Source of the DNA: Arthonia radiata
Lineage: Eukaryota; Ascomycota; Arthoniomycetes; Arthoniales; Arthoniaceae
Reading direction: 5' to 3'
DNA: 64,000 bases
Assembly: GCA_002989075.1 (NCBI GenBank)
Contig: PSQN01000017.1
Span: 248,001 to 312,000 of the forward strand
Shown: positions 1 to 64,000 of the stretch, piece by piece
Layout of the letters: every line of letters starts with the position of its first letter
Numbering within the stretch: position 1 is the first letter of the stretch
The notes under the pieces: generated by a model
Database searches by the model: none
What the model was told of the DNA's origin: nothing
Seen by the model: the letters and a program-made list of their open reading frames with translations, nothing else
Position numbers and translations under genes: made by a program

Positions 1-2040
1 CGTCTTAGAGATATAGTTGTAAGTATACTATATATAAATCCTAGAGGAATCGTATAGTACAACTTTAAAGCAAGATTTTAAGACAAGCACCTTAAAATCT
101 ACAATATATCTTTTAGTTCTCCTTCGAATCTACTTATTACTGTAGTCAACACTTTAACAACGAAAGACGTCTAAAGCAAATATCAACGTTCTCTCGGACA
201 GCGTCTCTTTAGCGCTGCAAACTAACTAGTAAACGAGTCTCCCAATATACAGGGTAGCGGCCGCCCCTTGTACAATTAACTATTTAAAGCCGACTACAGA
301 TATTAAGACAATAATCTAACTTACAAGCAGTGCGACTATAACACCTCTTAGCTTGTTTGGCGGCCGAATTGGGGTTAAAACGATTACGTTTATGTGTATT
401 AGAGTCTTATCGCTTCTAGCAACGAAGTTATAAAGAACGCAAAAGAGCGTAACCGACTAGCTACCGAGAGGAGCGTCTTATGCTTCGAGATAGAGGCGGC
501 TGAGCTGAAAACTAATCTTAGATAGCTGGTTATTCGAGGTATCTACGACTATTGCGATTCGTATAAGAACAAGAATTAGCAGAATTACGCCGTATCTGTG
601 GCAGCAGCGTATACAAGAGAGCTCCTAAGAGAAACGCCTAGTCTTAAGGGCGAGGCCGAGGTTACTAAGTTGTTAGGTTTAAACAAGAAAAGAGCTGTTT
701 TTAACTAAGAGCGAATATTAGGTAGTTAGTTAAATAACTTTACTAGAGACATTTAGACGACAGAAGGGAAGGCGTTCTTTAGAAATTAGCTTTAGTCTAA
801 TAAACCTATATACTTTTAAGTATAAGGAAAGGTTATGTAGGCTAGAATATCTATTTAAGATTAAGAACTAAGGCGAGTTAACTAACTAGCAACCTACTTT
901 CTAGTCTATATGTCTTTATATATATTATTTTAAGAACAAATCGTTAGTTAGTTAAAAAACATATAATTAGCTGTTATTATTTAGTAGAAGGGAAAGTAGA
1001 TAACGATAGTAGGTACGGTCTGCTAGAACAAAATAAAGATAAGCCGAGTATAGAAAGGACGCGTCGGAAGGCGTCTTTAAGAAGAATAGAAACTTTGCGA
1101 CTACAATATATACAAGAAAGAGAATATAAATAATAATAGTAGTTATAGAGTTAGGCTCTTTTAGCGTTAATTAGAGTTAATACATAAGCACAATAAAAAC
1201 TCGCTATTGCGCTTATTTTTGCGGCTGTCCTCGAGAAACCCTACTTAAGTACCTAGTGCCCGGCGCCTAGATACGCCTTACAGCGTCTTCCGAGACGTAA
1301 ATATACCGGCTACAAAGCTATCCGAATCTAAAATAAACGTCTAATTCTTTGTAAGTTGCAGACAATTTTAAGTTATGCTATTTAAAACTTAAGCTATAAG
1401 AGAGATCTTAGCACTCATTTGCTAAAATTCTTCGTATATCGTATACGAAAGTATACTTCTCTATCGTTGATACCCCTAAAGATTGGGTTTAACTCGTTTG
1501 ACAAGGAACGGTATCGATAAGCGGGGCTCGTAGCTTCTTGGTCTAGCTATTTACGGCGTAATTTAGAGTATCACGTATCTTTCTTGTTGCCTTATCTTTT
1601 GCCTCGTCTTTTACCTCGCCTAAGCCGTATTAATATACCCCGCTCTCCGCTATTTTAGCTCCTTGTTTCCTACGAAAATCTACCCGAACTATACTCTTTA
1701 TCTTACTATTCTTGTCTATAATATAAGACAGACGTACAAAAAGTACCAGCGCTTAGCAAAGTTGTGGCAGTATTGCTAAAGCTTTAAGAAACAGATTCTA
1801 TTCTCTTAGAGTCAAGTACCAAGCTATAACAGAATATAAGCGCGCGCAGCGGAACTATATACATTAAAGCTACGTATCTAGTAGGGTAGGTTTCTTTAGA
1901 GCACAATTAAAAGACAGCCTAGTTTATATGACAAATAGTAACAAAGTTCTTGTCTTTACTAGCTCTTCGACTTAAAAGCTAGCTAGAACGTATAAAACTA
2001 AATAAAGATAAGTAGAGATAACCGTCGATAAAATCGATCG
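1..2040. other. RIP-mutated DNA upstream of the NLR gene, possibly its N-terminal part
   Basis: No intact gene. From about 418 to 800 a + strand frame stays readable if TAG/TAA are taken as mutated Gln/Trp codons. It includes EVIKNAKERNRLATERSV and later AAAYTRELLRETPS. The first stretch loosely resembles the helical N-terminal regions of fungal NACHT-WD40 receptors, but no named domain could be assigned. From 800 to 2040 the frame breaks repeatedly. It may be the N-terminal half of the following receptor gene or another decayed element. Confidence 0.35.
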
Positions 2041-4583
2041 GTCTTAGCTTCGTACTCTATAATATCTAGATACTTGAGTCTTAAAGAATTAACTAAAGGA
2101 GAGTAAAGATAAGTTGCTCTTTAAATATATTTAATAGCTTACGCAGAATAATTAATACGTACAGTAGCGGAATAGTAACAATGTCTGCCTACTATAGATT
2201 AAGGGTAGCGCTAGTAAAGGCAAGACTATACTGTTAATTGGTCTTGTTAAGCGGCTGTCCGAGAATTTACGTAACTTGTCCGTAGTAACTTATTTTTTCT
2301 ATTAGAATGCTAACTAGAAGCTTAATACCCTTAAGGCAATAGTTAAAGGGCTTATTTTATGCCTTATACATTAGCGCGCTGAGCTCAAAGAGTATCTACG
2401 ATTTCGCTAAAATGCCGCTAAAGGCCGATTTAAGCTAAATCTTACCTTATAGATAGAGCTTTAAAGTATCTTTATAGAGATGCTAGAAAGCTACAAATAT
2501 TAGCGAATATATATTATTATTAATACTCTTAATAAGTGTTAAAGTAAAGGTATAGCTAGTTTATTAAAATTACTTGTTTAGACGAGAACTAGTCGACCCT
2601 CGAAAATTAAATAGTTACTTATAAGTCGACCGCTAAATAGTGCTGAAAGAGAGTTACTGTCTAGCTACGAACAAATGTATATAAGCCTCGAGCTCAATTT
2701 AAGTTACGTTGCTCGAGCTGTCGCAGACTACGTTGCCTACAAGACGAGAGAGCTCAACAATCGTAAGAGCTACGGATCTAAGCTACGCAACACGATAGAA
2801 GTAGAGCTAAGAGAGCGAGCCGAGGAAACCTTCTTGTAGGTAAGCTTAGTATATAAGACACTAAACGATATATATTAAGATAAGGCGCTTGCGACGCTTT
2901 AACGTATACTATTAGGCTTAGATACTATTTATAAGCAAGTTCTCGATTAAATTGAGAATAGAAAGTTAATAATTATAAGAAGATGCTTCCGTCTACTTTA
3001 AGTAATAATGTTAGCCTACCGACTATTAAGTATAGAAGAAGCCGCAAGTATTGTTGTCTCGACTAAGGAGAATACAGATAATCTTAACGCCTTAATCGAT
3101 CGATATACTTCAATTGTAAGGCGGCGAGAGAATACAATCGAGTTTGTTTACTAATTGGCTCGAGACTACTTAGCAGAAGACAAAGGAAAATCTCGACTTA
3201 GCCGCTTTAAGATCTATAGACATAGTAATATAGCGTAGTAGTGTATATCCGTCTTCCTTAAATAGCTAAGATTCAATATTAGAAACCTACTATAGTAGAA
3301 TTTAGGTACGTAGTTAGTAACACTATCTAATAAGAGCAAGAGATAGGACCGCTCTATAAAGTTTTAGTATACAGCTATCTCTTGGGCATACTATATTAGT
3401 TTAAGATACTTTAGAAGATTAAGGGCTTGTAGCTAGATTTTTGTATAATAGGTTTCTAAAGTAGCTAGAGTACCTTAGCCTATAGAATAAGCTGTCGTAT
3501 GCTATCTTAATGCTAGCTGAACTAATTAAACTCGTATAGGTTTGTATTCTCTCTCTATAAGCTTCTATGTTTGCTCTAGCTAATTGTATATTTAGGAGAA
3601 ATCTTTCGTTCTATAACTTATACAAGATGCTAGACGGATTCTAAAACGATACTACAATGTTATTGCAACGTTACTCTTACAAGCATATATTTGTACGATA
3701 GTCTTTAGCTCAGAAAACAGCCTAATTAGAAGGTTTAACGAGAGTAAAAAGCCTTTGTAGTTAAATTAATTCTCTACGGACGAGGAGAACTAGAATGCTC
3801 TTTCTTAGACGTTAATCGGTCGCTTAGACTAGGTCAACGCTGTCGCCTTCTCGCCCGACGATAAGTAGGTCGCGTTAAGATCTAATAACAAGACAATTAA
3901 GCTATAAGACACGGCGACGGGTAAGAAGCTAAAGACGCTAACCGGTTACTTAAGCTGGGTCCGCGTCATCGCCTTCTCGCCCAACGGCAAGTAGATCGCG
4001 TTAGAATCTGTTGACAAAACGATTAAGCTGTAGAACACGGCAACGGGCAAGAAGCTAAAGACGCTAATCGGTTACTTAAGCTCGGTCTAGACCGTCGCCT
4101 TCTCGCTAGACGGCAAGTAGGTCGCGTTAGAATCTTATAACGAGACAATTAAGCTATAGAACACAGCGATAGGCAAGGAGCTAAAGACGCTGACCGGTTA
4201 CTTAGGTTAGGTCTACGCCGTCGCCTTCTCGCCCGACGGCAAGCAGGTCGCGTTAAGATCTTGTAACGAGACAATTAAGCTATAGGACACAGCGACGGGC
4301 AAGGAGCTAAAGACGCTAACCGGTTACTTGGGTTAGGTCGACGCTGTCGCCTTCTCGTCCGACGACAAGCAGGTCGCGTTAAGATCTTGTAACGAGACAA
4401 TTAAGCTATAGGACACAGCGACGGATAAGAAGCTAAAGACGCTAACCGGTTACTTAGGTTGGGTCGACGCCGTCGCCTTCTTGCCGGACGGCAAGCAGGT
4501 CGCGTTAGAATCTCGTAACAAGACAATTAAGCTGTAGAACACGGCGACAGGCAAGAAGCTAAAGACGCTAACTGGTCACTTAG
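2041..4583 (+). pseudogene. NACHT-WD40 NLR-type receptor pseudogene, 5' part
   Basis: Fungal STAND/NLR receptor of the HET-E/HET-D class; such proteins act in non-self recognition and programmed cell death. In one + frame, with RIP stops read through, there is a pre-NACHT stretch (LRT..., then QWRN...VCLLWIKG) leading to a P-loop at 2204-2227 (GSASKGKT). A Walker-B-like IIINTLNKC follows near 2513-2540, where the family has ..DALDEC. A long helical region runs to about 3300. From about 3810 near-identical WD40 repeats with a 126-nt (42-residue) period begin, with AVAFSPDGK and TIKL(W)D motifs and TLTGHL/TLTGYL linkers. Six full repeats are seen before the gene is cut at 4583 by Gypsy-1. Trp codons of the WD motif are mostly TAG. 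The start codon is not identified. Confidence 0.85.
4579..4583. repeat. Target-site duplication CTTAG, left copy
   Basis: CTTAG directly precedes the LTR terminus and recurs at 12232-12236 after the other LTR. The exact 5-bp match fixes the insertion point in the WD40 repeat linker. Confidence 0.92.
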
Positions 4584-5276
4584 TGTAACGCCGGGCGGCC
4601 GTAATCGCTTTGCTTGGTCTTATTCTATATCAAGGGTAATATAATCTTGAGAGGAAGATAATTACTAAGATATTTAACTCGGAAGGAAAGATCAAGGAAG
4701 CAAGGGACAAACTATAAGTCTTAAACAAAGAACTTAGTCGGTAATATAAATAAGCTAGAAGGATTGTACTGAGGCCGTATAGAAAAGCTCTCTCAAGACT
4801 CGGTCGCTCTATTTATACGCCAACGTAGCTGTAGGGTCCTACCTCGCGCTAATACTTACGAGAATTGCTCGTAGCTTACTAGTTGTGTTACAGCAAGAAG
4901 AACTAATTAGATTCAATACCTTAGAGTTAATATTAAACAATAATATTAATTCTAAATCTAAATTTACGGATATCTATCTACTAAGGTAAATAGTTATCCT
5001 ATCTATATAGTCTATAATATAGCTTGTGCTCTAGGTCTACTAGAGCTGCTAGGGCTGTTAGAGCTGCTAGACGGTCTAGTACGTCTAGCACGTCTAGTAC
5101 GTCTTAGCAGGTTACATAATAATTAGTAGTACTAGAGCTGCTAGGGCTGCTAGACGGTCTAGTCCGTCTAGCATGTCTTAGCAAGTTACGTAACTCTATA
5201 GTTGTAATTGGCTGTTTATATGTTTGTACAATACTAACTATAGCAGGTTAGGTTATACTGGCGCCGCATCCTAACA
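4584..5276 (-). repeat. 3' LTR of Gypsy-1
   Basis: 693 bp, same length as its partner. On + it starts TGTAACGCCGGGCGG and ends GCATCCTAACA. It differs from 11539-12231 mostly by transitions. It holds short clustered direct repeats around 5036-5190 built on CTAGAGCTGCTAGGGCTG and GTCTAGCACGTCTAG, also present in the partner LTR. Confidence 0.93.
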
Positions 5277-5282
5277 TTAGCC

Positions 5283-5293
5283 CCTCTCTAGGG
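5283..5293 (-). other. Polypurine tract of Gypsy-1
   Basis: On minus the sequence reads CCCTAGAGAGGGGCTAA just before the 3' LTR. The purine run AGAGAGGGG is in the expected place for plus-strand priming. Confidence 0.6.
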
Positions 5294-5377
5294 TTAATTC
5301 GTTCTCGATCAACCTTTCGATCTTAAAAGGCTGTCTGCTTTCTGTTCTTCTTTTTCTTGTCCTGTAAGTTGCCCGTT

Positions 5378-6209
5378 ATGTCTTCTTCGAGGGACTTTGC
5401 TAAGTTAGCTATTAAAAGCCGTGTGTCTAAGCCTTGTAAGTTTTGTAAGCCTCGTTCTACTACAGATCTCGAACAAGCTATTCGTCGCTCTCTTGCTGTT
5501 AAACGTCCTGTCGTAGACAGCATACCTCCTTGTTCTAACTATTCTTGTTAAGGCAAGAAGTGTTAGCTAGTGTTAAAAGACGTTACTTGTGCTACCTGCA
5601 CTTAGTCTAGTTCGGTGTGTAACGTTCGTATAACAAGCGAGGATAGTGTGTTTGTATCTTGTTTGTTTTGTTGTTTGTAGCTAACCTGTTGTAGTAGACT
5701 TTCTTTAAGAGCGTCGTAAGGAGCTTTACGAAGAGAAGCGTTAAATTAAAGAGGAAGACCGTTAACGAAAGAAGAAGAGAGTTAAGAATAATGCTGCTCG
5801 TACTTATACTCGAGTGCAGGAGGATGTTAAGAGTCAGCTTCGGTTGCTTGATGCTAATAATCGGATAGCTGCGGCTAAGCGTAATGCTGCGGATTATGCT
5901 CGTTGGAATGCCTTGATGTGTGCTAAGGAGAATTTGGCTCAGTAGAACGGATCGTAGATTACAGATACTGGTTTAGAGTTCTTAGCTAAGGGTTCTACTA
6001 TTAGTAACTTGGATTCTACTGTTGGTTTTAACGTTCCTTTAGAATCTTGCGATAATTCTTAGTACCGTCTATTGTTCTAGTAGCGTAGCTTCTTCCTTCG
6101 TTGCATTAGGTTTATTTAGTAGTAGTCCTTTTTAAGTTCTCTCGACAGGTTTTCTACTGGTTCCTATGTATTTTCTAATTCTAGATATTCTTTCTACTTT
6201 ATAAGATAG
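5378..6209 (+). pseudogene. Antisense spliced Zn2Cys6-type gene of Gypsy-1 (aORF)
   Basis: Runs opposite to gag-pol, between the end of pol and the 3' LTR. Exon 1 starts at ATG 5378. At 5531-5620 it has a cluster with spacing C-x2-(C)-x6-C-x8-C-x2-C-x6-C. Five Cys are intact; the second position is Tyr (TAT). A GTGTGT...GCTAAC...TAG intron, 5646-5694 (49 nt, phase 1), follows SED. Exon 2 is rich in Lys/Arg/Glu/Ala (KELYEEKR, KKKRVKNNAARTYTRVQED, LRLLDANNRIAAAKRNAADY), probably coiled coil, and stays readable to TAG 6207. Its stops are TAA/TAG at likely Gln sites. The spacing matches the Zn(II)2Cys6 DNA-binding family. The 3' end overlaps the chromodomain antisense. DNA binding is inferred. 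Confidence 0.75.
5646..5694 (+). other. Intron in the antisense gene of Gypsy-1
   Basis: 49 nt, GT donor GTGTGT, branch-like GCTAAC 9 nt before the acceptor, ending GTTGTAG. The length is not a multiple of 3; removing it joins the Cys-cluster frame to the charged exon 2 frame. An acceptor at 5697 gives the same phase. The position is homologous to introns at 32841-32891, 47642-47691, 63153-63199 and 35462-35510. Confidence 0.75.
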
Positions 6210-9200
6210 GATAGTTTATTCTAAGTTTGTTTGTGTCCGAGTATTTATTCTATCTAGTATATATTGTTTAAGTTAGGTACCTCTGCTTTTTTCTTGCTTA
6301 CTATTAATACTTTTTCTAGTGCTAGCTTAAGGAGTAACTTATAGAAGACGTTGTGTATACGTATCATTAGTAGTAGTTCTAACCTAAAGGTAACTAGTTC
6401 TAATACCTTTGCAATCTTAAATAGTCTAAGTTTTGTATAGTCGAGCTTATTGTATAGTCGATCTATTTTAATATATTGTCTATAGAGATAAATAGTGCCC
6501 CCCTCTTTAAGGTCTGGTCCCTTAGACCTAGACTTATTCGCTGTATTTCGTATACCCTCTGATATCTATTGCAGTTTAATTTTTATATAGTCGTAAATAA
6601 TCTTTCTATGCTTATAAAGGGTGTCGGCGAGTTCCGAATTCGTAGTTTGAAGTCTAGCGTCTCTAGTTAATGTTAGGTGTTGTCTATAGTTAACGTAAAA
6701 GGGTGTTTCTTCGGTAGCGCTTGCGCTATTGTTATACGTAAACATTGCTAATAGTAGCAACTGTGTCTATGTTAGTTGTAAGTAGTCAACATACGCTTGT
6801 AAAAACTGTTCTAGCGTCTAATTGAGTCGTTCTGTTTGTTTATCGGTTTGTAGGTAAAAACTTGTTGATAGTTTTCTTTTTGTTTCTATAAGTTTTAGAG
6901 TTGTATCTCAGAACTTAGAAGTAAACAATTGATCTCTGTCTAAGATAATTTCTTTAGGTGCCCTATGTTGCGTAACAACATGTTTGTACAAAAGAAATGC
7001 CGTTTCTTAGGCTGTTGTGCTCTTGCGCGTAGGAATAAAGTATCCGTACTTCGTAAATCGATTCATAATAATAAATATTGTGTCGTAGTTAGTTATGTTT
7101 CCTAGTTTCGATAATAGTAGTAAGTTAGTAATAAAGTCTATTGTTAGTAAGGACTATGGTTCATTAGAAATTTGTAACGGTTGTAGTAAGCTGTAAGGCT
7201 TGTATCTTTCTAACTTAGTTCTTTTGTAGATATCGTACTTTTAGATAAAGTCTACGATTTTTGTTTATAACTTTGGTATAAAGTACGTTCTTGTTAATTT
7301 CTCTATCGTAGTTGCTGTTTCTCTATAACCTTCTTTGTAGGCCTCCTAAATAACTATATTTTGTATATTATATAAAACATAGATCTTTCTCTTAAAGGTT
7401 TTAAGTTTATTCTTATCTTTCAGTCGCATGTCTTGCGTTGTTCGATCTTTCTTGTACCCTTGTATTAGTTCTTGCCTTTTAGACTAATCCTCAATTCTTA
7501 TTGTTATTGAGAGTTCGCTGACTCGGTTGGGTCTAAGCGTACCATCTAAATTCTCTTATAGAATTATATATAAGACTTGCGTTTTGTTTACTATATAGTC
7601 TAATCTTCGACTAAGAGCGTCGGCTCTTTGATTTTTTGATCCCTTTTAATATATAATCTGTATGTCGAACAATACTAATTCTTCTAACCATCTTACCTAT
7701 CTTCGGTTAAGAACCTTAGTTGTCGTAAATTGTATTAGGTTCTTGTAGTTAGTAATAATATATACTTAGTGCTTGGGCATTGTACAATAGTACTTTCAGT
7801 ATTTGAGTAATTCGACGATTAATAGTAGCTCCTTATCGTAAATATTATAGTTGAGTTCTAGTACTATTATCGTTCTTAAATAAAATGCTACTGAGTATAG
7901 TACATTTTTGTTATCTAGTTGGCTTAATGCTGATTCGATTGTATAGTCGGATATATCTGTCTCTATGATAGTTGGTTTATTGTAGTTGAAGGTCGTTAGA
8001 ACTAATACAGACGTAAAGTGCTGCTTTAATTTCTGAAACGCGTTCTGTTAATTCTTTCCTTATACGAAGGGTAAATCTTTTTGTATAAGTCTTGTAAGCG
8101 ATAAAACTACTCTAGAGTATTTATTAATAAATCTTCTGTAAAAGTTTCTAAAGCCGAGGAAGAATTGTATTTCCTTTACAGTTTTTAGAGTAGACCACTT
8201 AAGTATAGCTTTTATCTTGTTTAGTAATATTTTAATTATGCTAGGCTAAATAATATATCCTAGAAAGTTAGTTTCCTGTATATAAAATTTATACTTCTAA
8301 AGCTTAACACGAAGATTGTATTTATCTAGCTGTTTTAATATCTACGCAACGTGTTGCTTGTATTTCTCTAGCGTTTTAGAGTAGACAATAATATCGTCTA
8401 TATATACTGTAACAAACTCGTTAAGGTACTTCTTTAGCATACTGTTAATATGTCGTTAAAAGGTTGCTAGTACATTTACTAATCTAAAAGGTATAACGAG
8501 GTATTTATAGAGACTAAAGGGCGTCTTAAATGCTATTTTCTACTCGTCTCCTTCTCGTATTCGGATTAGATTGTATGCTCCGCAAAGATCTATTTTTGTA
8601 AACTATTGGGCTCCCCGAAGAGAGTCCATTTTGTCGTTAATAAGTAGCAAAGGGTGTCCGTCTTTCTTCGTTATAGAATTTGTTAGTCGATAGTCGATAA
8701 CCGGTCGGAGCTTGTCTCCTTTCTTAGGAACAAAGAATAGAGAGCATTTAAATAGAGCTTCCGATTTTCTAATAAATCCTTTCTTCTCGAGTTTATTAAC
8801 GTATATTTTATATTCGTCTTGGTAGTCTGGTCTCATTAGGTATAATTTTGTGCTCTTGGGATTTAAGTCGGGTAGGAACTTAATTTTGTGGTTCTATAGT
8901 ATATGTTTTAGTAACTCGTTGTCGGCTTCTTCTTTAAAAACTCGTTTGTATTGCTAGTATTCCTTAGGTAATACCGGGTAAGGAGTATCGAGGCTTGTTA
9001 ATTCGGCTACTTCTCTTATTTAGGCACGCTCTCTACGTCTTTTAGTATAATAGGTTGGTATAGCCGTTACTAACTCGTCGATAGCATTTTCCTATAGATC
9101 TTCTATAGACGAAATAGTCCGGTATTGTCTTGCTTCCTGTCCTAGAAATAACGTTAGTACGTTTCTTTATTGTAGTATATATCGATTTAGGAAAGGTGTT

Positions 9201-10000
9201 CCTAGAATTGCTTGATATGCTTCAGTATTAGTAACGTTCAAGACAATTTTTTCTTAAAATTGTGCTGTTCTTATAGTAGTTCTAACTTTGTGTGTAATAG
9301 CGCTGTTTTAATATACATTTCTAAATCTATTCGCGACTTGTAGATCGTACGGAGATCCTTTCTTATGTTGTTTTTTCTAAATTTTGGATACTGTATTGAA
9401 GTAGATAAAATTTTCTGTTGCTTCTAAATCGATTATAATAGTAACTAGGGTTCTGTTAAGTAGTACTTTTATTCGTTCCTATTCTTTTCCTAATAGTAAA
9501 CAAAGTGTTTCTACTAGCTTCTTGGGTAGAGACTTGGGCGCCGTTATCCTCGTTCTTTCCTAAGTTTATAGACGGCGTATTCGTTTCCCGATGGTACTAA
9601 GTATGCCCGTTTCTATGTATTGTAGTAGTTAGCAATAACCTGTTTCCTAAAGGTTTTATCGGTGTCTGAGTGTCCGTTAAATTGTTTGATTGATACTTAA
9701 AACTCTTTACTAGTCTTAATTGCTCGTACTACGTACTATCCTAGGAATACTACTACTCCTGTTATTGTGTTAACGAGAATATTATTGAGACGTGGTACTG
9801 GTTTATGGCCTTGTCTCATGAATCTAAGTTTATTAATAAGTAACTGCATTCTTGCTCGGGCTTCTAGGTCCTGTAAACATAACCTAGCTGTTTGTAATTA
9901 CAATATTGCGTTTGTATAGTCGGGTTGTTCTTTGTCTTCTTCGGATAATAATAATTTCTCTTCTTCTCGAAGCTGTTCTTCATTGGCTGCTAAGACCTAA
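6100..10000 (-). pseudogene. pol: Gypsy-1 pol: protease, RT, RNase H, integrase, chromodomain
   Basis: One minus-strand frame is almost continuous if RIP stops are read as Gln/Trp. RT has LRPVIDYR near 8690-8720 and YIDDIIVYS around 8380-8410. RNase H follows (ETDISDYTIES, about 7950). Integrase has a zinc-binding region near 7260-7370, core segments TIDFITNL and ILDRDQLF, and a TDKQTERLNQ-like stretch near 6800. A chromodomain at about 6130-6270 has YLIK(W)KEYLELENT(W)EP. The 78-codon stop-free stretch 8603-8836 is the RT palm. Chromodomains steer integration to marked chromatin in this clade. Confidence 0.9.
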
Positions 10001-10089
10001 GATTCGTCGATCGGTTGGTTTTCCGATTCTTTTATAACTACGAATCTTATAAGCTGTTATAGAGCTTCAATATTATAATTCTCGAATTC

Positions 10090-11490
10090 TTAAAGTTGTT
10101 GTCCTTAATTGCGAGCCAACACTACTGAAAGCTGCTCGTAATAGTTGTCTCGTAGCGGGATCCAATTCTAGTTAATTTTCTTGATTAGAACTATGTTGTA
10201 TGCGTCTTTTAAGTTAATTTTTGGTTTCTAGCTAGCAATCTCCTTTGATATTAATTTGATCAATACTAAAAGGAAATTTAACGAATTCTTAGGATTCTCG
10301 ATTGTATAGGCTTCAAGTTGCGCTAGCGCTTCGGCTACGTTTTTCTTATTGTATCCGCCTCGTTTAAGAGCATAAAGCTTCTTAGTCGGGCTTTTCTGTT
10401 TAGATCTACATTTAGCTGCTCTATGGCCCTCTTTGCCGCAATAAAGGTAGAGGTTATTAGTAAGTCGATACTTTCGGTCCTTTTCCGAAAGTTTTCTATA
10501 TTTCTTTTAACTGGGTTGCGATTCTTTCTTCTAAAGCGCATTAAGATTTATAGGTTCGGTACAACGGTTGTCGTAGCGATGTCGGAACGTATTCGGTGTC
10601 TAACTAGGCTGTTTACTAGTTCGTTCGCGTTTCTGTTCTCGAAGTCGTTGGTTAAGTCTCGTTACTTGAGACTTAATGTTCGTAAGTTGTTCTGCGCGTT
10701 CCTTATACAACATAAGATTCTTTATTTCCTCGTTGAGTTCTTTGTAGAACTAAACTACTAGGGCTTCTTTATCGAATTCTGTGATGTAAGCGTACGTTAT
10801 AAACTTGGCTGCGTACTGTGTTACTAGTAAATTGCCTTGTTTAAATTCTTTGAGCTTGTATTGTGCTTCAAGCTTCTAGTTTCTTCCTTTATATATGTTC
10901 TTGAGTGTCGTTATAAATACTGTATAAGATCTAAATACGCGTTTTGTTTTCTTCTTTGCTTCGTTGCCGTTGTCGAGATAGTCGTTAAGGAGTAGTAAAA
11001 ACTACAAGAGTACATCTCTACGTAGGTATAACCCTATATAGATTACCTTCTTTATATCGGTAGCTAACTTCCTTTGCTTGTTAATAAGGTTAATTTGATA
11101 CAAGCTGAGAAATATTTGCAGAGACTGTTTGTCTCCTCGAAATTCTGGTATCTTAATATTATTGTTTCTACGTACTATAGTAACATCTTTGTCTTAAGGT
11201 ATATTGGTCCTTTAAGGATAGTTTAAAGATTCTAGTTGGGTTGTTGCTTTCTTAAGAAGGTCCTCTGAGATTCGTTTAAGAGTGTCTAGGGTACTTGACC
11301 TGTACGTTCGTAGTATTGTCTATTTTTCTACTCGTTTACTTCTGTGTGAGGACGAGATTGATACACTCAGTACTAAAGTTAAGCTAGACAATCGGTGTCG
11401 AGGGACCTTTGTTTGTTCTTTCTCTAAAGAACTATCTGAGAAATTGTTTTTTAATAGAGTCTTGTTTCTAGATAAGTTAGTTATAAGAAC
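10090..11490 (-). pseudogene. gag: Gypsy-1 gag: capsid and zinc knuckle
   Basis: The minus-strand frame contains a typical retrotransposon capsid: VLLWFLLLLNDYLDNGNEA, then TQYAAKFITYA and VQFYKELNEEIK. A nucleocapsid region ends in a CCHC knuckle around 10405-10445 read as Y-x2-C-G-x2-GH-x4-C. The first Cys of the knuckle is Tyr (TAC), as RIP of TGC would give. Few stops interrupt the frame. The start codon is not certain. Gag forms the virus-like particle and binds element RNA. Confidence 0.85.
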
Positions 11491-11538
11491 AGTGGTACAT
11501 ACCTTAGTTTGTTAGTTGCTTGAGGCAATCTATAAAAG

Positions 11539-12231
11539 TGTAACGCCGGGCGGTCGTAACCGCTTTACTTAGTCTTATTCTATATTAAGGGTAATATAAT
11601 CTTGAGAGGAAGATAATTACTAAGATATTCAACTCGGGAGGGGAGGTTAAAGAAGCAAGGGACAAACTATAAGTCTTAAACAAAGGACTCAGCCGGTAAT
11701 ATAAACAAGCCAGGAGAATTGTACTGAGGCCGCATAGAAAAGCTCTCTCGAAACTCGGTCGCTCTATTTGTACGCCGACGTAGCTATAGGGTCCTACCTC
11801 GCGTCAATACTTATAAGAATTGCTTATAGCTCACTAGTTGCGTTACGGCAAGAAGAACTAATTAGGTTCAACACCTTAAAGTTAATATTAAACGATAATA
11901 TTAATTCTAAATCTAAATTTACGGATATCTATCTACTAAGGTGGATAGTTATCCTATCTATATAGTCTATAATATAGCTCGTACTCTAGGTCTGCTAGAG
12001 CTGCTAGGGCTGCTAGGGCTACTAGACGGTCTAGCACGTCTAGTACGTTTAGCACGTCTTAATAGGTTACGTAATAATTAGTAGTGCTAGAGCTGCTAGG
12101 GCTGCTAGACGGTCTAGTCCGTCTAGCACGTCTTAGCAAGTTACGTAACTCTGTAGTCGTAATTGGCTGTTTATATGTTTGTACAACACTAACTATAGCA
12201 GATTAGGTTATACTGGCGCCGCATTCTAACA
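11539..12231 (-). repeat. 5' LTR of Gypsy-1
   Basis: 693 bp, partner of 4584-5276. The element-side sequence directly inside it (on minus CTTTTATAGATTGCC) is the primer-binding region. It does not look like a tRNA-complementary site starting TGG. It resembles the PBS of the type A/B elements (CTTTAATAGACTCGC), which suggests a related priming mode. Confidence 0.93.
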
Positions 12232-12236
12232 CTTAG
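12232..12236. repeat. Target-site duplication CTTAG, right copy
   Basis: Exact match to 4579-4583. After removal of the element and one copy, the WD40 reading frame is continuous. Confidence 0.92.
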
Positions 12237-12945
12237 GTTGAATCGACGTCGTCGCCTTCTCGCCGGACGGCAAGCAGGTCGCGTTAGAATCTTGTAACAA
12301 GACGATTAAGCTGTAGAACACGGCGACGGTCAAAGAGCTAAAGACGCTAACCGGTCACTTAGACTGAGTCCGCGCCGTCGCCTTCTCGCCCGACGGCAAG
12401 CAGGTTGCGTTAAAATCTTATAACGAGACAATTAAGCTATAGAATACGGCGACGGGCAAGGAGCTAAAGACGCTAACCAGTTACTTAGGCTAGATCTACG
12501 CCGTCGCCTTCTCGTTCGATGGTAAGTAGGTCGCATTAGAATCTGTTAACAAGACGATTAGGCTATGAAACATTACGTAATTTCGCCAATCTTAAAAGTC
12601 TTTAGTAGCGTTTACAACTCAACATCTTAGACGGTATAAGTTTTAGAAGATAGAGACAACTAAGCTAGTTACCAATATTAAGTTTAATTAAGACGGCTTG
12701 CGTCTTATAACAAATGCCGGTCTCTGCGAGGTAAAGAGTCTAGCCGAAAAGCAAAAATTACTACAAGTATTGTTAAATGCTCTTTAGATAAGCAACGGTT
12801 GGATTAGATACAGAGTTACTCGTCTAATTTACCTCCCACCTGAGTTTAATTTGAAATACTGGAAGATATAGGACAAGCAAGTTGTTATTAGATTCTCTAA
12901 TAGGTCGGTGCTTATCTTTAATATCGATGTTAGATATCTGTCTCG
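12232..12945 (+). pseudogene. NACHT-WD40 NLR-type receptor pseudogene, 3' part
   Basis: This is the continuation of the receptor interrupted at 4583. Joining the two sides across the duplicated CTTAG restores the repeat frame (TLTGHL|G..DVVAFSPDGK). Three more WD40 repeats follow to about 12575, giving nine in all. The C-terminal segment has the conserved tail of this protein class: LRLITNAGLCEV, then a (W)I...RLIYLPPEF stretch, ending in VLIFNID near 12930. Stops in frame are TAG/TGA at expected Trp or Gln sites. It is non-functional as it stands. Confidence 0.85.
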
Positions 12946-14640
12946 GTACCCGTAAATCTCTAGACATATAATAGCTATAAGCTAGAGCTACACAAATATT
13001 TGTGTTCCTTAGACCTCTCTATTAATTTACTACTTAGATAACTGTTATCTGAGTTTAGAGATATTAAGGCTGTTAATACCTAAAGATATAGTATTTGCGG
13101 CTTGCGTTGTAATATTAGTAGTATTTATTGTATTCGCTTGTTGCGTTAATATATTATAGTAAGAGTATAGAGGTTGCATAATTAGAAGACAGAATTAACA
13201 ATAAAAAGAGGAAGTAAGCTACAGACCGCTTTAAGATTAGTAATAAGGAGGAAGTAAGATATATGCTAGGGATCGGGTATTACTTAGATATGCTTAGAGA
13301 GAACATTAGAGAGGAATAAAGCAAGGATTAGAGTATAGTTTGTGCTAAACTAACACGCTTAGTAAATATAGAGCTGCGGCTAACGAGACAAGTCTTCTTT
13401 TATAAAAAATCTCTCAATATCTGAATCTTTCCTCCGTTATTTATAACTCTAGCGCCGCCTCTTTACTTACTTTGTCTTCGTTTCGTTAATAATCGTACTA
13501 TACCGGACCTATAGCGTAGCCGCGATCGCGCTAGGAGTAAACGTTGCTAGGTCTCCTTCTAGGCGAGTCCCTGCTTCTCCCGCAGGCGAAGCAGCGACTC
13601 GTTATCGTTATTTATATACCTTACCCTCTTTTGCGCGTATAAAATATTAGTAGAAATATAAAGGACTAGAGTAAGGGAAGCTGCGCTACGTCTCGAGGCT
13701 ATCGAGGTACTAACGGTACGCTCGCTACCTTAAATATAATATAACTTTGTACGATTCTAGCCCTAGGACCTCGAGAATATCTTATAAAGACTATTAACTA
13801 GAGGTAGTCTAACGTTCTAGTAGAATTATAGCTATCTTGTATCGTAACATACACCTAACATAACGTTTAAAGGAGCTAGATAAGAGACACTACGAACTTC
13901 TCTATATACAGACAGTCGGAAGTTATATAGACCGCGCTAAGCTGCAGTCTTAGAAACTTCTAGAAGCTTTTACGACATCTTTTAATCGAAGTATCGAGTA
14001 CTAGATACATAAGATAAATCTTTAAAATGCCTGCGCTACGGTAAGAGTAGGCAATTGCTTAGAATAGTTTATACTGTTGTTAATAAGCCCGTACTAAAGA
14101 GCAAACCTATCTATATCTCGAATAGCGTAAAGACTACAGCAAAAATATTGTTCTAGTATCTATTAGTATAGGCTAAATATTAAATCTTAAGGTACGGTTA
14201 GTGCTATCCGAGGAATAAGACATTTACTTACTATTTAGGTATTCTATATATACGCAGTGTCGCCTATTATAATTAATACCTACTATATCTTTACTTTACG
14301 GTTACTATCTTAGTCTTTATTTAACTATAATAGACTTAAAGCGCAGCTCTAATATGCTCTAAGAAGAATCAGCACTAGATCTCATTAAAGAAGAGCTTTT
14401 GCCTGTCGCGTAAATAGAGAAGTGCTTTGCTATCTTCCTTAATATACTTAACTCTCTTTTATCTGCGCGGTTCCCCTTTTAAAGACGCGTCTAACTACGG
14501 TAACAGAAGCTATATCGTACGTTGGAAAGACGCGGACATTAATAGGACCCTCTTAATATTAAAGGTGATTCTAAATTTAACCGAGCTTCTATTAACGCGT
14601 TCGAGGAAGCTCTAGATCGGCTGTCGTTTAGATGCGATTT
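12946..14640. other. Unresolved RIP-mutated DNA
   Basis: 12946-13200 continues past the receptor end with a hydrophobic + frame. From 13380 to 14640 both strands give partly readable frames: on + LKELDKRHYELLYIQTVGSY near 13880, and on minus Arg/Ser-rich frames. No family is recognised. The 62-codon open stretch at 14427-14615 lies here and is not convincing as a gene. Confidence 0.4.
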
Positions 14641-15590
14641 GGGTACAACGCTTAGAGCTATTAGCTAAAGAGTGTGTCGGGCATAGTAATAGAGACCGAC
14701 GTAGACGGGCGGCTTTAATGCTATTTACAAACGTAGCTATCGACGAGCGATAGCGTAAATTACGCTGCTTACTAATATTTAGAGTTAGACAGCTTACCTT
14801 TCCCTCCTGCTATTCGCTAGCCTCGTTAATAGTACTCTTGTCTATTTCGCTACTTTAATTATCTTTGAATTCGCTCTCCTTGGTCGTATTACCCTGTATA
14901 ATTCCCTCGCCTCTATTGTATAAGTCGATATACTCGTCGTTGTAACTGCTTTCGCCTTCGCCTTTACTAGTCTTAGTATCTCTATATATATTTTATGCTC
15001 TAGAGGTATTCTTCTCTTAGTTACGCTCTTTGTTGGCTTAAGAGCGCAATAAATCTTAATTTAGAGTTTTTTTAAGACCTTAAGCTAGCTCGTTCTACGC
15101 TATAACTACATTAATGTCTATATATTAACTAGGCGTACGAGTACTTTAACAAGATTGTTCGCCGCTCGTCTTTGTAGCTATTCCTACAAATTCTAGAGAG
15201 CTTATAGCCTAAAGGTACAGACAAGCAATCTAGTCCTCTATAGCTAGAAGATTGTTGTCGACCGTCTTTAGGGTCTTTTTACTTAAAGCGGTCTTAGCCG
15301 CTAGTATAAGGGTAGCCGAACTTTCTAGTCTAGTGCTATTGTCTATCGGTTTAGAAAGGTCTAAGTAATGGCTTTAAGCGGAATCTTGCAGTAAGTAGTG
15401 TATAGGCTCCTGCTTCGCTATCGTAGCCGTATTCGAAGGCGTAGTTAAGCTTAAAAGCTCTTCTAGCGACGATAGAGATTTATTATCGAATCTGTTATCG
15501 AAAATCGTCTATAAGTTCTCTAAATACTGTTAGAGGTAGCCAACCAAATTAGTGTCTAAAATTATACTTACCTTATATACCTAGGGACGT
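14640..15590 (-). pseudogene. Decayed protein-coding gene of unknown function
   Basis: A single minus frame stays readable over about 300 codons with stops only at TAA/TAG sites fitting mutated Gln or Trp. Readable parts include SLSSLEELLSLTTPSNTATI near 15470, TALSKKTLKTVDNNLLAIED near 15270 and ESSYNDEYIDLYNRGEGII near 14930. The composition is Ser/Thr/Asn/Glu/Gln rich and looks like a low-complexity regulatory or disordered protein. No domain is recognised. Whether it belongs to a mobile element or to a host gene caught by RIP cannot be told. Confidence 0.5.
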
Positions 15591-17040
15591 AGTATATATA
15601 CAGCTATATACAGTTTTACTTTCGCCTGCATTAACGTTCTCTTTATAGATCTTGCCTTATAGCGATATTGTTTCGCAGAACTAATATATCGTACAAGAAT
15701 TATTAATTGTAGTCTCTTATAGTTACTAAAGCTAAGATATCTTTAGAGATAGACTAGTGTAGAGAATAAACGTAGAGAAGGCCGCTATCGTAGAGAGAGC
15801 CGATTCTACGGGAGAAATAAATAAAGTAGATCTAAAAGAGAATGCTACGGTTAATAAATAATATAGTACAGCAGAAGCAGTACTAAACCTCTAGAGATGC
15901 TAATAAGTTAGTTAACTAAATAGTCTCAGACGGTCGCTTTAACCTATAATAGCGTACTACTGCCTAGCAGCGATTATAATAGTCGATATCTGCCTAACGC
16001 TAGTCTCTACGACCGACTTAATCGCTTAGAATTAGCCCGTAGTTAGTACTTATAGATAAACGCAATAATAATTCGCGCGGATCTACGGCTCCGGTAGTTC
16101 CGCCCCTGTCTGCTGCAGCGTATTAATAGGACTACCTGTTGATGTACAAAAGTAGAAGAAGACAAGCAAAATTCTGGTCGAGCCTAGCGTTTAAGGCATA
16201 GGGATATAAACTAAGGGCAGCGAGCAAAGGCGCATAGTTGCAGTAGCAGGTACTATAGAGGCTGCGTCGTCTTAGCTGCTAATCGCCCATTAACAGAAAA
16301 AGGCGCAGTACGTAAATAATGGCCCAACGCTATTCGAAGCGGCCAATAGCCGGCTGAAACTATAGGGTTCGTTACTCGGAGTGGGTACTGTGCCGATTAC
16401 GGCGCTTAAGAGATTGAGCCGGCTAAGAATATCTATGTAGTAGAGAGATCCAGGTAGCGATAACTTAAGCGTACAACTACTCGTATGCTCAGCGAACGTA
16501 ACTTATAGCGGTAACTTAATAGGCGGGATTACCGGCGAAGGTAAAAGAACGCTGTCGACAGGCTATAATGCGTAAGACATGTACTCGTAGCAGTACGCCC
16601 GGCGTTAGTCGTTGGGCGCTTAAGTCGAGGGTAGAATAGAGGTCGGTCGCTTTTTCTACCTTTATACAGCGAGTAGTAGATCTATTGTAAGCGCTACGGT
16701 CGCATAAATATAAGGAGGGCGGGTTAAAAGAAAATCTGCAGTTTAGAGCCTAGCTACATAGATAGACTCGTTAGTTATAAGACTAGAGTCGTTTTAGCCT
16801 TAAACTAACTTATAGCCCTAGTATAGACGAGAAAAAGACCGGCAGCAGACAGAAAGAGTTTAGTCTAGCGTAGATAGAGACGCCTTAAGCGAGAGCAAGG
16901 AAGAATAATAGCACAAGGGAACAGCGAGGCTTTATAATTTTAATACGCGTACAAGCTACGTATATAGAGCCGTCGCAAACCAGCTGGCGGATCTAATTGG
17001 CCCGTCGAAGGAGTAGCTTCCTGTTGCGGGCAATTTAGTA
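15591..17040. other. Unassigned region with higher GC than its surroundings
   Basis: From about 15,900 to 17,040 GC is visibly higher than in flanking DNA, with many CG dinucleotides. A + frame is partly readable around 15,930-16,140 (SLYDRLNRLELARS) but not assignable. The region ends in a sharp compositional border at about 17,040. Confidence 0.4.
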
Positions 17041-20000
17041 TATAGATTACTATTTATTTAATAGTAGCTATTATACTAACTTATATCTATATATACTTAC
17101 TTTAGATATAAAGCTTATTTTTACTTATTCTTTTTATATTTAGATTCTATTTTTAAGTAATAATTGTATTTCTTTATTATTTATACTATACATTACTTTT
17201 TTAATACTTTAAAACTTTATAAAACTTAGTAAGTTATATTAATTATAATTAGTCTTTATTTAATAAGTAGTAAAGTTATATTGAACTATATAAAGCTTAC
17301 TATAGAAAATTTTATATAAATATATAGCTTAAAAAAGTTTAGTTTAGAATATATTAGCTTAAATACTTTAAAAAGATTATTTTAATTCTATACTTATAAT
17401 ATTATATTTAATATTAAGCTCTATATTAATAAGAATCTATAAAATATTTAATAAAATAATAGCTTTATGTTAAAATAATAGTATAGCTTTTTAAACAATA
17501 TATATACTTACTATAATAGTATTATAATAAATTATACTATTAGTTTAATTATTTTTAGAGAGTCCTTTTAGCTTTATAAAGATCTTTTTTTTAAATAGTA
17601 ATAAATAGCTATCTTTTTAACTACTTTATAATTATTCCTATTAAAATTCTTAAAGAATTTATTAAAGCTTATTTACTTACTAAAATTTATATTTATAAGC
17701 TAGTTTTTTTATATAGTTATTCTATTTTATAGTATATTTCTATATTTTAGTTAGTCTATACAGTAGAATATATACTTGCTTTATTTAATACTAAAAATAA
17801 TTAGCTTAAAAAATGTTGTATTAATCTATAAAAATTAGCTTACTACTTATATATTAAATTAGCCTTTGTTTAAATATTAAACTCTACTTTCTTATTTTTA
17901 CTTAAATTATTATAGCTATAATTTAGCTTATAAGTACTAATAAAAGGATATTTAAGCTTTTAATAGTTATTCTTCTAGAAATTTATCTACTTAATATTAT
18001 TAGAGTTATTATTTTTACTAGCTATAAACTAAGTATAAGCTTTTATGATACTAAAATTTAATAAATACTAGTTAAAAGCTTTATAAGATATAATATTTAT
18101 ACTAATACTAAAAGCTTATTCAGCTTTATACTTTTATAATATATTGGAGTTAAATTATTTTTGATAGCTTTATAAAAATAGCCTCTCTTAGATACTATAA
18201 TAAGAGATTAAAATAGACTAATAGCTAGTAAAAGAGTAGAAATAAGTATAAAGTTTAGAAAATTTAAGAAAAAAAAGGTAAGTTTATTAGTAAGAAATAT
18301 AAACTAAAATAAAGTTTATTTTAATAATAAGTAACAGATTATTACTATATTCAATAATAAAATTTTTAATACTAAACTTTAGTTATTATATAACTATAGT
18401 AGCTTTATATTACTATACCAACTTTTTTAACTTTAGTATCTAAGTTGAACTTTATCTTTCTACTTTACTAATTATTTACTATTATTTTTAACTATCTTTT
18501 CTTATATTTAAGTTATAAATTAAAGTTTATATTAAGCTAGTTATTAGTAATAGTACGCTAAAAGTAAATAGTATATAAAGTAGTTACTAGTTAAACTTAT
18601 AGTATTATAAAGATAAGTAGTTATTTTTTAAAGCGCTTTATAAAAAGTATAGTAGCTTTTAAGGCTTCAAAGCCTACTAAATATACTTATTATATTATAT
18701 TTAAACTCTAGCTTAATAGTAAATATTACTATATATCTTTAGTTTATAATGTACTTAAGACTAGTTTTAGTTTAAAGTAAGTAAATTAAAATAATCTTTA
18801 TTAAATTAAGTTAATTTAATATTAAGTTTCTATATAAAGATATATAGTATTAGTAATAAATAGAGTCTTTTTTTAAGATTGCTATTCTAGAGGCTTATTT
18901 ATAAGATTATAACTAATATTAAATTAAATATCTAGTTTAAATAAAGAGTATTTAAAATACTTTAAAAGGTTTTAAGAATATTTTTAATAAAAGAGTCTAA
19001 AAGTATAATTCTTTATATTTTAAAGAAAAGCCTATATTAATTTAAATTGTAGTAAACTTAGTAGTAATATATACTAAGTATATTATAATCTTTTAAAAGA
19101 ATATATAGCTAATCAAGAGTTTTTAAGAATACTTTTAAAATATAAATTACTATAAATATTAATTAAAATAATCTTTTCTTAGCTTTAAGCTATATTAAAT
19201 ATATAAAAGTAATAATAAAGAATAGAGTAGTATTCTTCTATATATATTAAGTAGCTAGCTAGTTAAACTAAAAACTTATTATAGTTTAATACAGATAGTA
19301 ATAGAATACTATTTAGAAGAGAAATAATAGATTTAAAACTTAATAAAAAGTTTAGTATACTCTTAATAAATAATAAATTAAAATTTATATAATATAATAA
19401 TTTAAAAAGTATCTTTTTTACTATATATATAAAAATAATATTTTAAAGACTCTTAATATTAAATATTTAAATTAATAGAATACTTTATTACTTATTTTAG
19501 CTCTAAAACTATAATAATTGTATTTTATTAGCTACTACACTAACTACTTTTATACACTATTACTAGTACTTAAGCTTATTTATAAAACAGTAAGTTTTAT
19601 ACTATTAGTAATCTTTATAAGCTATCTAAGTATATAAGACTATAGTTTCAATTATATTTATAGCTTATTACTTTATAAACTATTTAAAGTAATAATTTAA
19701 ACTTAAGTAGTATTTATATTATTATATAAAGAGTAGCTAAAAATACTTTTAAGAAAACTAGTAGATAGCTAAATAGATCTTATCTTTTAAAAGAGTACTT
19801 AATAAGTAGTAAATATATACTTTAATATATAAATTACTTTAACTATTAATTTCTCTTTATATATTAACTTTCTAATAATAAACTATTAAGAATTAGCTTA
19901 AGTACTTTGAATAGTTATTTTAATTATAATAAGATTACATTATATTTAAAAGATATACTAAAAGATAATTATAAACAGTAAAGCTAGTATTTAGTTTACT

Positions 20001-20290
20001 TAATTATAAATAAAACTAAAAGTAAAAACTATACTTTAAAAAACGCTATATTAGAAAGAATCCTAATATAAAGCTTATTATTTAAAGGGTAAAGTAAGCT
20101 TCTAAAGATAGATTTTCTTTAAATAATACTTATGAGATACTTTTCTAACTATTTAACGCTTATTTATATTAAGTACTATATAAAACTTATTAAAGCTAGC
20201 TTACTTACTTTTATTTATATTTATATACTAATATTTTTATATTATCTTACTATATCTCTATATCTTAGCTAATTAATATAGTAATCAATC
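17041..20290. other. Extremely AT-rich, TpA-dense block
   Basis: About 3.2 kb with very low GC and dense TA, TTAA and CTAGCT-like words. No frame of more than 60 codons is open. I see no LTR, no terminal inverted repeat and no recognisable protein. It is most simply an old, saturated RIP target such as a DNA transposon relic. Confidence 0.5.
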
Positions 20291-22576
20291 TACTAGGATT
20301 TATATATTAGAAAAACGTTACCCTCGTTATAGAAAAGTATTGCTACTTAGTAGCTGCGTACTTAGCTTATATACTAACGTATTTATATAAAATTATAGAA
20401 TCCTACATCTTGCTTACTTTTTCCTAGTATTACGCTTATTATTTTAAGCTGCCTTTTAATATCTACTATAACTTTTACTTTCTATATCTACTAAAACTTA
20501 TTCTTATATCTAAACTTTACTACCTCTCCTTTCTAACTCTACTATATTGCCTTTCTTAGAGCTCTGTAGTAGTATCTAATTTTATATAGCTACTGTCCCT
20601 TTCTTATTAATAGTTATAGTAGTTACTAAGCCGGTAGAAAGCTGCTTATATCTCTATAGTAATGCGACCTCCTTATAATTTCCTGTTAGACGTACAATAG
20701 TTGCCTACTATATTACTTATAAGACTAAGTTTCTTATTTATAAGCTTAAAGATATTATAGACCTATTAGTACGAGTATATTACTAGCGGCATATAGATAT
20801 TTATAACGTATTTCTACTGCTATTAGCAATTTTATCTACAATTAACTGCGCTAAGTTAAGTAAAGAGCGTAGAACTTAAATTACGTATACAAGTAAACGT
20901 TAGGTATGGTTTAAAAACTTATAGGTCTCTATAGTCTTAGATAGATATCCTAATTATATATCTCTATTAGCTAGCGTCTATTATTAATAGTCTAATTTGT
21001 AGCGTTAGCCAATCTCTATTAAATTTTACTATCTATTTGAGCTATTTCTCTAGTACTAGGCGTCTACGCCAAACTACGCTTAATAGTAGAAATAATATAG
21101 CTAAAATAATATTTCCTTATATATTTATATTAGTTAATATATATAATAAAGACTAGATTTTAAATACTAATCTTTACTATCTTCTTTTATTTATAAACAA
21201 GACTATAATAACAATATAGCCCTTAATAAGATATTATAGATATAGATCGGCGGAAGAGTAAACTAAGTACAACTAAGTTTATCTATACTTATAGTAAAAT
21301 AGTTAAGATATATATTATATTCTATAGTAAATAAGGTCCGGCTGCTATATAAAGACAGAGGCTATAGTAGAAGGTACTAAAATATCTAGGCTTGTAGCGT
21401 TAGTTAGCCGCTAATACTTAAGATATAGAGGTTATAGAGGCTAAGACAAGGCTTATTTCTATTACTATAACTAAGTTAGCTTTCTATAGTTTAGACGTAG
21501 GTCGATTCAACCGGTTAAGAGTATTATAGCGAGGTACTCTGTATTTCTTTAGACTATAAGTATTACTTTTACCGCAATACTAATCTTCTATCTCTATACT
21601 CTCTATTAACTCAATTTTATAAATTTTTCTTATAAAGATATTTATCTCTGTAATAATATTATATTCTCTCTTTATTTATTATAAAGCACTAAAATCTAAG
21701 TAGCCCTGCCTCTAGTAAGCTTAATAGCTAACTACTACTAATTCTATAACAGCGCTTAATCTAAATAATTTAACTTTATTAGATAGTAATTCTCTTTGAA
21801 GCAACAATAATATAGCTAGTAGTAAGCCTATATATAATCAGAATGCTAGTTAAAAGGATAATTAGAAGCTAGTAAACTTATAAGATACGCTAGATAACTA
21901 ATATACTCCTAAATAAATAGACTAACTTTAATATTCTATAGAAGATCTAATTACTATCGCTAAAGATAGTTTCAATAATAATAATAACAATCTTTTTGCT
22001 TTAGAGAAGCTTCTAAGCCCCTTTTAATTGGCTTAATAAATAATTATAGTTGCTAAGCATAATACTTAATAAATAAACTATATACTATAGCTAAGTATAG
22101 TTACTTAAGCTCTACTAAGTCTTTATAGAAGAATAATTACTACTAAAGCTCGTCTATATCGATAGGTAAACCTATAAGTTATAGAAAGCCAAATTCAAAA
22201 GAGAAAGATAATATCTAGAGTACCGTAAATACTTACTATATTAGAAATATTAATAGTACTGTTTATAAGTACAAGTAACTATTATTTATAGTAGAAGAGT
22301 CTATATAAAGTAGACAGCTAAGCGGCTTAGAGACCGGCTTCTTACCGCTATCTAACGTACTAAGCAAGATAAGTGACTTAATATACTACTTAGTAACTTA
22401 AATACAGTTACTATTACTAGCAAAATAGTCTATATTTATATATTTTAGCAAGTAATTCTACAATAATAGCGATAGTAATAGCAATAACAATAACAATAAT
22501 AATAATAATAACTACAATAATAAGTAGAAAGTAGAGCATATAGTAGGTAAGTAGAACAATATAGATAGTATAGAAT
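20291..22576 (+). pseudogene. Decayed coding region of unknown function, truncated by an insertion
   Basis: From about 20,600 the + strand shows a frame readable through TAG/TAA stops, Gln-, Ser- and Tyr-rich. It includes LLSPFQLAQQ and IIVAKHNTQ near 22,010-22,070. An (AAT)n-type low-complexity tract lies at 22,456-22,512. The frame runs up to the Gypsy insertion at 22,577. No family is recognised. The 94-codon minus open stretch at 22,417-22,701 crosses the microsatellite and the LTR border and is not a gene. Confidence 0.35.
22456..22512. repeat. AT-rich microsatellite, (AAT/AAC)n-like
   Basis: Imperfect runs of AATAGCGATAGT, then AATAACAATAAC and AATAATAATAAT. Ordinary slippage repeat. 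Confidence 0.7.
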
Positions 22577-22581
22577 TTATA
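22577..22581. repeat. Target-site duplication TTATA, left
   Basis: Matches 36260-36264 exactly across the old Gypsy. Confidence 0.85.
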
Positions 22582-23031
22582 TATTACGGTCTTACTATAT
22601 CCGGCTGGTATAAGGCTAAGCGCAGCCAGCCTTATTAGAGTATTATATAGAATACCTAATAACTCTAATATAGCGACGTTAATAACGTTACTATATCGCA
22701 ATAGAATCCTAATAACGCGATAGAGAAGCTATTAGAACTATTAGACACAGAGGAACTTATCTATATACCTTAGACTATATAGCTAGGCTAATAATTAACC
22801 TTAGAATAGACTTTAGTCTATTAACTTAATCTTTAAATATAAGTTTTTTAACTATATTTAAGTAACATATTTTACCTTCTATCTACTCTAGTTAATTCTC
22901 TTTTACTCTTTATAATCTATATTATCTCTCCTACTTTTTAGTCTCTAGCATACAAGATATCCCTTACTAAGGTCAATAAGTATATAAGGTAAGTAAGCCT
23001 TAGTTTAGTCTACCTAGCGATTAGTATTATA
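22582..23031 (+). repeat. 5' LTR (type A) of the old Gypsy
   Basis: 450 bp, starts TATTACGGTC (from TGTTACGGTC) and ends AGTATTATA. It contains the U3 palindrome near 22669-22699 and the AGTCTATTAA self-primer-like site near 22817. Confidence 0.92.
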
Positions 23032-23072
23032 CTTTAATAGACTCGCTATAAAAGTAGAAAAAGTAGATTAAC

Positions 23073-26000
23073 TATATCTACTACTTTAGTACTAAATAGC
23101 CGTAACGCTATAGATAGGCTAGCTAACAAGATAGCCGCTATAGGTAAGATATTAGATATTAACACTAAGATAGGTAAGAACTTTTTAGATAAATGTTCTA
23201 AACTTACTTTATTTTTAATACGCTTGGCTATATACTTTAAAACTTATAAGAATTAGTTTCTAAATAACAATACTATAGTTCTGTTTGCTGTATACTATAT
23301 AGATAGCGAAGTATATAAGTAGTTTAACTTTTACTTTAAAGACTATCTTTATAAGATACCTACGAAACCTATAGAGCTAGAACAATATTAACTGTACTAT
23401 TCCAAGGTACTAGGTATAAAGTACCGTTATACTATACAAAATACTATCTTAGACCGCGTACTACAATAACAATTATATAATTTATAAATCTAATAAATTG
23501 GAATTAGAATAGTAGCCGAAGAAACTAATATCTCTAAAACAAGATTCAATATAAAAACTAGGCCTTACTTAAGGACAATCTAGGTTATCTTATCTAGAAA
23601 CGTAAGGGAAATTTAAGAAAAAATAGACTATAGAAGCTAAGTAAGATAGTACTTATAATACGTTATAGACAAGATAACAACTTAAAGAAAAAAATATAGA
23701 TTCTAATGGTATAGAATCCTTACTAAAGGACAATACTAACTAGAAAAATTAAACCTTAATCTGTTAGGAAGGAATAATATAGAGACTTTATTAGTTGGCC
23801 TTCTATAATAGAAAGTTAAGCGCTAATAAAGATATTAACAACATTCTAGAATATATTTACTTACATTTATAACGACTAGTAGACTATCTTATTAGAGGTC
23901 TAAAATTATATAGTTAGTACTAATATCTTTAACTAATAATATACAACCTATAAACATAATAAGTTCTAACTAGTAATAGTTATATAATTAAAGCAGAGAT
24001 TGTAAACAATAATCTATATATTATAATAAAAGTAGTATTAGAACACCTTATATAGGAATTCTTATAGTAAATTAACCGACAATAGGTTTCAGTATCTAAA
24101 TACTTTAGAACGTATACAATTAATAGAAAAAAGACTAAGCCGACTACTTTAAGAGCAGTAGTATTGGCCTGTCTAACGGTTAAACCCTCTAAAAGTCTAG
24201 CTCTATACAAGCTCGGCTGTATATAGAATATATCTATAAACTTAAGTAACAATAAACTATAGAAATATTAAACTTATAGTTAATTTAGACGTAATAGGTA
24301 ACTTTATCTTAATACGCTATATTAATAAGTACTAAATATAAATATATAAGAAGAAATTACTCTATATACTAAATAAATTTTAAGAGGCAGAGGAAAGAGT
24401 TAACTATAAAACTTTACTAATAGCTATAACTATTAGAAACTATTAGAAAAAAATTACTTACGATATTATAGATATTAACTAATACTATACGGTACTAAGT
24501 ATACCTTAGTTACAACAATATAATCTAGAAGTAGATTAGAGAACTAAGAAACTCCTCTTTACTCAGTATAAGTACTCTAAATAAGAGTTATTTTATAGAA
24601 TAGATACTCTATAAGCTATTTTTAGTAGTAAGGATAAGGAGTATAATAAAGAACTTATATAAGTTAGTACTACTATACTTTAATACTTAGATATTCTATA
24701 AGAGAAGTCTAACGTAGTATCTTATCTATAGCTAACTATATATAAGTATAAATAAGAGATAACTGTATATTAACGATTCTATATAACAACAAGTACTTAG
24801 TTAATTGCTAAGATACTTAAGAAATATAATTAATTCTAATACCTATTTAAGAAAGCTAAGCTAAACTTATCTCTTCTAGAATATAAACTATAGGATTATA
24901 TAATACCTTTATAAGAGGACAAAACGCTAGTATTTGGTCTACTATACTTTATATTAGAAGCAGAAAATTAAGCGCTTTACGACTATCTTAATAAGAACCT
25001 TAAGAAAGGTTTTATCTAGAAATTAATATTACTAGCTAGATATCTAATACTCTTTATACTAAAGAAGAACATAAAACTAAGACTCTATATAAACTATAGA
25101 TAACTAAACAGAGTAACTATTAAAAACTAGTATCTGTTACTATATATCGACAAAATTATAGACCGATTATATAACATATAATAGTTTACTAAGTTTAACC
25201 TATAAGGAGCCTATAATCTAATCTATATAAAGAAAGGTAAAGAATAGAAAACAGCCTTCTATACTAGATATAGACTTTTTAAGTATTATATTATATCCTT
25301 TAAGCTAATAAACGTACCAGTATTATTTTAGAAACTAATTAATTATATACTTAGTATTTACTTAGATATATTTATAACTACTTATCTAGACAACATCCTA
25401 GTATATAGCCGTATACTAGAAGAATATAAGAAATATATTAAAAATGTATTAGAAAGGTTAGTGCGTACTAATTTATAAATTAATATTAAGAAAATCTAGT
25501 TCTACTAACAATCTATCAAATTTATTAGATTTATAATTACTAAGTATAGTCTCTAAATAGAAGATTTAAAGATTCAATCTGTTCTAACTTAGCCTATACT
25601 AAAGAATATAAAACAACTACAATAGTTTTTTAGTTTCGCTAACTATTATAGACAATAAATATCTAACTTTAGCCGAATTATAGTACTACTGTCTTAACAA
25701 ATAAAATAATTAATAGGATTCTTTTAGACGTAGAAAGAATAATTAGTATTTAAAGAGCTTAAGGAAGCTTTTAAAATTAGACTTATACTAGCAATATATA
25801 ATCCTAATCTACTAATTATTATAGAAATAGATACGTTAGACCATATAATTAGAGTATATATAAGTTAAAATAATAAAGAAGGAAAGCTTAGACTAGTAGC
25901 TTTTTACTTAAAAAAAATATTACTTATAGAACAAAACTACAATATTTACAATAAAAAGCTTTTAGCTATTATAGCAGTATTTAAAATATAGCAAGCTTAT

Positions 26001-26330
26001 CTAAAAGGAGCAAACTATATAATTATAGTATATATAAACTATAAGACTCTAAATTACTTTATAACAATAAAGAAACTCAACCGCAGATAAGTTAGATAGT
26101 CTAAAACTATAGCTCTATATAACTTTATTATTATCTATAAGAAAGGTTTTAAGAATAATAGAGTAAACACTCTTAGCCGACAACGAGACTATCTTAATAA
26201 CAAGAAGTATATCGAGCACACAATATTTTAAGAATACAATAATGAGATTAGATACAATTAATTAGCTATAACAATAAAGTTTGTTATCGAACTATATAGC
26301 CGAATTCTAGATATCCTAAGCGACCTTAAA
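23073..26330 (+). pseudogene. gag and 5' part of pol of the old Gypsy
   Basis: Nucleotide-level homolog of 26845-31050 in the younger element, with many more TAG/TAA stops. The gag part starts at 23073 where the start codon is now ATA. A deletion relative to the younger copy, after about 23380, removes the capsid-zinc knuckle part. Protease/RT/RNase H homology runs from about 24,270. The RT active site is near 25,390-25,410 and reads as YLDN. The frame stops at the nested insert. Confidence 0.85.
26326..26330. repeat. Target-site duplication TTAAA, left
   Basis: Exact match to 33674-33678; both sides are in the pol sequence of the old Gypsy. Confidence 0.9.
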
Positions 26331-26802
26331 TATTACGGGTACCAGCTCTAGACGGTCTAGCGTGTATCTAAGCATTAACCACCGCTAGTTATCTTAGCCC
26401 TACCAGCATTATTCCCGACTAAGCCTATAAACCCGCTATAGGCATTATCGAACAAGACAGCTATAAGAGCCTACGTTCCCTACAAACTCGATATAGATAT
26501 TATCGAGATTAACGGACATAGAGGAACTTCTCTATGTACCTTAGATTATATAGCTAGACTAATAATCGACCTTAGAATAGACTTTAGTTTGTTAACTTAA
26601 TATCTAAATATAAGTTTCTTAACTATATTTAAGTAACGTACTTTACCTTCTGTCTACTTTAGTTAAGCTCCTCTTACCTTTAGTAATCTATCTCGTCTCT
26701 CCTATCTTTTAGTCTCTAGCACACAAGATACCTACTACTAAGGTCGATAAGCATACAAGGTAAGTAAGCCTTAGTTCAGTCCTCCCAGCGATCGGCGTTA
26801 TA
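26331..26802 (+). repeat. 5' LTR (type B) of the young Gypsy
   Basis: 472 bp, begins TATTACGGGTACCAG (the partner has TGTTACGGG) and ends GGCGTTATA (partner GGCGTTACA). The differences I checked against 33202-33673 are transitions. Confidence 0.95.
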
Positions 26803-26817
26803 CTTTAATAGACTCGC
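26803..26817 (+). other. Primer-binding site, probably self-priming
   Basis: CTTTAATAGACTCGC directly follows the 5' LTR and does not start TGG as tRNA-type sites usually do. TTAATAGACT (26805-26814) is the exact complement of AGTCTATTAA in the LTR (33457-33466). This fits a Tf1/sushi-type fold-back primer. Confidence 0.6.
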
Positions 26818-26844
26818 TACGAAAGTAGAGAAAGCAGATTAATT

Positions 26845-28990
26845 ATGTCTACTACTTCGGTACCCAATAGCCGCGACGCTGCGGACAGATTGGCCAACAG
26901 AATGGCTAGCACGAGTAAGATATTGAACGTTAATACTAAGATAGAAAAAAGTTTTTTAGGTAAACGTTTCGAAGTTACTTTATTTTTAATACGCCTAGCT
27001 ATATACTTTAGAACTTATAAAGACTAGTTTCTAAACAATACTACTATAGTTTTATTCGCTACCTCTTATATAGACGGAGATGCTTATAAGTAGGTTGAGT
27101 ACTACCTCGACGATTTCTTGTTTACTCTAATAAAGAGTAGGCGCGAGGACACCGATAAGTTCTTCGCTAGCTTTACCTTCTTTTAGAAGAAGCTTTGTAA
27201 AATCTTTAGACAGATTAACGCTAGACGCATCGCTATCAGGAAGCTTTGGAATCTTAAGTAAATAGGACCAGCAAGCAGGTACGCCGCCGAATTTATACAG
27301 TATGCTAATTAAACAGGATAGAACGAGAAACCCCTTATCGAGACCTTTTATAAAGGACTTAAGGATTATATTAAGGAAATAATCTATATTCGTAGAGAAA
27401 AGTTTAATAATCTCGATAACTTTATACAACGAGTAAAGAAGATTAACGATAGCAACTTCAAAAGACAGATAGAAAAGAAGGATAACCCTACTAATAGGTT
27501 CTACGGAGCAAAGAATCGAGCAAACTTACGACAAGACCGAGGCGATCCAATAGAGTTAGATTTTACCAAGCCTCGGAGGAAACTAAATAACTAGGAACAA
27601 GAATATAGAATAAAGAATAAGCTATGCTTGTATTGCGGAAAACCGAGGCATTAAGTTAAGGAATGCTGTTCTAAGAAACAACAGTTCAACAGTACCGGAC
27701 GAAGCGGGTAAAACAACCGACCCAAGAAACTCTGCTTCCCGCGACAACAATTCAATATAACTATCCAGACCTAGGAACACTACGGTCGCAATAAGGCAAT
27801 GGAATTACTAGTAGTCTTCTCCGACCGCTGGCAGAAGAACCCGACCGAGGGTTGTCTTCTCTAAGAATTGGGTCTCCTACAAAAGATTAACCAGAACTGG
27901 TATAAGTACGTTATTAGACTCACTAAGAAACAGAAGGACACCTACTGGGGCGCCTTCTGTAACCAGGACAACACTTACTAGGCTACTTCCAAGGGAAAGT
28001 ACAACGAGCTAAACTTATTTAATTTATACAAAAACTGGAATACAGACAGTAAGTTATAGAAAAAAACAAAAAAATGACAAATAAAACAGAAACAATAAGA
28101 CCCACAGAACTAAAACAACATTAATCGCACTATTCCAAGGCATTAGGTATAGAGTACCGTTGCACTATACGAAATACTATTCTAAACTGCGTACTACAAG
28201 GACAATTACACGATCCACGAATCTAACAAACAAGAGTTAGAATGGTAGCCAAAGAAACCGATATCTCCGAAACAAGGTTCGATATAAGAACTAGGCCTTA
28301 CCCGAGGACAATCTAGGTTACCTTACCTAGAAACCTAAGGGAAATTTAAGAAAGAATAGACTGTAGAAGCTAAGCAAGATAGCAGCTACGATGCGTTATA
28401 GACAAGACAGCGACTTAAAGACAAAAATATAGATTCTAATAGTACAGAATCCTTGCTCAAGGACGATACTAACTAGAAAGAGTAAACTTCAATTCGTTGG
28501 AAAGAAATAATATAGAGACTTTGTTAGTTAGCCTTCTACAATAGAAAGTTAAGCGCTAATAGAGACATTAACGATATTCTAAGATATATTTACTTACGCC
28601 TACGACGACTAGTAGACCACCTTATTAGGGGTCTAGAATTATGTAGTCAGTACTAATATCTTCGACTAACAATATACAACTTATAGATATAACGAGTCTT
28701 AACTAGTAATAGTTGTATAATTAAAGTAGAGATTATAAACAATAAACTAGACGTTATAATAAGAGTAGTACTAGAACACCTTATATAGGAATTCTTACAG
28801 CAAATTAACCGATAATAGGTTCCGGTACCTAAAATACTCTAGAACGTATACAATTAATAGGAAAAAGACTAGGCCGACTGCTTTAAGGGCAGCAGTACCG
28901 GCCCGTTCAACGGTTAGACCCTCTAAGAGCCTAGCTCTGCGCGAGCTCGGCTGCCTACAGAACATACCTGTATACTTAAGTAACAATAAA
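26845..28990 (+). pseudogene. gag: gag of the young Gypsy
   Basis: Starts at ATG 26845 (MSTTSVPNSRDAADR). A helical capsid-like region follows; stops at expected Gln/Trp codons interrupt it (first TAG at 27028). A CCHC zinc knuckle at 27625-27666 reads C-L-Y-C-G-K-P-R-H-x4-C (C-x2-C-x4-H-x4-C), all four ligands intact, codon 261 of the frame. The same frame stays partly readable to about 28,990, so Gag is long or fused to a linker. Pol is in another frame (+2 relative to gag), implying frameshifting or an indel. Confidence 0.85.
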
Positions 28991-31900
28991 CCACAGAAAC
29001 ATTAAAATTATAATCGATTTAGACGTAACAGGCAACTTTATCTTAATACGCTGCGTTAAGGAGTACTAGATACAAACACAAAAAAAGAAATTACTCTACG
29101 CACTATCTAGATTTCAAGGGACAGAGAAAAGAGTCGACTACAAGACTTTGCCAATAGGTATAACAATTAGAGACTATTAAAAAGAAATTACTTATAATAT
29201 CGTAGATATTAACTAGTACTACGCTGTACTAGGTATACCTTAGTTGTAACAATATAACCTAGAAGTAGATTAAAGAACTAAGAAACTCCTCTTTACTAGG
29301 TATAAGCACTCTAAACAAGAGTCGTTTTGCGGAACGGATACCTTACAAGCTATTTTTAGTAGTAAGTATAAGGAGCGCGATAAAGAACTTACGCGGGTTA
29401 GTACCACTATACTCCAACATTTAGACATTCTACGAGAGAAGTCTAACGCAGTATCTTGTCTGTAGCCAGCTATATATAAGTATAAATAAGAGACAACTGT
29501 ACGTCAACGATTCTATACGACGACAAGTACTCAGTTAATTACTAAGATACCTAAGGAATACGATTAATTCCGATACCTGTTTAAAGAAGCTAAGCCGGAC
29601 TCAGCTCTCTTAGAACACAAACCGTAGGATTATACAATACCTTTATAAGAAGGTAAAACGCCAACATTCGGTCTAATATACTCTCTATCAGAAGCAGAAG
29701 ATTAAGCACTCCGCGACTATCTTAACGAAAATCTTAAAAAGAGATTTATCCGGAAATTAATATTACCAGCCGGATACCCGATACTCTTTGTACCAAAGAA
29801 GAATAGTAAACTACGACTCTGCGTAGATTATAGACAACTGAACAGAGTAACTATTAAGAACCGATACCCTCTACCACGTATTAACGAAATAACAGACCAA
29901 TTGTATAACGCGCAATAGTTTACTAAGTTTGATCTACAAGGAGCTTACAACCTAATCCGTATGCAAAAAGGCGAGGAATGAAAAACAGCCTTCTGTACCA
30001 GACACAGACTTTTTAAGTATTGCGTTATACCCTTTAGGCTAATAAACGTACTAGCATTATTTTAGAAACTAATTAACAATATACTTAATAATTACTTAGA
30101 TATATTTATAACTGCTTATCTAGACGATATCCTAGTATACAGCCGTATACTAGAAGAATATAAAGAATATATTAAGAAGGTATTAAAAAGATTAGCGCGT
30201 GCCGATTTACAAATTAATATTAAGAAAACCTAGTTTTACCAACAATCCGTCGAATTTCTTAGATTTATAATTACCGAGTACGGTCTCTAAATAGAAGATT
30301 CGAAGATTTAATCCGTTCTAACCTGGCCTACACTAAAGAATGTAAAACAATTGCAACAGTTTCTTAGTTTTGCTAACTACTACAGGCGATAGATATCTAA
30401 CTTTAGCCGAATTACAGCACCGCTGTCTCAACAGACGAAACAATCGATAGAATTCTTCTAAACGTAAAAAGAATAATTAGCATTTAAAGAGCTTAAGGAA
30501 GCTTTTAAGATCGGGCCTATACTAGCAATATTCGACCTTAACCTACCGATTATCATAGAAACAGACGCGTTAGACTATATAATTGGAGCATACATAAGTT
30601 AAAGCAACAAGGAAAGAAAGCTTAGACCAGTAGCTTTCTACTTAAGAAAAATGTTACTTACAGAACAGAACTACGATATTTACAATAAAGAGCTTTTAGC
30701 TATTATAGCAGTATTCGAAATATAGCGAGCTTACCTAGAAGAAGCAAACTATATAATTATAGTATATACGGACTATAAGAACCTAACTTACTTTATAACA
30801 ACAAAGAAACTTAACTACAGACAAGTTAGATAGTTAGAAACTATAGCTCTATACGACTTTATTATTACCTACAAGAAGGGTTCTGAGAACGACAGAGCCG
30901 ACGCTCTAAGTCGACGACTAGATTACCTTAATAACAAGGAACACGTCGAGCATGCAATATTCCGAGAACACAATAACGAGATTAGATACAATTAATTGGC
31001 TATAACAACCGAGTTTGTTATTGAACCAGACAGCCGAATCTCAGACATCCTAAACGACCCTGAAACCTACCAAGAAAACGAGAAACGACACCTAGGATTA
31101 ACTAAGAACAACAAGGAATATTACAAATTCTAAGGCAAAATCTACGTCCCGAGAAACCTTATTCGACACATTATTAGTAATTTCCACGATAACCCGACAA
31201 AAGGACATAAAGGCATCGACAATATTATAGAAAAGATTATAAGAATCTACTACATCCCGAGAATCCGACACCACGTCGAAAATTATATCCAGAAATACGA
31301 TATATACGTAAGAACTAAGCACCCGAGGTATTTACTATACAGTAAACTACAACCACTAAAGACACCCGAGACACTATAATATACAGTCTTACTAGACTTT
31401 ATTACTAAGTTACCAACCTCTAAGGACCTACTCACAGAAGTAGCATACGACGCTATCCTAGTTATATGCGACAAACTAACAAAGTACGCATACTTTGTAC
31501 CTTACAAGAAAGCTAGCAACTTAGAACAGTTAGTATATACCTTCCTTTAGATTATATTAGCAAACTATAGCCAACTACAAAGAATTGTCTTAGACAGAGA
31601 TCGAAAATTCGTCTTACGATTTTAAACATTCCTAATGCAACAGCTAGAAACAAAACAAAAAATGTTAACGTTATTCTATCCACAAACGGACGGACAAACA
31701 GAACGAACAAATTAAACACTGAAACAGTATCTCTAGGCATACATTAACTACCAGCAGAGCGACTAGGTACAGTTACTACCAGTAGCGCAAGCAGCGCACA
31801 ACGATACAAAAAACGAGACAACTAAGACAACCCCGTTCTACGCCTTATATAGCTATTACCCTCTTTAGAGAAGACAATTACAGAATACTACAGAAAACGA

Positions 31901-32460
31901 CACTGCTACACGAATAGCAACGAATATAAAGACCCTACATAAGCAGTTAAAGGCTGACAGCGAGTTTATTAACGAACGAACAAGGAAATAGTATAACAAG
32001 TTAAGAACAACCCCGAACACAAGCATAAAAGAGGGGGAAAGAGCTTACTTGCTCATAAGAAACTTAAAAACTATCAGACCAAGCAAGAAACTTAACTATA
32101 CTAAGACGGAACCGTTCAAAATCCTATAGCAATTAGGATCCGTAATATTTAAACTCGAACTCCCGAAGACAATAAGAATATATCCTGTATTCTACGTAGC
32201 GCTGTTAAAACCAGCCTACTTCCGAGAAGCAGAACGATCTAACCTAGAAATCCTTTCTAACAATCAAGAACCTGAGTATAAGGTTAAAATAGTTCGAGCT
32301 TATAGACAATACCGAGGAAAATAATAGTATCTTATAAAGTAGAAAGGATATTCTAAACACAAAAATTAATGGAAACCGAAACGAAACCTAACCAACTATA
32401 AAGACACTATTCGACAATATTGGAACTAGAATATTAATCGGTGGTAGCAGCACTAACACT
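28990..32460 (+). pseudogene. pol: pol of the young Gypsy: protease, RT, RNase H, integrase, chromodomain
   Basis: Nearly continuous frame. Protease-like D-x-D-V-T-G-N-F-I lies near 29,010-29,045. RT spans about 29,690-30,330 with [11 protein letters not shown] and YLDD at 30117-30128. RNase H (IETDALDYII, then ADALSRR) covers about 30,550-30,930. The integrase zinc region (H-x-H and Cys-derived residues) is about 31,160-31,320; the core has LLDFITKLP and VLDRDRKF, then QTDGQTERTN near 31,685. The chromodomain lies at about 32,275-32,430 (YKVKIVRAYR, then YLIK(W)KGYS). Remaining stops are RIP-type Trp/Gln changes. Confidence 0.92.
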
Positions 32461-33126
32461 CTAATCTACTATCTAATATGCTTTACTGGCATCTAGATTA
32501 CCTACAAACGAACCAGCCTACTACGTTATAGGACCACTACCCAACTTCGGGTAAGAATTACCCCGAAAGTTAATAAATAACCCGCTCGGACATTTAAATA
32601 TATCGCTACCAGCTATTAACGCAGCAAACTTCTCTTGCTCCAACAACTTATTTTAAGCTAACTTCGCTGCTGCCCGCGTACAAGTCTTCTTAACCTCCTT
32701 TTTTAACTTCCGAACCTTAGATCGGTTACGCTATATAGCCGCAATTAACGCTGCTACCTGGGACTTTAACGCGCGTAACTAACGTTTCGTATGCTAAAGG
32801 GCAGCCGACTAGGAGGAATATTAAGAATAAACCGAACGCGCTGCAACTAAGTTAGTTCCAGGCATCACAGAAAGATAACAACAGGACATACTATCTACCA
32901 TCGATACCTGTAAATTACAACTCTTTCTATCTCAAGTATATACTAAACACGTCGCCTTCCTAAACTAAACTACACACCTTTCCTTAGTCGACACATATCT
33001 AAAACAAGAAGGCATTTCGATACCGTAGGCTTTAATTAACAGGTATTGGCTATACTTTTTATTAAGATCCGTAGCAACGGACTTTATACAAAGTATAGCG
33101 ACTTACAGATTAGTTACGAAAGGAGA
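32353..33126 (-). pseudogene. Antisense spliced Zn2Cys6-type gene in the young Gypsy (aORF)
   Basis: Minus strand, opposite to pol, between the chromodomain and the 3' LTR. A cluster at 32917-33006 has spacing C-x2-Y-x6-C-x8-C-x2-Y-x6-C-N. The Tyr codons are TAT, one G-to-A change from TGT, so the ancestral pattern is Zn(II)2Cys6. An intron at 32841-32891 follows VSMVD. Exon 2 has ALKSQVAALIAAI, KVRKLKKEVKKTCTRAAAK and LLEQEKFAALIAGSD, probably coiled coil. It ends at TAG 32353-32355 inside the chromodomain antisense. No ATG is assigned with certainty. Stops inside fit Gln/Arg codons hit by RIP. A DNA-binding or dimerising regulator is inferred. Confidence 0.75.
32841..32891 (-). other. Intron in the antisense gene of the young Gypsy
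   Basis: 51 nt on minus: donor GTATGT, branch-like ACTAAC, acceptor TTGCAG. It falls after GAT A (phase 1), the same codon position as the intron in Gypsy-1. Here the length is a multiple of 3, so the frame is the same on both sides. Confidence 0.72.
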
Positions 33127-33185
33127 GACGAAACGCAACTTATAGGTATTTAAAAGGCTAAGGGTCAATTAAGGACAATTTAACT

Positions 33186-33198
33186 AAAAGAGGGGGGA
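33186..33198 (+). other. Polypurine tract of the young Gypsy
   Basis: AAAAGAGGGGGGA immediately upstream of the 3' LTR. Confidence 0.75.
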
Positions 33199-33201
33199 TT
33201 G

Positions 33202-33673
33202 TGTTACGGGTACCAGCCCCAGACGGCCTAGCGTGCACCCAAGTATTAACTACCGCCAGTTATCTTAGCCCTACCAGCATTATTCCCGACTAAGCCTATA
33301 AACCCGCCGTAGGCATTGTCGAACAAGACGGCTATAAGAGCCTACATTCTCTACAAACCCAATATAAGTATTATTAGGATTAACGGATATAGAGGAACTT
33401 CCCTATGTACCTTAGATTATATAGCTAAACTAATAGCCGACCTTAGGATAGACTTTAGTCTATTAACTTAATATCTGAATACAAGTTTCTTAACTATATT
33501 TAGGTAACGTACTTTACCTTCTATCTACTTTAGTCAAGCCCCTCTTACCTTTAGTAATCTGTCTCGTCTCTCCTGTCTTTTAGTCTCTAGCACACGAGAC
33601 ACCCACCACCAAGGTCGACAAGCACACAAGGCAAGTAAGCCTTAGTTCGGTCCTCCCAGCGACCGGCGTTACA
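33202..33673 (+). repeat. 3' LTR (type B) of the young Gypsy
   Basis: 472 bp, TGTTAC...GTTACA termini intact. It contains AGTCTATTAA at 33457-33466, complementary to the PBS. The least mutated LTR in the window. Confidence 0.95.
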
Positions 33674-33678
33674 TTAAA
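33674..33678. repeat. Target-site duplication TTAAA, right
   Basis: Exact match to 26326-26330. Confidence 0.9.
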
Positions 33679-35100
33679 ACGTATTAAGAAGACAAAAAAC
33701 AATATCTAAGATTGACTAAGAACAATAAAAGCTACTATAAGTTCTAAAGAAAAATCTATATTCTAAAAAACCTAATTCAATATATTATTAGTAATTTCTA
33801 TAATAACCTAATAAAAGAATATAAAGGTATTAACAATACTATTAAGAAGATTACAAGAACCTACTATATCTTAAGAATCTAACACTATGTTAAAAATTAT
33901 ATCTAAGAATACAATATATATATAAGAACTAAGTACTTAAGGTATTTACTATACAGTAAACTATAACTACTAAAAATATCTAAGAGACTATAGTATATAG
34001 TCCTACTAAACTTTATTACTAAGTTACTAATTTCTAAAGACCTACTTATAAGAGTAGCTTACAACGCTATTCTAGTTATATACAATAAGCTAACGAAATA
34101 CATATACTTTATAGTATACAAGAAAGCTAGTAATTTAGAACAATTAGTATATACCTTTCTTAGAATTATTCTAGCTAACTATAGACAACCTTAAAGAATT
34201 ATCTTAGATAGAGACTAGAAATTTGTCTTACAATTTTAAATATATCTTATATAATAATTAGAAACAAAATAGAAAATATCTACTTTATTCTATCTATAGA
34301 CCGATAGACAAACTAAAAGAATAGATTAAACACTAGAATAGTATATCTAAGTATATATTAACTATTAGTAGAACAACTAGATATAGTTGTTATTAGTTGT
34401 ATAGGCCGCGTATAATAATATAAAGAATAATATAATAAAAATAACTCTGTTTTACGCCTTATATAGCTACTACCCGCTTTAGAGAAGACAACTATAAAAT
34501 ACAACTAAAAACGAAACAGCTACACAAATAGCTATAAATATAAAAACCCTGTACCAGTAGTTAAAGTCTGACAGCGAGTTTATTAACAAACGTACTAGAA
34601 AGTAGTACAATAAGTTAAGAACTACTCTAAATATAAGCATAAAAGAAGGGAGAAGAGCTTACTTGTTACTTGCTTATAAGAAACTTAAAAACTAGCAGAC
34701 TAAGTAAAAAACTTAACTATACTAAAATAGGACCGTTTAAAATTTTACAGCAATTAAGATCTATAATATTTAAACTTAAACTTTTAAGAATAATAAGAAT
34801 ATACTCTATATTCTTATTAGCGCTATTAAAACCGGCCTACTTTTAGAAAGTAGAACGACTTAACCTAGAAATGCTTTCTAATAACTAAGAACTTAAGTAT
34901 AAGGTTGAAATAATTTAAGCTTATAGATAATATTAAGGCAAACAACAGTATCTTATAAAATAGAAAGAATACTCTAAATATAAAAATTAATAGGAACTAA
35001 AATAAAATCTAACTAACTATAAAGATACTATTTAACAATATTAGAACTAAAATATTAATTAGTCGTAGCAGTACTAATACTCTAATCTACTATCTAGTAC
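33679..35100 (+). pseudogene. Integrase and chromodomain part of pol of the old Gypsy
   Basis: Resumes directly after the nested element; matches 31063-32440 of the younger copy. The integrase zinc region is around 33,790-33,920, the core about 33,990-34,340, and the chromodomain region about 34,890-35,040. Dense TAG/TAA from RIP. Confidence 0.85.
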
Positions 35101-35790
35101 GCTCCGCCGGTATTTAGGTTACCTATAAATAAACTAGCTTACTATATTAGCGGTCTACTACCTAACTTTAGGTATAGATTATTATAGAAATCTATACTTA
35201 AGCTACTTAGTATATCTATAATATTACTACTAAATATAGCCGCTAGCTATTCTTCCTTAAACAATATATTATTTTAATCTATTTTATTTTGCGTCTAGAC
35301 GTATAACCTTTTAAGCTTCCTCTCTAAATCTATAACCGCCGCTTTAATAGCTTTATGCTATCTTTTTGCTATACGAACTACTTTCTTTTCTTCTACTAAA
35401 CGCTTATACTACTTCTAAAGGGCGTTCAATACTTATAAGTACTAAGAACGGATACTATAAGCTAAATAAGTTAAAAGTAGTCTAAATAAAACATTAGGAT
35501 AGAAACTAACTATCCTTTAACAATAGATAAACGTTATATAACTTTTGATTGTAAATATATATAAAGTATAATATCTTTCTAAACTTTAGAGTATACTTCT
35601 TTTTAGATAAGAGTAACGGAAATATAAAGGTATCTCTCGACTATAAACTTTAGTAAGGATAGTATTAATCTTAAGTACTTTATTAGCGTTAAAAACCTTC
35701 TTAACTTTAAATATAATAACTTATAGAACTATATCTATTACTAGATAACAATAAAGTTTTAATATCTCTAGGGTCGTTAAGAATAACTAG
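34974..35790 (-). pseudogene. Antisense spliced Zn2Cys6-type gene in the old Gypsy (aORF)
   Basis: Homolog of the antisense gene at 47380-48179 and 62665-63480. The Cys-cluster exon lies about 35,520-35,780. The intron is 35462-35510 (49 nt; donor GTTAGT, TTTTAAC, acceptor TTATTTAG). Exon 2 reads S-I-R-S-(Q)-Y-L then charged helices (AAVIDLERKLKRL). The frame in common with the other copies ends at TAG 34974-34976. Most Cys codons are Tyr codons. It is badly decayed. Confidence 0.6.
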
Positions 35791-35809
35791 CCTTAAAGAG
35801 AGGACCTTA

Positions 35810-36259
35810 TATTATAGTCTTACTATATTTAGCTAGTATAAGGCTAAGCGTAGCTAGCCTTATTAAAGTATTATATAGAATACCCGACGACTCTAATATA
35901 GCGACGTTAGTAACATCGCTATATTGTAATAGAATTCTAATAATATAATAAAGAAGCTATTAGAACTATTAAATATAAAGAACCTTATCTATATATCTTA
36001 AACTATATAGCTAGGCTAATAACTAACCTTAAAATAAACGTTAGTCTATTAACTTAATATTTAAATATAAGTTTCTTAACTATATTTAAGTAATATACTT
36101 TACCTTTTATTTACTCTAGTTAATCTTTTTTTACCCTTTATAATCTAATTTGCCTCTCCTACCTTTTAGTCTCTAGTACACAAGATACTCCTTACTAAGA
36201 TCGATAAGCACACAAGATAAGTAAGCCTTAGTTTGGTCTATCTAGCAACCGGCGTTATA
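35810..36259 (+). repeat. 3' LTR (type A) of the old Gypsy
   Basis: 450 bp, partner of 22582-23031. It carries AATATAGCGACGTTA and its near-complement around 35895-35925. Preceded by the purine tract AAAGAGAGGA. Confidence 0.92.
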
Positions 36260-36264
36260 TTATA
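36260..36264. repeat. Target-site duplication TTATA, right
   Basis: Matches 22577-22581 exactly. Confidence 0.85.
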
Positions 36265-37209
36265 GTTTATTAGATATTTATACAGAAACTTATTAAAATT
36301 TATAGTGCTACGAGTTAATAAAGACGTTCGAGTAGCGCTATATAGATAAGATAAGAACAGAAAGAAAGTTAAACTTAATAAGTAAGCAAATATATATATA
36401 AGAACAGTAGTATATTAAAGGAGACGGTACGAATCTTAGCTATAGAGATAAATAGCGTAGACTTTAATTATATATAACTTATAATACTTCTTAGAGTCTA
36501 AGTTATATCTAAGTTAAATCTAGCTTTATTATTGTAGTTCTAACTTTTATAGTATTGCTTGCTTAATATATTATCTAATTGTAAAGTACTAGAATTATTT
36601 AGTTTAGCGCGTCTTAGTAAGTATATCTAGTATATAACTATAGAGTAATCTAAGTATATATCAACCTTTTATTCTAATATTTAAAATTAAAATATAAAGA
36701 ATAGCTTTATTCATAAATAACTTTATATACAAAGCTTTTTTTAAGACTAAACTTAAATTAGCGTAAAGTATATATAGTTCTGTTTCTCGCGCTACGTAAT
36801 TATAGTTCTATAGAACTATTTTAAAATCTCTATATAACGGCCTACTATAGCTTAATATCTAGAATGCTATTTATAAGCTTTTCTGCTAAAGCGTCTAAAA
36901 TACAGTATTAGTATTTATATCTCTTAATCTATAAGTAAGTTTATTTAACTTATAAATAGTAGCGCTTAGATAGTTAAGTATAAGGAATAATAAAATACTT
37001 ATGTTAATTATTCTTAGGCGTTCTACTTTATTTACTCGACCCTATAGATCTATTATAGCTATTACGTTACTACTAGTACTTATTCTATAGGTATAGAAAG
37101 TATACTATAAGAGCGTTATACTTTATATAATAAGGTTTAAAATCTCTTTATCTAAAGAAGTACTAATACTAAGCTATATCTTATTTCTAAGAACAATTTG
37201 CTATATAGC
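36265..37209. other. Unresolved RIP-mutated DNA between two Gypsy copies
   Basis: Target DNA of the old Gypsy continues here. TpA-rich, no open frame over 60 codons, no repeat or RNA gene recognised. Confidence 0.5.
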
Positions 37210-37214
37210 TAGTA

Positions 37215-37662
37215 TATTACGATCTTACTATATTAGACTAGTATAAGGCTAAGTACAACTAGCCTTATTAGAGTATTATATAGGATACCTAATAACTCTA
37301 ATATAGCGACGTTAATAATGTTGCTATATTGCAATAGAATTCTAATAACGTAATAGAGAAGTTATTAGAACTATTAGATATAAGAAAATATACCTATATA
37401 TCTTAAACTATATAGCTAGACTAATAGCCGACCTTTAGAAAACTTTAGTCTATTAACTTAATATCTAAATATAAGTTTCTTAACTATATTTAGGTAATAT
37501 ACTTTATCTTCTATTTACTTAGTTAAGCTCCTTTTATTCTTTATAATCTATCTTATCTCTTCTACCTTTTAGTCTCTAGTATATAAGATACCTACTATTA
37601 AGGTTAATAAGTATATAAGATAAGTAAGCCTTAGTTTAGTTCTTCTAGCAACTAGTATTATA
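37215..37662 (+). repeat. 5' LTR (type A) of the truncated Gypsy
   Basis: About 448 bp, starts TATTACGATC, ends AGTATTATA. It contains the AATATAGCGACGTTA palindrome region at about 37,300 and the AGTCTATTAA motif. Confidence 0.88.
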
Positions 37663-39739
37663 CTTTAATAGACTTACTATAAAAGTAGAGAAAGTAAATT
37701 AATTATATCTACTACTTTAGTATCTAATAGCCGTAACGCTATCAATAGGTTAGCTAATAGAATAACTAATACAAGTAAGATATTAAACGTTAATACTAAA
37801 ATAGAAAAGAGCTTCTTAAATAAACGTTTTAAAGTTACTTTATTCTTAATACGCCTAGCTATATACTTTAAAACTTATAAAGACTAGTTTCTAAACGATA
37901 CTACTATAGTTCTATTTACTACCTTTTATATAGATAGAGATATCTATAAGTAGGTTAAGTACTATCTTAACGACTTCTTATTTACCTTAATAAAAGAGAG
38001 GCGTAAGGATACTAATAAATTCTTTACTAGCTTTGTCTTCTTCTAAAAAGCTTTAAGAGATCTTTAGTTAGACTAACGCTAGGCGCGTTACTACTAAAAA
38101 GCTTTAGAGTTTAAAGTAAATAGAACTAGTAAGGAAGTATACTACTAAATTTATATAGTATACTAATTAAATAGAATAGAACAAGAAATCTTTTATTAAG
38201 ACGTTTTATAAGAAACTTAAAGACTATATTAAGAAAATAATCTATATCTATAAAGAGAAATTTGATTATCTTAATAGCTTTATATAATAAGTAAAGGAGA
38301 TCAATAACAGTAACTTTAAAAGATAGATAAAAAAAAAGGGTAACCTTACTAATAGATTCTATAGAACAAAAAATCGAGTAAACTTATAATAAGACCGAGA
38401 CAATCTAATAGAGTTAGATTCTATAAAGCCTTAAAAGAAACAAAATAACTAGAAAAGAGAATATAGGATAAAGAATAAGCTATACTTATATTATAGAAAA
38501 CTAGAGTATTAGATTAAAAAATACTATTTTAAGAAATAATAGTTTAATAGTACTAGATAAAGTAGACGTAATAGTAATTAATCTTAGAAACCCTACTTGC
38601 TGCAATAATAGTTTAATATAACTATTCAGATATAAGACAACGATAGTTGTAACAAGGTAATAAACGTACTTATAATCTTTACTAATTATTAGAATATTAA
38701 TCTAACTAGAGGTTATATACTCTAAGACCTAGGATTACTACTAAAGACTAATTAGAACTAATATAAGTACGTAACTACCCTAACTAGAGAACAGAACGAT
38801 ACCTACTAGAGCGCCTTCTACTAGCTAGATCTATTTAAATTGTACTAGAACTAGGATACGGATAACGAGTTATATAAAGAAATAAAGAAACAATAAATAA
38901 AATATAAGCAATAGAATCTATAGGACTAAAATAACGTTAACCGTACTATTTTAAGATATTAGATATAAAGTACTGTTATACTATATAAAATACTATTCTA
39001 GACCGCGTACTATAATAATAATTATACAATCTATAAAACCGATAAACTAGAGTTAAGATAGTAGCTAAATAAACTAATATTCCTAAAATAAGGTTTAATA
39101 TAAGAACTAGGTCTTACTCGAGAATAGCCTAGATTACCTTATTTAAAGACTTAAGAGGAATCTAAGGAAGAATAGACTATAGAAGCTAAGTAAAATAGTA
39201 TCTATAATACGTTATAGACAAGAAAACGACTTAAAGATAAAAATATAGATTCTAATAGTATAGAATCTTTTCTTAAGGACAATACTAACTAGAAGAAATA
39301 AACTCTAATCTATTAGAAAGAAATAATATAGAGACTTTATTAGACAGCCTTTTATAATAGGAAGTTAAGCGCTAATAGAAATACTAACAATATTCTAGAA
39401 TATATTTACTTACGCTTATAACAACTAGTAGACTATCTTATTAGAGGTTTAGAATTATATAGTTAGTACTAATACTTTTAACTAACAATATATAACTTAT
39501 AGATATAACGAGTTATAATTAGTAATTGTTATATAACTAAAGTAGAGATTATAGACAATAAACTAGACGTTATAATAAAAGTAGTGCTAGAGCATTTAAT
39601 ATAGAAATTCTTATAGTAAATTAATTAACAATAAATCTTAGTATTTAGAATACTTTAGAATTTATATAATTAATAGAAAAAAGACTAGACCGACTACTTT
39701 AAGGGTAGTAGTACCGGCGTCTTAAACGGTTAGACCCTA
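37215..39739 (+). mobile_element. Truncated type A Gypsy (5' LTR, gag, start of pol)
   Basis: 5' LTR at 37215-37662, then PBS CTTTAATAGACTTAC, then gag homologous to 26845 onward with the start codon as ATA. Homology to the young element ends abruptly at about 39,739, in the region before protease. RT, integrase, antisense gene and 3' LTR are missing. Breakage by deletion or a later insertion is likely. Confidence 0.85.
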
Positions 39740-41750
39740 CTATTTTAGTCTTCTACGACTACCAACCTTAGACCGTTTATTAGGACTCTTGCGTCCTCTA
39801 TATAGCAAATACTAGTATTCTTTACTAATATAATAGCGCTACCTAGATATCTATTAATAACTAAAGGATCTATAATAGTACCGTTCTTTATAAGGCTAAT
39901 TTTAGTGTTTTTAGACCTTACTAATATATAGCCGTACATTGGATTTTATATTAGATACTCTTAATATGTATAAGCAATTTAGCTACTTCTATTCTATCGA
40001 CTAGCGTCGCTGTACCTTAGAGTATATAACAAGTACTTTTAACGTAGGCTAATTTATCTCTAGACGCTTAATCTATATAGAAGCTACTAATAACTATAAA
40101 AGACTGCTTTTTTGTTATAGTTAATTAGTAAGAATAAATTAATAGCATCGTAGAGTCTTAAAAGAGCTCGGGCTAGTACATATATCGCTTAAATAGTAGC
40201 AACTAGGCGAATTTAATAAGATAAAAGCGCTTTAAAAATAATTTTTGTATTCTACGGCTCTAATAAGTTTCTTGTTTATAAATTTTAAGTAGTATTGTAA
40301 TTTAAGTTTAATAAGTATGGCAGCTTTTTAGCTTATAGTATAGCCCATTTAAAGATTCTTTAGCTCTAGCTTTATAGCTTTATAGACGCTTAGAAAGCAA
40401 ACTCCTACTAGACCTACTCTAATAGTTACGTAAGGCACTTTCTCAAGTTCTGTTAGGTATATATAGACTCTAATATTTAAAATACAATAATATACAAACA
40501 GACTTTTAATAAGTCTTAGAACATACTAAACCCCAACCGGTTACTAGTATAGATTTATAGACGTACTAGATATTATACTTATATATACTCTTATTAAGAG
40601 AGGCAGAATGTACTAATTTAAGTACCTTATAGCTTCTTAGATATCGCTCGATAGAAAGCCTAAGAGAAGGTATATAACTATAATATATATATACAAGGTT
40701 ATATAGACAGCGTATCGCCGGCCTAGTAACCAATCTAGCCTATAAGAGGATATTGTTTAAAGGTACAGGGAAGAAGAAGAATACTACTACAAAGAGTAGA
40801 AAGATAAGACTAGCTTAGGACTAGTACAATACTTAGGCTTAGTACAAGTATAATACTTAGTAATAAAGAGAAGCTATTATTATATTATCTATCTTATTAG
40901 CTAGAATTCTCTAGAGAGATCCTAGCTTATATATTTAAGTCTAGCGGTCTATATAAGATCTACTAGATATCTATTCTTTTTAATAGAGGCTAGATAACCT
41001 ATAACTTACTATATAAGATAATAATTCTGTCGATTTATAATTATTAGTCTCTAAGTTTATTCTGTATTGTCTTAGACTACAGGCCAGCTGTCTAGAACGG
41101 GTCGTATAATACTCCTTTTTATCCTAAGCCCGGGCTACTAGGCCCAACCCTTTAGGTAAAAGGCTTATTCTATTTTAGACCAAGATAGCCGGTAGGACCT
41201 ACCTAATACTATAGGCCTATAGGGGTTCCGGCTAACCAGCTAGTTAGTTAATTTCTAATAGATATAAAATATTATCTTCTTTAGCCCTATTGTATTAAGT
41301 GTCTTACTATTTTCTACTTATCTTCTTAGCTGCCTAAGTAACCCTACTTACAGAGACCCTGCTAGTATAGTTTACTTGAATAGCTAAACCTTTTACTTGC
41401 TGTACGCCGCGTTACAACGTTCTAATATACTATAACGCCCTAGCTTTTCTTATATTCTTAATTATACTATAGTCTTTACTTACGATAGCCGTCTACAATA
41501 AGACTAATATTAACGGATATTGGGTCGCATCTATAAAAGCTGCTATCTATAGGAATATAGCTTAGCTCAAAAGAGACGAAGAGATAGTAGAGCCTGCCGA
41601 GAAGTTATATGTTTAAGCTTAGAACTTCGCTCGTATGATCTATGCTATTAAGATTATAGCGGTAAACTATAAAAATAAGGTTAGTAATTAGTTTCAGGGG
41701 GATGTAAGGCTATTAACTTTTAACAGCTCTTAAGTAAGAATAAGCTAAAC
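39740..41750. other. Relic DNA between the truncated Gypsy and the gene island
   Basis: At 39,745-40,250 a minus-strand frame is partly readable. A 64-codon open piece at 39,745-39,939 (GYILVRSKNTKISL) continues upstream through stops to DKLAYVKSTCYIL near 40,060. It could be a retroelement fragment but no family is recognised. From 40,250 to 41,750 I see only RIP-mutated sequence. The left border of the GC-balanced island is sharp at about 41,750. Confidence 0.45.
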
Positions 41751-42107
41751 GCTACCTCTGCCAGACACTATATGCACGGACTCAACTATTGGGAATAGTC
41801 CCGCAATCGGAACACGGCCGGCAGGTCGCGGAGGCAATTGAGCAATGCAATGACTGTGAGAGATTAAGTGCTGTATGCAAATACTAGGGGCGAGGTTGTC
41901 AGAGGTATGAGAAAAAGTTCTGGAATGTCAACCCTGAAGCAGTGGGCATACGGGTACTGATATCACATTCCTCATGTGATCTTGGAAGTTGACCAGTGGA
42001 ACGATTGCAGTTGACTATTGTGGACTTGGCTCTATAAATATCGGTCCGTCCGTCGCATCCTCCGCTTATTGATTTCTTGCAGTCTCAATCACCATGATAG
42101 CACCATC

Positions 42108-42674
42108 CTAGAACAGTGCCGCAACGAACAGGGCTAATGCTGCAGCGAATGTGTTCGTCGTCGACGCCATGCTAGCTGCGCTGGATGAGGAAGAAGATGC
42201 GCCAGTAGTAGTCGAGCTACTAGAAGCTGAGCTACGTGAGCTCGAGCTAGAAGCGGTCTGCGTGGGAATAGATGCGGTAGCGCTAGAGGTTGCCTGGCCA
42301 AATGTGTACGTCATACGAATTTGAGTCCCGCTGGCAGAGAGATTGCTAGTAGCCTGGGCCAAGCCCCTGGAATAGTCGGAATTGCTGGCGACAATCATTG
42401 CGCATGACAATGAGGACATGGAATATTTTGTCGTAGTAGGCCCTCGACACATGGGCTAGCCGTCGCAGACGGAGAGATTGGGAGGCGTCTGAGTGCCGCT
42501 AACGCAACACGCGCCATCCTGATAGCCAGTATCGACAAAGAAGATCCCATCGCAGTCGTTGTTCCTGATCTAGTGACAGTCAGAACCACAGCATATCTGC
42601 GGGAGAGGCGCAAATATCGTTTGGGCAACACTGGCCGCTGTCATTGCTAAGAGCTAGGGAGCAATGCGCGTCAT
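42108..42674 (-). pseudogene. Pseudogene of a small secreted, GPI-anchored-type, Cys- and Ser-rich protein
   Basis: A single minus frame of 188 codons from ATG 42674 to TAG 42108, interrupted by three TAG codons (codons 7, 35 and about 70). An N-terminal hydrophobic signal-like segment (MTRIAP, then LLAMTAASVAQTIFA) is followed by a Cys-rich domain (ICCGSDCH, NNDCDG, GACCVSG). A threonine/serine-rich stalk (runs of SSSSS) and a hydrophobic tail (FAAALALFVAALF) typical of GPI-anchored wall proteins complete it. Each TAG is explained by one CpA-to-TpA change, as from TGG or CAG. Family unknown; effector-like or wall protein is inference. Confidence 0.75.
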
Positions 42675-43938
42675 TATATCAGAGACAGGGAAGTTCCTCT
42701 ACTGTCAATACTGTAAGAAAAGGCTCCAGAAATGGGTAATTGAAAGAGCGCGACTGAAGAGGAGGAGATGACAAGTACAGCCCGGGCTGCAAGTCGATGC
42801 TTTATAGCTAGAGCCTTGTCCTCGTACATGGAATGTCCTTAGGCCCACTAAGAGCGCAGTGTCCATTGTAAGAGGTCATTTGCGAGCCGCACCGCCTTCG
42901 GTATTAAATTGACATCGGTCACCATCGCGTGGCTGTAAGAGAGAAGCACACCGGTGCATTTAATTGGCACCATCGTTCATAGATACTCTGTTGAGCATAG
43001 CTTCACGCATTGCAGATGATCTAGTGAGAATAAGCCACTTGGTTACGAGAGCAGCCTTGTGGGGCCACGAGTCCCTTTCTCGAGGTTTCTATTGGTCCTT
43101 AGCGCTCATACATACTCTTTGCGGACTAGTCTTCAACATGGGTCAGTCACGTGCTGTGCCGGGACCTGGTAAAGACTTCCATCTCCAGCTGACTAGATGG
43201 ATGCGGCAATCGTTGAAAGCGCACTTCAAACCATTTCCGAGATCATTCAAGTCTGTCAGGCAAACGAGATACCTCTCGCCCAGGTCTTTACTGCGCAAAG
43301 CTTGATGTCGTCAAGACTAAGTACCGCAATAAAAAGCTGTTCGCACCGGCGGAAGTTTCTCATCATCTGTCTAACGAATGTAACAGTTACAAGACGCACT
43401 CAGTTGAGTGGCAGATGTCTTGTTCTGTCAAGCAGCACGAAAAGAAGCTGCTTGTGGAATCATCTGAGAGATTGGGGCTGGCCGGAAACCGTCCCTCATT
43501 CTGATCATGCTGAAATCGATATGGTCATATCAAAAGTCGCTTACACGAAGACTGGAGATAAAATCACCAGATTGATAGTGTACCGATACGCTCAAGATAA
43601 CAAGTGTATGAAACGTCAACGCAGTGAGACCCAGTAATTCAGGTTTCCCAAAGTAGTATAATACTAATGGGGCAGGACGTAATATCTACTATGTCCGTAG
43701 GCTTATTACAAGAAGGTTTGACGTAGACTGCAGCAAAGTGCTAAAAAGCCAGTTTTTGAGTTGGTATCCTGCGAATGTGTCACCGAACTTGTTCGGGAGC
43801 CATTGAGGCGCTCTTTGACACGTAAGCAGTAGTATAGTATTTATAGTTGGTCTCTTACTCAGTCAACCTTCACAAGAAGCTCTCGCAAGAAACCCTCGCA
43901 GCAAACCTTCACAAGATACCCTCACAAACCAAATAGAG
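42675..43938. other. Intergenic region with possible gene fragments on +
   Basis: A + frame opens with ATG at 43197 (MDAAIVESALQTISEIIQVC), and another frame at about 43,296-43,504 reads naturally (KYRNKKLFAPAEVSHHLSN, then WQMSCSVKQHEKKL). Together they may be a small gene split by an intron or frameshift; no model fits cleanly and no domain is recognised. A preceding frame at 42,964-43,305 lacks an ATG start. From 43,640 to 43,938 lies the probable promoter of the next gene, with TATTTATAG near 43,838 and a C/A-rich leader. Confidence 0.4.
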
Positions 43939-44766
43939 ATGACCAGTCGAGAAATCGGCAGATGCAATTACTCTCACGGCGAATTGCCTATATATGCCAG
44001 TCCCACACTGATACGGCAAGATCAGGTGAATGAGTCCGTGAATGCAGTCCAAAGATTTTGGGCGAATCTGCATGAGATGTTCTACGATGAGTATCGTTTC
44101 GACAGACTCTTCATCATGTAAGCGTCAATATGTGCTTCTGATGGCCCATAAAAGACTGACGTCCAATTGAAGAGCGATCTTTGACGACAACAATTACCCT
44201 CACACCAACGTGTCTCGACCCGATAACCCGTCGTTCAGATACATGCAAACACGATCGCAGCCTGAGCGTTCAATCTTGGAGAATTCGAGGTACGGGAGCA
44301 ACAATCGCAAGGGGATCTACGACCGCTACATCGCCATCGACGAAGACAATCAGAAGTATATGAACCCGGGGGGTTGGAATCATAACGCCATGGAGATACA
44401 CGAAGACTCTATGGCTGCAGTGGCTCAGATAGCCCCCGAAGAACACGCGAGGTTCATGAACAGTCTGCCGGAGCACGAGCGCCGACATATGGAGGAACGT
44501 GCGCACCGGCGCCGTGCACAGCGTAACGACGAGATGAGAGAAGGCCTTCGAAGTCACTATGGGTAATACGACCTAGATTTATCACTCTTTCTCGAGTCGC
44601 AACTGACATACATGCTAGTCCGGAGCTTTCTGGTCTCTTGCATTTCATGTCCGACATGTTGAGGATGCACCCATCTAGACACACTTCACAGAGCGGCAGC
44701 AGAAGTGAAAGCGAACACAGTAGCGAGGGAGAAAGGCATGAAGGAGGCCACCACCACAGTGAGTGA
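43939..44766 (+). CDS. Hypothetical protein, three exons, 238 aa
   Basis: Gene model: exons 43939-44117, 44173-44562 and 44619-44766. Intron 1 has GTAAGC...CTGAC...AAG; intron 2 has GTAATA...ACTGAC...CTAG. All joins keep frame (717 nt, 239 codons with TGA). The protein starts MTSREIGRCNYSHG, has an acidic/aromatic N-terminal half (FYDEYRFDRLF), then PGGWNHNAMEIHEDSMAAV and an Arg/Glu-rich helix (RRHMEERAHRRRAQRNDEM). It ends in a Ser/His-rich tail (SGSRSESEHSSEGE). No signal peptide, no membrane segment, no known domain. A fourth exon is possible because GTGAGT occurs at the end (44759). It is the only gene in the window with no internal damage. Confidence 0.6.
44118..44172 (+). other. Intron 1 of the hypothetical gene
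   Basis: 55 nt, donor GTAAGC, branch-like GACTGACG, acceptor GAAG. Using the next AG (44174) would put a stop just downstream, which supports this acceptor. Confidence 0.65.
44563..44618 (+). other. Intron 2 of the hypothetical gene
   Basis: 56 nt, donor GTAATA, branch-like AACTGACA, acceptor GCTAG. Without splicing the protein would stop at 44564; with it a 49-residue Ser/His-rich tail is added. Moderately supported because the donor is non-optimal. Confidence 0.5.
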
Positions 44767-45398
44767 GAAGGCCCCGGGGGAGGCCATGGGGCCATGGAGA
44801 CTTAGCATAGCTATCATAACGAGTAAGAGAAGCAGATTAGGTACACTCGTTCAATGCTACAAGTGCGCCCATACGCATTCATTACCAATGGAACTATCTT
44901 TGCGAATCTTGGCCGTGCGCAACAACCACGTGCAATGCAACATCGGCAGAACCAACATGCGTGTGGGGCGTCGGTGTCGTCGAAACGCATCAGGGAGAAC
45001 GTAAACATCATCCTGCGATTCGAAATAGAAGTCGCTTTGCCCCCTCAGGCTTGAACTTCGCCTTCTTTGCAGTAGCGTAGACGTATGCACTAACGAGCAT
45101 TTCAGAGGTACACTACCTTCCCTTAAAAGGTCGAACCTCGTGCTCATGCCTGGGATTAACTTACTAGAAGACCCTTGAGGTTATTGAGCGACGCCAGGAT
45201 CTGTTGTCAACAACACGGGTTGCGCGGTAGACTCGCCTCGTTGGGTCCCAGTAAGTAAGTGATTGATGCACAGGCCAAGCGGCTAATTCACACATAGAGT
45301 CATGAGCTGTTCTGCATTCCTTCCCGACAACTCTCACGGTACGACTCGGACTCTGTTCAAGCCATCCAGGCTGAACAAAAGCATTTCACACACTGACG
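44767..45398. other. Intergenic region, no gene supported
   Basis: Several overlapping short open frames exist on both strands at 44,814-45,147, but none has family resemblance, splice logic or composition that favours it. GC-balanced, no repeats seen. Confidence 0.5.
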
Positions 45399-46395
45399 AT
45401 GACAGACCGGGTGTGGCACAATATGAAGCCTCTCTCGCCCGACATCCAGCACGCGCACGTGGGTAGGTTTGGATGCTTGCCAGACCTTACTGCAACCATG
45501 CCGATGGCACTACAACCACTTACGGATCGTGATGGGTACTGGAAAGAATGCGGCAACGAAGCTGCGGAGGTCAACGCCGCAAAAGTGCCTTTTTCTACTG
45601 ACCTGGCAGACCTACCTTCGCCGCTCGCCGCCGTCTTCCCCCAGATCCTGCAAGATTTCACGTCCGGCTTCCTACCGTCGAACAAGAACGAACCTGCTTC
45701 ACGATGCCAGTTGCCCTCTGCAATGCATCTCTCCCACACTGGCTCTCATACGGACCCGGCCACGCTCTCTCTCTCTGCGAGCGCTGGGGTTCGTCCGCGT
45801 TGGCTTTCGCTTCGTTGATCCACGCATGGTGATCGCGGGCCAGGAGGCGTACTCGGTGGCGTTAAAGGCGCTGCAGACATCGTTGATTGGGCCGACGGAA
45901 AGTGAAATAGAGAACGCGATCGCCAGCTGCCGCTTCTTAACGTACTACGAGATGTTCATGCGCAATGGGAATGTAACGGAGCCGAATAACAGTTAGACGA
46001 CCTATTCAGACGGGTTGAAGTAACCTCTCAAGGTAAGTGGAGAGCGAGAGATGGACAATGGGCTACTGCAGGGGACTGTAGACATAGTTATGCGGAAGGC
46101 GATCGCTGCGCGGAAAGCTCACGAGTTACAGATGTGCAAAGCGAAGCGCGTGGAGAACCAGATTTGGAAGATTGGATTGAAATTCGAGGGCGTATTGGAG
46201 AGCTTAGACGCATGCAAGGGCGATGGTGTGAAGGGGTCAGCGATAAGATTAGTGAAGCTAGACCAACAGCTGCACAGCTGGTATCTGGCCATGTCGCTTC
46301 TCTACAGAGCGGCGAAAAGCGTAACAGCAGCAGAAGGGCACACGGCCTATAATTTTGTAAGCTTGGAAAGCGCCCAGCTCGTGGTCGTACACTAG
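45399..46395 (+). pseudogene. Decayed fungal-specific transcription-factor-like gene (C-terminal regulatory domain)
   Basis: Three + segments in different frames. 45399-45818 starts MTDRVWHNMKPLSPD. The frame of 45469-45996 carries, from about 45,770, GFVRVGFRFVDPRMVIAGQ, then AYSVALKALQ and ASCRFLTYYEMF. 46051-46395 has KLDQQLHSWYLAMSLLYRA. The order 'small aliphatic helices, DPR..AGQ..Y..ALKALQ, then A.C.L..YE.F' matches the middle homology domain of Zn2Cys6 regulators (DUF3468/Fungal_trans_2 type). No zinc cluster is present upstream. Frame changes may be introns or decay; I favour a broken gene. Assignment is by pattern memory, not a search. Confidence 0.45.
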
Positions 46396-46890
46396 GCGCT
46401 GCGCATCCTCAAAGTTTTTCCAGCAAAAGCTAAATATTAATCAGTCAGACTGTCACACAGACAGCAGCCAGCCATCCTCAGATACTATCGTCTGTGTCTA
46501 ACGCAGACATCTCCCAGCTCCTTACCAATGATAACACTGGTCAACGCAGCGATATCGCTCTAAGCATAATACGCAGCGCTTAGTACTTTGTGTTGTGAAT
46601 TGGGTAACGGATACTGTCGCTCGATTGCTACTACTACCGACCTTAATACTCTATAGTGTTTAGGAGCCCCCTTATATATCCTACCTTTACTAATACTACT
46701 ACCTTATACTGCCTCTTAATTAATATAATACTATTAGGCCTCTATATTGATACCTATAATAGGAAGGATAGATCTATATCTTTAAAAGTTTTATATAAGT
46801 GCTATATATAGCTACTTAGATACTTACTAGAAGCTTTCTTAAGATTATCTAGCTTATTCAGGCTCTCTTTATATCTATTATCTTTACTCT
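46396..46890. other. Right edge of the gene island
   Basis: 46,396-46,640 is balanced DNA without a gene. From about 46,640 composition turns to RIP-type TpA-rich sequence up to the LTR at 46,891. Nothing else recognised. Confidence 0.5.
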
Positions 46891-47341
46891 TGTAACGCCG
46901 GTCGCTAGAAGGACCGAAGTAAGGCTTACTTACCTTATATACTTATTAACCTTAGTAGTAGATATCTCGTATGCTAAAGACTAAGAGGCAGGAGAGGCGA
47001 GACAGATTATAAAGAGTAAGAGGGGCTTAACTAAAGTAGATAGAAGATAAAGTACGTTACTTAAATATAGTTAAGAAACTTATATCTAAATATTAAGTTA
47101 ATAGACTAAAGTCTATTCTAAGGTCAGCTATTAGTTTAGCTATATAGTTTAAGATATATAGGTATGTTTTTCTATACCTAATAGTTTTAATAACTATTCT
47201 ATTATATTATTAGGATTCTAATACAATATAGCGATGTCGCTAACGTCGCTATATTAGAGTTATTAGGTATACTATATAATACTCTGGTTAAGGCTAGCTA
47301 CGCTTAGCCTTGTACTAGCCTAATATAGTAAGATTATAATA
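46891..47341 (-). repeat. 3' LTR (type A) of the reverse fragment
   Basis: 451 bp; on + it starts TGTAACGCCGG and ends GATTATAATA. It contains the U3 palindrome region at about 47,230-47,265. Confidence 0.9.
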
Positions 47342-47379
47342 TAAGGTCCCCTCTTTAAGGCTAGTTGTTCTTAACGGCC

Positions 47380-48179
47380 CTAGAGATATTAAAACCTTGT
47401 TGTTACTTAGTAATAGGTTTAGTTCTATAAGTCGTTATATCTAAACTTAAGAAGGTCTCTAACGCTAATAAAGTGCTTAAGATTAATACTATCTTTACTA
47501 AAGTCTACGGCCGAGAGATACCTTTATATTTCTATTACTCTTATTTAGATAAGAAGTGTATTCTAAAGTCTAAAAAAGTATCGTACTTTGTATATATTTA
47601 CAATAAGAAGTTGTATAACGTTTGCCCGTTGTTAGAGGATAGTTAGTTTCTATTTTACGTTTATTTTTAGATTAGTTTTAACTTATTTTAGCTTAGAGTA
47701 TCCGTTCTTAGTACTTATAGATATTAAATACCCTCTAAGGGCAATATAAGTGTTTAGTAGAAGAGAAGGAATTTGTTTGTATAGCGAAAAGATAGCGTAA
47801 AGCTATTAAAGTAGCGGTTATAGATTTAGAAAAGAAGCTTAAAAGGTTATATATCTAGACGCAGAATAAAATAGATTAGAATAATATATTGTTTAAGAAA
47901 GAATAGCTAGCAGCTATATCTAGTAGTAATATTATAGATATACTAAGTAGCCTAAGTATAGATTTTTATAATAATCTATACTTAAAGTTAGGTAGCAGGC
48001 TACTAATATAGTAAGCTAGTTTGTTTATAGATAACCTAAGTACCGGTAGGACGCACTAGATAGTAAATTAGAGTATTAGTGCTACTATAATCGATTAATA
48101 TTTTAGTTCTAATATTGTTAAATAGTATCTTTATAGTTAGTTAGGTTTCATTTCGGTTTCTATTAATTTTTATATTTAG
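47380..48179 (+). pseudogene. Antisense spliced Zn2Cys6-type gene in the reverse fragment (aORF)
   Basis: On + because its host element is on minus. The cluster at 47527-47616 has exact Zn2Cys6 spacing. Only the third position is still Cys (TGT 47557); the other five are TAT/TAC (Tyr). An intron at 47642-47691 follows LLED. Exon 2 aligns residue by residue with the type B copy (S-I-R-S-(Q)-Y-L against S-V-Y-S-(Q)-Y-S; VAVIDLEKKLKRLY; LAAISSSNIIDIL). It ends at TAG 48177, the same place as in type B. The start is uncertain. Decayed by RIP. Confidence 0.7.
47642..47691 (+). other. Intron in the antisense gene of the reverse fragment
   Basis: 50 nt, donor GTTAGT, branch-like TTTTAAC, acceptor TTTTAG. 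Not a multiple of 3: the frames on either side agree only when it is removed. Confidence 0.75.
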
Positions 48180-48409
48180 AGTATCCTTTCTATTTTATAA
48201 GATACTATTATTTACCTTAGTATTATCTATAAGCTCGAATTGTTTCAACCTTATACTCGGGTTCTTAGTTGTTAGAAAGGATTTCTAGGTTGGATCGTTC
48301 TACTTCTTAGAAGTAGGCTAGTTTTAATAGCACTATATAGAATATAGGATATATTCTTATTGTTTTTAGAAGTTTAAGTTTAAATGTTATAGATTTTAAT
48401 TGCTATAAA

Positions 48410-48880
48410 TATTACGGATACTAGCCCTAGACGGCCTAGCGTACGTTTAAGTATTAACTACCGCCAATTATCTCAGCTCTACTAGCATTATTTCTAACTA
48501 AGCCTATAAACCCGCTATAGATATTATTAAACAAGACGGCTATAAAGGTGTATATTCCTTATAAACCTAATATAGGTATTATTAGGTTAGTAGATATAGA
48601 GAAACTTCTCTATATACCTTAGACTATATAGCTAGACTAATAGCCGCTCTTAAAATAGACTTTAGTCTATTAACTTAATATCTAAATATAAGTTTCTTAA
48701 CTATATTTAGGTAATATACTTTAACTTCTATCTACTTTGGTTAAGCTTCTCTTATCTTCTATAATTTATCTTACCTCTCCTATCTTTTAGTCTCTAGTAT
48801 ATAAGATACCTACTACTAAGTTTAATAAGTATATAAGGTAAGTAAGTCTTAGTTTGGTTCTCCTAGCAACCGGCGTTACA
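48410..48880 (+). repeat. Solo LTR (type B)
   Basis: 471 bp, begins TATTACGGATACTAGCC and ends GGCGTTACA, closely matching 33202-33673. Flanked by ATAAA (48405-48409) and ATAAG (48881-48885), a 5-bp duplication with one G/A change. The interrupted fragment resumes on the other side. Best explained by LTR-LTR recombination of a type B insertion. Confidence 0.9.
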
Positions 48881-49321
48881 ATAAGATTTTAAACGGTTCT
48901 GTTTTAGTATAGTTAAGTTTTTTGCTTAGTCTAATAGTTTTTAAGTTTCTTATAAGTAAGTAAGCTCTTTTCTCTTCTTTTATACTTATATTCGAGATAG
49001 TTCTTAACTTATTACACTTTTTTCTAGTTTGTTTATTAATAAACTCGCTGTTAAACTTTAATTACTAGTATAGAGTTTTTATACTTATAGCTATTTACAT
49101 AGCTATTTTATTTTTAGTAGTATTCTATAGTTATCTACTCTAAAGAGGGTAGTAGCTATATAAGATATAGAATAGAGTTATTTCTATTATATTGTTCTTT
49201 ATATTATTATACGCGGCTTATAGTACTAGTAGTAATTATACCTAGTTGTCTTACTAGTAGTTAACGTATACTTCGAGATACTGTTTTAGTGTTTAATTTA
49301 TTCTTTCGGTCTATCTATCTG

Positions 49322-49560
49322 TAATATATAAACGTCCTGATAGCGAATTAGAACAGAATGTTGCCTATTTAGGAAGGCTGCAATTCTAGGAGGATATCTT
49401 TCCTCTAGTAGACGCATCCCTTTCTAGTCTTCTCAATAATTAGCTTAAATATTAGTAGGGCTTATTTAGGCCCTTTTTGCTACCTAACTGCTCTCTGCCC
49501 TATACTTAAATTACATTCTAATTATTCGAAACCTATAAGGAGAGCGGCCGGCAGTCAGGT
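49322..49560. other. Junction between the reverse fragment and Gypsy-2
   Basis: Moderately GC-rich stretch with C/T-rich runs. It could be leader or LTR remnant of Gypsy-2 (TGTTGCC at about 49,353 and AAATTACA at about 49,512 resemble LTR ends), but I found no second copy downstream. Confidence 0.35.
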
Positions 49561-52500
49561 ACCTTATCGACGTCGCTTAGGGATTAACCCGATATAACCG
49601 AGTATAGCTAAGACTCTATATATTCGTTAAAATAAATAATATTAAAATTAATTAATAGCTAGTACTAGTAAGTACTATATTTAAAGAGAACAAGCAAGAA
49701 ACTAAGTATACAACGGTAGTTACTTTATATCCGCTATATAAGTAGAATATAGAGCGTAGCAAAGTATAGCTAACGTTAAAGAAGACTAGGACCCTTATAT
49801 AGGATTTAGCGACAATAATAAGTAAGAGAGCTTATAAGCCGATAAATAGACGCTAAGCAGATCGCAAACTAAGAAGAACAATAGTCTAAACTAAAACAAT
49901 AACAACAACGAAGAGGCCTACTAAGGCTCTAACTACAAAGAGTCCCTCTTTAGCGCCTTCTTAAGTATTAAGGTACGAAAGCTAAAATAAGAACTGCTAG
50001 TATAGCAGTAGCAGTATACTATTAAGAAGCTTAAGCTTAAAAAGCAAATACTTAAAGTTAAGCTTCAGTCTATCTATAATTTAGAAGCTAGTAGTAAGCA
50101 GCTATCAAGCAATTTAAGCCTTTAAAGCTAAATTAACAAGCTTCTTAAGAAAGAGGTACCTAAGCTTAAGAGAGCAATAGGCTCTATAGGCACTTAATAG
50201 ACTTAAACTATTAAAAAAAGATTTTAAATAGCTAACGTATCGGACTCTAATAACGTTCGTATTATTATTTAGTACGTTTAAAAACGTCCTAGAAACGTAG
50301 CGGATAGGTAGCAAACTTACATCGAAAAAAATAAAGAGAAGACGTTACTTTACGTATAAACGTACTTTAAAGAATAGATAATAGAATATATTGTCGACTT
50401 AGCTATAGCTACTATAGCTAACGTAGAAAAGTTCTTTACGTTAATATAGAGTTTAACGTAGAAGCTCGAGGACTTTCTAAGCTTTCTATAGAACAAAGAA
50501 ACTAAGTTGCTAGGTAGTAAGATACTAAACCTAAATTAGGCTGTATTCTACTATATATACTTACCTTTATAGATTAAGGCGAAGCTAATTAAGTAAGGTC
50601 TCTTAGAGAACCTACTTAAAGATATAATTAAGCTTCTAAAGAAAGTTTATTAATATATAAATATTAATTATAGTATATCGTAGGACGCCCGCAATACTAA
50701 TATAAACTAAAATCGCTTCGGTAGCGGATTAGATATAAACTATAGTAGTTATAACGCTAGAGTATCTTTATAGAGGTTAGGCCGCGGACAAGGCGGTTTA
50801 TACCAAGGATAAGGCAACTTGCCGGTCTAATAAAGAGACAATAGCTCTGCCGCATAGGGGCAACTAGAGTCGATATATAGTAAGGTAAATATTATCTACT
50901 TTATATACAATTAGAAAGGGTATTATACTACTAAATGTACTATACCTCAAACCGGTATCAAGTTAACGCTAGTTAGGCGGGGAAATAATAGGTCCTAAGG
51001 GTAAGTCTTATATCTCTAAAGCTTAGAGCTATCGATTAACGGCAAGGACGAATTAAAGTCTCGGTATAGCTAAGTAGGTCGCTGTAAGAGGTCCTTGCGC
51101 TAGTAGATTTTAGTATAGAGATTAACCTTATTAATTATCGTATTATGCTTAAAAGAGGATAGTAAAAATTGTATTGAGTAAAGCTCCCGTATACTAAGTT
51201 TCTTAATAAAAATAAGCTATAGCTTTATAGTACGTATAACGTATATATAACCGTAAGAGACGTATATAGGGAGAAACGGTATTACTAATTTTACCTATAT
51301 TCAACTAACTTTATAGAATACAGCCTCGTCTTAGAATACCTATAGCTTGAGTAAGTTGAGCCCTAGATTAGCTAGACGATAAGAATAATTACTTAGAAAA
51401 ACCTTTCTACGTCTAAAGAATAGGTAGTAGAAGCTAAATTTATTAAGATTATTAGTAAAGACATAATTTTAGTATATTTATAAAGAGGCGAATAGTACTA
51501 CTCTATAATTCTATAGATAGAAGTAGATAGACGTTATAAGTATTAAATAGCGGTCCTATTAGACGTTAGTTTGTCGCTAGACCGGACCCTGGATAGCGAG
51601 CCTAAGAAAGTAGAGAAGCAAAATAAGCTTTCTCGTTAGTATACTAAATATAAAGATATCTTTTCTAAAGAACTGTCGAGTAAGCTTGCGCCGCTTAATA
51701 AGCATACTTATAAGATTAAGCTTAAGAATAGCATAGAACCTCTATATAAGCTAATCTACTCTATATCGTAGGATAAGCTAAAGACGCTCTAAAAATATCT
51801 AAATACTATAATTAAGAAAGGATAGATACAACCCTCTATCAGTCCGGCGGGTACTTTGGTTCTATTTATATTTAAGGTAGACAGATTGTTGAGACTATAT
51901 ATTAACTACCGTAGTTTAAATAATATAACTATAAAGAATCGCTATGTATTACCGCTAGTCTCTAAGATTTTTAATCGCCTATAAGGCTTAAAGATATTTA
52001 TAAAGCTTAATCTTTATAATACCTATTACTGTATCTATATCTATAAAGGGGATAAGTAGAAGACAGCGTTTTATACCCGATATAGGCACTATAAATACCT
52101 AGTAATACCTTTTAAACTAGTAAACGCCTCTACTACGTTCTAGGTATATATCTATAAAGCTATAGGTAATCTTATTAATACCGTATATATCGTTTATATA
52201 GACAATATCTTAATTTTCTCTAAAGACGAGGAAAGCTATAAAGGCTATATTAAAGAAGTTCTATAAAGGCTCTATAAATAGGGTTTATTTATAAAGCTGT
52301 TTAAGTATTAATTTTATACTACTAAGGTTTCTTTCCTAGGGTTTACTATAAGAGTCGATAGTATTAAAATAGACCTAGAAAGGGTACAGACTATAGCCAA
52401 ATAGCTAGTTCCTATTACTATAAAGCAAATCCTGTCCTTTCTAGGATTTGTAAACTTCTACCGGCGATTTATCTATAGATTTAGTCGTATCGTAGCGCTA

Positions 52501-55150
52501 ATAAACGTACTAACAAAAGACGTTAAGTTTATTTAGAGCAAAGTCTAATAAGAAGCTTTTAAAGCGCTAAAGTAAGCCTTTATAAATATACTAGTACTAA
52601 CGTACTTTAATCTAATACTGTTAATCGTTTTAATAACTAACGCGTTAGACTTTATAATAGTAGGTATCTTACTTTAGCTAAGGAAAGATAGCTAATTAAC
52701 ATTGCTATTAAATATTAACTTAGGCTTACCTACACTAGATATAGCGGACACCGCTCGGACTAGTATTAATAATAAGGTAGATATATACTTATATCCGGTA
52801 GCGTTCTTTTTAAAGAAATTTATAGACACTAAGCTAAGATATAATACCTATAATAAAGAGCTTATAGCAATATAGACTAGCTTTAAGTACCAGTACTATT
52901 ACCTTATTAGTACACAGCACTTAGTAAAGGTCGTAATAGACTACAATAATCTATAATATTTTATAACAATAAAAGTATTATTTTACCGATAGACGCGCTA
53001 GATAAAAGACTTATTAGTATTTAACTTTAAAATACTATACCGTACAGGGAGTAAGAACCTAGTAGACGCGCTATTGCGCCGTCTAGATTATAAGAACCTA
53101 TATAGAGTAAAGAAAGATAACGCTAATAAGATATTACTAAGCCTATAGTAGAAGCTTAGAAGAGATACTACTTTACTTAGTACCAGAGAGAAGCCCTCTA
53201 GCTTAGAAGAAGGTATAATTGCTACCTTAATTATATTACTTAAAGATTAGTTTAAATACTATTAGCGGTTTAGCTATCGATCTAAAATTCTAGACGCGAC
53301 TATAGCCTAAGTCGAGGGTAGATTAGAGTTAGATACAGACCTTATATAGGATACCTAGGAGCGAGAAACGTGTCTATCTTCTTCTACTAATATAGAGCCT
53401 TTTCTAGTAGCTCTTGTATTACAATTTAAGATAGTTACAGCTACCGCTCTTAAAACAGCTTATAGTAATACTTCTTGAGGTCTTGCAGTCTTAATCTTAA
53501 AAGCCTAATAAGAGGACGCCTTTATAAAGTAGAAAGTATCGGAGTAAAAATTATTAGCTAGGACTAAAGATTAGTAGAGTAATAAAACGGTAGTAAATCG
53601 CCGTTAAGCTAATATAAGAAAGCGCCGTACAAGTTAAATCGACTTAGATACTCTAATAGGGCCTAACTTAAACTCTAAGTCTCTAAAGTATATAGAATAG
53701 TTAGTCGATAGCTACAGGTTGTTGCGCTAAGATAGTAAAATTTAGATACTAGAATACTCTATATTAAAGCTTAAAATTATAAGCAGAAATTATAATAATA
53801 AGCTTATTAGCTACTTTAAGGTTAAGAAGACCTTTAAAATTCTAAGACGTAAATATACGTAGGAAAAAATAGTAATTTATATTAAGAGCTTTATTACTAA
53901 ATATAATATATACTAACGGATAGCTGTAAGGAGGTATAAACTATATAGCGAAACAGCAGCAATACCGGTTCCGATTGGCCTCTTTAAGGACCTATTCTTA
54001 GACTTTATTGTTAAACTACCGATAGTTCTTTTAAAAAACAGAGACATTGTTAATTTAATTCTTATAGTCGTAGACCACTTCTCTAAGTTTATAATCTATA
54101 TTTTAGTTAGTAAAACTATAGATACTATAGAGCTAGCGGAAGTACTTTACAAACACTAAACAAAAACATTAAGATTTCCGAGAAGCTTCTTATCTGACAG
54201 AGGATCTATATTTACTAGCTTATATTAAAGCACCTTTTACTAGTATTTAGCTGTAAAACGAAGATTAAGTACAGCGTTTTACTCTTAAACTAATAGCTAA
54301 ACTAAGCGCTAGAACTAGAAGCTTAAAAACTACCTACGTATCTATATCTCTTAGAATTAAAATAATTAGTATAAGTATCTAAAGAAGCTACTTTTGCGTA
54401 TAATTTAAAAGTTTATTTATTAATAAAAATTTTGCCGATTAAATACACGTTTGGTTGCGTTATAGATATACTAGACGGCGCGCCGCCGTTAAATTAATAC
54501 TATACTATAGTTAAGCTAAACAACCTTTCTATCGGTAAGGATATCTTCTATTAAGGGGAGAGGTAGCTTAGACTAGAATATCTTATAGTAGTTAAGTATA
54601 TAGAAGAACGCCTTCTCTACTAACAAGAAATAAAGCAGTAGCTAGAGAAAGCTTAGCGTCTATAGATAAAATAGTATAATACTAAGTATATACTAAAATA
54701 CTATATAGTAGATAACTTAGTACTACTATCGTTAAAGAACCTTAAGACAAAGAGGCTAATAAAGAAGCTTAATAATCGAAGCTTAGAACTATTTAGAATC
54801 CTTAAGAAAGTAAGTAAATAAGCTTACTAGCTAGTACTACTAGACTTTTACTATATCTACTCTATCTTCTATATATTCTTACTAGAGCTATATCGCCGCC
54901 GGCCCGGTATAGAACCGCCTAGTCTGGTTAAGATTAATAGTAGTAAGGAATAGCTTATTAAGGCGATTCGCTTTAAAGTTAAGAACAAAGACTAGTATTA
55001 GATTAAGTAGCAGGGGTAGTTAGAGGCAAATAATACGATAGAGCTGCGGGCATATCTTAAAGACTCTAATGCTCTTAAAGAATTTAAGAAGTATAAAAGC
55101 GCTGAGCCAAAAGACAAGCGTCTAAGGTAAACTAGACAATATAAATAAAA
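49560..55150 (+). mobile_element. Gypsy-2: internal region of a different Ty3/Gypsy lineage
   Basis: Gag-pol on +, all stops RIP-type. A gag-like region lies at about 49,900-50,650 with a coiled, Lys-rich part and NVEKFF. A zinc-knuckle remnant near 50,905-50,940 reads Y-I-Y-N-x-K-G-Y-Y-T-T-K-C, Cys and His replaced by Tyr. RT spans about 51,710-52,480 with SPAGT, YINYRSLN and YIDN at the active site (52,196). RNase H runs to about 53,110. The integrase core at 53,990-54,330 has LDFIVKLP and LSDRGSIF. The sequence is unlike the type A/B elements. LTRs are not recognised, so ends are approximate. Confidence 0.8.
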
Positions 55151-56686
55151 AGAGGCTATAAGTCTACGCAATTAGCCTATAATATAACGCTAAATAGAAG
55201 ACAGAATACCTTAAGTACAGTTTAGAACATATGATTAGTATAGTATTAAAATCTAAGACTATTTATATATAATTATAAAGCTTAAGCTATAAGAAAGCTA
55301 AAATAAGACTTATATAGGAAGAAAATATAGAAATATTTTGATAAGCTAAGGAAAACTACTTACACAGACTAAACCCTAGCTAAACAAAAGGTAGAAAACT
55401 ATAAAAAGACTATTTAAACTAGTATTAAAGTTAGTACAGATTAGCGGTATAATACTGTTTAATCTAGCCGCAACTACTGTCGATACGGTTCTAAATCTAA
55501 TTGACTAGATCTACTATAGCTAGCTCGTAAGAAGCCTTATTTATAGACAGCTAAGGGTCGTATAACCCTATACTAGAATCGAAGCTCTAGCGTAGCGCCT
55601 TAATACGCTTAAAATCGTTAGTATCGGCCTGCTCGACTAACTTAGTACCCAGACTACGCTACTAGGCCTATAGCTAAATATAAAAGGCGCAAAGTAGAGT
55701 AAGATAATCGTTATAGAAAGACTCTTTGTTATTTTAGACGTCCTTACTAGAGGTTAAAAAGAAGTTAGCGCGTATAAGAAGGTTATAGATACGTCTCTAC
55801 TAAGTAGAAACCTAGTATATATTAATATAGAGTTAATTAGTACCTAAGATAGAGGGGTATTAGACTTACTATCTTATACTTGTCTTCTAATCTCCTAATA
55901 CTAGTATAGCGAGCATACTTAGCGTACTATTTTTTAGGCTACTTATAGGTCTAGTCCTTATAATACTTAAAATTAGAGTTTGTAGAAGGACTACTACATA
56001 CAGCTATATCGCTAAATAAGGCCTTTATACAATAGTAGTATACAAAGACGTAAGCCTCTAGCTAAGGCTAAATTAACGTAGATATAGCACAAAAAGCGGA
56101 ATTTAAGGGGGTAGACCGGTAAGACTTTATAGACGACTTAGGCTTATAGGTAGTGCTATAGTAATAGAGAGAATAAACAATCTTATTATTATTAAAGTCG
56201 TCTTTATAGACGTAACGCTTTTAATAAGCTAGAATACTAATAGTTAGACTAGAATAAAGCAATAAGAGATAGTAAACTTATAAGGAGTCGTAGAAGTTAG
56301 AGATACGCTACTTAGTTTAAGAGAGTATAGACTAGAAGAAGCCGCAGATAATTTAGAAATCAGTAAAGTAACCTTAAAAGCTTTCTTCTTATAAACGTTA
56401 TAAAGAAGAGCTTTAAGATTAATAGCAGCTTTAGGGTCCTTAATACTATAAGTTAAGCGGCGAGTTAGTACTTTAGAAGAGCTCGCTCTAGCAGTAGGTT
56501 TATTAATAGAGTTAAAACCTAATATAGTAGAGATTATAAAGGCAAATTAGAGGCAATCTAATACTAAATTAGCTATAAGCTTATTAGCTAAGAAGAGAAG
56601 TAAAGGCCTATTAAAGAAGAGAAGCTTATAGGCTAAGTAGAAGAGTATAATAATATTAAAGAAAGAAAGAGAAAGTTTAAAAGAGC
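55151..56686. other. Decayed coding DNA of unknown origin
   Basis: The + strand is partly readable around 55,960-56,150 (FIDDLGL region near 56,132) and 56,300-56,690 (basic and Glu-rich: LEELALAVGLLIELKPNIVE near 56,475). The end could be a charged C-terminus like those of fungal pogo-type transposases, but no catalytic motif is visible. No LTR of Gypsy-2 found. Confidence 0.35.
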
Positions 56687-56691
56687 TAGAG

Positions 56692-57141
56692 TATTATAAT
56701 CTTACTATATTAGGCTAGTACAAGGCTAAGCGCAGCTAGCCTTATTAAAGCATTATATAGTATACCTAATAACTCTAATATAGCAACGTTAGTAACGTTG
56801 CTATATTGTAATAGGATCCTAACTATATAACAAAGGAATTATTAGAACTATTAAATATAGAGAAATATACCTTTATACCTTAAACTATATAGCTAAACTA
56901 ATAGCTAACCTTAAAATAGACTTTAGTCTATTAACTTAATATCTAAATATAAGTTTCTTAACTATATTTAGATAATATACTTTACCTTCTATCTATTCTA
57001 GTTAAGCCCCTCTTACTCTCTATAATCTATTTTACCTCTCCTATCTTTTAGTCTCTAGTATATAAGATACCTACTACTAAGGTTAATAAGTATATAAGGT
57101 AAGTAAGCCTTAGTTCGGTTCTCCTAGCAACTAGCGTTATA
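56692..57141 (+). repeat. 5' LTR (type A) of the right-end Gypsy
   Basis: 450 bp. It contains a perfect palindrome at 56777-56807: 15-bp arms AATATAGCAACGTTA and TAACGTTGCTATATT with a single central G. Confidence 0.92.
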
Positions 57142-57183
57142 CTTTAATAGACTCGCTATAAAAGTAGAGAAGGTAGATTAGTT

Positions 57184-60100
57184 ATATCTATTACTTTAGT
57201 ATCTAATAGCTATAACGCTATAGATAGGTTAGCTAACAGAATAGCTAGTACAAGTAAGATATTAAATATTAATACTAAGATAGAAGAAAGCTTCTTAGAT
57301 AAACGTTCTAAAGCTACTTTATTTTTAATACGCCTAGTTATATACTTTAAAACTTAAAAAGATTAGTTTCTAAACGACACTACTATAGTTCTATTTGCTA
57401 CCTCTTATATAAATAGGAATGCTTATAAGTAGGTTAAGTACTATCTTAACGATTTCTTGTTTACTCTAATAAAGAGTAGGCGTAAGAATACTAATAAGTT
57501 CTTTACTAGCTTTATCTTCTTGTAGAAAAAGCTTTACAAAATTTTTAGGTAAATCGACGCTAAACGTATCGCTATTAAGAAGCTTTAGAACCTTAAATAA
57601 ATAGAACTAGCAAGTAGGTACGCTATTAAATTTATATAGTACGCTAAGTAAATAGAATAGAACAAGAAACCTCTTATCGAGACCTTTTATAAAGAACTTA
57701 AGGACTATATTAAGGAAATAATCTATATCTATAGAGAGAAGTTTAACAATCTTAATAGCTTTATACAATAAGTAAAGGAGATTAACAACAGTAAGTTCAA
57801 AAGATAAATAGAAAAGAAGGGTAACCCTACTAATAGATTCTATAGAATAAAGAATTAAGCAAACTTATAATAAGACCGAGGCGATCTAATAGAATTAGAT
57901 TTTATAAGACCTTAAGGGAAACTAAATAACTAGAAAAGGAAATATAGAATAAAGAATAAGCTATACTTATATTATAGAAAACTAAAATATTAAGTTAAGA
58001 AATACTATTCTAAGAAATAATAGTTTAATAGTATAGGACAAAGCGGGCACAATAATTAACTATAGAAGCCCTGCTTCCTACGACAATAGTTTAATATAAC
58101 TATCTAAATATAGGAGGACAACGGTTGTAATAAGGCTATAGAATTACTAGCGGCCTTCTCTGACCGCTAGTATATAAACTCAATTAAGAGTCGTTCCCTT
58201 TAAAGATTAGGTCTCCTATTAAAGATTAACTAGAACTAGTATAAGTACATTACTAGACTAACTAAGAAGCAGAAGGATATCTACTAGAATATCTTTTATA
58301 ACTAGAAAGACACTTACTAAGTTACTTCGAATAAGAAGTATAACGAACTAAACTTATTTAATTTATATAAAAACTAAGATACAGACAGTAAGTTATAAAA
58401 AGAAATAAAGAAACAACAAATAAAATAGAAACAATCATACCTATAGGACTAGAATAACATTGACTGTACTATTCTAAGGTATTAGGTATAGAGTACCGTT
58501 ATACTATATAAAACACTATTCTAGACCGTATACTATAATAACAATTATACGATCTATAAATCTAATAAACTAGGATTAGAATAGTAGCTAAAGAAACTAA
58601 TATCTCTAAAACAAGGTTCGATATAAGAACTAGGCCTTATCCGAGGACAACCTAGGTTACCTTATCTAGAGGCCTAAGAAGAATTTAAGGAAGAACAGAC
58701 TATAGAAGCTAAGTAAGATAATAGCTACGATACGTTATAAATAAGACAACGACTTAAAGACAAAAATATAGATTCTAATAGTATAGAATCCTCTCTTAAG
58801 AATAATACTAACTAGAAAGAGCAAACCTTAATCCGTTAGGAAGAAATAATATAGAGACTTTGTTAGTTAGCCTTCTATACAGAAAAGTTAAGCGCTAATA
58901 GAGATATTAACAATATTCTAGAATATATTTACTTATACCTACGACAACTAGTAGACTATCTTATTAGGAATCTTTATTAGGAATCTAGAATTATATAGTT
59001 AGTATTAGTATCTTTAACTAACAATATACAACTTATAAATACAATAGGTTTTAATTAGCAATAATTATATAATAAAAGCAGTACTAGAATACCCTATATA
59101 GGAATTCTTATAGCAAATTAACCGACGATAGGTTTCAGTACCTAAAATACTCTAGAACGTATACAATTAATAGAAAAAAGACTAGATCGACTACTTTAAG
59201 AGCAGTAGTATCGGCCCGTCTAACGGTTAGACTCTCTAAAAGTCTAGCTCTATACAAGCTTAACTATCTATAGAACATACCTATATACTTAGGTAATAAT
59301 AAACTATAGAAACATTAAAATTATAATTAATTTAGACGCAATAGGTAACTTTATCTTAATATACTACGTTAAGAAGTACTAAATATAAACATAAAAGAAG
59401 AAATTACTCTATATACTGTCTAGATTTTAAAAGATAGAGAAAAGAGTTAACTAGAAAACTTTACTAATAAGTATAACTATTAAGGACTATTAGAAAGAAA
59501 TTACTTATAATATTATAGATATTAACGAGTACTACGCCGTACTAGATATACCTTAGTTATAACAATATAACCTAAAAGTAGATTAGAGAACTAAGAAACT
59601 CCTTTTTACTAGATATAAGTACTCTAAATAAGAGTCGTTCTATAGAATAAATACCCTATAAGCTATTTTTAGTAGTAAGAATAAGGAGCGCGATAAAGAG
59701 CTTATATAGATTAGTACTACTATACTCCGATACTTAGATATTTTATAAGAGAAGTCTAATATAGTATCTTATCTATAGCTAGCTATATATAAGTATAAAT
59801 AAGAGACAACTATACGCTAACAATTCTATACGATAATAAGTACTTAGTTAATTACTAAAATACTAGAGAAATACAATTAATTTTAATATCTATTTAAGAA
59901 AGCTAAGCCAGACTCAGCTCTCTTGAAATATAAACCGTAGAATTATACAATACCTTTATAAGAAGGCAAAACGCTAATATTCGGTTCGATATACTCTCTA
60001 TTAGAAGTAGAAAATTAAGTACTCTACGGCTATCTTAATAAAAACCTTAAGAAAGGATTTATCTAGAAATTAATATTATTAGCTAAATACTTAATACTCT

Positions 60101-62800
60101 TTATACTAAAGAAGAGTAGCAAACTACAACTCTATATAGATTATAGATAATTAAATAGAGTAACTATTAAAAACCGATACCCGCTACTATATATTAATAA
60201 AATTATAGACCGACTATATAACGTACAATAGTTTACTAAGTTTAACCTATAAGAAGTATATAACGTAATTTATATAAAGAAAAGTAAGGAATAGAAAACA
60301 GCCTTCTATACTAAATATAGACTCTTTAAATACTATATTATACCCTTTAAACTAATAAACGTACTAGCGTTATTTTTATAACTAATTAGTAATATACTTA
60401 GTAATTACCTAAATATATTTATAACTACTTACCTAGACAATATCCTAGTATATAGCTATATACTAGAAGAATACAAAAATATATTAAAAGGATATTAGAA
60501 AGATTAGTACGTATCGATTTATAAATTAATATTAAGAAAACCTAGTTTTACTAACAATCTATTAAATTTCTTAGATTTATAATTACCGAGTATAGTCTCT
60601 AAATAGAAGATTTAAAGATTTAATCTGTTCTAACCTAGTCTATACTAAAGAATATAAAATAATTGCAACAGTTTCTTAGTTATACTAACTATTATAGGCA
60701 TTAGATATTTAACTTTACTTAAATTATAGCACCGCTATCTTAATAGACAAAATAATTAATAGAATTCTTTTAGATACAGAAAGAACAATTAGTATTTAAA
60801 GAGCTTAAAGAAGCTTTTAAGATTAGACCTATACTAGCAATATTTAATCCTAACATACCGATTATTATAAAAATAGACGCATTAGACTATATAAGTAGAG
60901 TATATATAAGTTAAAATAATAAAGAAAGAAAGCTTAAACTAGTAGCTTTCTACTTAAGAAAGATATTATTTATAGAATAGAACTACAATATTTATAATAA
61001 AGAGCTCTTAGCTATTATAGCAGTATTCGAAATATAGTAAGCTTATCTAAAAGAAGCAAGCTATATAATTATAGTATATATAGACTATAAGAATCTAACT
61101 TACTTTATAATAATAAAGAAACTTAACTACAGACAAGTTAAATAGTTAGAAACTATAGCTCTATATAACTTTATTATTATCTACAAGAAGGGTTTTAAGA
61201 ACAATAGAGCCGACGCTCTAAGCTAACGTCCCAATTACCTTAATAATAAGGAACACGTTAAACACACAATATTTTAAGAATATAATAATAAGATTAGATA
61301 CAATTAATTAGCTATAACAACTAAGTTTATTATTAAACTAGACAGCCGAATTCTAGATATCCTAAGCGACCCTAAAACCTACTAGGTAAGCGAGAAACGA
61401 TACCTAGAACTAACTAAGAATAATAAGGGCTATTATAAATTCTAAGGTAAAATCTATATCCTAAGAAATCTAATTCGATATACTATCAGTAACTTTTATA
61501 ATAACCTAACAAAAGGTCACAAAGGTATTAATAATACTACTAAAAAGATTATAAGATCGTACTATATCTCAAGAATCTAATACTATATCGAGAATTATAT
61601 CTAAAAATATAATGTATATATAAAAACTAAGTATCCAAGATATTTACTATACAGTAAACTATAGCTACTAGAGATATCTAAGAGACTATAGTATATAGTC
61701 TTACTAAACTTTATTACTAAGTTACTAGTTTCTAAGGACCTACTTATAGAAGTAGCCTACAACGCTATCCTAGTTATATACAATAAACTAATAAAATACG
61801 TATACTTTATATCTTATAAGAAAGCTAGTAATTTAGAACAATTAGTATATATATTCCTTTAAATTATCCTAGCGAACTATAGTTAGCTATAAAGAATTGT
61901 CTTAGATAGAGACCAAAAATTTATCTTATAATTTTAGATATTTCTAATGCAACAACTAGAATCGAAACAGAAAATGTCTACTTCGTTCTATTTATAGACA
62001 GACAGACAGATAGAACAAACAAATTAAACACTAGAGTAATATCTCTAGGTATATATTAACTACTAGTAGAATAACTAAGTATAATTACTACTAGTAGCGT
62101 AAGCTACGTATAATAATACAAAGAATAATATAACTAAAATAGCTCTGTTCTACGTCTTATATAGCTATTACCCTTTTTAGGGCAGGTAACTACAAAATAC
62201 TACTAAAAACGAAATAGCTATACAGATAGCTATAAGTATAAAAACCCTGTACTAGTAGTTAAAATCTAACAGCAAGTTTATTAATAAACAAACAAGAAAA
62301 TAGTATAATAAGTTAAGAACTATTCCGAATGTAAGTATAAAAGAAGGGAAAAGAGCTTACTTACTTATAAGAAACTTAAAAACTATCAGACTAAGCAAGA
62401 AACTTAATTGTACTAAGACAAAACTGTTTAAAATCTTATAGCAATTAAGATTCGTAACATTTAAACTTAAACTCCTAAAGATAATAAGAATATATTGTAT
62501 ATTCTATGTAGCGCTATTAAAACTAGCCTACTTCTAAGAAGTAGAACAACCTAACCTAGAAATCCTTTCTAATAATTAAGAACCTAAGTATAAGGTTAAA
62601 ATAATTTAAACTTATAAATAATCTTGAGGCAAACGATAGTATCTTATAAAATAGAAAGAATATTCTAAATATGAGAATTAATAGGAACCGGAATAAAACC
62701 TAGCTAACTATAAAGATACTATTTAACGATATTGAAACTAGAATATTAATTGGTCGTAGCGTTATTAATACTCTAATCTACTATTTAGTACGCTATGCCG
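57184..62800 (+). pseudogene. gag-pol of the right-end type A Gypsy
   Basis: Colinear homolog of 26845-32460. The zinc-knuckle region is near 57,965-58,005 with Cys codons changed to Tyr (TAC/TAT). Protease lies about 59,320-59,400 and RT about 60,010-60,640 with an active site reading YLDN at about 60,433. The integrase zinc region is about 61,470-61,640, the core 61,690-62,060, and the chromodomain about 62,590-62,740. Stops occur roughly every few dozen codons. Confidence 0.85.
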
Positions 62801-63480
62801 GTATCTAGGTTACCTATAAACAAACTAGCTTACTATATTAGTAGCCTACTACCTAACTTTAGGTATAGATTATTATAAAAATCTATACTTAGGCTACTTA
62901 ATATATCTACAATATTACTACTAGATATAGCTATTAGCTATTCTTTCTTAAACAATATATTATTCTAATCTATTTTATTCTGTATCTAGATATATAACCT
63001 TTTAAGCTCCTTCTCTAAATCTATAACTACTACTTTAATAGCTTTGTGCTACCTTTTTGCTATACAAACAACTTCCTTCTCTTCTACTAAACGCTTATAT
63101 TGCCTCTAGAGGGTATTTAATACCTATAAGTACTAAGAACGGATACTCTAAGCTAAATAAGTTGAAACCGACTAAATAGACATTAGACTAGAGACTAACT
63201 ATTTACTAACGATAGACAAACGTTATATAACTTCTTATTGCGAATATATATAAAGTATAACGCCTTCCTAGATTTTAGTATATACTTCTTATCTAAATAG
63301 AGACAATAAAAATATAGAGGTATCTCTCGACTATAAACTTTAGTAAGAACAATATTAATCTTAAGCACTTTATTAGCGTTAGGAGCCTTCTTAACTTTGA
63401 ATATAACAACTTATAGAACTAGATCTACTATAGAGTAACAATAAGGTTTTAATGTCTCTAGGGCCGTTAAGAACAACTAG
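62665..63480 (-). pseudogene. Antisense spliced Zn2Cys6-type gene in the right-end Gypsy (aORF)
   Basis: Same layout as the other copies. Exon 1 reads from about 63,460 (LKPYCYSIVDLVL) through VYSREIPLYFYC to the cluster. Here the second position is still Cys (TGT), while positions 1 and 3-6 are Tyr. Combined with the other copies this gives all six Cys. The intron is 63153-63199, then exon 2 S-I-R-S-(Q)-Y-L. TAG at 62665-62667 corresponds to the shared end. Confidence 0.65.
63153..63199 (-). other. Intron in the antisense gene of the right-end Gypsy
   Basis: 47 nt on minus, donor GTTAGT, branch-like TTCAAC, acceptor TATTTAG. It is three nt shorter than the homologous intron 47642-47691 and two shorter than 35462-35510, yet the exon frames agree. 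Confidence 0.7.
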
Positions 63481-63499
63481 CTTTAAAGAGGGAACCTTA

Positions 63500-63949
63500 T
63501 ATTACAATCTTACTATATTAGGCTAGTATAAGGCTAAGCGCAGCTAGCCTTATTAGAGTATTATATAGTATATCTAATAACTCCAATATAGCAATGTTAG
63601 TAACGTCGCTATATTATAATAGAATCCTAACTACGCGACAAAGAGATTGTTAGGACCATTAAATATAGAGAAATATATCTTTATACCTTAGACTATATAC
63701 CTAGACTAATAGCCGACCTTAGAATAGACTTTAGTCTATTAACTTAATATTTAAATATAAGTTTCTTAACTATATTTAGGTAATATACTTTACCTTCTAT
63801 CTATTCTAATTAAGCCCCTCTTACCCTCTATAATCTATTTTACCTCTTCTATCTTTTAGTCTTTAGTATACAAGATACCTACTATTAAGGTTAATAAGTA
63901 TACAAGGTAAGTACGCCTTAGTTTGGTTCTCCTAGCGACTAGCGTTATA
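63500..63949 (+). repeat. 3' LTR (type A) of the right-end Gypsy
   Basis: 450 bp, partner of 56692-57141. The palindrome region at about 63,583-63,613 has lost full symmetry through transitions. Confidence 0.92.
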
Positions 63950-64000
63950 CCTATATAAGACAATAAATAGAAAGTACGATAAAGATAGCAGATTGCATCT
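63950..64000. other. Flank of the right-end Gypsy
   Basis: 51 bp after the LTR, no feature recognised. Confidence 0.5.

What the first reader, a model, noticed from the sequence alone, without database searches (positions are those of the whole stretch)
5378..6209. A zinc-cluster gene on the antisense strand of a Gypsy retrotransposon
Seen: between the end of pol and the 3' LTR of Gypsy-1 a gene runs against gag-pol. It has a cluster spaced C-x2-(C/Y)-x6-C-x8-C-x2-C-x6-C, a short intron, and a basic/acidic helical exon. Known: this spacing is that of fungal Zn(II)2Cys6 DNA-binding domains. Inference: the element carries its own antisense regulator, perhaps controlling its transcription or targeting. 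Hypothetical fungal proteins with a similar Cys cluster and charged tail exist as I recall, so the protein family may be known even if its retroelement location is not.
Basis: partly seen in the sequence, partly recalled or inferred. Interest (0 to 1): 0.9.

Follow-up and report, generated by a model that had tools for sequence, protein, structure and literature searches.

The report
Antisense zinc-cluster gene in fungal retrotransposons
A fungal jumping gene carries, on its opposite strand, a small spliced gene for a protein with six cysteines of a metal-binding kind and a charged helical tail, and related jumping genes in the same genome carry it at the same place, so it looks like a real accessory gene whose job is still unknown.

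Summary
Gypsy-1 (LTRs 4584-5276 and 11539-12231, pol on the minus strand) carries a plus-strand gene: exon 1 5378-5645, 49-nt intron, exon 2 5695-6062. Most of 6063-6209 belongs to the end of pol and its chromodomain. This copy is broken by RIP-type mutation. The gene is shared by four groups of copies (A-D, my grouping) with the same place, cysteine spacing, intron place and charged second exon. At the six cluster positions 34 copies read only Cys or Tyr (204 cells: 136 C, 68 Y). One natural copy has an unbroken spliced 203-aa frame. 56 of the 60 best chromodomain hits in the genome have the gene tail-to-tail. Codon-position statistics support coding only moderately. PF00172 scores below its cut-off (20.3 against 21 bits) and out of register, so the protein is Zn2Cys6-like, not a proven member. 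Antisense accessory genes at this place are known (brtn in Boty; plant Retand). I found no paper describing a zinc-cluster one, but could not read the brtn paper or compare its protein. Best guess: a dimeric nucleic-acid-binding regulator of the element's own LTR. Function is inferred, not shown.

The parts
4579..4583 (.). target-site duplication CTTAG, left copy (right copy 12232-12236)
   Evidence: flanks read
4584..5276 (-). 3' LTR of Gypsy-1 (element runs on the minus strand)
   Evidence: 4582-5280 against 11537-12236, 91.3% over 700 nt; edges read
5277..5293 (-). stretch next to the 3' LTR, purine-rich on the minus strand, polypurine-tract-like
   Evidence: sequence; name inferred
5323..5328 (+). 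TTAAAA, TATA-like, 55 nt before the ATG; an A/T-rich box lies 48-57 nt before the start in copies of groups B, C and D
   Evidence: promoter function inferred
5362..5369 (+). CTGTAAGT, 8 nt before the start codon (4 nt in groups B-D); resembles a 5' splice site; changed in some copies
   Evidence: function unknown
5378..5645 (+). exon 1 of the antisense gene (three in-frame stops in this copy)
5531..5620 (+). six-cysteine cluster C-x2-C(Y here)-x6-C-x8-C-x2-C-x6-C
5646..5694 (+). 49-nt intron, GTGTGT...CTAAC...TAG, phase 1
   Evidence: same place in groups B-D
5695..6062 (+). exon 2: charged, coiled-coil-like region and C-terminus, stop at 6060-6062
   Evidence: (relative L050)
6059..6079 (-). 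likely end of pol on the opposite strand; the first stops of the chromodomain frame beyond 6116 lie here, but in a RIP-mutated copy
   Evidence: stops at 6077 and 6059
7796..8047 (-). RNase H piece of pol
   Evidence: RT_RNaseH_2 E=3.8e-19
10408..10449 (-). CCHC-type zinc knuckle of gag (first Cys reads Tyr in this copy)
   Evidence: pattern match only
11539..12231 (-). 5' LTR of Gypsy-1

Best explanation
It is an accessory gene of the element, read towards gag-pol from a start beside the 3' LTR, spliced once, and translated into a protein of about 200 residues: a six-cysteine (probably two-zinc) cluster followed by a coiled-coil-like helix. Shown here from sequence: position, splicing signals, cysteines fixed before RIP, in-frame indels, presence in four groups of copies, tail-to-tail arrangement with pol. 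Inferred: that it is transcribed, that the cluster binds zinc and nucleic acid, that the helix makes a dimer, and that the dimer acts in the nucleus on the element's own LTR to set its transcription, as retroviral antisense proteins such as HBZ do.
For: Cluster positions read only Cys or Tyr in 34 copies, 204 cells, 136 C and 68 Y. Exon indels are multiples of three in groups A (one exception), B and C, while introns differ by 1-2 nt. Intron at the same place in groups A-D. Unbroken natural spliced frame of 203 aa in L050. 56 of the 60 best-scoring chromodomain hits have a tail-to-tail antisense partner, 52 of them with 7-16 nt between match ends. Between a B and a C copy the cluster is 59% identical in the coding frame against 33% and 38% in the other two forward frames. 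Coiled-coil families are among the weak Pfam matches of L050, best KIF9 E=0.0035, all below cut-off. gag has its own knuckle-like motif, so this is unlikely to be a displaced nucleocapsid. Plant Retand antisense ORFs are argued to bind DNA and regulate (PMC11963269, abstract and passages).
Against: PF00172 is not reached: best 20.3 bits against a cut-off of 21, 4 of 12 exon-1 pieces at E<=1, and the best stretch matches profile positions 13-33 with the first half of the cluster. Among 71 PF00172 hits in the genome I recognised no element copy (compared by eye). No proline precedes Cys4; the basic run between Cys2 and Cys3 is short. Codon-position bias is modest: group A exon 1 p=0.09, B+C exon 1 p=0.035 and exon 2 p=0.07, and within B or within C alone there are too few transversions to tell. 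No transcript data. The CGG-N6-CCG repeat in the LTR of this copy is missing from most other group-A LTRs. No homologue outside this genome was found, without a positive control that fungal proteins are in that database.
Confidence: 0.48

Rival explanations
1. The protein serves integration rather than transcription: a nuclear or chromatin-bound partner of the chromodomain integrase that guides the pre-integration complex.
For: The gene is paired with a chromodomain in 56 of the 60 best chromodomain hits; cluster plus helix would suit a tether.
Against: Nothing links it to integrase by sequence; the chromodomain alone is known to target such elements (recalled).
Confidence: 0.2
2. The RNA matters, not the protein: antisense transcription from the 3' LTR side makes double-stranded RNA or interferes with gag-pol transcription.
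For: Proposed for plant antisense ORFs (PMC7264820, passages); an antisense transcript running into pol would pair with the genome RNA.
Against: Cysteines kept at all six positions, exon indels in multiples of three, and an unbroken spliced frame point to selection on a protein.
Confidence: 0.1
3. It is a counter-defence protein, acting against host silencing (RIP, DNA methylation or RNA interference) rather than on the LTR.
For: The region is heavily RIP-mutated, so such a function would be favoured.
Against: Nearly all listed copies carry in-frame stops all the same; no similarity to a known suppressor was seen in Pfam.
Confidence: 0.1
4. A captured host gene carried as a passenger, with no role for the element.
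For: It has an intron and its own strand, as a captured genomic fragment might.
Against: Same place, intron and cluster in groups whose proteins are 23-46% identical to a B copy, and presence beside most of the chromodomains checked. No free host copy was noticed, but none was searched for specifically.
Confidence: 0.08
5. Chance open frame or shadow of pol.
For: Fragmented frames in the window copy. In L050 the pol frame stays open for a stretch beyond its first stop after the chromodomain, and in group A it shares third positions with exon 2.
Against: Exon 1 with the cluster ends some 480 nt from the chromodomain in the window (5645 against 6125); in group C the pol frame's third positions fall on antisense position 2, and position 2 is not the more variable one in B+C exon 2 (24/133; position 3 36/133); natural unbroken antisense frame.
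Confidence: 0.03

Closest known systems
brtn of Boty-like Gypsy retrotransposons (Botrytis cinerea; an antisense ORF in Sclerotinia too; a BRTN-like transcript in Monilinia)
   Same: Antisense gene between pol and the 3' LTR of a fungal Gypsy element whose gag-pol has gag, ZnF_C2HC, RT, IN and CHROMO domains (PMC4227169, PMC7264820, PMC8365987, PMC5987419: passages only).
   Different: The proteins could not be compared: Zhao et al. 2011 is not held and no brtn sequence was at hand. Whether BRTN has this six-cysteine cluster is unknown to me. It may be the same gene family.
Antisense aORFs (aORF-3R) of plant LTR retrotransposons: Grande gene23, RIRE2, Retand TRP28 (PF04195)
   Same: Antisense, between pol and 3' LTR, conserved in most copies; nuclear or DNA-binding role proposed (PMC7264820 and PMC11963269, passages).
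   Different: Other proteins and hosts; Retand is a non-chromovirus lineage; no six-cysteine cluster in the passages seen.
HBZ of HTLV-1 (antisense, 3' LTR side)
   Same: Antisense gene with a nuclear role in a retroelement (cited in PMC11963269, passage).
   Different: HBZ is a bZIP protein (recalled); here a cysteine cluster plus coiled-coil-like helix. Analogy only.
Fungal Zn(II)2Cys6 transcription factors (PF00172, GAL4 type)
   Same: Cysteine spacing C-x2-C-x6-C-x8-C-x2-C-x6-C and a helix after the cluster.
   Different: Below the Pfam cut-off and best stretch out of register, no proline before Cys4, weak basic stretch, no large regulatory domain.

Membership tests
Zn(II)2Cys6 binuclear cluster (PF00172) | C-x2-C-x6-C-x5-12-C-x2-C-x6-8-C spacing (recalled definition) | tested here: met
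   33 of 34 copies keep the spacing; L005 has a 1-nt insertion between Cys2 and Cys3. 204 cells: 136 C, 68 Y, 0 other
Zn(II)2Cys6 binuclear cluster (PF00172) | Pfam gathering score 21 bits | tested here: not met
   best 20.3 bits, E=0.0006, profile positions 13-33; 4 of 12 exon-1 pieces at E<=1; none recognised among 71 genome hits
Zn(II)2Cys6 binuclear cluster (PF00172) | proline in the loop before Cys4 (recalled; present in the GAL4 sequence) | tested here: not met
   no P among the 8 residues between Cys3 and Cys4 in the 21 copies, nor in the window copy; the other group-A copies were only read by eye
Zn(II)2Cys6 binuclear cluster (PF00172) | basic recognition run between Cys2 and Cys3 (as CRLKKLKC in GAL4) | tested here: inconclusive
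   mostly only the last two residues are basic or charged, e.g. GKKC, KRC, ERC
Zn(II)2Cys6 binuclear cluster (PF00172) | zinc and DNA binding | not testable with these tools
   needs protein
Antisense accessory ORF between pol and 3' LTR (aORF-3R) | antisense, between pol and 3' LTR | tested here: met
   Gypsy-1. In the 20 loci an LTR pair next to the gene was seen in 3 (L030, L033, L044); the others showed no such pair, the fetched stretch often ending before the far LTR
Antisense accessory ORF between pol and 3' LTR (aORF-3R) | present in most copies of the family | tested here: met
   56 of the 60 best of 149 chromodomain hits have a partner, one of them on a weak exon-1 hit
Antisense accessory ORF between pol and 3' LTR (aORF-3R) | antisense transcript from its own promoter | not testable with these tools
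   no RNA data; only a TATA-like box seen
BRTN (Boty antisense gene) | sequence homology to BRTN | not testable with these tools
   paper and sequence not held
Ty3/Gypsy chromovirus | LTRs with TSD, RNase H, chromodomain at the end of pol | tested here: met
   no RT phylogeny was made
HBZ-type retroviral antisense protein | bZIP domain (recalled) | tested here: not met
   no bZIP family among the 9 weak Pfam matches of L050 at E<=1

The most novel reading that the evidence does not exclude
Chromodomain retrotransposons of this fungus own a spliced antisense gene for a dimeric, zinc-cluster DNA-binding regulator that acts on their own LTRs: a fungal counterpart of HBZ that arose independently. 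The GTAAGT just before the start codon may even give a second, cluster-less spliced form.
Probability: 0.25. Interest if true: 0.75.

Novelty: new variant of a known kind. Interest (0 to 1): 0.5.

Why it matters
Antisense accessory genes of LTR elements are reported for plants and for Boty in Botrytis, and the review whose passages I saw calls their function unknown (PMC7264820). A defined cysteine cluster, an intron at a fixed place and an unbroken natural copy make the function testable: the protein suggests a nucleic-acid-binding dimer, and the element's own LTR is the obvious first target. If true, it would add a transcription-factor-like gene to the parts of fungal chromoviruses and parallel the antisense regulators of deltaretroviruses. 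It may also explain some of the small repeated cysteine-rich predicted proteins of fungal genomes (recalled) as transposon genes.

Tried and rejected
Shadow of pol: judged unlikely, not wholly excluded for exon 2. The chromodomain match ends outside the gene match in 53 of the 56 pairs, but the true end of pol is uncertain: by the first stop after the chromodomain it overlaps the gene by 23 nt in L050 (pol stop 1366-1368, gene stop 1386-1388), in copies that are themselves RIP-mutated. Displaced nucleocapsid: unlikely, gag has a CCHC-like motif. LTR binding site: CGG-N6-CCG lies in both LTRs of this copy, intact in two related copies and nearly so in a third, absent in the other group-A LTRs aligned; CGG-N12-CCG lies upstream of the gene in 13 of 13 B/C copies, but these are homologous and no chance level was computed; kept as a lead. 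Homologues elsewhere: three protein searches gave none at E<=10 among 109, 4126 and 726 candidates, without a positive control for fungal content. Solved structures: no convincing match. PHROGs: one tail tape-measure match over the helix, E=0.0026.

Corrections made on the way: the first C-terminal comparison of B and C was one codon out of register, redone (59% in the coding frame, but 54% in one reverse frame that shares its third positions, so weak). The first cysteine count in B-D was one codon off, redone. The intron finder accepted only phase-1 donors, so equal phase in its output is partly by construction; what supports the phase is that the joined frames stay in the exon-2 frame found independently by the protein search and that L050 reads through. 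It chose a wrong acceptor in 2 of 20 loci (L035, L047), and in some loci the start it reports is not the start codon. Codon-position tests within B and within C were uninformative. L030 was left out of that test because its exon 2 is disrupted; L033 (group D) was left out too.

Literature: searches (listings) found no paper describing a zinc-cluster antisense gene in a fungal LTR element. The library lacks most subscription papers; Zhao et al. 2011 was not held. In PMC3441728 (passages) 'antisense' does not occur.

Full report
What the window shows. Gypsy-1 runs on the minus strand between LTRs at 4584-5276 and 11539-12231 (BLAST 4582-5280 against 11537-12236, 91.3%), flanked by the 5-bp repeat CTTAG. 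Of five minus-strand pieces of the window's pol given to Pfam, one gives RNase H (E=3.8e-19), one the chromodomain (E=3.9e-06), one a weak SH3_Tf2-1 match below cut-off, and two nothing. gag holds a CCHC-like motif. The region is strongly RIP-mutated (TA/AT 1.57-2.12 in the 2-kb bins from 4000 to 14000). On the plus strand, about 100 nt from the edge of the 3' LTR, lies the gene of the finding: ATG 5378, exon 1 to 5645, intron 5646-5694, exon 2 to the stop at 6060-6062.

Is it a gene? At the six cluster positions the 13 copies read Cys 41 times, Tyr 37, other 0. Exon length differences are 9, 21, 33 and 33 nt, except one 1-nt insertion in L005, inside the cluster; leader and intron show 1-2 nt differences. 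RIP makes transitions, so I counted transversions: positions 1, 2, 3 carry them in 10/90, 5/89, 14/89 columns of exon 1 and 7/122, 3/123, 17/123 of exon 2, against 24/49 in the intron. Position 3 against 1+2 gives p=0.0005 for both exons, 0.09 for exon 1 and 0.001 for exon 2 alone; columns are not independent of the tree. Against a strong reading: the leader before the ATG varies as little as the exons (6 of 97 columns), and in exon 2 of group A the pol frame shares its third positions with the antisense frame.

The same gene elsewhere in the genome. A protein search found, besides group A, 39 weaker places (E 3.6e-6 to 0.66) matching mainly the cluster exon. Twenty were fetched and fall into groups B (12), C (7) and D (1) by their antisense protein; pol was not compared, and B and C share much of their LTR sequence, so they are not independent. 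The proteins of a B copy and those of C, A and D are 46%, 25% and 23% identical. They have the cluster with the same spacing, an intron of about 50 nt with a TAAC/TAAT-type box just after the cluster, and a charged second exon. In the 21 B-D copies (L050 included) the cluster positions read 95 C, 31 Y, 0 other. Between B and C the exons differ in length only by two 6-nt steps in 11 of 11 B copies compared, while introns differ by 1-2 nt. Transversion columns of B+C at position 3 against 1+2 are 27/68 v 34/137 in exon 1 (p=0.035) and 36/133 v 50/265 in exon 2 (p=0.07); within B or C alone there are too few to tell.

Genome-wide. Searches with a C, a B and a D protein gave 283, 205 and 21 matches; a match is an exon piece, the B and C lists overlap, and only 150 of 414, 150 of 460 and 40 of 40 candidates were scored. 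Of the 60 best of 149 listed chromodomain hits, 56 have this gene on the opposite strand tail-to-tail: 52 with 7-16 nt between match ends, three overlapping by 35-44 nt (group D), one at 87 nt resting on a weak exon-1 hit (E=0.036). The four without a listed partner are two in long open frames (1223 and 1679 codons), probably host chromodomain genes, and two I did not resolve. The other 89 hits were not tested.

A natural unbroken copy. Locus L050 (group C) reads through both exons without a stop: 203 residues, ATG to TGA, 51-nt intron; one cluster cysteine reads Tyr. By the first stop after the chromodomain, pol overlaps the gene by 23 nt there; beyond that stop the pol frame stays open for a stretch, so the end of pol is not settled. 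In group C the third positions of the pol frame fall on antisense position 2, and position 2 of exon 2 is not the more variable one in B+C (24/133 against 36/133 at position 3), which speaks against a pol-coded exon 2.

What the protein is. The spacing C-x2-C-x6-C-x8-C-x2-C-x6-C is that of fungal Zn(II)2Cys6 domains (recalled). The Pfam test is not passed: best 20.3 bits against 21, profile positions 13-33, pairing the first half of this cluster with the later part of the profile; 4 of 12 exon-1 pieces reach E<=1; the whole window product and whole L050 give no PF00172 match; and I recognised no element copy among 71 PF00172 hits in the genome. No proline precedes Cys4. I therefore call it Zn2Cys6-like. 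The helix of L050 gives only weak matches, mostly to coiled-coil families (my reading of their names), all below cut-off. A B and a C copy are 59% identical over the cluster in the coding frame, against 33% and 38% in the other forward frames; at the C-terminus 59%, with one reverse frame at 54%. No solved structure matches convincingly.

How it may work. A gene that starts beside the 3' LTR and runs towards pol could be transcribed on its own; a TATA-like box stands 48-57 nt before the start in the copies of the four groups measured and a CTGTAAGT box 4-8 nt before it, altered in some copies; the D copy reads ATA, not ATG, at the start. A small cluster-plus-helix protein would suit a dimeric nucleic-acid-binding regulator acting on the LTR. 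Every step after 'a spliced coding gene' is inference. Integration targeting and counter-defence are the main rivals.

What is known. Antisense additional ORFs between pol and the 3' LTR are described in plants and in Boty of Botrytis and Sclerotinia (PMC7264820, passages). The Botrytis gene is called brtn (Zhao et al. 2011, title seen in reference lists, paper not held), and a transcript similar to Pol and BRTN is reported in Monilinia (PMC5987419, passage). Plant Retand elements carry antisense TRP28 ORFs in 97% of clusters, with DNA binding and regulation proposed (PMC11963269, abstract and passages). No paper found here describes a zinc-cluster antisense gene in a fungal element (listings). 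Whether BRTN is the same protein could not be tested; if it is, the novelty falls to a new member of a known family.

Verdict. Observation confirmed with a corrected end; interpretation partly supported; new variant of a known kind.

Noticed in passing
window 3807-4583 and 12242-12566: 126-bp repeats stand on both sides of Gypsy-1; the left array translates as WD40-type repeats (by eye). With the CTTAG duplication this shows the element inserted inside a WD40-repeat gene (possibly NLR-like), now RIP-degraded.
   Followed up: partly
window 32437-32850 (-), 35061-35462 (-), 47691-48089 (+): Exon-2 matches of the related groups C and B inside the same window, from the genome searches.
   Followed up: no
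L009 (G000:C3:1-3500), around 1-95: A group-A copy is cut inside exon 1 by telomere repeats (CCCTAA), so the antisense gene abuts a contig end that looks like a chromosome end.
   Followed up: no
window 5362-5369 and the same place in other groups: CTGTAAGT, a 5' splice-site-like box, stands 4-8 nt before the antisense start codon in groups A-D, altered in some copies; it could serve a second splice form.
   Followed up: no
window 5031-5190 (3' LTR): Arrays of 9-bp CTAG-containing units and a GTTACGTAAC palindrome in the LTR; the arrays differ between subfamilies and the palindrome is RIP-altered in some copies.
   Followed up: partly
upstream regions of L030, L034 (B) and L045, L050 (C): B and C share much of the LTR sequence but differ in the part next to the antisense gene, as if by recombination (by eye).
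   Followed up: no
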